NCBI GenBank assembly: GCA_027339055.1
Contig: DAHWRK010000002.1
Coordinates: forward strand, 19,263-83,262
Direction: 5' to 3'
Length of the DNA stretch: 64,000 bases
Source: Microcaldota archaeon
Lineage (GTDB): Archaea; Micrarchaeota; Micrarchaeia; Micrarchaeales; Micrarchaeaceae
Position numbers and translations under genes: made by a program. Positions 1-64,000 of the stretch are shown here, one piece after another. Each line of letters starts with the position of its first letter. The stretch's first letter is position 1. The notes under the pieces were generated by a model. It made no database searches. It saw only the letters and a program-made list of their open reading frames with translations, and was not told the DNA's origin.

Positions 1-2
1 CT

Positions 3-77
3 TCGCTTAAGCTCACAAGGCTAGGCGCAGAAGTTAAAAGGTACGATACGCGTACCGTAAGGAAAAGCTTTGCATAG
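3..77 (+). CDS. C-terminal tail of a CDS entering from the left edge (…SLKLTRLGAEVKRYDTRTVRKSFA*), product unknown
   Basis: Frame 3 is open from the window edge to TAG at 75-77; the other two forward frames stop earlier. Confidence 0.4.
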   Translation, partial: SLKLTRLGAEVKRYDTRTVRKSFA

Positions 78-292
78 GCAGTTGCAGGAAGGTTGAATTA
101 TAAAGCTTCAGCTGGGCCTTGTAAATTCATCCTGGCAGAATGTAAAGAAATCTAATTCGCTTAACCCATTATGCCATCCGTTGATTTCACCACTTTATCT
201 GCTCGTATTTTTATATCCTTAGTTTTGGATATTTGCTATGCTGACTACTGGTTTTGTTGCTTTTGCAATGGAATATAGACAGCTACAGTTGT

Positions 293-1213
293 TTAGAACA
301 AGGCCAGAAGAATAGCCGCTGCAACCATTATTCCGAACCCGGTCCACTGCAATGGCCTTAGCTTATCATGATAGAAAAGCCTGCCAAGCAGCGCTACGAA
401 TATAGGGCTTATTGCAATTATGCCTGCGCCTATTGCTACAAAACGGGTTGTGCTAACAAAACCGAAGGCGTCATTCCCCAATGCATCTACAATTCCTATT
501 AGTGCTGCAATGGATATCGGAATGTAAAGAGACCTCATGCCTGAGAAACGCTTTGTTGTTGGTGTATGCCTTACCATCTTTGAAGAGAGGGCAAAGAACA
601 CCACAACTGCCGCAGCTGCTACGATCCTGGCTATGAGCAGAGGTTCCGCAAAGCTTCCGGAAGTATGTATAACTTCTATCATCAGAACCCAGAAAAGGCC
701 CCATGACACGTTGGCCAGCACCGCATACAAAAGGTTCTTGTTGAACTTGAGATTTTCGCTCAGCATTACTACAACCGAGCCGCAGAATATGATTATTATA
801 AGAAGGAAGTTCACGATGCTTATGTGTTCGCCTAGGCCCAGTATCCCGAAAATTATTATTATGGCCGGAAGGATTTCGTTTATTACGAATGTGCTTGTTA
901 CGTTTTCTGTAGATACGGATTTGTATATCAGCATAAAGCCGGCACCCCAGAAAAGGCCTGCTATCGCCGAAAGCGCAATTCCAAAATATGTCATAGAAGA
1001 AGGATATAGCATTGCAACTATGGCAAAAGGCACCAGTCCCACTACAAGGATTATCGAAGTGGTTAGGCTTATGCCAAGCTTAGATACAGGCTTTTTGGAA
1101 AGTGCATCCTCGAAACCCCAAAGAAGCGACGCGGACAATGCAGCTATTATCACGTACTGCATTATATCCATTTTACCGCCGAAGCCAACACGCTGGAAAG
1201 AAACTTCGCTCAA
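293..1213 (-). CDS. EamA/DMT-superfamily transporter; start may be internal at MDIMQYV
   Basis: About 10 hydrophobic helices in two repeated halves with EamA-like pattern. Confidence 0.75.
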   Translation of the reverse strand: MSEVSFQRVGFGGKMDIMQYVIIAALSASLLWGFEDALSKKPVSKLGISLTTSIILVVGLVPFAIVAMLYPSSMTYFGIALSAIAGLFWGAGFMLIYKSVSTENVTSTFVINEILPAIIIIFGILGLGEHISIVNFLLIIIIFCGSVVVMLSENLKFNKNLLYAVLANVSWGLFWVLMIEVIHTSGSFAEPLLIARIVAAAAVVVFFALSSKMVRHTPTTKRFSGMRSLYIPISIAALIGIVDALGNDAFGFVSTTRFVAIGAGIIAISPIFVALLGRLFYHDKLRPLQWTGFGIMVAAAILLALF

Positions 1214-1231
1214 CAGCCATATGCAAGGGCA

Positions 1232-1306
1232 TGGGCCTGGTGAGATTTGAACTCACGACCTACGGCTTATAAGACCGCCGCTCTGACCAGGCTGAGCTAC
1301 AAGCCC
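1232..1306 (-). tRNA. tRNA-Ile(UAU)
   Basis: Cloverleaf read by hand: acceptor GGGCTTG/CAGGCCC, D-arm GCTC/GAGC, anticodon loop CTTATAA, T-arm GTGAG TTCAAAT CTCAC, discriminator A. Confidence 0.93.
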
Positions 1307-1364
1307 ATTGTTGCAGAAAGTTATGTTGAAAAGCATATTTATTACTTTTGAATGCACCGGCCAG

Positions 1365-4300
1365 TTACTGCATCGTCAGATTGTTGTGGACGTAGCTGGG
1401 CTTCTGCGGGATCGGAGGAAGTCCGCCAGTGTAATTAGTTATTTCCAGTATCCTTAGAGGATATGTTCCATTTATGAGGTTTTCGCCAGGCGTAGTTGTT
1501 GCATTTGGATATACCTGCTTGAACCCTGGCAGCGTGCCGAACATGAAGCCCTTGTAGAAATTGGATATGTAGAACGATGACGGAGCGTCAGTTATTGTGT
1601 CGTTTGGGCCGTTTGGCATATATACCATAAGGTACTGGACGAAGTCTATTCCGTCTATTCTAGTTACACCCAGATCATACGATAGAGGTATCATTGCGTT
1701 GAGCTTGGTGCCGTTGCTGTTGTAGAGCTGTATGTCGCCATTCTTCGTTGGTGACGTGCTGGCGCACACGGTAGTGTTTGAAAGCGCATCGCCTATCGCA
1801 GTGTATGCTTTTATGTAAAGGTTTGTGCTGTTCGAGATTGAGCAGTAGTAGTTTATGTTCTGCGACGTGCTTGAGCTTGGAGGCTCGAGAGCTGCAAGAG
1901 GCAGGAATGCATATTCAGGATCGTGGCTTACCTCGCAAGGGGAAGTGCCAAGGACGTAAGGCGTTGGCGTGCTCTGTGCTGCTCCCTGCGCTATGGCGTA
2001 CGCCCTTGAAGTCTCGTTTACATGAACACATGCCAGGAAGTCGAGAGCCTGCCATTTCTGTATTAATCCCTGGTCAAACACTATGTAGCGCGTCTGGTTT
2101 GTATTCATCATGTTCTGCAGCACTGCTGGTGTGTAATTGTCTTTCGGGCCCAATACGTAGCTTGCTGCGACAGCATAGTCTTCAGTAGGCACGGAATTGT
2201 CTCCGCGTATTACTGCATTGCTGTGCCCGAACCAGTTTATCCAGTCGCCGTAGTCCCACCATGCCAGAACGCGAGGTGCGTTGGGGCCAACGTTCGCACG
2301 CATCCATGCAGTAGCTGAAAGCCAGTAGCTCGGCACAACGTTGCAGAAGAGGTCGTATCCTATGCTTGACGTAGCAGCTATCGTACTGCAAGCAGTTGCA
2401 GGGTTTGAAGAGAATACCGAGCTAGAACTTAGCGCAGACACCACCGGGCTTATCTCTCCGAGCATCAGGCTGCCGTTGAGCAGCGTGCCTGCTACGAATA
2501 TTATCAGGAATATGCCAAAGACATACCATAGCTGCTTTTTGTACTCATCCATCTTGTGCATCAATATAAGCGCTATTATGAATATTAGAGCAAATATAGG
2601 AGATATGAAGAATATTCCAAGACTTATCGCCGCGGTTATGTAGAACTCTGCGTTCTTTACGGGCTTTGCATCAAACATGTCAGTATATCTTGTATTTGTA
2701 GCAAGCTCATAGATGAAGCCGCCTGCTACACCCATTATTATCGCCAATATTATGCCATAGAACGAGCCGAGTATTATGAGTATCGCGCCGAGGGCCACCA
2801 GTATGCCTATTATCGCAGCTTCGGCGTACTTGAGCTTGAACCCGTTCCTGAATAGGTATATGCCCTCTCCGAGCATTATACAGAACAGCATTATGTACAC
2901 TGTGCCAAAGTGGGGCAGATATTTCACTTCTGAGAAACCCGCGAACATCAGCGGAGTTGCTATCGAAAGGTAAAGTATTGACGTGTTGCTTTTTTTGTAG
3001 AATATGCTCAGGACTATCAGAACCATGGCCACTATGCTTATAACCCATATGAGAATGGGTATGCCTGCAATGTCCGCGCCTATGAACCCAAAGCCAGAAG
3101 CACCAAAGTTATACGTTGCCCCTGTCGGTATAAATTCTTCTACAGTCATGAACAGCGGAGTAGAGGGCGTTGTGAACCTCTTGCTGAGGTTTACATATGC
3201 GGTTATCGGCTTTCCGATAGGAGTAAAGGCTATTGCAATAAAAGCGATTATTATTATTAGGGCTATCCATTCCAAGTATGTCTTTATATTGACTTCCTTG
3301 AAAAGGATATTGCGCTTTGCCAGCATTTCAGGTATAAACTCTATTACCGCAACGAATATTAGCGCAAAGAGGGGTCCGCTAACAGTTATAGGTATGCCAA
3401 GAATTGAAGGAATCCTTCCTGACAGGGTTGCATGATACGGGTTGTACATTGCCAGGAATATGGCTATTACTATTATGACTATCGCATTCATTTGGTAGAA
3501 GTACTTGCTTGTCTTGTTCTGAAGCACGTTGACTATGCCCTGAACTATTATGTATATTGTTAGCACGCCTGCATCTACTGTATAATAGTGCGCGCCGAGG
3601 AATGTAGTTACGAATGCAAGACCTGCAAGTATGGCAAGGCGCTTGCTCTTCATGTCCTTAATCGCCAGCGCATACGCGGCGAAGAAGAAGAAAAGAGTGA
3701 ATATGCCCCACGGCTCCAGCAGCTGTTCGCCGGAAACGAAGGTAGTGTAGAGCACAGGCATTGTGGATGCAAGCGCTGCGCCTATGAGCGCTATCTTATT
3801 GCCGTATTCGTAATAAAGAAGTATAAATACCGAGAAAACCAGCAGTGCTGCCGTTATCGGCGGGTATATTCCCCCAACATAGCTCATCAGCGTAGTGGAG
3901 AACGTTGTGTACTTAGGCCCGAAGGCATTCGAAAGGTCATACCAATAGGCTTCCAGATACGGAACCACTGGCTGCATTCTCATGCTTGTGCCCTGCGGCA
4001 CTACCGGCCAGGCGCTTGGCGAGAGATAAATTTGATAGCCGAACGTGAGTATCGACTCCGCGGAAAGCATGTCGAAGTACGGATCAAACTCGAAGAACTT
4101 CGGAGTTATGCCAACGCTCATCATGCGCGTTCCAAAAACCAGAAGCATTAACAGGGCCAAAACCAGATAGGTCTTGTTTATCTGCATGCCGGATTTTGCC
4201 GCCACAGTCTTTGCTGCGTTGCTGGAAAGCTTGTTAAGCAGTATGCGCTCTTCCTGCTCGTGGTCCTTTATGAGCCTGTTTCTCTCGTCGGACTGGAGCG

Positions 4301-4823
4301 CGTTTATGCGTTGCTTATCCTGTTCTGACAGGTTTATGGCATTGAGCTCCCTGGTATGCCTTTCCGAAAGCACCTTCTCCTCTTCTATATGCTTTTCGAT
4401 TATTGATTTGGCCGCGTCGAAGGACCTGAGCTGATGCCTCAGTTCCGAGAGCTCCATTGCTTCTCGCTGTTTCATGATGTCGAGCTCTGCTTCCTCGGCC
4501 TTTGCCTCGCTCTTTCTTGATGCTGGATTTGATAAATTAAGCTTGAATACCCCCTGCCACAGGCACAGTATTATGCCGACTATGGACAGGACTAAAGCGT
4601 TTACCTCTACAAGGGCAAGCGAGAAAGCGAAGAAATGTACGTAATTCATTAGGTAGGACTCGAGCCAAGTGAGGGTCGGCACTGCAACGAGGCCGAATAT
4701 GAATCCGATTATGGAGATCTCGAAAAGCCCGAGCTTTGTCTTCTTTAGCAGGGCTAATGCGAAGAGCTCTCCCGGTATCGTAAGCGTCAAAAACGCTATT
4801 ATGCCAACAAGCAATATGTCCAT
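1365..4823 (-). CDS. aglB: STT3/AglB oligosaccharyltransferase with extended N-terminus (3 TM plus coiled coil)
   Basis: WWDYGDWINWFG catalytic motif, FFEFDPYFD acidic loop motif, ~12 TM helices. Confidence 0.92.
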   Translation of the reverse strand: MDILLVGIIAFLTLTIPGELFALALLKKTKLGLFEISIIGFIFGLVAVPTLTWLESYLMNYVHFFAFSLALVEVNALVLSIVGIILCLWQGVFKLNLSNPASRKSEAKAEEAELDIMKQREAMELSELRHQLRSFDAAKSIIEKHIEEEKVLSERHTRELNAINLSEQDKQRINALQSDERNRLIKDHEQEERILLNKLSSNAAKTVAAKSGMQINKTYLVLALLMLLVFGTRMMSVGITPKFFEFDPYFDMLSAESILTFGYQIYLSPSAWPVVPQGTSMRMQPVVPYLEAYWYDLSNAFGPKYTTFSTTLMSYVGGIYPPITAALLVFSVFILLYYEYGNKIALIGAALASTMPVLYTTFVSGEQLLEPWGIFTLFFFFAAYALAIKDMKSKRLAILAGLAFVTTFLGAHYYTVDAGVLTIYIIVQGIVNVLQNKTSKYFYQMNAIVIIVIAIFLAMYNPYHATLSGRIPSILGIPITVSGPLFALIFVAVIEFIPEMLAKRNILFKEVNIKTYLEWIALIIIIAFIAIAFTPIGKPITAYVNLSKRFTTPSTPLFMTVEEFIPTGATYNFGASGFGFIGADIAGIPILIWVISIVAMVLIVLSIFYKKSNTSILYLSIATPLMFAGFSEVKYLPHFGTVYIMLFCIMLGEGIYLFRNGFKLKYAEAAIIGILVALGAILIILGSFYGIILAIIMGVAGGFIYELATNTRYTDMFDAKPVKNAEFYITAAISLGIFFISPIFALIFIIALILMHKMDEYKKQLWYVFGIFLIIFVAGTLLNGSLMLGEISPVVSALSSSSVFSSNPATACSTIAATSSIGYDLFCNVVPSYWLSATAWMRANVGPNAPRVLAWWDYGDWINWFGHSNAVIRGDNSVPTEDYAVAASYVLGPKDNYTPAVLQNMMNTNQTRYIVFDQGLIQKWQALDFLACVHVNETSRAYAIAQGAAQSTPTPYVLGTSPCEVSHDPEYAFLPLAALEPPSSSTSQNINYYCSISNSTNLYIKAYTAIGDALSNTTVCASTSPTKNGDIQLYNSNGTKLNAMIPLSYDLGVTRIDGIDFVQYLMVYMPNGPNDTITDAPSSFYISNFYKGFMFGTLPGFKQVYPNATTTPGENLINGTYPLRILEITNYTGGLPPIPQKPSYVHNNLTMQ

Positions 4824-4846
4824 TTAAGCTACCGTAACTTCACAAT

Positions 4847-5473
4847 TCAGCTGTTAAGTATGGATTTTGGTATTTCTATCTTGCCAACCTGTCTGTCAGG
4901 AAATACAGTTCCCGGAGGCACTATCCTTACTCTTACGCCTATGGCGCCGTATTTAGGGTATGCGGTTGCATCGCCCACAAGCACAAGATTCGTGACGTCG
5001 CCGGCCTTTGGTATGTATCCGACGCTCTTTCTTACGGTTTTTGCCCTTGCGCCCTTTGCGGCCAGCTTGCCCCTTATTATTATCTCTGTGCCAAGAGCTC
5101 CGTTCTCCATTATGCTCTTCAGCGTGAACTGCATTATCTTCCTTGGGTTTATCGACCTTTCAAGCTTGAACGTTATGTCCTTTGCGACAAGCAGGGGCTC
5201 GAGCATCTTGTTCTGCACCTCTATCACGCTTATCTGCGGGTTGTTGACGTTGAAGTTCTTGTGTATCGATTCCGTAAGCTCGTTTATGCTCTTTCCCATC
5301 CTTCCTATGACCCTTCCCGGGTTCAGGACGTAAACGGTTATCCTTGTAAGCACTGGCGTCTTCTGTATCTCCACTCTCGAGAAGCCTGCCTTTGTCAGCT
5401 CCTTGCTCAGGAACTTTGAGATATTCATCTTTATTATTGCGTCGTCTATAAACTTCATTTCTATTGCCATCAA
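4847..5473 (-). CDS. rps3: Ribosomal protein uS3
   Basis: KH-domain motif NPGRVIGRMGKSINELTE, operon context. Confidence 0.95.
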   Translation of the reverse strand: MMAIEMKFIDDAIIKMNISKFLSKELTKAGFSRVEIQKTPVLTRITVYVLNPGRVIGRMGKSINELTESIHKNFNVNNPQISVIEVQNKMLEPLLVAKDITFKLERSINPRKIMQFTLKSIMENGALGTEIIIRGKLAAKGARAKTVRKSVGYIPKAGDVTNLVLVGDATAYPKYGAIGVRVRIVPPGTVFPDRQVGKIEIPKSILNS

Positions 5474-5474
5474 A

Positions 5475-6125
5475 TCATACCTTTTGTGCTGCCACCTCGG
5501 CTTTCTGCTGGGGCTGCTGTTTTTCCTTTGCCGCCGGCTTTGGCTTTGGCGCAGTCTTTGGCGCTTGCTTCTTGGAAGCTTTCTTTGACAAAGCGCTGTT
5601 GAGGTTTAGCATCTTTGTTGCCTTTTCTCCCAGTTTTACGTCCTCCGGGGCTGCTATCCCTATTTCTACCTTTGCAAATTCGACATCAGAATGCCTCATC
5701 GCAGCAAAGCCGTAGCTGTCACTGTGGTAAAGCATTCCCTTTGATGGAGTCCTCCTGTATATCTGCGTTTTGTTTGCAGACGCATGCACTACGAAAAGGT
5801 TGTCTGTTTCTATGCCCTTGCTCTTGGCGTTGCTTATTGCCATTTCCAGGACCTTCTTCACCACTGCAGCGCATTTTACAGGGTATCTGCCCTTGCGACC
5901 TCCGAGCTCATGTCTCGAGCCCATGCCCTTGTTGTGGTTCCTGTATGGCACCGGGGCAGAGGCCTTTATTACCTTCTCAAGCGCCTCGGCAGCCTGTGCG
6001 GCGTTCTTGTACCTCACGTAGTCGCATATGGCTCCCAGGTCCTTGAAGCTGGCGTTTATGTCCTTTGCGCCGGCGAAGATTACCTTTCCCTTTTCCATGT
6101 TGAAAGAATAGTTCAAAAAAATCAC
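5475..6125 (-). CDS. rpl22: Ribosomal protein uL22 with K/A/P/Q-rich C-terminal tail
   Basis: NHNKGMGSRHELGGRKGRYPVKCA and HSDSYGFAAMRHSDVEFAKVEIG typical of archaeal uL22; operon context. Confidence 0.93.
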   Translation of the reverse strand: MIFLNYSFNMEKGKVIFAGAKDINASFKDLGAICDYVRYKNAAQAAEALEKVIKASAPVPYRNHNKGMGSRHELGGRKGRYPVKCAAVVKKVLEMAISNAKSKGIETDNLFVVHASANKTQIYRRTPSKGMLYHSDSYGFAAMRHSDVEFAKVEIGIAAPEDVKLGEKATKMLNLNSALSKKASKKQAPKTAPKPKPAAKEKQQPQQKAEVAAQKV

Positions 6126-6518
6126 TTATTTCTGCGACAGGAACTTGCTTCCGCGCGTTGCCTTTATTCCAGGTGCAGAGTGCTGCACGCGCCTTGTCGA
6201 GTAGACGAATTCGCCGAGCCTGTGCCCGAGCATTGCCGGCTGAATCTCAACGTGCTGGTATTCCTTGCCGTTATAAATATCAAAAGAAAGGCCGATCCAG
6301 GACGGCATTATTAGGGCTTCCCTTGTCCTAGTCTTTATAGGGCTTGTGGATCCCGAAGCCTTGGTATGCTCTATCTTCTCGTTCAGCTCTCTCAGCTGAA
6401 GCGAGTTTCTCTTGAGCCAGCGCCTCTGCCTTGACTTTATCAGCTTCGAGTACTGTGCGGCATCTATGCCAGCTGCTTCCGCAGGGAGCATGCCCTTGAA
6501 TGCTATCCTTTCGACCAT
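6126..6518 (-). CDS. rps19: Ribosomal protein uS19
   Basis: IKTRTREALIMPSWIG and MLGHRLGEFVYSTRRVQHSAPGIKATRGSKF. Confidence 0.94.
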   Translation of the reverse strand: MVERIAFKGMLPAEAAGIDAAQYSKLIKSRQRRWLKRNSLQLRELNEKIEHTKASGSTSPIKTRTREALIMPSWIGLSFDIYNGKEYQHVEIQPAMLGHRLGEFVYSTRRVQHSAPGIKATRGSKFLSQK

Positions 6519-6549
6519 TTAAAAAACCTTCATCTATTTTTCTACGTTA

Positions 6550-6780
6550 TTATTTTGCAGCCTTCCTTCCGCGTGCCTGCTTTACCCTTGATACATAGCC
6601 GTTGCTGTCCACGAAGTAAAGGAAGCCCTTCTCTCTTTCTACTTTTTCGTTGCCTACCTTGGCCTTCCTTCCGGACTTGTTCGACCTAGTCGGATTCTGC
6701 CATACGTAGCCGTCCTTTCCGAGATAATACAGGTATCCCTCCTCTCTCTTTATTGCTTCTCTCGAAATTTTTTCTGCCAT
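6550..6780 (-). CDS. Small basic protein with two ~25-aa repeats (KREEGYLYYLGKDGYVWQNP / EREKGFLYFVDSNGYVSRVK)
   Basis: ORF 6550..6816 with likely start at internal ATG (MAEKISRE, 6780); lies within the ribosomal operon. Confidence 0.8.
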   Translation of the reverse strand: MAEKISREAIKREEGYLYYLGKDGYVWQNPTRSNKSGRKAKVGNEKVEREKGFLYFVDSNGYVSRVKQARGRKAAK

Positions 6781-6854
6781 GTCAACACCATTTAGTGTAT
6801 TTTTATTTGTAAGCAAAGCTTTTAAACCACATCTTTTGTTTTGCTTTTAGAGGT

Positions 6855-7568
6855 TTACCTCTTTTTCCTGCCTACGCGGCGCGCCGCTATGTGGCCTACC
6901 TTCCTTCCTGGAGGTGCGTTCCTTGATGTCATGCTGCTCTTTCCCTTGTGGTGCTGCTTGCCTCCGAACGGGTGGTCCACGGGGTTCATCTTTACTCCAC
7001 GGTTCCTCGGCCACGTCCTGTTTAAAGTGTGATACATGTAATGGCTCTTGCCTGCCTTTACTATTGGCTGATCCTTTACTCCAGCGCCTGCTATCATGCC
7101 CAGCTGGGCCCTGCAGGCGCTGTCTAGAGTTACTGTCTGCTTTGAAGGCAGCTGGAGCGTAACATTACGCTCGGACTTCGCGATTATAACTGCGAACGAG
7201 CCGGCTGCCCTGACGAGCTTGCCTCCGTCGCCTTTAAGCACCTCTAGGTTGTATACGGGAACCCCCTCTGGGACGTCACCGAGCCTGACTATGCTTCCGA
7301 GAACGGGCTTGGCATCAGGTCCCATGTAAATCTTGTCCCCTATCTTTATGCCTTCTGGCGCTACGTAAAAACCCCTGTTGAAGTCCTCGTACACAACGCA
7401 CATAAGTGGCGCGCTGTGGCCGGTATGGTTGAATATGTCTATTACCTCTGCGCTCATGCTTACGTCAGGGGCCTTTTCATAAGCTACGCTTATGTCGAAT
7501 GTGTTGGGCAGCTTGGTGTATACGTTGGAACCCTTGCCCCTTCTCTGCTGTCTGAGTTTCTTTCCCAT
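6855..7568 (-). CDS. rpl2: Ribosomal protein uL2
   Basis: NRTWPRNRGVKMNPVDHPFGGKQHHKG signature. Confidence 0.96.
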   Translation of the reverse strand: MGKKLRQQRRGKGSNVYTKLPNTFDISVAYEKAPDVSMSAEVIDIFNHTGHSAPLMCVVYEDFNRGFYVAPEGIKIGDKIYMGPDAKPVLGSIVRLGDVPEGVPVYNLEVLKGDGGKLVRAAGSFAVIIAKSERNVTLQLPSKQTVTLDSACRAQLGMIAGAGVKDQPIVKAGKSHYMYHTLNRTWPRNRGVKMNPVDHPFGGKQHHKGKSSMTSRNAPPGRKVGHIAARRVGRKKR

Positions 7569-7571
7569 ATG

Positions 7572-7823
7572 TCACACCAGCTTAAGCTTCATTGCTATGT
7601 CGCCTGCGTTGCTTTCCTTCGAAAGCTTTATGTATGCCCTCTTCACGTTGTTGGGCATGTTGACAGTGCGCACTGCGCTTACCTTTGCGTTGAAAACGCC
7701 TTGAAATTCCTGCTTTATTTGAGCCTTCGTGGCCCTGGAGTCCACCACATATACTATGGTGTTTCCTTTGGTTATTAGGCCTACGGCCTTTTCAGTAGCA
7801 AGTGGATATTTAAGCACTGACAT
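7572..7823 (-). CDS. rpl23: Ribosomal protein uL23
   Basis: LKYPLATEKAVGLI…VDSRATKAQIKQEFQGVFNAKVSAVRTVNMPN…KRAYIKL; start likely at MSVLKYP. Confidence 0.94.
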   Translation of the reverse strand: MSVLKYPLATEKAVGLITKGNTIVYVVDSRATKAQIKQEFQGVFNAKVSAVRTVNMPNNVKRAYIKLSKESNAGDIAMKLKLV

Positions 7824-8601
7824 TCTTTGCACCTTTCTTTATCAATACAGCTTTTTCGACAGCCGCGTCCAGGTTTTTTAGGGCTGATGCGCTCCACAGC
7901 ACGGTCTTGACCGGGTTCCCCCCTGGGGCCACAGCGCTGACCTGAAGCTCCGAAAGCGTGCATGTAGTTACACCTTTGACGTTGCGGGAGGCCCTGAAAG
8001 AGCCTTCTTCATCAGAAGTTACAACCAGCATTTTGTGCTGTTGCTTGCTCCTCGTCTTCCTTACGCTCCTTATTGTCTTGACGCGTGCGGATTCTATTAC
8101 CGAATAAAGCTTGTTTGTCTCAAGAAACTTCACGAAATCCTTTGTTTTGGATATCTTTGCTATCCCATCAAAAACGGTGGGCTTTCCCGCATTGGATTTT
8201 ACGGCCATTGCTATGGCGCTCTTAAGGGCGTTGACGTATTCCCTGTTGTTGAGCCTCTCGACCAATGTTTTCTCCACCATGTGCGGGTGCGCCCTCTTTC
8301 CAGATACCGAAGATGGTATGCGCCTTACCCTTCCGAGCGAGCCTCCGCCGAGCTTTTCCCTCGGCCTTATGGCCCTTCCGACGTGCCTTCCTGCCCTGTA
8401 GGAGCCCATGGCTCCGAAATAAGCGGCAGTAGTCTGCATTCCTGCCAGGACGTAATGGCCCTGTGGCTGCAGCTTCAGCGATGCTTCGGCGGCAACGGCT
8501 CTGTCGATAAGCCATTTTCTTGGCTCGGCCTCGAACGCTTTTGGAGCCTGCATTTTCGATACTGGCTTGCCTTCTATGTTGAATACTTCTATTTCCTGCA
8601 A
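7810..8601 (-). CDS. rpl4: Ribosomal protein uL4
   Basis: YFGAMGSYRAGRHVGRAIRPREKLGGGSLGRVRRIPSSVSGKRAHPHMVEK. Confidence 0.94.
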   Translation of the reverse strand: MQEIEVFNIEGKPVSKMQAPKAFEAEPRKWLIDRAVAAEASLKLQPQGHYVLAGMQTTAAYFGAMGSYRAGRHVGRAIRPREKLGGGSLGRVRRIPSSVSGKRAHPHMVEKTLVERLNNREYVNALKSAIAMAVKSNAGKPTVFDGIAKISKTKDFVKFLETNKLYSVIESARVKTIRSVRKTRSKQQHKMLVVTSDEEGSFRASRNVKGVTTCTLSELQVSAVAPGGNPVKTVLWSASALKNLDAAVEKAVLIKKGAKNVSA

Positions 8602-8605
8602 AATA

Positions 8606-9562
8606 TCATCCCTTTATGAAATTTACTTTGGCTTCGTTTATGCCCCTTGCGTTCCTGTTTTCCACTGATTTCTTTATCCTCACTATGCGCTTCACCGGTC
8701 CCGGGACCGAGCCTTCTATTATTACATAATCGTTCCTGACAAGGCCGTAGTTCTTAAACCCGGATTTTGGATTTATTGTGGAAGCTTCTTCCTTTGTGCC
8801 AAGCTTTAGTATGCGCTTGTTGTGCTCCGTCCTGTAGTTGAAGCCCATCTGTCCTGCCATAGGCACAGTATACATTACCTTTCCCGGAGTGAATGCACCC
8901 AAAGTTCCAACGTGCCTTATTTTGCCCGTCGCCTTGTGGAACATCCTCGATACGCCGAAACGCTTTATCGGGCCCTGCCATCCCTTGCCCTTGGATATGC
9001 TGACTACGTCGACAAATTCTCCGTTTTTGAATATTTCATTAGCCCTGAGCTCCTTGCCGAGCTTGGAAGTGGCAAACTCAAGCTTTTCCTTTATGTCCTT
9101 GCCAGTTATCTTCGCTTCGAACCTCTCATGGTGGTTTGTATTTGTTCCTGTGGTTTTCGGATCGGCAGCCACAAGCAATGCGACATCTGTTATTCCTTCA
9201 AGCTTTTCCCCTGATGGAATCTTGGATTCGTCGTTTTTGACGCTTTTGATGCCGAGCTTTTGCGAAGAGGCCTTGCTGAGTATGTCGACATGCGCTTTCT
9301 TGTAGCGCGTGGCCTCGTCAATTGAGTATAGCCTTATGCCGTAAACCTCCATCGCCGGAAGCTCCAGTACCGTGCACGCTTTGGAGACTTCCTGTCCCTT
9401 CGCCGGCGAATTGCTGTCGTCTGTAATCGACAGCGTCGTCATTCCGACCTTGTATGTAAGCAAATTCGAAAGCGATACCTCTTTTACAGAGCCTGCGCTC
9501 CTGATGCGCGGTAGACGCCTGCCCGCGCGCCTTCTGGGCCAATACTGCAATGAGCCTGCCAT
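8606..9562 (-). CDS. rpl3: Ribosomal protein uL3
   Basis: AGSLQYWPRRRAGRRLPRIR…GKGWQGPIKRFGV…GQMGFNYRTEHNKRI. Confidence 0.95.
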   Translation of the reverse strand: MAGSLQYWPRRRAGRRLPRIRSAGSVKEVSLSNLLTYKVGMTTLSITDDSNSPAKGQEVSKACTVLELPAMEVYGIRLYSIDEATRYKKAHVDILSKASSQKLGIKSVKNDESKIPSGEKLEGITDVALLVAADPKTTGTNTNHHERFEAKITGKDIKEKLEFATSKLGKELRANEIFKNGEFVDVVSISKGKGWQGPIKRFGVSRMFHKATGKIRHVGTLGAFTPGKVMYTVPMAGQMGFNYRTEHNKRILKLGTKEEASTINPKSGFKNYGLVRNDYVIIEGSVPGPVKRIVRIKKSVENRNARGINEAKVNFIKG

Positions 9563-9648
9563 TTAAACACTTTGTAAACGTTAAAATTCAGTACTTGACG
9601 TAGGAATTGCCGCAAAGATTAAAGCGCTTTCATATTTATTGTGTATAT

Positions 9649-9912
9649 TTATATATTTTTACTTTTCTGCTTTTTTGCGGAATTCTCGCTTATTGAAGCG
9701 ATGTCGTCGACAAGCCTGATTTCCTTGAGCACCGAGTTGCACGCGGCGGTGAGCGCCACTATGTCCTCAGCTTCTACCTTTACGCTTATCCTTTTTGCGG
9801 ACTCGCTTACGGATAGATCGCTTCTCGATGTATGGTACTGCTGACGCAATTTTTGCGCGTATTTTATGTCGTGAAGTTTGGGTATGCTGATGGTTATTTT
9901 ATAACCCATCAT
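9649..9912 (-). CDS. KEOPS subunit Pcc1-like protein
   Basis: 87 aa; SKRISVKVEAEDIVALTAACNSVLKEIRLVDDI matches the CTAG/Pcc1 pattern; overlaps eL15. Confidence 0.6.
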   Translation of the reverse strand: MMGYKITISIPKLHDIKYAQKLRQQYHTSRSDLSVSESAKRISVKVEAEDIVALTAACNSVLKEIRLVDDIASISENSAKKQKSKNI

Positions 9913-10424
9913 AAGCCTCTCAACTTCTTTCCTGAAGATGTGAGTGCCCTATTAGCCCTGCCGCTCTTGGCTGCTATAGGGGCATATACCGCATCCCTCT
10001 TTATGCCGTTGTCCTGCTTGGACACAAGTATGACCTCATAGAATCTTGTGGTTCCGGTTTCACCCACAAAATATGAATTGAGCACCTCGTAGTTTGAGAA
10101 TTTCTTTGACGCTCGCTCTTCTGCTATCATCTGCATATTCTTATGCCTTGATATGAACCTCGCGCTCTTCGAAGGCTTTCTGCCGCCTCCGACCGTTTGC
10201 CTCTTTCTGTTTCCTTTCCTTACTGCAGTGCGCACTACTACTATGCCCTGCTTGGCCTTGTAGCCGAGCTCTCTGGCCCTTGCCAGGTTCGAAGGCCTTT
10301 CCACTTTGGTTATGTTGCCTTGCTTGGACCATTCGGTCAGCCTGTTTTTGTATTCAGGGCTTCTCTCCTTGTATTCTTTTATGATTGTCTCCTTTATGTA
10401 TTTACTCGCTCCCATGAAAATCAC
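9909..10424 (-). CDS. rpl15e: Ribosomal protein eL15
   Basis: RARELGYKAKQGIVVVRTAVRKGNRKRQTVGGGRKP; NYEVLNSYFVGE. Confidence 0.93.
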   Translation of the reverse strand: MIFMGASKYIKETIIKEYKERSPEYKNRLTEWSKQGNITKVERPSNLARARELGYKAKQGIVVVRTAVRKGNRKRQTVGGGRKPSKSARFISRHKNMQMIAEERASKKFSNYEVLNSYFVGETGTTRFYEVILVSKQDNGIKRDAVYAPIAAKSGRANRALTSSGKKLRGL

Positions 10425-10772
10425 GATTACGGCACGTAAGGACGCGTCGTGGATGAATGTTCGCCTGATTATTTACCATAGAAAATTATTAAATACTATG
10501 CAGGCATTGGAGCATCACAGGAGCCGATTATAACATTATTGTGTTTTTGTTTGATCCGTGTTTTTAGATATAGTACATTTGGTGAAGAGTCGCGGATACG
10601 CTGAACGGAGATGGGGAGACTCTGTTTATTACAAATAAGCCTGCAAACAGGGCCAAAACAGCAATGGAAATTTCTTCATTTGGCAAACGCTCGTTTCCCG
10701 CACATTTAAACACATTTTCACTGGATTTTTGGGATAGATTTAAATAATATAAAAGCCATAATAAGTAAACGC

Positions 10773-11699
10773 TTGAACGTTAAACCCGTTACGGTGCTAA
10801 TTATGCAAAAAACCAACAAAAAAGCGACCCATGTTAAAGTCAAGGTTAAAAGCAAGGCAAGGACAAAACCTGCGCAGAAGCATAAGGCAATTCTGAAAGC
10901 AAGAATAAATCCAGCCAGTGCCAAATTTGCAGCAAAGCATAAAACAAACGCCAAACCAGTGAAGAAAACAGTCGAAACGAAAAAGAATATAGCAGTGAAA
11001 TCAGGCAAAAAAAATATTAAGGCGAAACAGCAGGAAAAGCCAAAATCAAAACAAACCCAGCACGTTGTAAAAGGCGCACCCGCAGAAGTAAAGGTGATAA
11101 GCGACAGGAAAGCGCAGTCTATCGAAAAAGCCAAGAAGCAGAAGGAGCTTGACGAAGCGACGTACACCGCAAATGCGATGAAATACATAGAAGCTCTTGT
11201 AGAAGACACCAGAATATCTGACTATCTCAACAAAAATGTCAGCAGGCATGCTTCAGAAGTAATTGACCTCCTTACAACCCCGAGAACCGACGAGGAGATA
11301 GCAGCTGCGCTTGACTTGAAAATAAATGCCGTAAGGCGCATACTCAACATAATGCAGGGCTACGGAATAACAAATTATAATGTTTCGAAGAACAACGAAG
11401 GATGGCTTTCGTTCGCGTGGTATATAAATACCAATAAGGTGCCGCAATTCTTCGATTACGTAAAAAACACAACTTCGGAAAAGGCAACGCTAAAAGACGA
11501 CTGCAACGACTATTTTGTATGCAAGTCATGCTACGACGACAATAAGTTCGTATTCACATTCGACGCAGCTTACGAATCAGTATTCAAATGCAACATATGC
11601 AGCAAGCAGCTTTCCAGAATAGACAGGGGAAAAGCTTCGGAGTTGCTTTCTGGAGCCATCCAAGAACAGGAGAAGCTAGCTTCTGCCGACCAACACTAA
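10773..11699 (+). CDS. tfe: Transcription factor E (TFE/TFIIE-alpha-like) with Lys/Ala-rich N-terminal extension
   Basis: Winged helix (EVIDLLTTPRTDEEIAAALDLKINAVRRILNIM) plus zinc ribbon (CKSCYDD…CNICSKQL); first ~110 aa K/A-rich. Confidence 0.82.
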   Translation: MNVKPVTVLIMQKTNKKATHVKVKVKSKARTKPAQKHKAILKARINPASAKFAAKHKTNAKPVKKTVETKKNIAVKSGKKNIKAKQQEKPKSKQTQHVVKGAPAEVKVISDRKAQSIEKAKKQKELDEATYTANAMKYIEALVEDTRISDYLNKNVSRHASEVIDLLTTPRTDEEIAAALDLKINAVRRILNIMQGYGITNYNVSKNNEGWLSFAWYINTNKVPQFFDYVKNTTSEKATLKDDCNDYFVCKSCYDDNKFVFTFDAAYESVFKCNICSKQLSRIDRGKASELLSGAIQEQEKLASADQH

Positions 11700-11734
11700 C
11701 CTATTTTAAGTTTCGTTGCGAAAACAATCACTAC

Positions 11735-11809
11735 AGCGAGGTAGGGTAGCCTGGAGTGCCCGCCGGGCTCATAACCCGGAGATCGGTGGTTCAAATCCAC
11801 CCCTCGCTA
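11735..11809 (+). tRNA. Initiator tRNA-Met(CAU)
   Basis: AGCGAGG…CCTCGCT acceptor with A1-U72, anticodon arm CCGGG CTCATAA CCCGG, T-arm GGTGG TTCAAAT CCACC. Confidence 0.94.
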
Positions 11810-11905
11810 CCTACACTCTCCGACCCCACACTTCCGCTAATCGCATCGTTTTATTTATATATATAAGCTAATCAAAACAACATACAACTATACAGTATCG
11901 GACTT

Positions 11906-12475
11906 TTGAAATTAAAAATGTTTTTCTGGAAATATATAACGGAATACTGGAAGTGTGGGGTTAGTATGGTAGAGGGTGTAACTTATAATTTTTTATGGGA
12001 AGTATTGCAAAAAGAAAGGTCCAGCAATGCTCTGCAGCTTTTGCCTAAAAATTTTTATTCTGATGTAAGGGGATTTATAGAAGGAACAAAAAACGAGCTT
12101 CAGAAGAACGAAGGGGCTGAAATACAAGCAGGGAACATAGAACGGCTTGTTTCTGAGATATTCGAAAAAAGGAAACAAAAAGTCGCTTTATATGTTGCGT
12201 ACAAAAAACCGCTGCCGAGCCCAATAACAGAAATAGAAACAGACCTTTATAATAAAATGATGGAGCTTTATGTCAACACCAAACTAACAGGCTCCAAAGA
12301 AACAAAAACACAGCAAGAAAGGCTCAGGGTAATAATAGAAAAGCTCCCTGAAGTGTTCTTGCCATCAGGATCCAAAATAGGCCCCCTAGAAAAAGGACAG
12401 TTTATAGAGGTACAGGACAAAAACGACAGCAAGTTCCTTATAGATAATTCTTTATGTGTTTACGAGAAATTATAA
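11906..12475 (+). CDS. GINS complex subunit, Gins51/Gins15-like
   Basis: N-terminal YNFLWEVLQKERSSNALQLLPKNFY plus C-terminal GPLEKGQFIEVQDKNDSKFLIDNSLC (B-domain-like); next to eL42 and aIF2a as in other archaea. Confidence 0.65.
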   Translation: MKLKMFFWKYITEYWKCGVSMVEGVTYNFLWEVLQKERSSNALQLLPKNFYSDVRGFIEGTKNELQKNEGAEIQAGNIERLVSEIFEKRKQKVALYVAYKKPLPSPITEIETDLYNKMMELYVNTKLTGSKETKTQQERLRVIIEKLPEVFLPSGSKIGPLEKGQFIEVQDKNDSKFLIDNSLCVYEKL

Positions 12476-12498
12476 ACGCGAGCTTATAAAGTGATGTT

Positions 12499-12780
12499 AT
12501 GAAGATAGCTAGAGAACTCAACGTTTACTGCCCCAAATGCGGTAAACACACTGAGCACAAGGTAGTGATATATTCCAAAAAGCAGGAAAGCGGGCTTAAC
12601 GTCGGAAAAAGGCGCAGGGCCAGAAAGCTTAAAGGAATAACCGGAAAGGTAAAAGGACAGGCAACGGTTGTCAAAGTGGCGAAGAGGCAGAAAGTGCTCC
12701 TCCAGTGCAAGGTGTGCAAATACGAGGTAGAGCGCGTTCTTGGCTCAAGGACCAAGAAGAAGCTGGAATTCGCCATATGA
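12499..12780 (+). CDS. rpl44e: Ribosomal protein eL42 (L44e)
   Basis: Zinc-binding YCPKCGKHTEHKV…LQCKVCKY. Confidence 0.95.
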   Translation: MKIARELNVYCPKCGKHTEHKVVIYSKKQESGLNVGKRRRARKLKGITGKVKGQATVVKVAKRQKVLLQCKVCKYEVERVLGSRTKKKLEFAI

Positions 12781-12785
12781 TTTGA

Positions 12786-13592
12786 ATGACAGAACAAAAG
12801 CAACAGAGGAATTCGCCGAGGCCCGGAGAGCTGGTTATAGCGCAGGTATCGAAGATAATGCAGTTCGGCGCATACTGCAAGCTGCTCGAATACAACGGAA
12901 TAGAAGTTTTCATACCTATAAGAGAAGTATCTTCCGGATGGATCAAGAACATACACGAGTTTCTGCACAACGGCCAAAAGCTGGTTTGCAAGATAACATA
13001 CATAGACAACCAGAAGGGCACGATAGACGCATCCATCAAAAAAGTAATGCCTAAAGAGGCCAAGGACAAGCTGGGCACATACAACCTCGAAAAGCGCTTC
13101 TCCATACTTGTCGGAAAAATGATAAAGGAGACTGGCGAAGAGAAAAACAGGGAAAAAATAGATTATGATATAGTGTCGGAATTCGGGAGCTACGCGCAGC
13201 TTTATTTTGACCTTTCAGAAGGGACCAAGCGCTTCAAGGAATCCAAGATGCCTAAGAAGCTCAAGGACAGGCTCAGGGAATTCATAGACGAGCAAAACGC
13301 CAAGAAGAAGCACAGGGTCGCATACGTCCTGGAAATGGTCGTTGAGGATACTGAAAACGGGGTCACGATGATAAACGAGGCCCTTAAAGAAGCGGAAAAG
13401 TCCGGCGTGGAAATATCGTACATAAGCTCCCCAAAATACCACATGGTGGCAGAGGGGGCCGATTACAAGGATTCGGAAGAAAAGGTAAAGTCCGCAGTAA
13501 GCACCATTGGTGCAAGGCTCAAGAACGTGGAGCTCAAGGTCGAAAAGGAGAAGTTAAGGAAGGACAAGGAAGGGATATTCGACAGCGATTGA
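12786..13592 (+). CDS. eif2a: Translation initiation factor aIF2 alpha
   Basis: N-terminal S1 domain GELVIAQVSKIMQFGAYCKLLEYNGIEVFIPIREVSSGWIKNIHEF. Confidence 0.94.
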   Translation: MTEQKQQRNSPRPGELVIAQVSKIMQFGAYCKLLEYNGIEVFIPIREVSSGWIKNIHEFLHNGQKLVCKITYIDNQKGTIDASIKKVMPKEAKDKLGTYNLEKRFSILVGKMIKETGEEKNREKIDYDIVSEFGSYAQLYFDLSEGTKRFKESKMPKKLKDRLREFIDEQNAKKKHRVAYVLEMVVEDTENGVTMINEALKEAEKSGVEISYISSPKYHMVAEGADYKDSEEKVKSAVSTIGARLKNVELKVEKEKLRKDKEGIFDSD

Positions 13593-13599
13593 TGATTGC

Positions 13600-14379
13600 A
13601 TGGAGAAAACAGTTATAAGGTACAAGAAGAATCTCAAGCTCAAGAACCCTGTGCTCATAGTCGGCCTGCCCGGAATAGGCAACGTCGGCAAGCTAGTAGC
13701 AGAGCACCTGATAAGGGAGTTCAAGGCCGAGCGCATAGCCACCGTCTATTCGCCCCATTTTCCGCACGAAGTCTTCATGACAAAGAGCGGGGGCATAAGG
13801 ATAGTGAGCAACAGGTTCTACCTCATAAGGCGCAAGGGCAAGCAGGACGTCGTAGTTCTCACTGGCGATGCCCAGGCCATAAGCCCGGAAGGCCAGTACG
13901 AAGTGAGCCACAAGCTCGTAAGATTTTTCAAGGAGAAGCTGGGCGGCAGCTTCATATACACCATAGGCGGCTATAATGTCAGCGGCAACGTAGTGTCTTC
14001 TCCAAAAGTTTTCGGCAACGCCACATCGAAAAAGACGATAAAGGAATTTGAGAAAGAAAACGTCCTTTTCGGCAAGGCGCACACCGTCATAATAGGCGCG
14101 GCGGGGCTAATGCTCGCTTTTGCGAAGATGGAAGACCTAGAAGGCGTATGCCTTATGGGCGAATCGACTTTCTTTGACATGGATCCGGCAGCGGCCAAGG
14201 CAGTGCTTGAGCTGCTTACCAAGAAACTGGGCATGAAGATAGACACCACGCACATGGATTCGATGATAAAGGAAACCGCAAAAGCCCTCAAAGAGCTCGA
14301 AAAGCAGCTCTCAGGCACGGCACAGCTGCCTCCGCCGATAGGAGGAGAAAACAATCCGAAGCCCTCTTACATAAGATGA
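13600..14379 (+). CDS. PAC2-family protein (proteasome assembly chaperone-like)
   Basis: NPVLIVGLPGIGNVGKLVAEHLI…GDAQAISPEGQYEV; adjacent to aIF2a. Confidence 0.88.
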   Translation: MEKTVIRYKKNLKLKNPVLIVGLPGIGNVGKLVAEHLIREFKAERIATVYSPHFPHEVFMTKSGGIRIVSNRFYLIRRKGKQDVVVLTGDAQAISPEGQYEVSHKLVRFFKEKLGGSFIYTIGGYNVSGNVVSSPKVFGNATSKKTIKEFEKENVLFGKAHTVIIGAAGLMLAFAKMEDLEGVCLMGESTFFDMDPAAAKAVLELLTKKLGMKIDTTHMDSMIKETAKALKELEKQLSGTAQLPPPIGGENNPKPSYIR

Positions 14380-14407
14380 GCACGCAAGATTATGGGCCAT
14401 TTCCCGC

Positions 14408-14495
14408 GCGCCAGTAATCTAGCCTGGTAGGATATCAGCTTCCCATACAAAACTGGAAAAAGCTGAATGCCCGGGTTCAAATCCCGGCTGGCGCA
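14408..14495 (+). tRNA. tRNA-Gly(CCC) with a 15-nt intron at canonical position 37/38
   Basis: Acceptor GCGCCAG/CTGGCGC, anticodon stem TCAGC/GCTGA with 22-nt loop; TTCC:GGAA central helix flanked by 3-nt bulges (CAT / AAA) fits a BHB motif; mature length 73 nt. Confidence 0.88.
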
Positions 14496-14517
14496 AATCA
14501 TACTAAAAGGTGGATGC

Positions 14518-14979
14518 ATGTCACAGGAAATAGTCTTCACTGACAGGGTCAGGATTTACGATACGGACGCCCAGGGAATAGTGCATTATGCCGGATACTA
14601 TAGGTTCTTTACCGATGCCGCAGAAAGCTTCATGCACGACACCCTTGGCATAAGCTATCCCCTTCTTGATGAAAAGACGTGGTTCGTAGTGGTGGAATCA
14701 GAAGCCAAATACTACAAATCCGCAAAGCTCGGGGACGAGCTTTCCGTAATGCTAAAGCCAAAGCTTCTTTCCCAGAAAGCACTGAGGTTCGACTTTGAGA
14801 TATTTGTAAGGGGCACAGCAATATGCGCAGGGCATATAACACAGGTGTCGATAAACAAGCAGTACTGGAAGGCTTCTGCCATGCCACAAGCAATACAGAA
14901 TAAAATAAAGATGCTTTCGGAATCGAAGAAACCGCAGATCAAACTAAAAAGGCGAGCGCGGCAAGGCAAACGGCGCTAG
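14518..14979 (+). CDS. Acyl-CoA thioesterase, 4HBT/YbgC-like hotdog fold
   Basis: VRIYDTDAQGIVHYAGYYRFF motif; start moved to MSQEIVF to avoid overlap with tRNA-Gly. Confidence 0.85.
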   Translation: MSQEIVFTDRVRIYDTDAQGIVHYAGYYRFFTDAAESFMHDTLGISYPLLDEKTWFVVVESEAKYYKSAKLGDELSVMLKPKLLSQKALRFDFEIFVRGTAICAGHITQVSINKQYWKASAMPQAIQNKIKMLSESKKPQIKLKRRARQGKRR

Positions 14980-15754
14980 CTCCAACCGCAGCTAAAAAGT
15001 TCGAAGTGAATTTGTTTCCTGTTCCTTTATCCTCGAAATAGCCCAGCATAGAATCAAACACCGTTCCCAGGAACCCGGCGATCAAGACTATGAGGAAAAT
15101 CGTGTACTTAGGAATAAAAACCCCAAACTGCGGTGCAGCGAAAACCGTCACGCTCGCAATAATGCTCCCGAAAAGCCCCATCGCAAGGCCGAAAACGGTA
15201 ACGCCTCCGGACGTGCCCTTTTTCACCTTCTTGAAATTGAATATCATTCTCGGCTCCCCGTCCAAAACTCCAAGCTCGCTGCTGAACTTGTCTGCTGTTA
15301 CTGCACTAACTGCGCTTATGAATCCTGCCAGCGCAAACAGGTCCAGCAGACCATAATGATAGGCTCTTCCCAATGCGAAAACAGCAACAAAAATGAGTGG
15401 CAGAAGGCCGTTCGCAATGACGTTTTTTACGCCCCTTTGCTTTTCGTAAAGCCCTTTCTTCTTCTTGTATGTGGTGCCTGCGAAAGTAACGATTGCAGAT
15501 ATGGCAAGGAACCACAGCATGACAAGGAAGAAGAAGATGCCGTAGCTAGGCCAAGCGAGCAGCAGCATAGCTAGCCCCATAGCGAGGGCCACTGCGGTCG
15601 CCTTGACGTTCAAGGTCAAAAAAGTTGCCATTAAGATTCCGTTAGCTCCGCGGCGCAAAACTAGGGTCACATGCGCTGCGGCTTTACAAATACAAGGATA
15701 TACTTTGAGCCAAAAAGATATAAAAGCCACGCTTCCGCGTGCCGCAGATGGCAT
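14939..15754 (-). CDS. DUF92 family membrane protein
   Basis: Multi-TM with FAGTTYKKKKGLYEKQRGVKNVIANGLLP and DKFSSELGVLDGEPRMI; start probably internal (MATFLTLN). Confidence 0.8.
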   Translation of the reverse strand: MPSAARGSVAFISFWLKVYPCICKAAAHVTLVLRRGANGILMATFLTLNVKATAVALAMGLAMLLLAWPSYGIFFFLVMLWFLAISAIVTFAGTTYKKKKGLYEKQRGVKNVIANGLLPLIFVAVFALGRAYHYGLLDLFALAGFISAVSAVTADKFSSELGVLDGEPRMIFNFKKVKKGTSGGVTVFGLAMGLFGSIIASVTVFAAPQFGVFIPKYTIFLIVLIAGFLGTVFDSMLGYFEDKGTGNKFTSNFLAAVGASAVCLAALAFLV

Positions 15755-15859
15755 AATCAGGCCTCGATGGGAGCAACAAACGTTTAAATTATAAATATTC
15801 CGCTATTTCAAAAGTTTTTTAAACTTATCTTTTTATATTATATTACGGGTTCTCTACTG

Positions 15860-15935
15860 TAGGAAGGTCGTGAAGAACTGGTCGCCTTGCCAGCGTGCAT
15901 GTCACGCTGGCACTATTTCTATTTAATTTACGGTG
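15860..15935 (+). ncRNA. Candidate small structured RNA or transcription unit ending in a 9-bp hairpin (GCCAGCGTG-CATGT-CACGCTGGC, 15889-15911)
   Basis: Own TATA-like box (ctttttatattatatta), perfect hairpin, then T-rich stretch, before the separate radA TATA (agtataaatgg); no ORF. Confidence 0.3.
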
Positions 15936-16005
15936 TTTTTTGGGCCTAGCGAATAGTATAAATGGATAACGCAACAAATACCTATGCTAAGCTGGTGCTT
16001 ATTGT

Positions 16006-16956
16006 ATGGCAAAGGAAAAAACCGTCAAGGAGCTCGAGGACCTGCCCGGAATAGGCCCTACTACTGCAGAGAAGCTCAGGGCCGCGGGCATAGACACCCT
16101 TGAAAAGGTTGCTGTTTCGGCCCCGCACGAGCTGGCGGAGCTTGCAGGCATAAACGCCGAAAAGGCCAAGGAAGCCATACAGGCGGCTCAGGAAGCCACA
16201 ACCATAGATTACGAGACCGGGGGCCAGATACTCGAAAGGCGCAACGTGCTCGGCAAGATTACCACAGGTTCAAAGGATCTCAACGAGCTCATAGGCGGCG
16301 GTGTCGAAACCAACGCCATAACCGAGGTATATGGGAAATTCGCCAGCGGCAAGAGCCAGCTCGGCTTTCAGCTTTCTGTCAACGTACAGCTCCCGAGAGA
16401 CAAGGGAGGCCTGGAAGGCGCGGTGCTTTTCATTGACACAGAGGGCACGTTCAGGCCGGAGCGCATAGCCGAAATGGCAAAGGCGCAGAAGATGGACGAG
16501 CAGCAGGTGCTTCAAAACATAATAGTCGTAAGGGCTACCACAACGGAGAAGCAGATACTTACCGTAGAAAGGGCCGACAGCATAATACCAGAAAAAAACA
16601 TAAAGCTCATAGTGGTAGACTCGCTCATGTCTCTTTTCAGATCAGAGTTTATAGGCAGGGGCGCTCTTGGCGAAAGGCAGCAGAAGCTCAACGTGCACAT
16701 ACACAAGCTTCAGGCACTCGCTGACAAATATTCGTTGGCCGTTTACATAACAAATCAGGTAATGGACAATCCCGGAATCCTTTTCGGTGACCCGACCACG
16801 CCCATTGGCGGAAACATACTCGCCCACGCAGCCACAACCAGGCTGTACCTAAGGAAAAGCAAGGAAGACAAGCGCATAGTCAGGCTCGTTGACAGCCCGA
16901 GCATGCCTGACGGCGAATGCGTAATAAAGGTAACTCCGGAAGGCATAAAGGACTGA
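16006..16956 (+). CDS. radA: DNA repair and recombination protein RadA
   Basis: LEDLPGIGPTTAEKLRAAG HhH; Walker A GKFASGKSQ; Walker B LIVVDSLMSLFRSEF. Confidence 0.97.
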   Translation: MAKEKTVKELEDLPGIGPTTAEKLRAAGIDTLEKVAVSAPHELAELAGINAEKAKEAIQAAQEATTIDYETGGQILERRNVLGKITTGSKDLNELIGGGVETNAITEVYGKFASGKSQLGFQLSVNVQLPRDKGGLEGAVLFIDTEGTFRPERIAEMAKAQKMDEQQVLQNIIVVRATTTEKQILTVERADSIIPEKNIKLIVVDSLMSLFRSEFIGRGALGERQQKLNVHIHKLQALADKYSLAVYITNQVMDNPGILFGDPTTPIGGNILAHAATTRLYLRKSKEDKRIVRLVDSPSMPDGECVIKVTPEGIKD

Positions 16957-16983
16957 AAACACATCTCTTTGTATCTTGGATAT

Positions 16984-21428
<4,445 letters not shown>

Positions 21429-21674
21429 TTACGATATCTATTGGGATTTTATATTTAAAACCCTTTTGGTAAAGTCGACTTTTCCTGCAAAATCGGCCCA
21501 ATCCGCACGTGCAGCGCTTTGCATGCCTAACATGCATAAACTATAAATACTTAATCTTAATAATATACGAATACATATATATGCAAAATGTTTTTGGATA
21601 ACTGTTTGTATTGCAAAGTTCCGGAAATCAAATGCGAAATGGCTAGGAAATAATACTAAAAACAAAGTGATAAC

Positions 21675-23324
21675 ATGGCAGAAAACAATCTAGGCGGACA
21701 GCAGGTATTGCTGCTCCCGGAAGGAGCATCCAGGCTTTTGGGCAGGGACGCACAAAGGACGAACATCGCAGTTGCGGTTGCAGTTGCAAATGCCGTAAAA
21801 ACGACTCTGGGTCCAAAGGGAATGGACAAGATGCTGGTAAGCGACCTCGGAGACATAGTAATAACGAACGACGGCGCCACAATACTCGAGGAAATGAACG
21901 TCGAGCACCCGGTGGCAAAGATACTAGTCGATGTCGCAAAGACGCAGGACAGGGAGGTCGGAGACGGAACCACTAGCGTGATAATAACCGCAGGCGGATT
22001 GCTCAAGGGCGCGGAAGACCTTCTGGAACAGGGAATACATCCGACGATAATAATAAAGGGCTACAAAATGGCCGCAGGCAAAGCTGCCGAAATACTCTCC
22101 AAGTACTCGAAGAGCGTAGAAATAAGCGACGAGCAGACGCTGCAGAAAATCGCAATGGTCTCCATGGGCTCAAAGAACATAGGCGACGACAGCACAAAGG
22201 CCCAGATATCAAAGCTAGTCATAAAAGCCGTGAAGCAGGTTATGGAAAAGGGCCAGGACGGCAAATACCACATAGATCACGACTTCATAAAAGTGGAGAA
22301 GAAAGCCGGAGGCAGCATAGCAGACACGGCATTGATAAACGGCGTGCTGATAGACAAGGAGGTGGCGCACCCTGGAATGCCAAAGACGATTACCAACGCA
22401 AAGATAGCACTTCTTGACGTGGCCCTGGAAATTGAGAAGACAGAAACCGATGCCAAGATAGAAATAACGTCGCCAGACCAGATACAGTCCTACCTGCAGC
22501 AGGAGGAGCGCATGCTCAAGGAAATGGTCGAAAAGGTCAAGAAGAGCGGCGCAAACTTCATCGTAACGCAGAAGGGAATAGACGACATGGCCCAGCACTA
22601 TCTCGCAAAGGCGGGAATAATGGCCGTAAGGAGGGTCAAGAAGAGCGACATAGAGAAGCTTTCGAAGGCAACAGGCGCCAAGATAATAACGAGCCTGGAC
22701 GACCTAAACTCAGAGGACCTGGGCCATGCTGGAATAGTCGAGGAGCGCAAGATAGCCGGAGAACAGATGGTTTTCGTCGAAAAGTGCAAGGACCCGAAGA
22801 GCGTAACTATATTCGTAAGGGGGGGAACACAGCAGGTAATAGACGAGGCAGAGCGCTCGCTCAACGACGTAATAGGCGCGGTATCTGCCACTATCGAAAA
22901 TGACGGAAGGTACGTCATCGGAGGCGGCAGCATAGAAATAGACCTTGCCGATGAGCTCAGAAACTATTCGGGCCAGGTCGGAGGCAGGGAGCAGCTTGCG
23001 ATACAGAAATTCGCAGATGCGCTTGAAGGCATACCGAAAACCCTTGCGGAAAGCGCCGGGATAGATGCCATAGACACGCTGGTGCAGCTCAGGAGCAAGC
23101 ACAAGGCGAAGGATGGCAAGATATACGGCGTGGACGTATACAGGAACGCGATAGGCGACATGAGCAAGGCGGGAGTATTCGAGCCGGAAAAGATGAAAGT
23201 GCAATCCATATACAGCGCGAGCGAGGCAGCAGAGATGATTCTGAGGATAGACGACATAATCAGCTCCAGGGGAAGGTCCCCAGGAGGCCCGGGCGGAGCA
23301 CCGGGAATGCCACCGATGGAATAA
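21675..23324 (+). CDS. thsA: Thermosome subunit (group II chaperonin)
   Basis: [43 protein letters not shown]-terminal [13 protein letters not shown]. Confidence 0.98.
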
Positions 23325-23340
23325 CCGCACTCGATAGGTA

Positions 23341-23376
23341 ACGGGCTCTAAGCCCGTGCCTTTTATTTTTCTTTTT
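23341..23376 (+). terminator. Hairpin (ACGGGCT-CTA-AGCCCGT) followed by a T-rich tract downstream of the thermosome gene
   Basis: 7-bp perfect inverted repeat, 3-nt loop, then cttttatttttctttttt. Confidence 0.6.
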
Positions 23377-23442
23377 TAAGCTTGTGTGGACCTCCACGCA
23401 AAACATTTTAAATCCGAAACCCGAAACACAAATGTGCATCCG

Positions 23443-24054
23443 ATGGAGCAGAATCCCGAAAACATAATAATACTCGTTCTTGGTTCTCCGGGAGCAGGAA
23501 AAACAACCCTTATAAACAGCGTCAACGCCGAAATCCAGAACTTCGAAGTCGTAAACATGGGCACGCTGATGGCCGAAGAGGTAAAATCGCAAAACATACC
23601 TAGGGACAGGCTTAGGTATCTACCTACAGAAAAGATAAGGGAGCTCAGAAAGGCGGCATTCGGCAGAATAGCAAAAATGAGGGGCACAGTAATAGTCGAT
23701 ACACACGCCACTGTAGAAAAAGGAAATAAATTTATATTTGGACTGCCAATAAATGATTTGCAGTATATGGGAAGCATACGCGGCATAATATATGTCGACG
23801 CCAGTCCTGAGGAGCTCATAAAGCGCCGCCTGACAGACACGGTAAGGAAAAGAGAAAACGACGACGAGGAGATATTGAACCTTCAACGCCATCTCAACCT
23901 CTCCGTAGTGACGCTCTATGGATCGACATACGATATACCAGTTTACATACTGCACAACAAGGAAGGCAAGCTCGAGGACGCAAAAGCGGACTTCAAGAGC
24001 TTCATAAAAGACATAACCGAAAATAGCGAATATCATGACCGCAGTAACTCTTAA
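23443..24054 (+). CDS. adkA: Archaeal-type adenylate kinase AdkA
   Basis: P-loop LGSPGAGKTTL; VNMGTLMAEE; RDRLRYLP; VIVDTHATV; start at MEQNPEN. Confidence 0.9.
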   Translation: MEQNPENIIILVLGSPGAGKTTLINSVNAEIQNFEVVNMGTLMAEEVKSQNIPRDRLRYLPTEKIRELRKAAFGRIAKMRGTVIVDTHATVEKGNKFIFGLPINDLQYMGSIRGIIYVDASPEELIKRRLTDTVRKRENDDEEILNLQRHLNLSVVTLYGSTYDIPVYILHNKEGKLEDAKADFKSFIKDITENSEYHDRSNS

Positions 24055-24559
24055 CGCGCTGATGCCTATGGGCACAGTAATATTAATTATAGCCATAGGC
24101 ATAGCCTATGTGGCTTTCTCTACGTTTGCGCAGCGCAAGGTGGGGAATCCAAAGAAGATGAGGGAGCTCCAGCAGCGCATGAATGCACTGTCAAAAGAGC
24201 TGAATCAGCTCGTAAAGTCGAATGCGCCGAAGGAGGAGATTGCCAAGAAGCAGAGCGAGCTCATGCCACTCATGAGCGAGAACATGAAGACATCCATAAA
24301 GCCAATGCTGGTCATACTTCCGGTATTCTTCCTGCTTTATTACCTTGTTCTGCCAACCACATTTCACTCAATAACAAACGAATATGTGCTTTTCCTCGGC
24401 TCGATGAAGCTCAACTATCTGGGAGTTTTCTTTGCCTGCGTTTTCGTCTTGGGAATAGCTACCTCCATAATAATAATGATATACGACAGAAAGAAAATGA
24501 AGCTGGAGCGGCAGGCAATAGCGGCCGCGGAAGCAGCGGAATCAGGTACAAACACATAA
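24035..24559 (+). CDS. EMC3/TMCO1 (DUF106) membrane insertase-like protein
   Basis: TM - coiled coil (MRELQQRMNALSKELNQL) - 2 TM layout; adjacent to adkA. Confidence 0.85.
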   Translation: MTAVTLNALMPMGTVILIIAIGIAYVAFSTFAQRKVGNPKKMRELQQRMNALSKELNQLVKSNAPKEEIAKKQSELMPLMSENMKTSIKPMLVILPVFFLLYYLVLPTTFHSITNEYVLFLGSMKLNYLGVFFACVFVLGIATSIIIMIYDRKKMKLERQAIAAAEAAESGTNT

Positions 24560-24606
24560 ATAGTTTTTCAATAAAATTTCCTTTACTCTATTAAGTTGCT
24601 TAAAAG

Positions 24607-24933
24607 GTGTTTAATTTGCCAAAGCCAATGCACAGGTCTCATAGTTTCAAAAAGGTACAAAGGGTAACAAGCTCGAAGAGAACCGTAACCCATTACAGGC
24701 GCGGAAAGGACATGATGCCACACTGCGCAATATGCGGCCAGGAGCTTAACGGCATATCCCAAAAGGGCCCAAAGACAAGGAGAACCAACAGCAGGCTCTT
24801 CGGAGGCGTTCTATGTGCTTCATGCACCGCCGAGGTGGTGAAGCTTAGGAGTAGGGTAGAGCAGGGAGACATGAAACTCAATGACATAGGAATAAGGCAA
24901 AGGTCCTACGTCCTGCAGCTTGTCGCCCACTGA
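24607..24933 (+). CDS. rpl34e: Ribosomal protein eL34; start may be TTG at 24616
   Basis: MHRSHSFKKV…CAICGQELNGI…RLFGGVLCASC. Confidence 0.88.
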   Translation: MFNLPKPMHRSHSFKKVQRVTSSKRTVTHYRRGKDMMPHCAICGQELNGISQKGPKTRRTNSRLFGGVLCASCTAEVVKLRSRVEQGDMKLNDIGIRQRSYVLQLVAH

Positions 24934-25453
24934 TGCTATGATCAAAGTATGCATATCAGGTTTTACCTCAAGCGGAAAGACCACCGCAGCTGACCTGGTT
25001 TCAAAAAAGCTCGGAATAGCGCACATACACAAATCCTACAAGGAATATGTGAAGAACGAGCTGGAAGTCGCAAAGTTCACAGACAGCGCATCCGACGAAT
25101 TCGTGAAGGCTTTTGACGAAGAAATTAAAAAGCAGGCCGCAGCTGCAGGCTCGTGCGTTCTAAGCACCTGGCTGGCGCCGTGGTTCGTCGAAGATGCGAC
25201 GCTCAGGGTATGGCTTTATGCCGATATAAAAATACGCTCCTCCAGATGGGCAAAAACGTACAATATTGACCTATCAGAAGCCGAAAAGCTGGTATTAGAA
25301 AAAGACCAGAGCGAGATAAAAAGCATAAAGCGCATATATGGGATAGACCTGAATGACAGGTCCATATTCGACATGGTCATAAATACGGGAAAGATACCTC
25401 CCCAGGAATGCGCGGAAATAATATGCTTGGCCGCTAAGGCAAGCGAAAAGTAG
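24920..25453 (+). CDS. cmk: Cytidylate kinase, archaeal type; start probably at MIKVCISG
   Basis: ISGFTSSGKTTAADLVSKKLGI P-loop, small NMP-kinase fold; between eL34 and eL14. Confidence 0.85.
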   Translation: MSPTDAMIKVCISGFTSSGKTTAADLVSKKLGIAHIHKSYKEYVKNELEVAKFTDSASDEFVKAFDEEIKKQAAAAGSCVLSTWLAPWFVEDATLRVWLYADIKIRSSRWAKTYNIDLSEAEKLVLEKDQSEIKSIKRIYGIDLNDRSIFDMVINTGKIPPQECAEIICLAAKASEK

Positions 25454-25478
25454 TTGTGCTAACAATTAAAAGGGTTAA

Positions 25479-25757
25479 GTGGCAAATACAAGCAATATCG
25501 ATTACAAAGTGATACAAATGTTGGTTGAACCAGGCAGAGTATGCATAAAGAAATTCGGAAGGGACGCTGGCAGCATGGCTGTAATAACTTCAGTAGGCAA
25601 AGACGGCTATGTGAACATAGTGACCTCCAAGCGGCAGAAGGAGCGCAAATGCAACACAAAACATCTGGAATTCATAAACGAGACTGTCGATCCGAAGAAC
25701 AAGGACCAGGTAAACAAGATACTCGGGATTTCAGCTCAGGCCCAGAAACACAAATAA
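25479..25757 (+). CDS. rpl14e: Ribosomal protein eL14
   Basis: VEPGRVCIKKFGRDAGSMAVITSV KOW-like. Confidence 0.88.
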   Translation: MANTSNIDYKVIQMLVEPGRVCIKKFGRDAGSMAVITSVGKDGYVNIVTSKRQKERKCNTKHLEFINETVDPKNKDQVNKILGISAQAQKHK

Positions 25758-26966
25758 TCAGGGTTCCTCTTCCAGGAACTTCAGCGCGTTTTCTATTATC
25801 TTTTCCTTTTTTGAAGTTTTCTGATCTGAAAGAATCTCGAAGAGCTCTCCGACGTTGATTGCGTCCTTGAAGCCCAGCTCTTTCAGCCTGCTCCTTAGCA
25901 GCTGCATCCCTATATCCTTTATCCCTATGCTGTCTATGCTGTTTTCCCTTATCCCTTCTATGCTTTTTTCTATCTCAGGCTCCTTCAGTCCTGAAGTATC
26001 CATTTCTAAAATTGCATCCCCTGCGTGCTTCATTATCAGGGCTCTGAGGCCCAGCTCGCTGGAGCCTCCAAGCTCAAAGGTGCCTTCAAGGTAGAGCTTC
26101 ACTATCGGCTTTTTCTCGCTTTTCTCGACGCATTCGGCTATCGCTTCGTCGCATTTTTTCCTTATCTCTGCAATCGATGCGTTTTTGAATTCCAGCCTTT
26201 TAACAATGAACGGCCTGCTTTCTATCTCGACAAATTTGTAGCTGTATTCCTGCGTGTCGAAAAGTATGAATCCCTTCTTTTCCTGCTCTCCTTCCTTGAG
26301 CTGCGTCAGTACAGTGCTTCCAGGTATAAGGAAAAGCTTTCCGTGCACTGTTGATTTTACTCTGCTATGTATGTGGCCGCACACGTACAGGTCAAATCCT
26401 TTTGGCAGATCGTCATAGTGCATGAAAGAGTTGTCGAACGGCAGTATTTCGTATATGGACTGGTGCAGCATGAAAATGTTGAAGGCGTCGCCCACTGGCT
26501 TTGGATCAAGCTCTTTCAATTTTTCCACGACTCTTTCTTCGGACAAGCCTCCAAGCCCGTAAATTGCCACACGTTCGCCGTCTTTTTCAAGCAATACTTG
26601 CGATTCGCTTGCGTCTATAAGAAGCCCGGCAAGAGCTAGCAGGCCCAGTGGGTTTTCCTTTCCTGCGGCCGTCCTCTCGTGGGTTCCAGATATGGCAACT
26701 ATCGGTGCCGAAGAAAAGGCCCTGCCCTGCCCCTTGAACCATTCCACCTTCGTTTTCCATTCAATGCCATTGAGCTCCCTGAACAGGCTTAATGCCTGCG
26801 CAATGACCTCGGGTTTCGGGGCCCTTTTGTCAAATATGTCTCCCGGAAGCAATATTACATCCGCCATTTCTGCAGCTTTGGCTAGCGCTTCCCGCGCCTG
26901 TTCATAAGCGTCATCATAAAAACGCTCATAGCCTATGTGCATGTCCGAAACTACTGCTATTTTCAT
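25758..26966 (-). CDS. Mre11-like DNA repair exonuclease (calcineurin-like metallophosphoesterase)
   Basis: VSDMHIGYERF, LLPGDIFDKR, ISGTHER, CGHIHSR phosphoesterase motifs plus C-terminal domain. Confidence 0.82.
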   Translation of the reverse strand: MKIAVVSDMHIGYERFYDDAYEQAREALAKAAEMADVILLPGDIFDKRAPKPEVIAQALSLFRELNGIEWKTKVEWFKGQGRAFSSAPIVAISGTHERTAAGKENPLGLLALAGLLIDASESQVLLEKDGERVAIYGLGGLSEERVVEKLKELDPKPVGDAFNIFMLHQSIYEILPFDNSFMHYDDLPKGFDLYVCGHIHSRVKSTVHGKLFLIPGSTVLTQLKEGEQEKKGFILFDTQEYSYKFVEIESRPFIVKRLEFKNASIAEIRKKCDEAIAECVEKSEKKPIVKLYLEGTFELGGSSELGLRALIMKHAGDAILEMDTSGLKEPEIEKSIEGIRENSIDSIGIKDIGMQLLRSRLKELGFKDAINVGELFEILSDQKTSKKEKIIENALKFLEEEP

Positions 26967-27946
26967 TTTTGCTCCCCGAATACCTTATCATGAAAAGCCT
27001 TTATGAACGCTTCTCTTCCTTCCTTTTTTGGCCCATAAGCCCCTGCAGCGCAAGGATGGCCTCCGCCGGTGCCTTCTATTGTGTTGGAAATTGCCCTCAT
27101 TATCCTGCCCAGGTGCATATTCATTTCGGTATCCAAAGTAGGCCTGCACCTCGCGGAGAACGATATTTCATTTTCCGACTCTGAATAAAAAAGGGCTATG
27201 TCTGCTCCTATCTTTATGGCATCGTCTGCCGCTATTGCCGCATGGACCGATGTGGCTCCGCTTACAAAAAGCCTGTTTCCGATAATCACGGTCTTGGAAT
27301 CAAACAGCTCGTCCATTGTCCTCTCCCTGGCCTCCGCCGGTGCTATCTTCGAAAATTTCTCAAGCAGTTGCTGAAATCCAAGGCCCGAAATTTCGAGCAA
27401 TTCGCCTATCTGTATGAAGCTCTTGGCCGTCGCGTTCCGAAACTCTGCGGAATCTGAATATATTCCCATCGCCAGAATCTCCGAAGTTGGCCGGTCAGGC
27501 CGTATTCCGAAGCTTTTGAGCAGTTCATACACTATGCTCGCCGTGGAATTATAATTTTCATCGTTGAATACAAAAGCTTTTCCAGCCTCCGGCGAAGCGT
27601 GATGGTCTATCACGACCACCTGTGCCGAAGATTCTTTTAGCCTTTTTTCAAAACGCCCGCAGTCTTCGAAATTGTTTACGTCTACAAGAACTATCAGCTC
27701 CGCGCTGTCGTCAAACCCACTGCCTATATCTGGCATGGCTATGCCTGCCTGCTCGATGGCGAAGCGGGCATTGGACGATATAAAGTCCGGCGCCCTTATC
27801 GACGAATTTTTCAGGATCTTCGTAATCCCGAAAGCAGACGATACGCAGTCCATATCTCCTATGGAATGGAATGTTACCATTGTCCTTTTGTCCGCATTTC
27901 TTTTAAGAAATTCGACAAGTTCCTCAAGCTTCACGCAACCGCTCAT
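26963..27946 (-). CDS. DHH/DHHA1 family phosphoesterase (NrnA/RecJ-like)
   Basis: HSIGDMDCVSSA; VVIDHHASPE; GTGGGHPCAAGA. Confidence 0.88.
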   Translation of the reverse strand: MSGCVKLEELVEFLKRNADKRTMVTFHSIGDMDCVSSAFGITKILKNSSIRAPDFISSNARFAIEQAGIAMPDIGSGFDDSAELIVLVDVNNFEDCGRFEKRLKESSAQVVVIDHHASPEAGKAFVFNDENYNSTASIVYELLKSFGIRPDRPTSEILAMGIYSDSAEFRNATAKSFIQIGELLEISGLGFQQLLEKFSKIAPAEARERTMDELFDSKTVIIGNRLFVSGATSVHAAIAADDAIKIGADIALFYSESENEISFSARCRPTLDTEMNMHLGRIMRAISNTIEGTGGGHPCAAGAYGPKKEGREAFIKAFHDKVFGEQK

Positions 27947-28302
27947 TTGCCCTTCTGGCCGTTAACCATCGACATTACTTTTTCCCTGAGTTCCTGCTCT
28001 CTCTTTTTCAGCTCGTCTATCTGCTTCTTCAGCATTGTAAGGCGCATGTTGGTGAGCTCGCTCTTTTCGTTTATGTCCTCAAGCGCGGCTTCCTTGGTGG
28101 CTTCCACTATCGCTCCGCCAATCGAGGAGTATATCTTTCCCGATGAACCCTCTATCTGTTCTTTTGCATGGTTAAGCTCGTCCTTCTGCGCGGTAAACTG
28201 TTCCCTCTGCATAGAAAGTGCCTGAAGCTGCTCTTCGACCTTTTGGTAATCCAGCGTCAGCTTCTCCAAATTGTTTTCTTCCATTTTGACCACTTGTATC
28301 AT
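27943..28302 (-). CDS. pfdB: Prefoldin beta subunit
   Basis: ~110-aa two-helix coiled coil with central GKIYSSIGGAIVEATKEAALEDI hairpin. Confidence 0.8.
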   Translation of the reverse strand: MIQVVKMEENNLEKLTLDYQKVEEQLQALSMQREQFTAQKDELNHAKEQIEGSSGKIYSSIGGAIVEATKEAALEDINEKSELTNMRLTMLKKQIDELKKREQELREKVMSMVNGQKGK

Positions 28303-28365
28303 AAATCGTGATTTTCATTGAAATATGGCAAATAAAGCTTTTATGATTTCGTAATCCCAATATGG

Positions 28366-29463
28366 CTATTTGTCGATTTCTGCCATTATTACATCCAGGC
28401 TCCCCAATATTGAGAATATATCTGCAAACTTGTGGCCCTTGGCCAGATGTGATAGCAACGATAGGTTCATGTATGTCGGAGATCTCATGTATATGCGGTA
28501 CGGTTTCTGCTTGTCTGGAATCATGTATATTATGCCTTCCCCTCTAGGCAATTCATGGCTTAGCAGCACTGGTTCAGGGTTGGCCTGAGGTCCTATGAGT
28601 TTTATTGGCATCCCAACTACGTCCTCGTTCGACGGAAAGTTGTCCAGCGCCTGCCTTATTATCGATATGCTCTGCTTCATCTCCTCGAATCTTACCTTGT
28701 ATCTGGCATAAGAGTCGCCTTCGCTTCTCGTCGGCACATTGAATTTGATTTTGTCATATATATAGTACGGCATCGCTTTTCTTACGTCGTATTCAAGCCC
28801 CGACGCTCGCAACGTGGGCCCAGCAGCTCCCATATTTATTGCATCCTCAAGCTTCAGCTTTCCTATGTCCTTGGTCCTCTCGCTGAAAACGGGGTTCTTG
28901 TCAAGCACTTCCGGGTACTGGTCTATGTGCTCTTCTATATAATCGGTGAGCCTGTAAGCTCTTTCCTTAAAATCTTTCGGAAGCGGCTTCCAAAGGCCGC
29001 CAACCCTTATGTTCACGTAAAACATCCTGCTTCCGGATATGTCCTCGAGGAACTTTATTATCTCTGCTCTCTCCCTGAATGTCCACATGAATAGGGTGAA
29101 CATTTGGCCTAGGTCATTGCAAAAAGTGCCAAGCCATAGCAAATGGCTTGCTATGCGCTGAAATTCATCAAGTACGACTCGCGCATATTGCGCTGCCTCC
29201 TTCACTTCCTTTCCCTGCGCAATCTCTACTGCGTGTACGTAAAGATCGTCCCATGCAAGCGGAGCAACATAATCCATTTTTTCCGTATAAGAGGGATTTT
29301 GCATATACATTCTGGTTTCCATCAGCTTTTCTACACCCCTGTGCAAAAATCCGATGTGCGTGTTGACGTCTATTACAGTATCTCCATCTACGTCCACAAC
29401 AAGCCTCAGCACTCCGTGTGTGCTTGGATGTATTGGCCCCACATTTATCCTCATTATGCTCAT
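28366..29463 (-). CDS. nuoD: NADH-quinone oxidoreductase subunit D (NuoD-like)
   Basis: NVGPIHPSTHGVLRLVVDVDGDTV, IGFLHRGVEKLME, GVGGLWKP-like region. Confidence 0.93.
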   Translation of the reverse strand: MSIMRINVGPIHPSTHGVLRLVVDVDGDTVIDVNTHIGFLHRGVEKLMETRMYMQNPSYTEKMDYVAPLAWDDLYVHAVEIAQGKEVKEAAQYARVVLDEFQRIASHLLWLGTFCNDLGQMFTLFMWTFRERAEIIKFLEDISGSRMFYVNIRVGGLWKPLPKDFKERAYRLTDYIEEHIDQYPEVLDKNPVFSERTKDIGKLKLEDAINMGAAGPTLRASGLEYDVRKAMPYYIYDKIKFNVPTRSEGDSYARYKVRFEEMKQSISIIRQALDNFPSNEDVVGMPIKLIGPQANPEPVLLSHELPRGEGIIYMIPDKQKPYRIYMRSPTYMNLSLLSHLAKGHKFADIFSILGSLDVIMAEIDK

Positions 29464-29831
29464 TACTGCTGCCTCTTGTAATCCTCATTCCCCCAAGCGA
29501 AGCTTTTTCTCAACGGCGCCTCAGTCCCGTTCCACTTCTCCAAAAGAAGCCGGGGTGCATCCCTTCCGATTATCTTTATGCTAAACATCTCAGACAATTC
29601 TCTTTCCAGCCAGTCCGCTGATTTGTAAAGCATTATAACTGTGTGTATGGATTCGTCGTCCTTAAGGTTTACACCTAGAATCTCTTGCTTTTTTTGTTCC
29701 GTATTATACAATATATACACTACCTCTAAGTGGTCTTTGTAGTCGACCGCAGTTATCCCTTTTAGGTAATCAAACCCCTCTTTTTTCATATCTTCTAGGG
29801 TTGTCAGTAATGCTTCTTTCTGTATCTCCAT
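29463..29831 (-). CDS. nuoC: NADH-quinone oxidoreductase subunit C (NuoC-like)
   Basis: SADWLERELSEMFSIKIIGRDAPRLLLEKWNGTEAPLRKSF; upstream of nuoD. Confidence 0.87.
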   Translation of the reverse strand: MEIQKEALLTTLEDMKKEGFDYLKGITAVDYKDHLEVVYILYNTEQKKQEILGVNLKDDESIHTVIMLYKSADWLERELSEMFSIKIIGRDAPRLLLEKWNGTEAPLRKSFAWGNEDYKRQQ

Positions 29832-30402
29832 CTATTTTTCCACCTATTTTGTCCTGAAGGCGCATAAGCGCTCCAAAAAGGTTTTCCGGTTTTGGCGGGC
29901 AGCCTATCGCATAAACGTCTACAGGCAAAACCTGATCTATTCCTTTTATTATATTATAGCTTTCCCACCACGGGCCGCCAGAAGTTGCACATTCGCCATA
30001 CGCTATAACATACCTGGGCTCTGACATTTGTTCATAAAGCCTTTTTATCCTCGGAACCATAGATTTGGTTACCCAGCCTGCAACTATCATCACGTCGCAC
30101 TGCCTTGGGGTTCCCCTAAAAAGCAAGAAACCCTTTCTCTCTGCATCTATCCTTGCCGCGCCAAAATCCATGAGCTCCATTGCGCAACACGCCAAACCAA
30201 ACTGCAAAGGCCAAAGCGATTTTTCCATGCTCCACTTTACCAATCCGGACGCCCGCGCCTTTACAAAATCGCCCAGTTTCAAAAACATTGCGTTTATCGG
30301 GACCTCTTTCCCTTTCAAGCTACTCTGCAGGAGCTCGTTCATCTCCTGTTCCGCATTTTCAAATTCCTGCTCGCTGTACGGCACATCATTCTCCACTGCC
30401 AT
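29770..30402 (-). CDS. nuoB: NADH-quinone oxidoreductase subunit B (NuoB-like)
   Basis: LACCAMELM, GWVTKSMVPRIKRLYEQM, GECATSGGPWWESYN, VYAIGCPPKPE 4Fe-4S motif. Confidence 0.94.
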   Translation of the reverse strand: MAVENDVPYSEQEFENAEQEMNELLQSSLKGKEVPINAMFLKLGDFVKARASGLVKWSMEKSLWPLQFGLACCAMELMDFGAARIDAERKGFLLFRGTPRQCDVMIVAGWVTKSMVPRIKRLYEQMSEPRYVIAYGECATSGGPWWESYNIIKGIDQVLPVDVYAIGCPPKPENLFGALMRLQDKIGGKIDGDTERSITDNPRRYEKRGV

Positions 30403-30745
30403 CGCCTATTACTTTATATCCTATCACAGAGAAAACCGTCGCAGAAACGAGCAAAAGAACCATGTAAAGCCCGGAATATCTGCTCATTATATTGGAAGCG
30501 TACGCCCATACCAGCGCAAGAATTGCTATGACTTCGAACGGCAGGAAAATCATTATGAAGGGAAAGTATTCGCTGTCTATGTCTCTGCTGTTTCCCACTG
30601 TCTTTTCTCCGCTTTCATAGGGTGCATCCTTTACATCGTTTGGCTTATACCTCCTGCCCAATATCTTGGCAGTCATTAAGAATGATACAGGTATAAATAT
30701 GCCGAGAAGGGCAAAAAGAACCAATGCGATGTAGTTGTAAAGCAT
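30386..30745 (-). CDS. nuoA: NADH-quinone oxidoreductase subunit A (NuoA-like)
   Basis: KDAPYESGEKTVGNSRDIDSEYFPFIMIFLPFEVIAIL. Confidence 0.88.
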   Translation of the reverse strand: MLYNYIALVLFALLGIFIPVSFLMTAKILGRRYKPNDVKDAPYESGEKTVGNSRDIDSEYFPFIMIFLPFEVIAILALVWAYASNIMSRYSGLYMVLLLVSATVFSVIGYKVIGDGSGE

Positions 30746-30807
30746 TACATCTACCTAGTACGCTTTATGTTGCCAATGCTAAATATGTTTTGCTTGCCTC
30801 AAAGGCT

Positions 30808-31110
30808 TTAGCTCCCAGAACTAAGGGCCCCCAGAACATCAGCAGAATCATCAGGCGAAGCTTTTACCTTCTTTTTCATCCCACATTTGAGGCAGATATA
30901 ACTTATAGTAAACGTTCCGTATCTGTCCGATATTGCGCCAACCGGCTCCATTTTTCCACCACAATCACATTCCCTGTCTCCGGGCTTTATATCTACGTGC
31001 AATCCATACAGGCATTTCGGACAGTGATCCGTATAGCCGTTGCCTTTTACCTTAAAACCGCAATTATAGCATGTGAAATCTTCTATGTTCCTTGCAAATT
31101 TCTTTCCCAT
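30808..31110 (-). CDS. RNHCP-domain zinc ribbon protein
   Basis: RNIEDFTCYNCGFKVKGNGYTDHCPKCLYGLHVDIKPGDR. Confidence 0.82.
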   Translation of the reverse strand: MGKKFARNIEDFTCYNCGFKVKGNGYTDHCPKCLYGLHVDIKPGDRECDCGGKMEPVGAISDRYGTFTISYICLKCGMKKKVKASPDDSADVLGALSSGS

Positions 31111-31166
31111 GTAACCATATCAAAAACGCTAAATAAACGAATCTGTTATTACTATCTGTGTAAGTT

Positions 31167-31916
31167 ATGGTTTCAATAATATATAACGATATCGACCCAG
31201 TCTCAAGAAATTCCCACGCTTATATTGCAAGGGAATACGAAAACCAGGAAATGCCGTTCGGATTGGTAAAGGTGCAAACCGAATTGATAAACACTGCTCT
31301 CCCCGAATCCATATCAGAACCAGCTATATTTATGAGCAAGCATTCGAGCAGCAAGAGCATAGGCTCGTTCACCGTCCATTCTGAAGGCAACTGGTCGTCC
31401 AAAGCAGAGCTTGGGGGAATCCCAAACATGCTTAGCATGGCCTCCCCAATAGAAATGCTTAACACGCTGATACAAATGTCAAAGATAAACGTTAAGGGCG
31501 TGGAAGTCACATATGAGGCAACGCACCACGGTCCCCACACATACAAAAAATCATTTTTTGCAGAGGTAGGGGGCAATGCCGAAGTAGTCGGAAGCCCAGG
31601 AATGGCAGAACTTCTTGCGAAATCGATAATAAATTCGTTGGATATGGGCAACGGCTCCAATAGGATAGTCATCGGCATAGGTGGAAACCATTATGCATCT
31701 AAGTTTACCAAGCTGGCACTTGAAAAAGGTTATGCCTTTGCGCACATAATGCCAAGATATTACGCAAACGAGACCGTGATGCTAAACCAAGCGTTTGAAA
31801 TGTCGAATCCAAAGCCGGACGTTGCAGTTATGGAGTGGAAAAGCCTTTCGGCAAAGGAAAGAGAGCCAATACTTAAAAAATTGAACGAAATAGGTATTGA
31901 TTATGAGAGGGTTTGA
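31167..31916 (+). CDS. dtdA: D-aminoacyl-tRNA deacylase, archaeal DtdA type
   Basis: EATHHGPHTYKKSFFAEVGG; IGIGGNHYASKFTKLAL; AHIMPRYYA. Confidence 0.9.
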   Translation: MVSIIYNDIDPVSRNSHAYIAREYENQEMPFGLVKVQTELINTALPESISEPAIFMSKHSSSKSIGSFTVHSEGNWSSKAELGGIPNMLSMASPIEMLNTLIQMSKINVKGVEVTYEATHHGPHTYKKSFFAEVGGNAEVVGSPGMAELLAKSIINSLDMGNGSNRIVIGIGGNHYASKFTKLALEKGYAFAHIMPRYYANETVMLNQAFEMSNPKPDVAVMEWKSLSAKEREPILKKLNEIGIDYERV

Positions 31917-33888
31917 AATCTTTTTGTCTATAGTGCTGCTTTCGTTATTGCTGCTACTTGGAACCACAAACGCGCAGTACTGGTTTCAAAGCGGGGTAAG
32001 GTCATCCCAAAATTATTCTTTCAATAATGGCGCATCAGTAAGTATAGAAACAGTATATCCCCAGCAGCTTCAATATGGCTCCTTTGGCTTCTGGGTCGGA
32101 GAAATACTCGGCAACGGCGCCTTCATACAAGTAGGATATGAAATTCCCAACCAAACCGGATATTACCCTACTGGCTGTTCTCCTAACGCTGCATGCACTG
32201 GAAAGGTCATAGTTAAAAAGGGCCAACCCTCATGGTTTTGGGAATATTTCCCTGCTGGGAACAATTCAAATGGCTTCTACGGCTCGGTTGGGACAAACGA
32301 CAGCGTCGGCCCAAATGGGGCCTTTAACACCTACTCATTCAAATATGTAAACGGCGAATGGAACATATACTTAAATAATGAGCTGATAGGCTCAGTGTCC
32401 CTTGGCACATCAAACTCTGGGCAGAACGTACCTACGGTATTCGGAGAATATGCAAACTCCAACAACAATGACACCTATATGAAACCAGTAATATTTTCCA
32501 ACCTGACGGTATACAAAAACGGCATTCCGGAAAAAGTTTCTACAGGGTATTCATACATAGGCTATGGCACCGGAAGTTTGCAAAACCTAAGGAACAACTA
32601 TGGCGTTGAAGAGGTTGCCCCGTACGTAAATGTGTTTGAAGTGGGTTCGGGCCTTCCGACTCCAGCAAATTTTACTACATTATGGTCATACGGCTACTAT
32701 CTTAAAGTAAATTCCGATTATGGGTATAGGGGCAATGCACAGTATTCACCATACGCCAATTTCAATCTCACAGAACCAGAATATATCTATTTAAGCAATA
32801 ACACAAGGGAGCGCTTCGTCGAGTGGCAAGGCTCCGGAATCGGATCATACACCGGCGTTTCGAACAACACCAAAATAAAAATATCATCCAACATCACCGA
32901 AACGGCAATGTGGCAGACGCAATATCTTGTAAATATTTCTAGCAGTTTTGGCAGCGCAACTGGTTCAGGCTGGTATACTAACGGAACCGTTGCAACAATA
33001 CGCATATCGCCTCTGAATGTTAGCGCCGGTCCTGGATCGCGATATCGCTTTTATGGTTTCGGCAATATAAGCACCAAACCAGAAATTCACATTTCCGTAA
33101 CAAGTCCAATAAATATAATGGCGCTGTGGAAAAAGCAATACTTGATAAGCGGTACGACGCCATACGGAAACGTAACCGGCTCAGGGTGGTACAATTCGAA
33201 TGCTACTGCATATTTATCATTGTCAAAAACTTCACAGCAAATAAACACAACAACAGAAAAGATATTCGTTTCATGGAGCAATATATACGACAACAGCACA
33301 ATAAAAATAAATGCCACGCAAAGCTACAATCTGACTGCAATATTCGGCACGGCGTTTAAAGAAACCGTTGTCCCGGAATCCATAAACGGCAACGGCCTCA
33401 AACCGTCATTGTTTTATCTCAACGGCAAACCTTACAAAAATCTTACGTTATTCATGCTAGAAGGCAATGGCAAAATCGGCCCTTTTTACATAAGTGGAGT
33501 AAATGTCACTCCAACAAATAGTACGATAGATGTTTCAGCTCCTGGAGACATTGACGTACTGCTTCCAGTTTACAACATTACAATATATGCACGTAACATA
33601 TTCGGTGCCCCGATAAGCGGCACCGTAGAGGCACGCTTCCAAAACGGGACTGTTTTGCAAAAACGCCTGAACCAAAACGGTTCCGCGGTATTTGCAGGTG
33701 TGCCATATGGAAACGTATCCGGAGAAATAACATATTCTGGCTTCACTGAAAAGTTTGCCTCGTCTTATTCCGATGGGGTCAATGTGGAGATGGTAACGCC
33801 GGCAATAATAATGGCAATAGTGGTAGTAACGATTGCTATTGCATCCTTCTGGTTCTATATGCAGTTCAAGCGCAAGAAAAAATGGTAA
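31897..33888 (+). CDS. Secreted/cell-surface protein with InlB-B-like repeats, many N-glycosylation sequons and C-terminal TM anchor
   Basis: N-terminal signal; repeated YLV…FG..TGSGWYxNGT; C-terminal TM followed by QFKRKKKW. Confidence 0.75.
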   Translation: MIMRGFEIFLSIVLLSLLLLLGTTNAQYWFQSGVRSSQNYSFNNGASVSIETVYPQQLQYGSFGFWVGEILGNGAFIQVGYEIPNQTGYYPTGCSPNAACTGKVIVKKGQPSWFWEYFPAGNNSNGFYGSVGTNDSVGPNGAFNTYSFKYVNGEWNIYLNNELIGSVSLGTSNSGQNVPTVFGEYANSNNNDTYMKPVIFSNLTVYKNGIPEKVSTGYSYIGYGTGSLQNLRNNYGVEEVAPYVNVFEVGSGLPTPANFTTLWSYGYYLKVNSDYGYRGNAQYSPYANFNLTEPEYIYLSNNTRERFVEWQGSGIGSYTGVSNNTKIKISSNITETAMWQTQYLVNISSSFGSATGSGWYTNGTVATIRISPLNVSAGPGSRYRFYGFGNISTKPEIHISVTSPINIMALWKKQYLISGTTPYGNVTGSGWYNSNATAYLSLSKTSQQINTTTEKIFVSWSNIYDNSTIKINATQSYNLTAIFGTAFKETVVPESINGNGLKPSLFYLNGKPYKNLTLFMLEGNGKIGPFYISGVNVTPTNSTIDVSAPGDIDVLLPVYNITIYARNIFGAPISGTVEARFQNGTVLQKRLNQNGSAVFAGVPYGNVSGEITYSGFTEKFASSYSDGVNVEMVTPAIIMAIVVVTIAIASFWFYMQFKRKKKW

Positions 33889-33894
33889 GGACAA

Positions 33895-36648
33895 ATGGAC
33901 GTATACTCTTATTTTCTAAAAAGCCACGAGTCGTTCACAAAGATACAGAAGCTGGCATTTCCCGTAATAAAAAGCAAATCCAACGCACTTATAGTCGCTC
34001 CCACAGGTTCAGGAAAGACAGAGTCTGCATTTCTTCCTATTCTTAACGACATTGTCAAAAATCACGCAGCAGCAATAACATTGCTCTACATAACGCCATT
34101 GCGAGCCCTCAACAGGGACATGCTGCTTAGGCTGGAAGGCATATGTGCGGAATTCGGCGTATCGATGGGGGTAAGGCACGGCGACACTAGCGTCAGCGAA
34201 AAATCCAAGCAGACAAGAAAGCCGCCTACAATAATGATTACTACCCCAGAAACGCTGCAAAGCATACTGCCCACAAAATACCTCGGGCCTGCACTGAAGA
34301 ACCTGAAGTATGTGATCGTAGATGAAATCCACGAGCTCTACTATAACAAGCGCGGCGCGCAGCTATCTCTCGCATTGGAAAGGCTCGAGGAGCTTTCGCC
34401 CGGATTCGTACGTGTAGGGTTAAGCGCTACGGTGGGGAATACCGAAACAATATCCAAATTCTTGTGTGGCTCGAGACAGTGCAAAGTAATAAACTCTGAC
34501 GAATCAAAGCAGACGGAAATAAACGTGCTATTTCCAGATAAGATAAAGCGCCCTAACAAAGACCTAATGGAAAAATTTGGCCTTGACGCAGCGTCTGCTG
34601 CAAGATTGGAGGTAATATCAGAAGAGATAAAATCCGGAACCTCAACCCTGATATTTGCAAACACTAGGCAAATAGTCGAAGCGCTAGGCAACAGGCTAAC
34701 ATACATGCAGAAAATAAGGCCTTTCGGCGGCATAGGGGTTCATCATAGCTCCATAGAAAAATCCGAAAGAATAAAGATGGAATTGGATTTCAAGAACGGC
34801 GAGATAAAAGGTCTTTTGGCAACTAGTTCGCTTGAGCTTGGCATAGATATCGGCACAATAAACAAGGTCATACAATACGGCTCTCCCAGGCAGGCGCTGA
34901 GGCTGATACAGCGCGTGGGCAGGAGCGGTCATACATCACACGGCAAGCCTGTGGGCAAAATACTTGCTACGGGTATCATGGACGCAATAGAATCTACTGC
35001 AGTGACAATGAACGCAGCAGACAGCTTAATAGAAAACTATTCGTGCCAGTTTGGTTCTCTGGATGTCCTAGCCAACCAGATATGCGGGATTGCATTGGAC
35101 AAGGGCACCATCAGATTCGAAGCCCTGCTTGGGGTTATAAACAGGTCTTACATATACAGTGGAATAAAGAAGGAAGAACTATCATACCTGCTGGCTTTCA
35201 TGTCTAAGCAGCGCATGCTTGGCTTCGATGGCGTTACAATAAGCGCAGGCAAGTCTACAAGGATGTACTATTACGAGCACCTTAGCGTCATACCAGACAC
35301 AAAACGCTTCATGGTAAAGAACATAGCAACAAGCAAGATAATATCGAGCCTGGACGAAAGGTTTGTAGCAGGCAAGCTAGAAGAGGGCATCATATTCATA
35401 ACTAAAGGCTTGCCCTGGAAGGTTATAAGCATAGAGGATGATATCATATATGCGGAACCTTCAACCGATATAGAAGGGGCTGTCCCTGACTGGTCAGGCG
35501 AGGACATACCTGTGAGCAGGGAAGTAGCTGCGCGCGTATCTTCAATAATAAGCAATCCCTCCTCAATAAGAAAATACAAAGCAAACGACGAACCATCTGA
35601 AAAGAGGATACACGAATTTTCAACCGAATGCTCCGAATACTCGCTGAATGACAGGTCTTTCGTCATCGAGAAGCACCCAGAATATGTGGCAGTCTACACG
35701 TTCTTGGGAACCCTAGGGAATGAAGCCCTTTCTAGGATAATGGGCCATCTGCTTAGCATACGCTTCGGCAGAAGCATAAACATACGCTCATCTCCCTACA
35801 TGATTTTTATAGAGCTAAATCAGAAAGTGGAGATCGAAAATCTCTTGAGGGCTATAAATCCAGATTCTATAGCAGAAACGATAGACGAATTTCTCGAAAA
35901 ATCAGAAATTTTTTCCTACCATTTTGTCTATGTGGCGAAAATGTTCGGAATAATAGACAGGGAAGCCAAGGTTTCGAAATCCCTTACGCGCAGGCTTATA
36001 TCAATTTTCAAGGATAGCCCGGTATACAAAGAGGCAAGGAGGGAGCTGATGCAAAACTACTTTGATATCGAAGGCCTTTCCTCATTCCTTAAGCTGCTTA
36101 GAAAAAATGAACTGCGACCCAGGCTCTTTGAAGTAGACACAATAACAAAAATGACAAAAGCCATAATGGATTCCGCATACTACACCAAGGAGCTCATAAT
36201 GCCGCTGACGCCAAGCAACGAGCTTCTCAATTCATTCGTAGAATACACTACCTCAAAAAGCATAAAGCTGTTATGCACATACTGCGGTTTCTATTTCACC
36301 GAAAAAATATCCGACCTCAAGGAAAAGCAAAAAATAGTATGCCCAAACTGCTCGAGCCCGATGATAGCAGTATACAAAGACGACCTCAAATCGATAGTTG
36401 ACAAAAGGAAGAAAGGTATAAAGCTTGAAAGGCCAGAAAAGAAAAAGCTCAACGAAGCTATGGCCGAAGCAGATCTGTTTTCCGCGTATGGGTGGAAAGC
36501 AGCTGCGGCTCTGGCAACTTATGGAGTAGGCCCACGCTCCGCGGCAAGGGCACTTATGATGTTGAGGCGCGAGGATAAACTATTCTATATAGATTTAATA
36601 GAGGCGCAGAAGCAGTTCATAAAGAATAAAAAATATTGGTCGATATAG
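33895..36648 (+). CDS. lhr: Lhr-like superfamily 2 helicase
   Basis: APTGSGKTESAFLP, PLRALNRDM, VDEIHEL, LVGLSAT-like, SLELGIDIGTI, QRVGRSGH; C-terminal zinc ribbon CTYCGFY…CPNC. Confidence 0.88.
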   Translation: MDVYSYFLKSHESFTKIQKLAFPVIKSKSNALIVAPTGSGKTESAFLPILNDIVKNHAAAITLLYITPLRALNRDMLLRLEGICAEFGVSMGVRHGDTSVSEKSKQTRKPPTIMITTPETLQSILPTKYLGPALKNLKYVIVDEIHELYYNKRGAQLSLALERLEELSPGFVRVGLSATVGNTETISKFLCGSRQCKVINSDESKQTEINVLFPDKIKRPNKDLMEKFGLDAASAARLEVISEEIKSGTSTLIFANTRQIVEALGNRLTYMQKIRPFGGIGVHHSSIEKSERIKMELDFKNGEIKGLLATSSLELGIDIGTINKVIQYGSPRQALRLIQRVGRSGHTSHGKPVGKILATGIMDAIESTAVTMNAADSLIENYSCQFGSLDVLANQICGIALDKGTIRFEALLGVINRSYIYSGIKKEELSYLLAFMSKQRMLGFDGVTISAGKSTRMYYYEHLSVIPDTKRFMVKNIATSKIISSLDERFVAGKLEEGIIFITKGLPWKVISIEDDIIYAEPSTDIEGAVPDWSGEDIPVSREVAARVSSIISNPSSIRKYKANDEPSEKRIHEFSTECSEYSLNDRSFVIEKHPEYVAVYTFLGTLGNEALSRIMGHLLSIRFGRSINIRSSPYMIFIELNQKVEIENLLRAINPDSIAETIDEFLEKSEIFSYHFVYVAKMFGIIDREAKVSKSLTRRLISIFKDSPVYKEARRELMQNYFDIEGLSSFLKLLRKNELRPRLFEVDTITKMTKAIMDSAYYTKELIMPLTPSNELLNSFVEYTTSKSIKLLCTYCGFYFTEKISDLKEKQKIVCPNCSSPMIAVYKDDLKSIVDKRKKGIKLERPEKKKLNEAMAEADLFSAYGWKAAAALATYGVGPRSAARALMMLRREDKLFYIDLIEAQKQFIKNKKYWSI

Positions 36649-36655
36649 TGGTAAT

Positions 36656-37417
36656 ATGCTTTATCTAATAGGGCTCGGCATAGGGGAACGCGACATAACG
36701 CAGGCTGGAATTGAGGCAATAAAGAATTCCGAAGTAATAATTCTAGACGGATACACTGCATTCGTGGATCCAAAAAAGCTAGAATTTATCGGTTCAATCT
36801 CAAAAAGGGAGATACAGCGCGTGGGCAGGAGCGAGCTTGAGGAGGGGGTATCTAAAATAATCTCGGAAGCGAAGTTGAGGAACGTTTCGATAATAACTAA
36901 TGGAGATCCGATGCTTGCCACAACACACAAAACCATAGTGGTGGAAGCAGTAAAACAGGGCCTGGAATTCAAGGTGATACATTCAACAAGCATATTTTCG
37001 GTGGCTATAGCAGAAAGCGGGCTGGACTTTTACAGGTTCGGCCCTATCTGTACCGTACCGAGATGGTCCGAACACTACAAACCCGTTTCCTTCTACGAAA
37101 CAGTATCCGCAAACGTTTCTGGGAACAGGCACAGCATGATACTGCTCGACTACGACAATGAAAAGGGCATGTCTATAAGGATTGAGGAAGCAATAGCAAT
37201 AATGTCAAAGGCCGAGGAGCATTACAAGCTTGGCGTCTTCGCCAAAGACAGGGAAATAATGGCTCTGTGCGACGTTGGCACAGGAAAGCAGAAAATCGTA
37301 TTCAAAAAAATTGCTGATATCAAAACGGATGCGGATTATAGGATGGCCACCCTCATAATGCCGGCAAAGCTCAGCGAAATAGAAACAGAATATATCAAAC
37401 AGGTAAGCATGGTGTAA
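36656..37417 (+). CDS. dphB: Diphthine synthase
   Basis: LYLIGLGIGERDITQAGIEAIKNSEVIILDGYTAF; NGDPMLATTH. Confidence 0.94.
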   Translation: MLYLIGLGIGERDITQAGIEAIKNSEVIILDGYTAFVDPKKLEFIGSISKREIQRVGRSELEEGVSKIISEAKLRNVSIITNGDPMLATTHKTIVVEAVKQGLEFKVIHSTSIFSVAIAESGLDFYRFGPICTVPRWSEHYKPVSFYETVSANVSGNRHSMILLDYDNEKGMSIRIEEAIAIMSKAEEHYKLGVFAKDREIMALCDVGTGKQKIVFKKIADIKTDADYRMATLIMPAKLSEIETEYIKQVSMV

Positions 37418-37419
37418 AT

Positions 37420-38592
37420 TTGGCATTGGAGATAGTTTACGACAAGCACAAAAAGGCAATATACTGCAAGGACCAATCTACAATAGATACACTAAGGTCC
37501 GGGAACATAGGCACCATGTCCAACGGAACGCTAAAACTGGCTCCCGAAGAGGCTCTTTACGTATTGGACGTCAGGAAGGCAGTGTGCAAATCGTCTGATT
37601 CAGACGACGAGATAACTTTTAACGGTCTTGCATCGTATTTTTCAAAAAATAAGAAGTTCATGGCCAGGTACTTCACGTACAAAGATTGGCGCGACAGAGG
37701 TTTAATGATCAGAAGCCCAAAGGAGGAGCACGTTGCCACGAAGAACGCGCAAATGCAGATTAAGCGTTATCCTTCTTCTTCGATAAACATATCAAAATAC
37801 TCGATGAACGGCGTATTTTTCGAGGACGATCTTACGTCGGTTGTAGACGATCCGGAGATGGGAAAGCAGATATACGAGCAGTATTGGTTCGGCCAGTATG
37901 GGACATACAAGCTAAGCAATCATGGAACGCTGAACAAGTTCGACCTTTACGAAACCCTATTTCTGGTAGAATCTGGCTCTCTAAAGATAGAAGGCTATCC
38001 GTTCAATGAAATATTGAAGATAGCTTCCAAAGTCAGGCCAGATGCCCAAAAGCTCTACGAAGTCTACAAGGATTGGAGATCCAGAGGCTATGTAATAAAA
38101 TCCGGATTCAAGTTCGGCACGCATTTCAGGGTCTATTTTCCCGGGGCAAAGCCCATAAAGGACGATCCATCATGGATCCATTCAAAGCACGTGCTGCACG
38201 TATTCCCAAGGGATTCAAAACTTTTGACATCTGAATGGGCAAGGGTAATAAGGGTGGCACATTCTGTGAAGAAAACCTTCATACTTGGAATACCCGGAAA
38301 AACAAGGCAGAAAAAGGTGAACATGGATTTTATACTCTACCACAGAAAGCACGACGGGATAGAAATTCCAGGAAAAGACGCGCCGCACTTCGGCATGCTT
38401 TCACTCGGCGAGAACGAATATATAGGCGGAAGCGAGCTTTCAGCCATGATAAATGAGGCCAACAGCGAACACATGGAGCTGATAATAGCAATAGCCGACA
38501 GGGAAACTGCTGTTACATACTACCGCGTGAAAAAAATAGAGCTGCCCACCAGCGAATACGAATATTACGAGATAGACTGGATGCAGCCATAG
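37420..38592 (+). CDS. endA: tRNA-splicing endonuclease, three-unit single-chain form (epsilon2-like)
   Basis: 390 aa; catalytic unit YKDWRSRGYVIKSGFKFGTHFRVYF, Y/H/K residues (RVYF, WIHSK, HSVKK); N-terminal pseudo-unit (YKDWRDRGLMIRSPK) and extra C-terminal beta unit. Confidence 0.85.
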   Translation: MALEIVYDKHKKAIYCKDQSTIDTLRSGNIGTMSNGTLKLAPEEALYVLDVRKAVCKSSDSDDEITFNGLASYFSKNKKFMARYFTYKDWRDRGLMIRSPKEEHVATKNAQMQIKRYPSSSINISKYSMNGVFFEDDLTSVVDDPEMGKQIYEQYWFGQYGTYKLSNHGTLNKFDLYETLFLVESGSLKIEGYPFNEILKIASKVRPDAQKLYEVYKDWRSRGYVIKSGFKFGTHFRVYFPGAKPIKDDPSWIHSKHVLHVFPRDSKLLTSEWARVIRVAHSVKKTFILGIPGKTRQKKVNMDFILYHRKHDGIEIPGKDAPHFGMLSLGENEYIGGSELSAMINEANSEHMELIIAIADRETAVTYYRVKKIELPTSEYEYYEIDWMQP

Positions 38593-38677
38593 CAGTACAA
38601 AAAATTTTTATATCTGCCGTTCGTTAGTAATCTGTGATTGGACGACCACGTACATAAAAAGTGCAGTCCAGATAAAA

Positions 38678-39124
38678 ATGGACATAGACGAAAAGGTCGA
38701 ATTCTATCTTTCCGAGGATGGCTCTTCGGTAAAATCGCTTCTAAGAAAGCTTGACAGAAGTATGGCAGAGATTCCCATATATGCTAATAGGGGATTCGTA
38801 AGCGGGATCAAAGTTGGATTCTGTTCTGACGAACGAATGTTCGGAAAAATATTCAGGGTTGAAACCAACATAGAAAGAAACAACATCCAGTTGGGCCCAT
38901 ACATAGTAAAAAACCCAATATCAATGCTCGAAATGTTTAATTCAAAATCATACGGCAGCGAGATAACATATATGCTTAAAGAGGAAAAGGAGAATATGGA
39001 CCCGAGTCTGTTCCTCATCCCTAGCAAAATAGTAATAACTAGCGGTCCAGATAGTATAGGCCCAAAATTTACCATAATGGCAAAGGAGGATCCGACGATG
39101 CGCCTTAGCAAAGGCGTGCAATAA
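38678..39124 (+). CDS. Protein of unknown function (148 aa)
   Basis: Intact ORF with upstream TATA-like tttttatat; archaeal-like codon use (AUA-rich). Confidence 0.55.
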   Translation: MDIDEKVEFYLSEDGSSVKSLLRKLDRSMAEIPIYANRGFVSGIKVGFCSDERMFGKIFRVETNIERNNIQLGPYIVKNPISMLEMFNSKSYGSEITYMLKEEKENMDPSLFLIPSKIVITSGPDSIGPKFTIMAKEDPTMRLSKGVQ

Positions 39125-39130
39125 TGGGAG

Positions 39131-39204
39131 CGGGCCCAGAGGGATTTGGACCCTCGACCTACTGGTTAAGAGCCAGCCGCTCTACCAAACTGAGCTATGG
39201 GCCC
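39131..39204 (-). tRNA. tRNA-Lys(CUU)
   Basis: Acceptor GGGCCCA/TGGGCCC, anticodon loop CTCTTAA, T-arm GAGGG TCCAAAT CCCTC, no intron. Confidence 0.93.
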
Positions 39205-39235
39205 ACAAATAACGCATCCTCTTTTTGTTTGCATA

Positions 39236-40378
39236 TTATAAAGCTTTTTCTATCATCGCTCCGAGCTTCTTGGAATGCTTCTGGTCGCATGCAACTATTG
39301 CAATCCTGCGCTTCTGCAACACCTCTGTCAATATTTTGAATATGTCTGAAATGTCATTAAGGTTGCCTATCTCCTTCTTGTCCTTGGACAATACTTTTAT
39401 CCTGTCCTCGTTGCCCTTCAAGTGGTGTATCTCCGCAATGTATTCGCTTTCGTCAAGCCCGGCCTTTTGTGCTATCTCTCCAAGCTCTTCTTCGGTGATG
39501 TCGCTATGTAGGTTTGGATTGTAGTAAGCCCTTTTGAACAGTTTCCTATCAATAACCCTTTCTATGAGCGCGGATGAGTCCTCAATACCCTTCAGTTCTG
39601 TCATTGCTTCCTGGTCGTTGCGGTACATAAAAGCTTTTGGATCCAAATCCCCAGATTCCAAAGCAATCCTCAGTGCCTTCCTGTACATCGCATTTGCTGT
39701 GAGAACTGCGTGGTGCAGGTATACTGAAGAATACATATAATATCTTGCTATGAAAAACGATTCGACTGCGTCAACGCCGCTGGCATAGGCCGCAGGCTCG
39801 TCCATGTAAAGCGTAAGAAGATTCCTGACCCTGTAATAATCTATCATCCCATAAGCCACTCCGGTGTAATAGGCGTCGCGTATCAGGTAATCAACCCTGT
39901 CGCTCCCCAAGGGCCCGGTAACTATTTTGCCCTTGCCTATACCGTCAAAATACTTTAATATCTCCTTTTTTGACATCCCGTAATCCTCTACATTATCGAG
40001 TATGCCGCTCTTCTCCAGTATGCGTTTTCCAGCCTCTTCATGCATTATCTTTATATACGGATAGAGCGGTCTTTCCGATTCGTGTGACAACGGCATGTGG
40101 CCTATATCATGCAGCAGCCCTGCCACGCAAAGCTCCCTGTCTTCCGAGCCCAAGACTCTTGAGGAAATGTCCTTGGTAACGTTCCACGTTCCCAAAGAAT
40201 GTTCAAACCTGGTGTGGTGTGCACCTGGAAATACAAGGTAAGAAAATCCCAGCTGTTTGACATACCTGAGCCTTTGGAATTCCGGGGCTTCTATTATCCT
40301 TGCAACTGCATCATCAATCTGCAAATCTCCGGAAACTGGATCCCTTATATAAAAGTGCTTTTTGCGTTTTCCAGGCAT
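39236..40378 (-). CDS. HD-domain phosphohydrolase (dGTPase/SAMHD1-like)
   Basis: FQRLRYVKQLG…HTRFEHSLGTWN…LLHDIGHMPLSH; start chosen at MPGKRKKH, since the longer ORF overlaps the VKOR gene. Confidence 0.87.
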   Translation of the reverse strand: MPGKRKKHFYIRDPVSGDLQIDDAVARIIEAPEFQRLRYVKQLGFSYLVFPGAHHTRFEHSLGTWNVTKDISSRVLGSEDRELCVAGLLHDIGHMPLSHESERPLYPYIKIMHEEAGKRILEKSGILDNVEDYGMSKKEILKYFDGIGKGKIVTGPLGSDRVDYLIRDAYYTGVAYGMIDYYRVRNLLTLYMDEPAAYASGVDAVESFFIARYYMYSSVYLHHAVLTANAMYRKALRIALESGDLDPKAFMYRNDQEAMTELKGIEDSSALIERVIDRKLFKRAYYNPNLHSDITEEELGEIAQKAGLDESEYIAEIHHLKGNEDRIKVLSKDKKEIGNLNDISDIFKILTEVLQKRRIAIVACDQKHSKKLGAMIEKAL

Positions 40379-40386
40379 ACCACAAC

Positions 40387-40782
40387 CTATTTTCTCTCGT
40401 GCAATTTCAATGCAAATATGCCAATAGACACCAGTACTATTATGGATATATCGAGTGTCGTGCAATATATGCATATCTTGCCTATCAGGTACTGCGCGCT
40501 GAAAGAATACACGACCGCAAGGATTCCTGCCATGTACCATATCGGAGCCAAGAACTCGCTCGCCGCATTTCTTTTGGCAAATATGAAAAGCAGCACAACA
40601 GACCATATAAGCCCCAACAATGCCAGCGGTACCCCAAAGACGCTAGAATAGCCGCTAGTAAGAACAGTGGCACAATCTATTATTCCAGTGTTTGGACATG
40701 CAAGCACTCCAGGGTAAAAATGCTCTACGCTGAGGTAAGCGCTATCTACGAGAGCCACAAACGCAAATATAAGAAATACCAA
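40387..40782 (-). CDS. Vitamin K epoxide reductase (VKOR) family membrane protein
   Basis: LACPNTGIIDCATVLTSGYSSVFGVPLALLGL and CIYCTT redox motif in 4-TM protein. Confidence 0.87.
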   Translation of the reverse strand: MVFLIFAFVALVDSAYLSVEHFYPGVLACPNTGIIDCATVLTSGYSSVFGVPLALLGLIWSVVLLFIFAKRNAASEFLAPIWYMAGILAVVYSFSAQYLIGKICIYCTTLDISIIVLVSIGIFALKLHERK

Positions 40783-40820
40783 TGTACTAATCTTTATGCT
40801 ATCACCGCTGTAAATTGTAA

Positions 40821-41849
40821 ATGCAGGAAAGTATTAATAAAACGAAGCATAATAAAACTATTTCAAGTTTTACTTTAACCTTTATAAATGAGAGCATGAT
40901 TAACCTTAACCTTTTCAACCCTACTAATGTGGGTTTTATAACTGCGATAATACTCTCATACCTATTGGGCATAATCCACGGGATAACCCCTGACGAGCAT
41001 ACGTGGCCGATAACTTTTTCGTATGCCGTTGGAAGCTATAGCAGCAAGGAGGGAATGAAAGCGGGGATGATATTCTCTTCCGGATTCACGCTGCAGCGCG
41101 CCCTCGTTTCCGAGCTTGCATATTTCGCTCTTGTGGGAATCCTTACTACATCATTTATCTTCGGGATAACCTACATGTTTGTCGGACTGGCAATGCTGCT
41201 TGCCGGGCTCTACATAAAGGAGAGGGGCGTGTACCTCCACTGGCACTGGATTGAGAAAAAGTTGGGCGTCATGGTTCATCTTCACAAACCAAAAAGCCAT
41301 GATCAGGAACTAGAATTCGAGCATAAAAAGAACCCGCTGACTTCTGACGATGAAGGCATAGGCCTAAAGAAGGTTCCATCGAAGATGGCGTTCCTTCACG
41401 GCCTCATAGCGGGCTTCGGCTTCGGCGCTTTCGCCCTTATAATATACACTGTCCTTTCACCTTCCATGCCGAGCCCATGGCTAGGGTGGGTTCCTGGCGC
41501 ACTTTTCGGCCTTGGGACGATGACAATGCAAATAATATTCGGGGCAGCGTTCGGAAAATGGATAACTAAGGTAAAGAAACTTACGAAAAAGGGGATAGCC
41601 TTCCTTGCAAGAAGCATAAGCTCCGACGTACTGCTGTACGGCGGAATAACGTTTGTGGTAGCCGGAATACTGGTAGAAATATTTCCAAACATACTGCAAT
41701 ACGGAATTATAACCCCGCTGAAGATCCACAATCTGCACGATTTAGGCATAGGGTTTTTCATAGTGATAGCTGTGGTCGTAATAATAGGTGCGGTATCGTA
41801 CAAGCTTTCCGTGAGGAAGGCGATAAAACTTGGGTATACCTATCAATAA
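40821..41849 (+). CDS. Membrane transporter-like protein with His/Asp-rich TM motif, possibly NicO/RcnA-like metal exporter
   Basis: HGITPDEHTWPITFSYAVGS; His/charged cytoplasmic loop; second repeat FLHGLIAGFGFGAFAL; true start may be internal. Confidence 0.5.
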   Translation: MQESINKTKHNKTISSFTLTFINESMINLNLFNPTNVGFITAIILSYLLGIIHGITPDEHTWPITFSYAVGSYSSKEGMKAGMIFSSGFTLQRALVSELAYFALVGILTTSFIFGITYMFVGLAMLLAGLYIKERGVYLHWHWIEKKLGVMVHLHKPKSHDQELEFEHKKNPLTSDDEGIGLKKVPSKMAFLHGLIAGFGFGAFALIIYTVLSPSMPSPWLGWVPGALFGLGTMTMQIIFGAAFGKWITKVKKLTKKGIAFLARSISSDVLLYGGITFVVAGILVEIFPNILQYGIITPLKIHNLHDLGIGFFIVIAVVVIIGAVSYKLSVRKAIKLGYTYQ

Positions 41850-41854
41850 AGCGT

Positions 41855-42907
41855 TCAATAAATGCTCCTTATGTTTCTGTGGCTTATCCTTTTCGGCATT
41901 CTGCCAGCGATCTTTATTTTTTCTCCGCAGTATTGGCATTCGTTTTTCTCAGACAATCTGTTGTCCAGTATATCGAAACCAAGCCTTTCTATCACCATGC
42001 GGCCGCATGAAGGGCAGAAAGTGCTTTCCCTCAAGTTCCCAGGCACATTGCCTATGTAAACATATTTCAATCCTGCCTTCTTCGCTATTTTATAATGTTT
42101 TTCCAAAGTTGACAGGGGAGTGCTGCTTAGGTAATCCATTTTGTAGTCTGGATGGAATCTGGTAAAATGCACTGGAACATCGTTTCCAAGATTCGAGGCA
42201 ATCCACGTACACAGCTCGGCGCAGGCATTCTCATCATCTCCTACTTCGGGTATCACCAGATCCGTTATCTCAACATGTATTCCGGCGTTTTTCAGCGCTA
42301 TCAATGCCTCTTTTATCGGTTCCGGAGAATAGAGCGCCATATACTTATTGGCAAATACCCTTTCCCCATTTCCCTTGAAATCCACCACAACAGCATCTAT
42401 GCTGCCCTTCATCAATTCTACGGCTTCCTTGGTCATGTAGCCGTTGCTTACGAATACAGTATACAATCCTGCCTTGTGCGCGATTTTTGCAACGTCGAGC
42501 GCATATTCTATGAATATTGTCGGCTCGTTGTAAGTAAATGCTATTCCGTCAGCTCCGTTGCGCACTGCCATATCGACCAGTTCCTCAGGCCCAACGTATG
42601 TTCCCTCTATATCCTTCTCTTTCGATATGTTGTGGTTCTGGCAGAAAAGGCATCCGAAATTGCATGACGATGTTCCCACTCCCAAAACAGTTGTGCCTGG
42701 CATGAAGTGGTTGAATGGCTTCTTCTCTATCGGGTCTATCTGTATCGCGTCAAGCACTCCATAATTCGCAAGGAAAAGCTTGCTGCCTAGGTTCTTCCTT
42801 ACATAGCAAAAGCCGTGCCCTCCTTCAGGAATCAAGCACCTCCTCGAGCAGGCATTGCACCTGACCTTGCCGCCAGCGGCTTCCCACAAAACTGCGTCCT
42901 TAAGCAT
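41855..42907 (-). CDS. amrS: AmmeMemoRadiSam system radical SAM enzyme (AmrS-like)
   Basis: CNACSRRCLIPEGGHGFCYVRKN; SCNFGCLFCQNHNIS CxxxCxxC; C-terminal CPSCGR…CQYCG. Confidence 0.88.
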   Translation of the reverse strand: MLKDAVLWEAAGGKVRCNACSRRCLIPEGGHGFCYVRKNLGSKLFLANYGVLDAIQIDPIEKKPFNHFMPGTTVLGVGTSSCNFGCLFCQNHNISKEKDIEGTYVGPEELVDMAVRNGADGIAFTYNEPTIFIEYALDVAKIAHKAGLYTVFVSNGYMTKEAVELMKGSIDAVVVDFKGNGERVFANKYMALYSPEPIKEALIALKNAGIHVEITDLVIPEVGDDENACAELCTWIASNLGNDVPVHFTRFHPDYKMDYLSSTPLSTLEKHYKIAKKAGLKYVYIGNVPGNLRESTFCPSCGRMVIERLGFDILDNRLSEKNECQYCGEKIKIAGRMPKRISHRNIRSIY

Positions 42908-42948
42908 AATGCTCCAATATATAATGCCAGCAGAAATACTTATTTCTT

Positions 42949-43779
42949 TCAGGCTACTCGCTCGGCTATAGCTTTAAACTCTTCGAATACCGTTTCGTCC
43001 TCCAAAACCGGTATCTTTCCCTCATCCTCAAGCTTGGATATCCTTTTGTTGAGGCTTATCTTTCCTATTACTTCGGTATCAAGCGCCTTGGCCACATACT
43101 CCGCCTGTTCTGTCGTTCCGTCTGACATGTTTTCCACAACGCCCAGGACTGCTTTTCCTAGCCTTTTGGCCATGAGCCCAGAGCGCACGGAATTCACTGC
43201 GGCTATTCTTGCTGGAGTGGTAACTAGCACGAAACCCTTCATGTCAAGGAGCTGCATTATCGAAAGCGGCGCATCTGATGTTCCTGGAGGCAGGTCTATT
43301 ATCAAATAGTCGAGCTGTCCCCAGTCCGTGTTCTCAAAAAAGTCGCCGAGCATTTTAGCTATAAGGGCCCCCCTCCATATTATCGGCTTTTTTGCATCGT
43401 CAACTATCATTGCGGTGGAAGCCACCTTTATGCCCTGCCTCTCAAGCGGCTTTAGCGGGAAATGGCTTATGTCCATGCGGTCCTCTATTCCCATGAACAT
43501 TGGCACGTTCGGGCAGTCTATGTCGGCGTCAAGCAGCCCTACTCTTTTTCCCATTTTTGCAAGCGCAATAGCAAGGTTCACAGCCACAGTAGTCTTTCCG
43601 ACCCCTCCTTTGGCGCTGTAAACTCCTATCTTGTTCTTTATGCCTGCAAGCTTGGCCTTTACTTCCTGCTTCTGCCTTATTACCCCTGCAAAAGAGGGGT
43701 GCACATGCTGGGCTTGTTCTTCCGCCATTTTATCGCAGTATTTATGCTGGAAGCCTTTTTTATAGCTTATCTGAGCCAA
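42949..43779 (-). CDS. Mrp/NBP35/ApbC-type P-loop ATPase (Fe-S carrier)
   Basis: YSAKGGVGKTTVAVNLA, DADIDCPNVP, LIIDLPPGTSDAPL. Confidence 0.92.
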   Translation of the reverse strand: MAQISYKKGFQHKYCDKMAEEQAQHVHPSFAGVIRQKQEVKAKLAGIKNKIGVYSAKGGVGKTTVAVNLAIALAKMGKRVGLLDADIDCPNVPMFMGIEDRMDISHFPLKPLERQGIKVASTAMIVDDAKKPIIWRGALIAKMLGDFFENTDWGQLDYLIIDLPPGTSDAPLSIMQLLDMKGFVLVTTPARIAAVNSVRSGLMAKRLGKAVLGVVENMSDGTTEQAEYVAKALDTEVIGKISLNKRISKLEDEGKIPVLEDETVFEEFKAIAERVA

Positions 43780-43863
43780 AGAGGGAACCAGCTACAATAG
43801 CGGCACTTGGGGCAAAGGTTAAATAAGCTTTTTATAAAAATAAACATAAACTCAGGTGTTCTA

Positions 43864-44223
43864 ATGAAGATAAGCGATCTAAAGGCAGGCACGGGAAACG
43901 TTAACATTACAGCCACGATAGTACAAAAGGAAGAACCTAGGGAGGTTGTCAATAAGTTTGGCAAGAGGCTAATGGTTGCAAACATAACGCTCAAGGATGA
44001 CAGCGGAACGATAAACATGTCCCTTTGGGGCAATGATATAAACTCTGTCAAAGTAGGAGACAAGGTAGAGCTTTCAAACTGCTATGTCAACGAATTCCGC
44101 GGCACGCCGCAGCTTTCAACTGGCAAGTTCGGAAAGATACAGGTTCTAGGCGGATCAAGCGGCAAGGACGAAGAAGAATCCCTTGACGACGCACTGGACG
44201 AGCCGGATGCCTTGGATGTGTAA
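43864..44223 (+). CDS. ssb: Single-OB-fold ssDNA-binding protein with acidic C-terminal tail
   Basis: MKISDLKAGTGNVNITATIVQKEEPREVVNKFGKRLMVANITLKDDSGTINMSLWG; DEEESLDDALDEPDALDV tail. Confidence 0.82.
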   Translation: MKISDLKAGTGNVNITATIVQKEEPREVVNKFGKRLMVANITLKDDSGTINMSLWGNDINSVKVGDKVELSNCYVNEFRGTPQLSTGKFGKIQVLGGSSGKDEEESLDDALDEPDALDV

Positions 44224-44231
44224 GCGTTCCC

Positions 44232-45311
44232 TCATTCTTTTCTGACTCTCTTTTTGGTGCGCTTTGCACCTCTTCTTGTTCTTTTTGACAGGTTTTCAGT
44301 CCAATACCTGAAGCTGTAAAGAAGAGTAGCTCCGCCAAGCAGAACGCCGAACCACAGCGTTGCAAACCTTGTCATTATCGTTAATGCAGACGAAGTCGCA
44401 AAGGTGGTATTGAAAATGGTTCCTATCAGCGCAACCAGGGATCCGTCAGTAACTCCTATGTTCCCAGGTATGCCAGTTATCATGCCGAAAACGTTGCTGG
44501 AGGACTCTATGAAAGCACTGGCAACTACGTGCGGGGCAAGGCCTATGGAAAGAAGTGCAAAGAACAGGGCCATGGCGTTCAGAAATGCTGCAGGTATCGT
44601 CACTGCGAGCGAGACCAGGTATGTCTTCGGCGTGTTAAGCACGCTCTGCGAAGCGAAATATTCGTCCCCGTAAAGCGTGAATGTTTCAATGAACCTTCTT
44701 TTCTTGAAAATCTTTTTCATGAAATTGTAGAACCAGTCGTTCAGTATGAAAAGATACGGCAGCATCAGCACCATGTCTATTGCGAGAACGTAGATTACGA
44801 ACTGGTCGAAGTATATCGCAGAAACAAGCGCCAATATTCCAACACCTAGAAAATCCGTAAATATGTCTATTGTAACTACTGGCAGTATGTTGGACGCTTT
44901 TATGTTTGTTATCCTGCTTAGCGTATAAGCAACAAGCACCCTGCCAAGCTTGCCTGGCGTTATGTTCATTGAATATTGCGAAAGGTATACTATGAAATTC
45001 TTCTTGAGCGGAACCTTGAGCTTGAGCTGTTTTGTGTAATAAAGCCATTTGATGAACCTGAGGAGGTATCCCGCGAACACCGCAGCGAAAGCGAGAAAGT
45101 AATAGAACGGATTTGCGTTTTCCATCGTTTTTATGACATTTCCTATGCCTCCAAGCAAGGCTATGACGAAGAAAACGATAAAGCTGGCAACAAACCCGAG
45201 CCCGACAAAAAGGGAGACGCGCTTTATGAGCTTGAGGTACTCCTCCCTGTTGAGCTCATTGACATTTGTTATAGTATACCAAATGGAGCTTTTCTTCTTT
45301 TTGCTAGCCAT
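44232..45311 (-). CDS. Lysylphosphatidylglycerol synthase-TM/UPF0104 family membrane protein (AglD-C-like)
   Basis: ~8 TM; YSMNITPGKLGRVLVAYTL and GMITGIPGNIGVTDGSLVALI. Confidence 0.82.
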   Translation of the reverse strand: MASKKKKSSIWYTITNVNELNREEYLKLIKRVSLFVGLGFVASFIVFFVIALLGGIGNVIKTMENANPFYYFLAFAAVFAGYLLRFIKWLYYTKQLKLKVPLKKNFIVYLSQYSMNITPGKLGRVLVAYTLSRITNIKASNILPVVTIDIFTDFLGVGILALVSAIYFDQFVIYVLAIDMVLMLPYLFILNDWFYNFMKKIFKKRRFIETFTLYGDEYFASQSVLNTPKTYLVSLAVTIPAAFLNAMALFFALLSIGLAPHVVASAFIESSSNVFGMITGIPGNIGVTDGSLVALIGTIFNTTFATSSALTIMTRFATLWFGVLLGGATLLYSFRYWTENLSKRTRRGAKRTKKRVRKE

Positions 45312-45312
45312 C

Positions 45313-46479
45313 TTATGTCCCTAGTGCTTTTCCGAATGCTTCTTCGTATCTTTTCGCTATGAGGTCCCAATCGTGCTCCTTCTTTATTACGTTTTCCCTG
45401 CATCCGAGCGCGAGTTTCCTGTAATGCCCTATGTCGGAAGACACCTTCATTATTGCATTCGCAATGCTTTTTGCATCCTTAATCTTAATATATTCGCCGT
45501 AATTCTGCAGCGCTTCCGGTATTCCTCCTATTTCGGTCGCAATTGTCGGGGTCCCGCATGACAGTGCTTCAAGCATCGCCATTCCTGCCGGCTCATAGAG
45601 GGAGGGGAATACGAACATGTCCGCTGCATTATAATAATATGGCAGGTCTTCTTCTCCTATCCCGTTCGATATCTTGACTCTACTACGAATCCCAAGGCTT
45701 TTTGCCAATTCCATGAGCTTGGTTTCCATCGGGCCCCTGCCTATTATGAACAAGTTGGCGGGTTTACCTATCTTATTCAATTCTGCTACGGCACGTATCA
45801 GGTAAGAGTGCCCTTTCTGCCTTGTCAGCCTGCCATTTGATATTAGCAAAATCCCATCGTTCTCAAATCCCATGGAATCCCTTGTTTTTGCAACCATGCC
45901 GCTGTCCATGTCCGGCATGAACGACTTGTAATCTATGCCATTGAATATTACGTGCGATTTTTCCCTGAGCTTTTCAGGAACCGTGGTTTCCATTGCGTTT
46001 TTCGAAACTGCAGTTATCACGTCTGCCCTTTTCATTATCTTCCGCCCCCAAAAAATATCATATGCCAATCCCCCAAAATCCGTTATCGGGTCAATCCCCT
46101 TCGGGAGCGAGTTGTGTATTGTCAATGCGAGCTTTCCCGAAGTCTTATTTTTTATTGTGTTTATTGTGCCGCTAAAATACTGATATCTGTTGTTTATATG
46201 GTATATATCCGCAGCTGTTTTTTCTATTGCTGCGTTTAACCCGTCCATGGATGCCAGCGGAAGCGGAAGGTGGGGAAGCGAACGCTGCGCAGTCTTAAGC
46301 CTTAATATTTTTATGCCTTCAACCGTTGTCTCTCCAGGTTCGCTGCCTACCGAAGAGGTTATTACGGTAATATTATTCCTTTTTGATAAGCGCTTGTATA
46401 TTTCCAGCAGAACCTTTTCAGTCCCGCCAAAATACGGGTAAAAATACGGATTTAATACGCATATTTCCATCATAACCAA
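45313..46479 (-). CDS. Glycosyltransferase family 4
   Basis: PYFYPYFGGTEKVLLEIYKRLSKR; SNGRLTRQKGHSYLIRA; FPSLYEPAGMAMLEALSCGTPTIATEIGGIPE. Confidence 0.93.
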   Translation of the reverse strand: MVMMEICVLNPYFYPYFGGTEKVLLEIYKRLSKRNNITVITSSVGSEPGETTVEGIKILRLKTAQRSLPHLPLPLASMDGLNAAIEKTAADIYHINNRYQYFSGTINTIKNKTSGKLALTIHNSLPKGIDPITDFGGLAYDIFWGRKIMKRADVITAVSKNAMETTVPEKLREKSHVIFNGIDYKSFMPDMDSGMVAKTRDSMGFENDGILLISNGRLTRQKGHSYLIRAVAELNKIGKPANLFIIGRGPMETKLMELAKSLGIRSRVKISNGIGEEDLPYYYNAADMFVFPSLYEPAGMAMLEALSCGTPTIATEIGGIPEALQNYGEYIKIKDAKSIANAIMKVSSDIGHYRKLALGCRENVIKKEHDWDLIAKRYEEAFGKALGT

Positions 46480-46491
46480 CTATCGGACCCG

Positions 46492-46508
46492 TATGAAACG
46501 GTTTCATA
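46492..46508. promoter_or_regulatory. 17-bp perfect palindrome TATGAAAC-G-GTTTCATA in the divergent intergenic region between the GT4 and sulfatase-like genes
   Basis: Read directly; lies ~5 nt upstream of a TATA-like element (tatttatata) for the + strand gene. Confidence 0.6.
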
Positions 46509-46551
46509 TCAATATTTATATACTGTTTCTGCAAATTAAAAGCCGAGGCAA

Positions 46552-48003
46552 ATGGCTGGCTCAAGGAAGCCCCTGCCAAGGCATGATAGCTTTGGCAAGA
46601 GCAAAAATATAATAGTGTTGCTTCTCGATACGCTCAGGGCCAGCGATGCTTATGACAATCCTTCCCTTAAAAACATAAACTACCTTTCTGCACACGGAAC
46701 CAGTTTTGAGAACGCAGTCTCTCCCGCGACTTGGACTGCTCCAGCACATGCGTCCATATTTACATCCAGGTTTTCTTCAAAGATAAAGCAGGCGTCGCAT
46801 AATTTCCTTTCGGATTCTTCTATAGATCCGTGGATAGTAAAGATAAAGTTCCTGCCAAACAACGCAGTCACGCTTGCGTCAAAGCTGCATAACCAAGGGT
46901 ACTATTCGGTCTTGTTCTCAAACAATCCGTTCCTGACCAGCAATACCAACCTTGCCATAGGGTTCGACAGGGTCTACGACCTTTGGATGAACTCCAACAT
47001 AAAGTATAACCCGAAGAAGGCAAAGCTCCTTTCGAATTTCATAAGGGGCGAGGCAATGCGCAAAGCTCTTTTCAAGACTGCGCTCAGCCTTTCCAATTTT
47101 ATTCCGGATTCGCTTCTAAACCGCCTGTACTTGAACCTCAGGGTTAAGATGGCCGCAGGAGTTGCAAATGCCGATGGTACATATCGCATGGATCGCGGCG
47201 CGCTAGATACAAACAACGCGCTCAAGGCATACCTGGAAAAGGAATACAACTACAAGCCACAGTTCATGTTCATAAACTGCATAGAGGCGCACGAAAACTA
47301 TCCTGTAAGGGATAGCAGCATAATACAAGACAAATGGCTCTATCTCAGCGGAATACTCGAGATGAGCAACGACATAACAAAGAAGTTCCATGAAGGATAT
47401 ATGAGAAGGCTTTCGTACTTGGACCGGCAGATGGGGGAATCTTTGCGGATTCTCAGGGACAACGGAATGCTCGACGATGCGAGCGTTATAGTTACTTCGG
47501 ACCATGGGCAATTCTTCGGAGAGCACGGCCTGCTTTATCATTCCCTATATCCATACAAGGAGGTCAACAATGTGCCGTTGATAATATCCAAATTTGAAAA
47601 TGGCAAGCCAGTTTCTGATGGAAGCAGCATAAGCGATCCGACAAGCCTGATAGACATGCACGGGATGATTCTTTCAATGGCGGGTTCTAATGGCGCTTAC
47701 AGGAAAAACCAAGTCATAAGCGAGCACAATGGCATAAGCGAAGGCTGGGATGGGATGCTGCTTTCCGCGCTGCGCCGACGTTCAGAATATGCCGCACGGA
47801 TATACAAGGCGAAGCTATCGTACAATACTAAGGCCTATTCTATAATAAGCAATAGCTACAAGCTGGTGCATTTCTACGGAAAACGGCCAAGCGAGCTGTA
47901 TCGCATGGATGACATCGAAGAAAAAGAAAATGTCATAGCCTCAAACAGGTCGGTAGCCAAGCGCTTGAGCGCAATGTACCGATATGGGAAATCGGCTCTT
48001 TAA
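46552..48003 (+). CDS. Sulfatase/alkaline-phosphatase superfamily hydrolase or transferase
   Basis: NIIVLLLDTLRASDAY…ATWTAPAHASIFT…VIVTSDHGQFFGEHG. Confidence 0.88.
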   Translation: MAGSRKPLPRHDSFGKSKNIIVLLLDTLRASDAYDNPSLKNINYLSAHGTSFENAVSPATWTAPAHASIFTSRFSSKIKQASHNFLSDSSIDPWIVKIKFLPNNAVTLASKLHNQGYYSVLFSNNPFLTSNTNLAIGFDRVYDLWMNSNIKYNPKKAKLLSNFIRGEAMRKALFKTALSLSNFIPDSLLNRLYLNLRVKMAAGVANADGTYRMDRGALDTNNALKAYLEKEYNYKPQFMFINCIEAHENYPVRDSSIIQDKWLYLSGILEMSNDITKKFHEGYMRRLSYLDRQMGESLRILRDNGMLDDASVIVTSDHGQFFGEHGLLYHSLYPYKEVNNVPLIISKFENGKPVSDGSSISDPTSLIDMHGMILSMAGSNGAYRKNQVISEHNGISEGWDGMLLSALRRRSEYAARIYKAKLSYNTKAYSIISNSYKLVHFYGKRPSELYRMDDIEEKENVIASNRSVAKRLSAMYRYGKSAL

Positions 48004-48842
48004 GCCCCTGTAATCCCATTTATCGTCTTTACGAACCTCTGGCTGCACACGCTTGCTGGCTTGTTTCCATCAATGTTGCATATCTGCGCAGTGAAAACGT
48101 TGGCCTCTCCCATTATCGCTTGTGTTACTGGGCTGTTGGGATTTGTCTTAAGGAACGAAAGTATCTGGTTCCAGTTATATGGGTTTATTATCGCAGGGCT
48201 GACTTCTGCGCCTATCTGTATGGTCTTGTTTCCGAAATCTATGAATGGAACGGCATCCCTTTCATCTGATGGAACTGCAGAGTTGTTGGAATCGAACCTT
48301 GAAAATATCACTCCTTCTTCATTTGTCATATTCTGTAGCGGCTTGTAAGTGTTCGTCAGCGTTTCAACTCCCTGGAAGTCCACATAACTGCTTGAATAGC
48401 TTGAATTGTAGAATGTGAACGTGGCTGTGTTTGGCTCGTAGTCAGTAGCGCTGGAAGTCATGTAATGAAGCTGAGAGAAGTTTCCGAATCTCATTAGGGC
48501 AATTATCATTCCCCACCTTGTTATAGCGCAGAACGGGCAGTAATCAGCGCCTACGTACAGCATTTCAGGCATTCCGTCTGAGGTAAGGCTTATGTTGCTT
48601 CCTGATGGGACCGGGTAACCAGTAGCGGCTCCAATCCCTATATTGCCGGCTAGGGTCATATTTGTAGCTACGTCGTAGAGCTGTGAAAGATACGAGCCGC
48701 TTACTGCAACGTTGTCGAACTTTATGTCGGCTTTGCCTGCGCTGCCCGCAGAATTCTCATACAGTGCCACTACCGCTACTATGACTATCACTATGCCCAT
48801 TATGGCATAAACCTGTTTCCTGCTCAAATTAACTTTTGCCAC
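48000..48842 (-). CDS. DUF929-like secreted thioredoxin-fold protein
   Basis: N-terminal TM; YVGADYCPFCAITRWGMIIALMRFG CxxC. Confidence 0.83.
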   Translation of the reverse strand: MAKVNLSRKQVYAIMGIVIVIVAVVALYENSAGSAGKADIKFDNVAVSGSYLSQLYDVATNMTLAGNIGIGAATGYPVPSGSNISLTSDGMPEMLYVGADYCPFCAITRWGMIIALMRFGNFSQLHYMTSSATDYEPNTATFTFYNSSYSSSYVDFQGVETLTNTYKPLQNMTNEEGVIFSRFDSNNSAVPSDERDAVPFIDFGNKTIQIGAEVSPAIINPYNWNQILSFLKTNPNSPVTQAIMGEANVFTAQICNIDGNKPASVCSQRFVKTINGITGA

Positions 48843-48846
48843 ATAA

Positions 48847-49431
48847 TCACTTTTCTACTGCCAACGGAGGCAATATCTTCTTCGCAATTGCATTTAACGC
48901 CTTATTTATATAATCCCTATGCCTGTATATGATGTAAGCGACTACAATGCTGAGCGCCGCTCCGGCGATTACGTCAGTAAGATAATGCAATCCTAGGTAT
49001 ATCCTTCCGAACAGTATGAGCACCAGCCATACCACATACAATACCCTTACATACTTATAATTTTTAAGGAATATCGTTAGCCCTGTCAGAACTCCGGCAT
49101 GGTTGCTGGGGAAGGAAAAGCTGCTTTGGCACGATATGTAGTTTATGTGCAATACGTCAGTCAAATACGGGACGTTGCATGGCCTCGGCTCCTTTGTTAT
49201 TATCTTTATTGCATCCGATACTACGTAAAGAAGTATGCCCGCAACGACAAAGGAATATACGTTCATGTCCTTTTTTAGCAAAAGATATATTACAAGAACT
49301 GGCAGCACTATAAAGAACGATTTGGCCAGGTATGCCATAACTACGTTAAGGTACGGGTTTGCGAGTGCCTTGGCTGCCTCAAAGGCCCATATGTTTATGC
49401 CTATCTTATAAGCTTCTATAGTGAAAAGCAA
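48847..49431 (-). CDS. PAP2-family membrane phosphatase
   Basis: KEPRPC…SFPSNHAGVLTGL…GRIYLGLHYLTDVIAG. Confidence 0.92.
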   Translation of the reverse strand: MLFTIEAYKIGINIWAFEAAKALANPYLNVVMAYLAKSFFIVLPVLVIYLLLKKDMNVYSFVVAGILLYVVSDAIKIITKEPRPCNVPYLTDVLHINYISCQSSFSFPSNHAGVLTGLTIFLKNYKYVRVLYVVWLVLILFGRIYLGLHYLTDVIAGAALSIVVAYIIYRHRDYINKALNAIAKKILPPLAVEK

Positions 49432-49477
49432 GCAATCACTTCGGAGTTTTATGCATACCTATTTTTTGCCAAAGAAT

Positions 49478-49990
49478 TTAAAGCGTGAGCCCCTTCCTGT
49501 TGAAAAATTCATTATAATACAATATTCCAGATATCGTCTTTTTATCAACTATCCTGTTCGATTTTACCATTGCGTAAACATCTGAAAACTTTACCTCCTC
49601 AACTTCTAGCATTTCGCCCATGTCTGTTTTTTCATGTTTTGTAAGGCGCGTTGCCAAATAAGTATAAGACATCGTAGTAAGCAATCCCGGAGATGCGTAC
49701 GCTTTGTAAAGCAGCTTCATATTTTGCGCCCTGTATCCTGTTTCTTCATAAAGCTCCTTTTTTGCCGCTTCCTTTGGCGTTTCTCCCTTTTCAACGTGCC
49801 CGGCTGGAAGCTCAAGGATCCATTTCCCTATGGGCGCCCTGTAATGCTTTTCAAGTACTATTGTCTTTTCATCGACAAATGCCAGAATAACTACAACGTC
49901 TTTCTCGACTACCCTGCAACGCTCCTTCTCCTCTGTCTTATCTTTAAAGGTTTCCAGCGTTAATATCTTGTTTTTGTAAACAGTTCGCAT
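49478..49990 (-). CDS. NUDIX hydrolase (ADP-ribose pyrophosphatase-like)
   Basis: GHVEKGETPKEAAKKELYEETGY Nudix box; start at MRTVYKNK. Confidence 0.92.
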   Translation of the reverse strand: MRTVYKNKILTLETFKDKTEEKERCRVVEKDVVVILAFVDEKTIVLEKHYRAPIGKWILELPAGHVEKGETPKEAAKKELYEETGYRAQNMKLLYKAYASPGLLTTMSYTYLATRLTKHEKTDMGEMLEVEEVKFSDVYAMVKSNRIVDKKTISGILYYNEFFNRKGLTL

Positions 49991-50043
49991 ACTTATGGTT
50001 AGCATAAAACATTTATAGGAGTTGCGAGAAAACAAATATGCGC

Positions 50044-50183
50044 GGGGTTGTGGCGTAACTTGGCAGCGCAGCAGGCTCCAGATGTTTAACTTGAAATGAG
50101 CCCAAAAGGCAATGATGATGATCTGGAAAGCAGACTAAATATGAAGTAACCTGCTGGTCCGGGTTCAAATCCCGGCAACCCCA
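50044..50183 (+). tRNA. tRNA-Trp(CCA) with a 67-nt intron (50082-50148) carrying a C/D-box-like guide
   Basis: Acceptor GGGGTTG/CAACCCC, anticodon stem GCAGG/CCTGC, loop C-U-CCA-G|intron|A; mature 73 nt. Confidence 0.9.
50112..50134 (+). ncRNA. Intron-encoded C/D-like guide element: C box ATGATGA, 12-nt guide TGATCTGGAAAG, D-like CAGA
   Basis: Guide complements pre-tRNA-Trp TCCAGAT; the D+5 position (G) pairs with C34. Confidence 0.5.
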
Positions 50184-50396
50184 AAGCACACGATGATTTA
50201 CATAAACACATGAAAGGTAAGCCATACGGTGTGCTTGAAATTTGAGTCTCTGAAAATGTTGGCAAGATAGGGTATGCATCGGCTTTGCCATGGTGTAAAG
50301 AAGGCAGGAACTTTATCTCACTATCACCTGCCATAAAAGTTTCTCTATAAACAACACTCCTTATCTCCAAAGGATACGGCTAGGATGAACGGAGTA

Positions 50397-51518
50397 TTAC
50401 GGACCGTGGGGCTTTGTATGTTCTCTTGGCCCAGCTTCTGTAACTCTGATACATGCTATGTCTGATCCGTAAAGGTCTTTGGAGCTGGCAAATGCCCTGG
50501 CCCTGCTTCCTCCGCATATCTCCTTAAACTTACACGAGCCGCACTCTCCATGGAAACCTCTTGACCGTATACTTACAAGCCTTGCATCGTTCCTGTATAC
50601 TTCAACTAAGTTTTTCGATTTTATGTTTCCCAGGGCCACAGGCGTGAATCCGCCGGGGCTTATCGTTCCGTCGTGCGATACAAAGATTATGCCGTCTCCA
50701 TCAAGGGTGCCGCTTTGTGATATCGTAGGCTTAATTGTTGGTTCGTCGAACTCCGATATAAGCTCCTCGCGCATTATCAGGTAGTCCTCACTGCTCCAAT
50801 ATGCGTCCTGCGATGCGCGTAGTTTAGCTACACGCCTTATGAAAGGCCCCTCCACGACCCTTATTACGATCCCGTACTGTGAGGCATCATAAAGGAAATT
50901 GCACACGCTTTCATATTCTGCAGCCGAGATGTCCTCAACCTCGGCTCCGCGACCTGTATTTATCAGGAAAAACACCTCCCAAACTCTTACGTTCTCGTGC
51001 TTGAGCAGTGCAAATATCCTTGGCAATTCCGTTATATTGCTTTTCATAACGGTTGTATTAATCTGGATTCCCAAGTTTATGCTCTTTGCATACCTTATTG
51101 TATCCATGGTCTTGTCAAATGTACCTGCCTTTCGCCTTATTGCGTCATGCTTCCAGCTGTATGAGCTGTCTAGGCTGAGTGAAATAGATACGACCCCGCT
51201 GGATTTGATCCTATCAAGTACATTAGGTGTAAGGTCCTCCGATACTGCAGGAGCAACTGCAGAAGCTACGCCCTTGTTCTTAGCGTATTCAAGTAACTCA
51301 AAAAGGTCCTTGCGCCTAAGCGGGTCGCCTCCAGTAAATACAATCACTGGCGCAGGTTTTCCAAAACTGGAAATCACATCTATTAAGGCTTTTCCCTCGG
51401 AAGTGCTAAGCTCGCCTGGCAGCGGATTGCCAATGGCTTCCGCTCTGCAATGCACGCAATTAAGCGGGCATGCTTTGGTCGTCTCCCAAAACACCAGGAT
51501 AGGTTTATTGTCAAACGG
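50397..51518 (-). CDS. Radical SAM/SPASM protein
   Basis: FWETTKACPLNCVHCRAEAI CxxxCxxC, VFTGGDPLRRKDLFEL, C-terminal CGSCKFKEICGG; start at MPFDNKP. Confidence 0.87.
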   Translation of the reverse strand, partial: PFDNKPILVFWETTKACPLNCVHCRAEAIGNPLPGELSTSEGKALIDVISSFGKPAPVIVFTGGDPLRRKDLFELLEYAKNKGVASAVAPAVSEDLTPNVLDRIKSSGVVSISLSLDSSYSWKHDAIRRKAGTFDKTMDTIRYAKSINLGIQINTTVMKSNITELPRIFALLKHENVRVWEVFFLINTGRGAEVEDISAAEYESVCNFLYDASQYGIVIRVVEGPFIRRVAKLRASQDAYWSSEDYLIMREELISEFDEPTIKPTISQSGTLDGDGIIFVSHDGTISPGGFTPVALGNIKSKNLVEVYRNDARLVSIRSRGFHGECGSCKFKEICGGSRARAFASSKDLYGSDIACIRVTEAGPREHTKPHGP

Positions 51519-51550
51519 CATCGATATCGCTCGGTACAAATTTCTAAATG

Positions 51551-52033
51551 TTACATGAGCACGGCAACAACAGTAATTAATATCATTATGCACAAGTTTG
51601 CGTAAGATATAGCCGTGCTTTTCCTGCGCACTTTCTGCAAGCCCTCCAAATTTCCTTCCTTTGCAAATTTCGCTATCATTCTGCCATAATGCTTCCCGGG
51701 TCCATACAACGAAACGATAAGCGCAGCAGTGAGCACCACCATCGTGGCCACCAGTCCAAAGCCGTATGGTGACTTATATGCAGAAGGTGAAAGGTACCAA
51801 AACGCGTTTATTAGGCCCGTTATTACGAGCGTAGCAAGCAGCATCCAGGTTATCCTTGCAAACCTCTTCGATATCACAGCCACGAAGGTCGTCCTCTGTG
51901 CCTCGTCTTTTATTGCATCTTTAGACCCTGGAACTAGGACCAGCCACATGAAGAAAGAACCGCCTATGAATAACATCGCGCTGAAAAGGTGCAACCAGAG
52001 GAAGAAATATTTCAATACAGTCAGCGCAAGCAT
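51551..52033 (-). CDS. CopD-like membrane protein
   Basis: 4 TM with KYFFLWLHLFSAMLFIGGSFFMWLVL and FARITWMLLATLVITGLINA. Confidence 0.65.
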   Translation of the reverse strand: MLALTVLKYFFLWLHLFSAMLFIGGSFFMWLVLVPGSKDAIKDEAQRTTFVAVISKRFARITWMLLATLVITGLINAFWYLSPSAYKSPYGFGLVATMVVLTAALIVSLYGPGKHYGRMIAKFAKEGNLEGLQKVRRKSTAISYANLCIMILITVVAVLM

Positions 52034-52456
52034 TGCATCGTTTAATAAATAAAACTTACTGAATAATAATCTTGCTTCTTACATCGAATGGAAAGGAAAA
52101 ACGTTAAAAACCCGTGCGCGCCTTACCGAAAGGTGCATGAATGAAAGGATTTACTGGATTAATAATGGCTCATTCCGTGGTATTGTCAATAAACTCGGTT
52201 GTTTCTATTGAGTGTCGCATTCGATTGGCGGGTGAATGGTAACCATCAGGCCTTAAAACGAGTACAGAAACCGGCAATCCCTACCACAATACCTTCTGCT
52301 AGCAAGATAATAAACGTAAGTTGGTCCATCAGAAGCATCATTATACGCTAATTTTTCTGATTACAAAGAAAAAGCGTTTGAGAATGCAACTACATTGAAT
52401 CATGCGCCAAGGCAAAAGTTAAAAAATAGCAAAAGCTACATTATTATTTAAGAAAG

Positions 52457-52690
52457 ATGATGAAGATGTCCCTGCGGAGTTTAGTAAGGAGCCAATGGTG
52501 GTGGGCTGTTGTGCTTGTGCTGTGGGTGCTAGCATTGTTTGGGATATTTCCTGGGGATATAACTGGTGTAAATATAATGGTAGCATTCCCTGCAACAATT
52601 CTAGTTGCTACGGCGAAGGCAGTGGAGTATTTAACACGGCCTGACCAAACTGCTCGGCAGGCTCCAAAAATGCATAAAAATATTAAATAA
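52457..52690 (+). CDS. Small hypothetical membrane protein (77 aa)
   Basis: Two hydrophobic segments in a short ORF; no homologue recognised. Confidence 0.4.
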   Translation: MMKMSLRSLVRSQWWWAVVLVLWVLALFGIFPGDITGVNIMVAFPATILVATAKAVEYLTRPDQTARQAPKMHKNIK

Positions 52691-52740
52691 ATAGCCTTAA
52701 AGCGTCAATCAAACAATGCGCATATAACTTCCGTGATTTT

Positions 52741-53508
52741 TTGGACTACCACAAAGTAAAAATTGTTGTTACTGACCTCGATGGAACGCTTGCGCCTAGC
52801 AAAGCCCAGATGGACGACGAAATGTCAAAAATAATCTGCGGGCTTCTTTCAACAAAGGCCATGGCAGTAGTCGGAGGAGGTTTCTATTCCCAGTTCCAGA
52901 AGCAGCTCATAGGAGCTCTTAAATGCCCAGCAGAAAACCTCAGCATGCTCTACCTATTTCCCACCAACGCAACTGCATTCTATAAGTTCTCGGGTTCCGA
53001 ATGGCAAAAGGTTTATTCCGAAGACCTTTCGGAAGAGCAGAAAAGGCTCGTTTATTCAGCTTTTCCCAAAGCGCTCGAACTTGCAGGTTTTAAAAATCCC
53101 GAAAAGCTCTACGGCAACCAGCTTGAGGACCGCGGCACGCAGATAACATTCTCGGCTCTTGGGCAGGAAGCACCATTGGAGCTTAAATCGGCATGGGATC
53201 CTGACCAGAAGAAGCGCATGGCCATAAAACAGCAGCTTGATAAATTGCTCAACGGCTTTGAAATAAGGCTCGGAGGTACAACTTCAATAGACATAACAAA
53301 AGCAGGAATAGACAAGGCCTATGCAATAAGCAAAATTACAGAAATATTCGGGTATTCCAAGCAGGAAATGGTGTTCATAGGCGATGCGCTGTACGAAGGC
53401 GGAAACGACTACGCGGTCAAGCTTGCAGGGGTAGAAAGCATATTGACTTCAGGTCCTGAAGAGACAAAGTCACTGCTTAGGGGTATAATCCGCTCAAGCC
53501 AGCCATGA
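52741..53508 (+). CDS. HAD-superfamily hydrolase (phosphomannomutase-like), TTG start
   Basis: VVTDLDGTLAPSKAQMD; GTTSIDITKAGIDKAYAI; FIGDALYEGGNDYAV. Confidence 0.87.
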   Translation: MDYHKVKIVVTDLDGTLAPSKAQMDDEMSKIICGLLSTKAMAVVGGGFYSQFQKQLIGALKCPAENLSMLYLFPTNATAFYKFSGSEWQKVYSEDLSEEQKRLVYSAFPKALELAGFKNPEKLYGNQLEDRGTQITFSALGQEAPLELKSAWDPDQKKRMAIKQQLDKLLNGFEIRLGGTTSIDITKAGIDKAYAISKITEIFGYSKQEMVFIGDALYEGGNDYAVKLAGVESILTSGPEETKSLLRGIIRSSQP

Positions 53509-53558
53509 GTTCATCCCAAACGGGCCATCACATTCTTTAAGCGCCAACAGTTGCAGTT

Positions 53559-53607
53559 TCAGCAGACTCTCTTCTCATCATGAGTCAGAAATACCTCGTA
53601 TCATCAC
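53559..53607 (-). ncRNA. C/D box sRNA with two 12-nt guides, in the 3' UTR of citrate synthase
   Basis: 5'-GTGATGA-TACGAGGTATTT-CTGA-CTC-ATGATGA-GAAGAGAGTCTG-CTGA-3': consensus C, D', C', D, two 12-nt guides, 3-nt spacer; flanking GTTT/AAAC stem. Confidence 0.9.
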
Positions 53608-53617
53608 AAACGTGCAA

Positions 53618-54778
53618 TCATTTTCTTTGGTCCAAAGGAACGTATGGTATGTCAAGCTGTCCGTTATAATAGTCCAAAGGCCTTATCAGCCTGTTGTCCT
53701 GCCAGTACTCAAGCATATGCGCGCACCACCCTGGAGACCTGCTAGCTGCAAAAAGCGGGGTAAACAGCTCTTTTGGTATGCCTATGTAGGTGTACACCGG
53801 TCCGGAAAAGAAATCAACATTGGGCCATATCCCCTTCGTCTCTCCTAGCTTTTCAACCATCATCTTTTCGGCCCGCAGGGCTATTGCGGTAAGCGTTTGC
53901 ACTTCCATCGTCGAGCCGTTCTGTATGTCCTCCAAATAGGTCTTTATTACCTTGGCCCTTGGGTCGTAAGCCTTGTAAACTCTGTGCCCGAAGCCCATTA
54001 TCCTTTTCTTTCCTTCCAACGCCTCTTCGATGTATTTTTCGGTGTTGTCTGGATTGCCAATGGCTCTCATCATGTCAAGGGCTTTTTCGTCGGCTCCTCC
54101 ATGCAACGGCCCTTTCAATGCGCATATGCCCGCAGTAATTGCGGAGTATATATCAGCTAGTGTTGATCCCGCAACGATTGTGCAAAACGTGGATGCGTTG
54201 GAGCTGTGCTCTGCATGAAGCAACATCATTACGTCAAGCATCTTGGCTACTTTGTCCTCTGCCTTTTTGCCTGTCATCATGTACAGTATATTCTGCGCAA
54301 CTCCTAAGGATTGGTCCGGAGCCGCGTATTCCCTCCCAGATTTAAGCCGTCCCATTAATGCCACAATGCCGCATATCCTTCCTATTATCTCTGCGCTTTC
54401 CTCGAGTTTTTCTTCGGCGTCACTCTGATAGACTTTCTTCGCCGCAAATGCTGGCAAGGAAGAAACTGCAGACCGTAGCACATCCATAGGTAGCATGTTC
54501 GTGCTCAAAGTTTTTACCAACCCGATTATTCCGCTGTCAAGGTTCATGTATGATACGAGCTTCATAATGAATTCCGAAAGCGCTTTGGCATTCGGCAGGG
54601 AACCATAAAGTATGAGATACGAAACCTCCTCAAAAGATGAATTTTTTGCCAGGCTTTCTATAGAATAGCCCCTATACCAAAGCCTTCCCTTTGAACCGTC
54701 AACCTTGCATATTTTTGTTTCTGTAAAATAGACTCCTTCAAGCCCTTTGATTATTGTAGGAGTTGCATTATCTGCCAT
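53618..54778 (-). CDS. gltA: Citrate synthase
   Basis: GLEGVYFTETKICKVDG…LWYRGYSIE; LHAEHSSNASTF; GPLHGGADEKAL; MGFGHRVYKAYDPRA. Confidence 0.95.
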   Translation of the reverse strand: MADNATPTIIKGLEGVYFTETKICKVDGSKGRLWYRGYSIESLAKNSSFEEVSYLILYGSLPNAKALSEFIMKLVSYMNLDSGIIGLVKTLSTNMLPMDVLRSAVSSLPAFAAKKVYQSDAEEKLEESAEIIGRICGIVALMGRLKSGREYAAPDQSLGVAQNILYMMTGKKAEDKVAKMLDVMMLLHAEHSSNASTFCTIVAGSTLADIYSAITAGICALKGPLHGGADEKALDMMRAIGNPDNTEKYIEEALEGKKRIMGFGHRVYKAYDPRAKVIKTYLEDIQNGSTMEVQTLTAIALRAEKMMVEKLGETKGIWPNVDFFSGPVYTYIGIPKELFTPLFAASRSPGWCAHMLEYWQDNRLIRPLDYYNGQLDIPYVPLDQRK

Positions 54779-54918
54779 TTAAACACCAATAGCTAATAGA
54801 TGGCAAATTTAATAGTGCTTTTTGGTTTGGGTTAACCTTGCAAATATTGGAGGCCAATCAAAGCAGCATCACATAACACGTTATAAATTTTCCCAGATAT
54901 TTAAAAATCGGTGTTTGA

Positions 54919-57717
54919 ATGGATGGTAAAGGAAACGAATCTTTTGTTGCTAAAATAAGCCTTGATTCTGGAAAAGAAGTAGAGTACTATTCGCTTCCTG
55001 CCCTGCAAAAAAGCGGTCTCGGAAGTATATTGCGCCTGCCCTTTTCGATTAGGGTTGTGCTGGAATCGCTGCTAAGGAATGTGGACAACACCAGCATAAC
55101 TATGGATGATGTCAAGGCACTTTTGGGCTGGGATGCCAAAAATCCCTCGGATAGGGATGTGCCATTCAAGGTTTCAAGAATATTAATGCAAGACTTCACC
55201 GGAGTGCCTGCGGTGGTCGATCTTGCGGCTATGCGCCAGTTCGTCGTTGACAAAGGTATGGCTCCGGAAACTATACAGCCCACAATAAATGTCGACCTGA
55301 TAATAGACCATTCGGTGCAGGTTGATTCGTTCAATACTATACAGTCAATGGCGATAAACCAAGAGAAGGAGATAGAAAGGAACTCGGAGCGATACAAATT
55401 CCTGAAATGGTCAAGCTCGGCCTTCAAGGATTTCAAGGTTTTTCCGCCTTCTGCGGGCATATGCCACCAGGTGAATCTGGAATACCTGGCAACATGCGTC
55501 ACGCTCGGGCAGTCAAATGGCAAATACGTTGCGCTCCCTGACACGCTTGTCGGAACAGATTCGCATACGACAATGATAAACGGTTTAGGGGTTGTAGGGT
55601 TCGGCGTAGGCGGCATAGAAGCGGAAGCAGCGCTTCTGAGCCAGCCGGTGTCATTTTCGACTCCAAAAGTGGTCGGGGTCAAGCTGACTGGCAGCCTTAG
55701 CGAAGGCGTAACTGCTACGGATTTTGCCCTAACGCTTACGAAAATACTCAGGGACCACGGGGTTGTAGGCATGTTCGTGGAATTTTTCGGGCAGGGGCTG
55801 AAGAACCTTTCGCTTCCAGACAGGGCAACGCTTTCTAACATGTGCCCGGAATACGGCGCCACGATAGCGATATTTCCTCCTGACGAAGAAACCCTTAGGT
55901 ATATGAAGAGCACTGGAAGGAGCGGCGAGCAGGTCGAACTTGTAAGGAAATACTATATGGCCCAGGAATCTTTCGGAATCGACTACTCCAAGGTCGAATT
56001 CAGCGATGTGATAAACGTAGACCTCGGTACAATAATCCCGAGTGTTTCGGGCCCAAGCCAGCCCAAGCAGCAGATTCCGCTTGGCGAAATAAAAGATGAA
56101 TTCACGAAGCTGTTCCTAAAAGAAAACGGGAGCCTTAAGGCGGAAGAAAAAATGAGCATGGAGGATTATACGCGCTGGTCTGAGGAAAGCGAGGCACCGG
56201 AGAACGGCGCAATAAAGGATGCAGTGATAAGCAATGACGGCATAAAACATGCAAAGATAAAATACGAGGACGGTCATGAAGAGATAATATCTGACGGGGA
56301 CGTAGTGATATCTTCGATAACAAGTTGCACCAACACGAGCAATCCATCGGTTATGATAGCCGCCGGGCTTCTTGCAAGGAACGCCATAGCCAAAGGGCTG
56401 AAGGTAAACACGCGCAAGGTAAAGACAAGCTTCGGTCCGGGCTCAAGAGTTGTAACTGAATACATGAAAGCGGCAAACCTTATGGATCCGCTGGAAAAGC
56501 TCGGCTACGAGCTCGTAGGATATGGCTGCATAACCTGCATCGGAAATAGCGGGCCGTTGATAGAAGGCCAGAGCGATGCGATAAACAAGAATAATATAGC
56601 AGTAGCCTCAGTCCTCTCCGGCAACAGGAATTTCGAGGCCAGAATACACCGCGACGTGCGTGCCAACTATCTGATGTCTCCTCCGCTGCTGATAGCTTTC
56701 GGCATCGCAGGTACTGTGATGAAAGACCTGACAAGGGAGCCTCTGGGAAACGGATCAGACGGCAAGCCTGTTTTCCTGAAAGACATATGGCCAAGCAACG
56801 AAGAAATAGCGGAAACGGTACACAAGGCGATACGCGTTGACATGTTCAACAAGGAATACGGCGCCAATATCTACGATGTCAACCCCTACTGGAACAAGCT
56901 TGAGAGCCCAAAGGGCAAGGTGTACGAATGGGAGGACTCAAGCACATACATAAGGCTTCCTCCATTCTTCGAAAGCCTGGACAAGATGGAACCTTCGGTA
57001 AAAAGCATAGAGAATGCGTCAGTTCTTGCAGTTTTTGGCGATTCCATATCTACCGACCACATATCACCGGCAGGCGCAATAGGCACGGACAGCCCAGCAG
57101 GAAAATATCTTATCGAGCACGGGGTAAAGCCGCAGGATTTCAACACGTACGGCTCCAGAAGGGGAAACCACGAAGTGATGATGCGCGGCACATTCGCGAA
57201 CAACAGGATAAAAAACATAATGATGAATGGAAAGGAGGGCGGATACACGATATATCTTCCTGAAAACCGGGAAATGCCGATATACGATGCAGCCATGAAA
57301 TACATGGGAAGCGGCACGCCCACAGTAGTGCTTGCCCTAGGCGAATACGGCTCTGGAAGTTCAAGGGACTGGGCTGCAAAAGGTCCTAGCCTGATAGGCG
57401 TAAAAGCGGTTATCGCAAAGAGCTTTGAAAGAATACATAGAAGCAACCTCATAGGCATGGGCATAATCCCACTCGAGTTCGAAAGCGGCCAGGACTACAA
57501 TACCCTAGGGATAGACTACTCAAAGCCCATAACTGTAGAGCTTGACCAAAATATGGGACCAAGGTCGCGCATAAAGATAAACTATACGAGCAAAAAGACC
57601 GGCAGCGCGGAATCCGCACAGGTTAAGAGCAGGATAGACACTCCGATAGAGCTTGAATACTACAAATCAGGTGGGATATTAAACTATGTCCTCAAAAGGA
57701 TATCAAACGAAAATTGA
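54919..57717 (+). CDS. acnA: Aconitate hydratase, AcnA/IRP1 type
   Basis: LPDTLVGTDSHTTMINGLGVVGFGVGGIEAEA; SITSCTNTSNPSVMIAAGLLARNA; GSGSSRDWAAKG. Confidence 0.97.
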   Translation: MDGKGNESFVAKISLDSGKEVEYYSLPALQKSGLGSILRLPFSIRVVLESLLRNVDNTSITMDDVKALLGWDAKNPSDRDVPFKVSRILMQDFTGVPAVVDLAAMRQFVVDKGMAPETIQPTINVDLIIDHSVQVDSFNTIQSMAINQEKEIERNSERYKFLKWSSSAFKDFKVFPPSAGICHQVNLEYLATCVTLGQSNGKYVALPDTLVGTDSHTTMINGLGVVGFGVGGIEAEAALLSQPVSFSTPKVVGVKLTGSLSEGVTATDFALTLTKILRDHGVVGMFVEFFGQGLKNLSLPDRATLSNMCPEYGATIAIFPPDEETLRYMKSTGRSGEQVELVRKYYMAQESFGIDYSKVEFSDVINVDLGTIIPSVSGPSQPKQQIPLGEIKDEFTKLFLKENGSLKAEEKMSMEDYTRWSEESEAPENGAIKDAVISNDGIKHAKIKYEDGHEEIISDGDVVISSITSCTNTSNPSVMIAAGLLARNAIAKGLKVNTRKVKTSFGPGSRVVTEYMKAANLMDPLEKLGYELVGYGCITCIGNSGPLIEGQSDAINKNNIAVASVLSGNRNFEARIHRDVRANYLMSPPLLIAFGIAGTVMKDLTREPLGNGSDGKPVFLKDIWPSNEEIAETVHKAIRVDMFNKEYGANIYDVNPYWNKLESPKGKVYEWEDSSTYIRLPPFFESLDKMEPSVKSIENASVLAVFGDSISTDHISPAGAIGTDSPAGKYLIEHGVKPQDFNTYGSRRGNHEVMMRGTFANNRIKNIMMNGKEGGYTIYLPENREMPIYDAAMKYMGSGTPTVVLALGEYGSGSSRDWAAKGPSLIGVKAVIAKSFERIHRSNLIGMGIIPLEFESGQDYNTLGIDYSKPITVELDQNMGPRSRIKINYTSKKTGSAESAQVKSRIDTPIELEYYKSGGILNYVLKRISNEN

Positions 57718-57726
57718 GGTGCCGCA

Positions 57727-59094
57727 TTGGAGGATTATTACGATCTTATAATAGTCGGCGCAGGCATAACCGGCTCTGCCCTGTCTTTCGTGGCTTCGCG
57801 ATATTCGTCAATAAAGACAATCCTAGTAATAGAAAAATATGACAGGATAGCACCACTGAACTCGGATTCAAAGAACAACTCACAGACGCTCCATTTCGGG
57901 GACATAGAAACCAACTATACGCTAGAGGAAGCAGCCCACACAAAAGCATCTGCAGAACGCGTGCTGAAGTACTCGAGCCTTATGCCGAGAAGCGAAAGCT
58001 CAAGGATAATATCAGAAGTGCAGAAGATGGTCCTTGCAGTTGGAGATGAAGAAGCCGAAAGAATAGACAAAATATACTCTAAAGGAATGAGGAAGCTCTT
58101 TCCGGGGTTAAGGAAGCTTGGCCGCAAGGAGCTTGCAAAGATAGAGCCCAACACCGTGAAGGGCAGGGATCCTTCGGAAACGGTATCTGCATTGCTGTCG
58201 GACAAGGGTTACATGGTCAACTTCGGGCTTCTTGCCAAATCCTTCTACAAAAGGGCGAAAAGCAAAGGGGTAAAATTCATATTCAACTGCAGGTGCCTAA
58301 CTGCCAATCCGATAGAAGACGGCCACGAAATAATTACGAACAAAGGCAGCTTCAAGGGCAGATTCGTAATATTCGCTTCTGGGACATACAGCCTTTACTT
58401 TGCAAAAAAGCTAGGCTACGACAGGAACCTTTCAATACTGTCAGTTGGAGGGGGCTTTTACGTGGCTCCGCGGGTACTTAACGGCAAAGTCTACAGGGTG
58501 CAGGCCGGCGGCATACCTTTCGCTGCCATACACGCAGATCCGGAGATAACAAATCCAAAAATAACCAGATTCGGCCCCACTGTCAGCTTTCCGCTCTCGC
58601 TAGAAGTCAGGGAAAAGGGAACAACCCTTGATTACCTAAGAACATTCGATTTCGACATACCTACGATACAGAGCCTTTTCAATATAATCGGCAACAAGGA
58701 CATACGCAGGATAATGCGCAAGAACATGCTGTATCCGCTGCCGATCATAGGCAAACCGTTATTCATAAAAAACGAGGTTTCAAAGATAGTGCCTTCACTA
58801 AGCCCGGATAAAATACGCTTTGATAAGAACTATGGCGGCATACGGCCCCAGATAATAGACGAAAACAAGAGATTCCTGAGCATGGGCGCATCCAAGATAA
58901 GGGGCAATAACATAATGTTCAACATAACTCCATCTCCGGGCGCTACATCAAGCCTGCAGAGCGCAATAGACGATATAGTTTACATGTGCACGCTTCTTGA
59001 CATAGGAATTGACGAAAGAAAAATAGAATCTGAACTGGGTGCAATAGACTATAAGCACCTGAAAGAAAAGATAAACGGCCACAAGCAACTCTGA
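57727..59094 (+). CDS. mqo: Malate:quinone oxidoreductase-like FAD enzyme
   Basis: DLIIVGAGITGSALSFVASRY; NNSQTLHFGDIETNYTLEEA typical of MQO; downstream of aconitase. Confidence 0.82.
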   Translation: MEDYYDLIIVGAGITGSALSFVASRYSSIKTILVIEKYDRIAPLNSDSKNNSQTLHFGDIETNYTLEEAAHTKASAERVLKYSSLMPRSESSRIISEVQKMVLAVGDEEAERIDKIYSKGMRKLFPGLRKLGRKELAKIEPNTVKGRDPSETVSALLSDKGYMVNFGLLAKSFYKRAKSKGVKFIFNCRCLTANPIEDGHEIITNKGSFKGRFVIFASGTYSLYFAKKLGYDRNLSILSVGGGFYVAPRVLNGKVYRVQAGGIPFAAIHADPEITNPKITRFGPTVSFPLSLEVREKGTTLDYLRTFDFDIPTIQSLFNIIGNKDIRRIMRKNMLYPLPIIGKPLFIKNEVSKIVPSLSPDKIRFDKNYGGIRPQIIDENKRFLSMGASKIRGNNIMFNITPSPGATSSLQSAIDDIVYMCTLLDIGIDERKIESELGAIDYKHLKEKINGHKQL

Positions 59095-59102
59095 GCGATT
59101 TA

Positions 59103-60155
59103 ATGAAATACCATCTGGAATGCACGAACTGCGGTTCTACATATGAAAGCGATTACGATTCGCAGGTATGCCGTAAATGCTCTGGAATCCTGGAAGTAAT
59201 TTATGAAGCCAAGGTGCCAAGGATAAGCAAAATAAACTCGTTTTGGGAGATGGAAAAAGCCATGCCTTCAGGCAAATATGTGCATTTCTATCTGGGTAAC
59301 ACCCCATTAATTGCGTCCAAATACAGCGATAACCTCGGGCTCAAGCTCGAGTTCTTCAATCCAACGCATTCGTTCAAGGATAGGGGCTCGGCAATAGAGG
59401 TGGCAAAAGCCGCCGAATACGGATTCGGCGAAGTTGCGTGCGCATCCACAGGCAACATGGCATATTCCATATCATATTACGCTAAACTCTACGGGCTCAG
59501 GGCAAAGGTGTTCATAAGCGACAACGCGAACACGGACAAGATAAACGACATAAAAAGCGTTGGCGACGCGGACGTGCATAAGGTAAACGGGGATTTCACG
59601 AAGGCGCAGGGCATGGCTCTGGAATATTCTAAAAAACATAAGGCGTTCCTTTGTGGCGACTATTGCTACCGCAAAGAGGGCCAGAAAACGATAATGTATG
59701 AAATCGGCAATGCAGGAAAAGCAGTCAAAAACGTCATCGTTCCGGTGGGAAATGCGACGCTCCTGAGCGCTACTTACAAAGCCATCGCCGAGATGAAGGA
59801 ATCCGGTTCAATAAATAGCACGCCTCGCATAATAGCCGTGCAGTCGGATAAATGCAAGCCGCTTGTCGATGCCTACTCGACCGGCTCAAAGATAAAATAT
59901 CGGAAGCCAATGACTTCTGCCGATGCGATAGCGGTTGGATATCCTACATACGGCGATCAGGGCATCGAAGCCGTAAGAAAAACAAGAGGGACTGCAATTT
60001 CGGTAAGCGAAGATTCATTGAGAAAGGAGCAAAAAAAGTTCTTAAAGGATTACGGGTTGGTTGCAGAGCTCGCATCAGTATCCACGCTCGCTGCCTTTGA
60101 CAGGCTAAAACCAAAGGGTAGAACAGTTGCGGTTATAACAGGGTCTAATGTTTGA
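59103..60155 (+). CDS. thrC: Threonine synthase
   Basis: N-terminal zinc ribbon CTNCGSTYESDYDSQVCRKC; FFNPTHSFKDRGSA PLP Lys; STGNMAYSISYYAKLYG. Confidence 0.9.
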   Translation: MKYHLECTNCGSTYESDYDSQVCRKCSGILEVIYEAKVPRISKINSFWEMEKAMPSGKYVHFYLGNTPLIASKYSDNLGLKLEFFNPTHSFKDRGSAIEVAKAAEYGFGEVACASTGNMAYSISYYAKLYGLRAKVFISDNANTDKINDIKSVGDADVHKVNGDFTKAQGMALEYSKKHKAFLCGDYCYRKEGQKTIMYEIGNAGKAVKNVIVPVGNATLLSATYKAIAEMKESGSINSTPRIIAVQSDKCKPLVDAYSTGSKIKYRKPMTSADAIAVGYPTYGDQGIEAVRKTRGTAISVSEDSLRKEQKKFLKDYGLVAELASVSTLAAFDRLKPKGRTVAVITGSNV

Positions 60156-60942
60156 AATTTAGCAGCACCATTTTAAGCGAATTCTTCTTATCTACGTAAA
60201 AATCGATGCGCTTTTCCACGCGTATTCTGATCCCCTTATTGCCTGCAGTTCCGAACATTATCTGGCCCACGTCTCTTTCTATTGTTGCACGGATTATTGC
60301 ACGGTCGCTGAAAGTGCGCCTGATCTCCGGGCCTACCTTTTTGCTTTCGTAAAAATCCTTTATCCTTATTGGCAATATGTGTGCCAATCCTATTCTCCTA
60401 CTTTCTATGCGCTTCGGTTTCATACCATTAAGCGTATCGGGATAAGAATAATATCCAGTAGAGCCCAATGGCGTCGTTATTATGAAGCCGTTAGATATCG
60501 CGTAAGTGCGAAACGATTTCTTTCCATCTCTTATCGCTATGTCATATCTCATTGCTTCTTTTGTAGCATATCTTTCCACAAAGAAATCGTACATAGAGGA
60601 ATACTTTTTCCCGGAATAGACTGCGTTGAGCACTGGCTGCCCCTCAATCCTGTAATCTCCAGTAGTAATGGCCTTCACGATCTTGGAAAGGCTCTTTGAA
60701 TCTATGTTCGCCTGCGCATTGTAGCTCACGCTGCCGTTTGGCTTGTTCCAATTCCTGCTCAGGAACAAAACGGGCCTGTCATCGAACTCCAAAGACTTGT
60801 TCGCGAATGTGCCGTCCCCTCCAACAAAAAGCGTCATTTCGTATCCTGAAGCGGAAATTGCCAATCCTCTCCTTTCTAAAGCTCTCCTTATGCTGTGGGC
60901 CTTGTCGTTATGATATTTGTCTATAATCAGATTTATTTTCAT
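60145..60942 (-). CDS. ppnK: NAD kinase
   Basis: TLFVGGDGTFANKSL GGDG motif; ITTPLGSTGYYSYPDT. Confidence 0.88.
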   Translation of the reverse strand: MKINLIIDKYHNDKAHSIRRALERRGLAISASGYEMTLFVGGDGTFANKSLEFDDRPVLFLSRNWNKPNGSVSYNAQANIDSKSLSKIVKAITTGDYRIEGQPVLNAVYSGKKYSSMYDFFVERYATKEAMRYDIAIRDGKKSFRTYAISNGFIITTPLGSTGYYSYPDTLNGMKPKRIESRRIGLAHILPIRIKDFYESKKVGPEIRRTFSDRAIIRATIERDVGQIMFGTAGNKGIRIRVEKRIDFYVDKKNSLKMVLLNFKH

Positions 60943-60993
60943 AATTTATACCTTTTTATCCATAATCCGTATTTAATAATAATAAGTTAACTA

Positions 60994-61581
60994 GTGCATT
61001 CGATGACTGCAGAACATTGGCCCGGAGCTAGCGATATCGATGAAAGCCGCATACCATCGTGGATAGCGTGCGAGGATTTGCTTGTAAAAATGAGGGAAGA
61101 GCTCATAGACAGGGCAATAAAGCTACTCAACAGGGAGATAGAAGCGGGCCATATAGCAGTCAACGGCAGCACCCTATTCTCAAGCGAGGCAAACGCTGAT
61201 GTAGAGGAGGCAATGTACCTGATAAACAATCTCATAGACGATTCCGGCAGGCTGCATAAGGAGTATAGCGAGTACATAGAAAAGAATAACGGCAAAAAGC
61301 TTTCCGATGCAGAAGCCAAAAAATTCGGCGAACTGCAGAAGTTCGTTCTTTCTGTGGAGCAGCTCAACATGCTCATGGAATACGCCCGCGTGCTAAGCTC
61401 ATGGGCCGATGCCGCAGGCAAAATGATTGAAGGAAAAGACACGGAGGACATACTCAGGAAAACGGTAGACAAAGAAGAGCTGCGCAAGACTGTGCTGGAG
61501 TTCTTCATAAATGACAGCGAATGCAGAGTGTTGCTTTCAAGCAAAGAAATTGAAGCAATAAAATCTGTATTAGGTGCTTGA
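60994..61581 (+). CDS. Helical protein of unknown function (195 aa)
   Basis: Intact ORF, strongly helical composition, upstream A/T-rich promoter, immediately followed by the MFS gene. Confidence 0.65.
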   Translation: MHSMTAEHWPGASDIDESRIPSWIACEDLLVKMREELIDRAIKLLNREIEAGHIAVNGSTLFSSEANADVEEAMYLINNLIDDSGRLHKEYSEYIEKNNGKKLSDAEAKKFGELQKFVLSVEQLNMLMEYARVLSSWADAAGKMIEGKDTEDILRKTVDKEELRKTVLEFFINDSECRVLLSSKEIEAIKSVLGA

Positions 61582-61584
61582 TTC

Positions 61585-63330
61585 ATGGTTTCCAAAAAAA
61601 GGCTTGCGAAACCGAAAGCGTATATGGAAGAGGACAGGGAAGAGCGCGAACGTGAAAGCAAATACGGGAAGAACTACAAATGGATAGCACTCTCCAACAC
61701 TACCCTTGGAGCACTGATGTCGGCCATAAACGGAACGATACTGATAATATCCCTTCCGGCAGTGTTCTCCGGCCTAGGCGTCAACCCTCTCATAGCCAGC
61801 AACATAGCTCTTCTGCTGTGGCTGCTCCTCGGATATATGCTAGTATCTGGGGTCATAGTAGTAACTATAGGCAGGCTATCCGACATGTATGGCAGGGTCA
61901 AGCTATACAACATCGGCTTCGCCGTATTCACAGTTGGCTCAATAGGCCTTTACATTTCCTCATTGTACATAACCGGAGTAAACGGCGCATTGTCTTTGGT
62001 TTTGCTCAGGCTCGTGCAAGCAGTAGGCGGAGCCTTCCTCTTTGCAAACAGTGTTGCCATACTGACAGATGCGTTCCCGTCAAACGAAAGGGGCAAGGCA
62101 ATAGGTTTCAATCAGATTGCTGGAATCGGGGGCGGAATACTCGGGCTTATACTTGGCGGAATACTATCAAGCTTCAACTGGCACCTGATATTTCTTGTGA
62201 ACGTGCCCATAGGCATAGTCGGTACAATCTGGGCATATCTGGCCCTGCACGAGCTTGCCACAATAAAGAAGGGCCAAAAATTCGACATAGTTGGCAATGT
62301 GAGCTTTACTTTAGGCCTTACTCTTATCCTGCTGGCCCTAACGTATGGCCTTCTCCCATACGGTACCAATACTATGGGGTGGAAAAGCCCTTACGTCATA
62401 GGAGGCTTGATTGCAGGAATACTGATGCTTTTGCTATTCGGAATGATAGAGCTTAAGGCAAAGTACCCGATGTTCAAGCTGGCGCTTTTCAAGATAAAGG
62501 CTTTTGCATTCGGCAACATAAGTCTTCTCCTTGCAGGGATAGCCAGGGGAGGACTGCAATTCATGATAATAATATGGCTGCAGGCCATATGGCTGCCACT
62601 GCATGGGGTAGCATTTTCACAAACCCCGTTCAGGGCGGCAATACTCATATTGCCACTGCTTTTCGGATTCCTTATATTCGGCCCTATATCCGGATATCTT
62701 TCCGACAGATACGGCGCCAGGCTATTCTCCACCCTTGGGATGACAATAAACGGCATAGGTTTCATAATGCTTGCATTTGTTCCGGCAGAATTCAAATATG
62801 CCTATTTCGCCGTAATAATATTTATAATCGGAGTGGGCCAAGGTCTGTTCGCCGCGCCAAATACTACTGCAATAATGAACTCTGTGCCTCCGGAGCAGCG
62901 CGGCGGAGCTTCCGGAATGAGGGCCACATTCACGAATATATCCCTGATATTCAGCATAGCAATATTTTTCACGCTGCTTGTTGTCGGCCTTTCGGCACAC
63001 CTTGGCCCGTCTCTCTATAGCGGATTGATAGCTCAGCATGTTCCTGTTTCAGAAGCTGCCAGGGTATCGCATCTGCCCCCTACGTCGGCACTTTTTGCAG
63101 GCCTACTCGGCTACAATCCGATGAAATCGCTGATAAATTCGACTGTGCTGGCATCGCTTCCTTCTTCAAACCAAAGCTATGTTATAGGCAAGATATTTTT
63201 CCCAACGCTGATATCGAAGCCTTTCCACGATGGTCTGGCGCTGGTGCTATATACTGGTGCGATAATGTCTTTTATAGCTGCAATAGCGTCCGCATTGAGG
63301 GGTAAGAAATATATTTACGGAGAGCAGTAA
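61585..63330 (+). CDS. MFS transporter, DHA2-like (14 TM)
   Basis: TLGALMSAINGTILIISLPAVF; GRLSDMYGRVKLYNIGF; NERGKAIGFNQIAGIGGGILGLILGG. Confidence 0.92.
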   Translation: MVSKKRLAKPKAYMEEDREERERESKYGKNYKWIALSNTTLGALMSAINGTILIISLPAVFSGLGVNPLIASNIALLLWLLLGYMLVSGVIVVTIGRLSDMYGRVKLYNIGFAVFTVGSIGLYISSLYITGVNGALSLVLLRLVQAVGGAFLFANSVAILTDAFPSNERGKAIGFNQIAGIGGGILGLILGGILSSFNWHLIFLVNVPIGIVGTIWAYLALHELATIKKGQKFDIVGNVSFTLGLTLILLALTYGLLPYGTNTMGWKSPYVIGGLIAGILMLLLFGMIELKAKYPMFKLALFKIKAFAFGNISLLLAGIARGGLQFMIIIWLQAIWLPLHGVAFSQTPFRAAILILPLLFGFLIFGPISGYLSDRYGARLFSTLGMTINGIGFIMLAFVPAEFKYAYFAVIIFIIGVGQGLFAAPNTTAIMNSVPPEQRGGASGMRATFTNISLIFSIAIFFTLLVVGLSAHLGPSLYSGLIAQHVPVSEAARVSHLPPTSALFAGLLGYNPMKSLINSTVLASLPSSNQSYVIGKIFFPTLISKPFHDGLALVLYTGAIMSFIAAIASALRGKKYIYGEQ

Positions 63331-63384
63331 ACTATAACTAACTTTTCTAAGCAATTAAAATGATTTTGAATCTCAGTGTTTCGG

Positions 63385-64000
63385 ATGGATTTTAACGATA
63401 TAGTAGAGCATATATTCGCATCGCGCTGGATATCAGGAACCAGGATGGAAGACGCAATAAAAAGCTCCACGCATTTCAATGCACTTGGCATAAGGGCGAT
63501 AATAAACTACCTGGGGGAAGATATAACAAAGCAGGAAATGGTCGATTCTACGGTCGACACTTACATACGCCTAATACGCTACATAAAAAACTACAACATA
63601 AACGCCGACATATCCGTTAAGCCCACGCAGTTAGGGCTTTCAATATCAGAACAAGAGGCAATAAGCAATTATTCCAAGCTAGTCAAGAACGCCAGGCTGT
63701 CTTCAGTATTTGTATGGCTTGATATGGAAGGGGAACCAGTAGTTGACAGCACAATAAAAATGTATCTCTCGGAGGTGCAGCAGGGCGGCGTTGGGATATG
63801 CTTGCAGGCATACCTTAAGCGCACGGAATCGGATCTTCAACGCATATCGAAGTCTGGCGGAATCATAAGATTGGTTAAGGGCGCATATTCCTCAAGCAAG
63901 TCGAAGAGCTTTACTACGTGGGAAGAAGTAACGCGGAATTACGCAAAACTAATGCAGATGGCATACGAGCAGTGCACAGAGTTTACAATAGCAACTCATG
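63385..64000 (+). CDS. putA: Proline dehydrogenase, N-terminal part (runs off window edge; not in the ORF track)
   Basis: ATG at 63385: MDFNDIVEHIFASRWISG…ADISVKPTQLGLSIS…VWLDMEGEPVVDSTIKMY…GICLQAYLKRTESDL…RLVKGAY. Confidence 0.87.
   Translation, partial: MDFNDIVEHIFASRWISGTRMEDAIKSSTHFNALGIRAIINYLGEDITKQEMVDSTVDTYIRLIRYIKNYNINADISVKPTQLGLSISEQEAISNYSKLVKNARLSSVFVWLDMEGEPVVDSTIKMYLSEVQQGGVGICLQAYLKRTESDLQRISKSGGIIRLVKGAYSSSKSKSFTTWEEVTRNYAKLMQMAYEQCTEFTIATH

Follow-up and report, generated by a model that had tools for sequence, protein, structure and literature searches.

A predicted double-guide C/D box sRNA following the citrate synthase gene in a Micrarchaeota genus, with putative methylation sites in and next to helix 69 of 23S rRNA

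Between the end of the citrate synthase coding region and a convergent hydrolase gene, the genome of a Micrarchaeota archaeon carries a short segment with motifs reminiscent of C/D box guide RNAs. This raises the question of whether the segment specifies a guide, which nucleotides the guide would modify, and from which transcript it would be obtained. The window analysed here is the whole 64,000-nt stretch of contig DAHWRK010000002.1 that contains this locus. The initial annotation had described four consensus boxes and two 12-nt guides on the minus strand, a layout that proved exact: C (RUGAUGA), D' (CUGA), C' and D occur in this order, at archaeal spacing and all four perfect, as GTGATGA-TACGAGGTATTT-CTGA-CTC-ATGATGA-GAAGAGAGTCTG-CTGA followed by AACTGCAA, where CTC is the spacer between the D' and C' boxes. 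Both guides (C to D' and C' to D) are 12 nt long, in the 10-12 nt range of such guides. The elements of the locus are as follows.

53618-54778, minus: citrate synthase gene, the presumed host transcript (TIGR01800, 431.9 bits, E 1.6e-129, above the cut-off)
53608-53617, minus: 5' arm of the terminal stem, TTGCACGTTT (pairs with 53551-53559)
53559-53607, minus: core of the double-guide C/D box sRNA, from C box to D box, 49 nt (sequence; a conserved unit across many genomes and contexts)
53601-53607, minus: C box GTGATGA (consensus RTGATGA in an alignment of 58 homologues)
53589-53600, minus: D' guide TACGAGGTATTT (23S pairing)
53585-53588, minus: D' box CTGA (sequence and homologue alignment)
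53575-53581, minus: C' box ATGATGA (sequence and homologue alignment)
53563-53574, minus: D guide GAAGAGAGTCTG (23S pairing)
53559-53562, minus: D box CTGA (sequence and homologue alignment)
53551-53559, minus: 3' arm of the terminal stem, AAACTGCAA, sharing the last A of the D box (pairing; homologue comparison)
52741-53508, plus: convergent HAD-IIB hydrolase gene, a neighbour that bounds the 3' side of the sRNA 50 nt away and is no part of it

The citrate synthase stop codon (TGA, 53620-53618) is separated from the C box by the 10-nt TTGCACGTTT, which confirms on the minus strand the distance first reported. A terminal stem of 9 bp with one bulged nucleotide, TTGCA(C)GTTT/AAACTGCAA, encloses the sRNA. 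The GTTT/AAAC flank noted earlier is thus real as the inner part of this stem, although its AAAC borrows the last A of the D box. Comparison of the sRNA flanks with those of sister species showed that the pairing is kept through two-sided changes, and the real flank pairs of the homologues bound better than swapped ones (mean -3.40 versus -2.57, sd 0.18). The single-strand folding energy of the sRNA was uninformative (z 0.5-0.8), as is expected of C/D RNAs.

With a completeness of 54%, the assembly to which the window belongs contains no 23S gene; the targets were therefore read from relatives. Searching rRNA for complements to both guides, the check originally proposed for this locus, revealed that both match a single 23S stretch, GTAACTCTGACTCTCTTGAGGTAGCGTAATACCTCGTC, at sites that in the closest relative lie 20 nt apart, one in helix 69 and the other on the strand just 3' of it. 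One of the two outcomes that the annotation had named as refuting, the absence of any rRNA complement, thus did not arise. In the same-genus genomes G002 and G004, the D' guide forms 10 contiguous Watson-Crick pairs (guide positions 2-11) with UAAUACCUCGUC, and the D guide forms only 9 contiguous pairs (positions 3-11) with CUGACUCUCUUG in helix 69. Archaeal guides are 10-12 nt long and direct methylation to the nucleotide paired with their fifth position (PMC7994747), and efficient guide duplexes are 8-10 bp long (PMC7089733). The fifth-position pairs in G002 and G004 are U-A for the D' guide and G-C for the D guide, and alignment to E. coli MG1655 rrlH places these nucleotides at 1940 and C1920; in the 23S of G002 they are positions 1932 and 1912, respectively. 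Position 1940 is A in the 23S of the Micrarchaeota relatives and U in E. coli. The initial annotation had thus named the right modified bases, an A and a C; the target sequences it gave have to be replaced by UAAUACCUCGUC and CUGACUCUCUUG, the outermost guide nucleotides not all being paired. On sequence grounds, the D guide is predicted to direct 2'-O-methylation of the C equivalent to E. coli C1920, and the D' guide that of the A at E. coli position 1940.

Among 200,000 guide shuffles, single matches arose in 0.17% and 0.53% of cases, and both together within 40 nt in none. Double guides are defined by targets within 100 nt (PMC4644070); here both sites lie 20 nt apart in one rRNA, each with at least 9 bp (10 and 9 pairs). 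Helices 68-71, moreover, are a hotspot of archaeal methylation (PMC4644070). Targets in 16S rRNA were also considered and rejected, the best alignments of both guides carrying mismatches and wobbles.

The reading we prefer, with a probability of roughly 0.9, is that of an mRNA-derived double-guide sRNA that would direct methylation of 23S rRNA at C1920 and A1940. Expression, maturation and function of the sRNA are inferred as follows. Transcription of citrate synthase would yield an mRNA that includes the sRNA; L7Ae, Nop5 and fibrillarin would bind the C/D and C'/D' motifs, assembling into an RNP that protects the sRNA, which would be trimmed out of the 3'-UTR. The sRNA would pair with 23S rRNA in helix 69 and, 20 nt away, on the strand that follows this helix. 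Fibrillarin would then 2'-O-methylate the C at 1920 through the D guide and the A at 1940 through the D' guide (E. coli numbering). Fibrillarin is encoded in the window's genome and in its relatives; Nop5 was found in 11 of 13 genomes, the window's own incomplete assembly not being among them.

When the sRNA was searched together with its flanks at the DNA level, only the 48-nt core was matched (80-90% identity); the many genomes concerned belong to the same family and to a sister family within the order, and their copies do not lie next to citrate synthase. The sequence model, built from 58 distinct homologues, recovered the core at G000:C22:72821-72869 (window 53559-53607); of 301 genomes from the phylum, 162 gave a match to it at E<=0.01. 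Matches with E below about 1e-8 came almost exclusively from one Micrarchaeota order, whereas those in other families are weaker and possibly due only to the boxes. Named contigs with homologues were almost all from Micrarchaeota, the few bacterial matches being seemingly due to chance; L137, the complete chromosome of 'Candidatus Micrarchaeum sp. A_DKE', shares both core and flanks with G002, a member of the window's genus. Among the alignment columns that never vary are the boxes and, within the D' guide, GAGGTATTT; the latter stretch was imposed by one homologue-search pattern, albeit not by the DNA search or the sequence-model search. The neighbourhoods of the sRNA differ widely across the order, and the placement in a 3'-UTR is specific to the window's genus.

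Several genomes have lost or altered the sRNA. Genome G021 has no recognisable copy, and its helix 69 is rewritten, with TCTAACTCTGAGACTCTTTAGG instead of AGTAACTCTGACTCTCTTTAGG. Its sister G019, of the same genus (g13), keeps the D' guide and has an unrelated D guide, AAAAACTTCGTGT, for which no convincing rRNA target was found in the sequences at hand. In G005, which belongs to the window's genus, a decayed copy lies at the same position of the citrate synthase 3'-UTR (L239/L007, G005:C6:155906-155949), with three of the four boxes (D', C' and D) damaged; no other copy was found in this genome. G010 and G015 have no recognisable copy and an intact target. Given the missing or decayed copies in G021, G005, G010 and G015, the guide, although widely kept, is dispensable. 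For the preferred reading, the joint change of guide and target in G021 is a point in favour; the intact targets of G010 and G015, the decayed G005 copy, the D duplex of just nine pairs and the reading of the targets from relatives are points against it.

The register of the D guide was variable as well. Among 71 distinct loci it pointed to C1920 in 25 and was one nucleotide off, predicting U1921, in 36; the remaining 10 lacked the AGTC motif. At least three register changes are needed on a 16S tree of 15 labelled genomes. The D' register (A1940) seems fixed in all listed homologues, although part of this was imposed by the search pattern. It is possible, and we put it forward tentatively, that throughout the order orthologous sRNAs clamp the same helix 69-71 stretch while the D register slips, so that close species would carry either Cm1920 or Um1921. 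If true, this would provide a natural series in which selection in helix 69 preserves the local binding itself more strongly than the precise site of methylation.

These observations bear on the alternative that survives best, namely that the sRNA is real but acts chiefly as an rRNA folding chaperone, clamping segments of helices 69-71 during assembly, with the exact methylated nucleotide being of minor importance. Such a role has been proposed for double guides (PMC4644070), both guides here bind one continuous 23S stretch, and binding persists while the D register alternates between C1920 and U1921. The seemingly fixed D' register points the other way, with the reservation about the search pattern made above, and binding and methylation are compatible rather than mutually exclusive. 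We consider it unlikely, if well worth keeping in mind, that chaperoning is the main function.

As for the origin of the transcript, the C box follows the citrate synthase stop codon after 10-11 nt in the window's genus. None of six distinct members of this genus had a TATA-like element in the interval 25-40 nt upstream, versus 28 of 66 homologues elsewhere (seven of 66 in a control interval). A tRNA-Gln gene was found upstream on the same strand in 18 of 91 sRNA loci; in nine loci it adjoins the sRNA, which starts 3-21 nt after it. A scan for bacterial-type promoters and terminators around the sRNA yielded nothing relevant. Processing from the citrate synthase mRNA, as first suggested, is well supported by this genomic context, since the genus lacks a TATA-like element that many homologues elsewhere possess. 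Most published archaeal C/D sRNAs have no promoter of their own but are cut from longer transcripts, and they commonly depend on a neighbouring gene (PMC7994747). The simplest history would be a move of the sRNA gene, in this genus, to a place beside citrate synthase, whose promoter it would now use. The alternative, that the sRNA is not processed from the mRNA but has a promoter of its own within the last part of the citrate synthase coding region, could draw on the frequency of the TATA-like element among the homologues elsewhere. In the window's genus, however, the corresponding interval is coding sequence, and both the lack of the element there and the published archaeal examples speak against such a promoter, which we regard as improbable.

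A further possibility is that the element is no guide RNA at all, but a cis-acting kink-turn in the 3'-UTR that is bound by L7Ae and regulates citrate synthase. The element does lie directly after the stop codon, and archaeal L7Ae is known to bind kink-turns in mRNAs (PMC5539422). It is kept in other genomes away from citrate synthase, however, its guides are conserved along with its boxes, both guides match 23S rRNA, and G005 has lost the element from the same citrate synthase UTR; a purely regulatory kink-turn is thus very improbable. Finally, although the boxes are short and 64 kb were scanned by eye, a chance resemblance is already refuted by the conservation of the sRNA across contexts, in addition to the paired guide targets in 23S, the mere 3.3e-5 perfect C-D'-C'-D sets at archaeal spacing expected per 64-kb window, and the dozens of matches to the C-D'-C' pattern in 41 related genomes versus none for the reversed control.

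In the window's genus, the sRNA was the sole strict match to the C-D'-C' pattern, and no further box set occurred within the window even when two mismatches were allowed. The best Rfam matches over the whole core were all C/D families, sR2 (RF01139, E 8e-5) and snoPyro_CD (RF00095, E 0.003), with scores below the gathering thresholds (29.0 versus 42 bits and 24.7 versus 45 bits, respectively); the boxes agree with those of these two families, whereas the guides differ. A tandem interspaced guide RNA (TIGR) array, which requires several tandem units, was rejected, since the locus contains a single unit and the window no second box set. Boxes, conservation and paired 23S targets thus bear out the identity as a C/D box guide sRNA originally assigned. 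The feature is a C/D box sRNA of the archaeal double-guide type. RNAs of this kind are commonplace and well known, the lineage itself little studied; new here are the guide sequences and target sites in Micrarchaeota. In the literature collection searched, no paper mentioned both Micrarchaeota and box sRNAs.

The sRNA resembles known archaeal double guides in its four boxes, its guide lengths (10-12 nt), its two rRNA targets within 100 nt, its site in the helix 68-71 hotspot and its presumed dependence on a neighbouring gene for transcription; it differs from them in its guides and sites, which are new, and in a D-guide register that slips by one nucleotide between species. Helix 69 is also 2'-O-methylated under C/D guidance in haloarchaea and other archaea (Gm at E. 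coli position 1909, PMC2584109), albeit at a different nucleotide, ~11 nt upstream of C1920. The very nucleotide predicted for the D guide, C1920, is 2'-O-methylated in bacteria by TlyA/Cj0588 (PMC5778110), a stand-alone protein enzyme that works without a guide RNA. The homologues adjoining tRNA-Gln resemble tRNA-sRNA dicistrons such as that of N. equitans, in which sRNA8 follows tRNA-Val (PMC3491384), whereas the presumed host in the window's genus is the citrate synthase mRNA. In this family, one orthologous guide moves from one setting to another (behind a TATA-like promoter, in the trailer of a tRNA-Gln, in the 3'-UTR of an mRNA) and slips in register at one target. The small-genome Micrarchaeota thereby gain a C/D guide that is conserved and open to testing, and whose two methylation sites, predicted to the nucleotide, lie at the subunit interface; one of the two is the site of the bacterial protein TlyA.

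Other RNAs were noticed during this analysis. A second conserved C/D sRNA, with a nearly invariant D guide, GATCTTGAGTG, and a variable D' guide, was present in relatives (L208, L209, L212, L214-L217, L223, L225, L228 and L230, around position 1500), in many cases shortly before a possible start codon. A third C/D-like family, AGAGTAACTG-CTGA ... TCTATATCGG-CTGA, was seen in G019, G015 and G021 (L206, L238 and L242). Neither of the two was found when looked for in the window. At the gathering level, an Rfam search of the window returned tRNAs only, among them a 140-nt match at 50044-50183 (plus strand) that ARAGORN missed in bacterial mode and that is probably a tRNA with an intron. The 16S gene of the window's genome (L001, G000:C11:2798-4800) spans 2003 nt versus 1478 positions in the model, which implies an insert of ~0.5 kb, possibly an intron; several relatives likewise show an oversized 16S gene.
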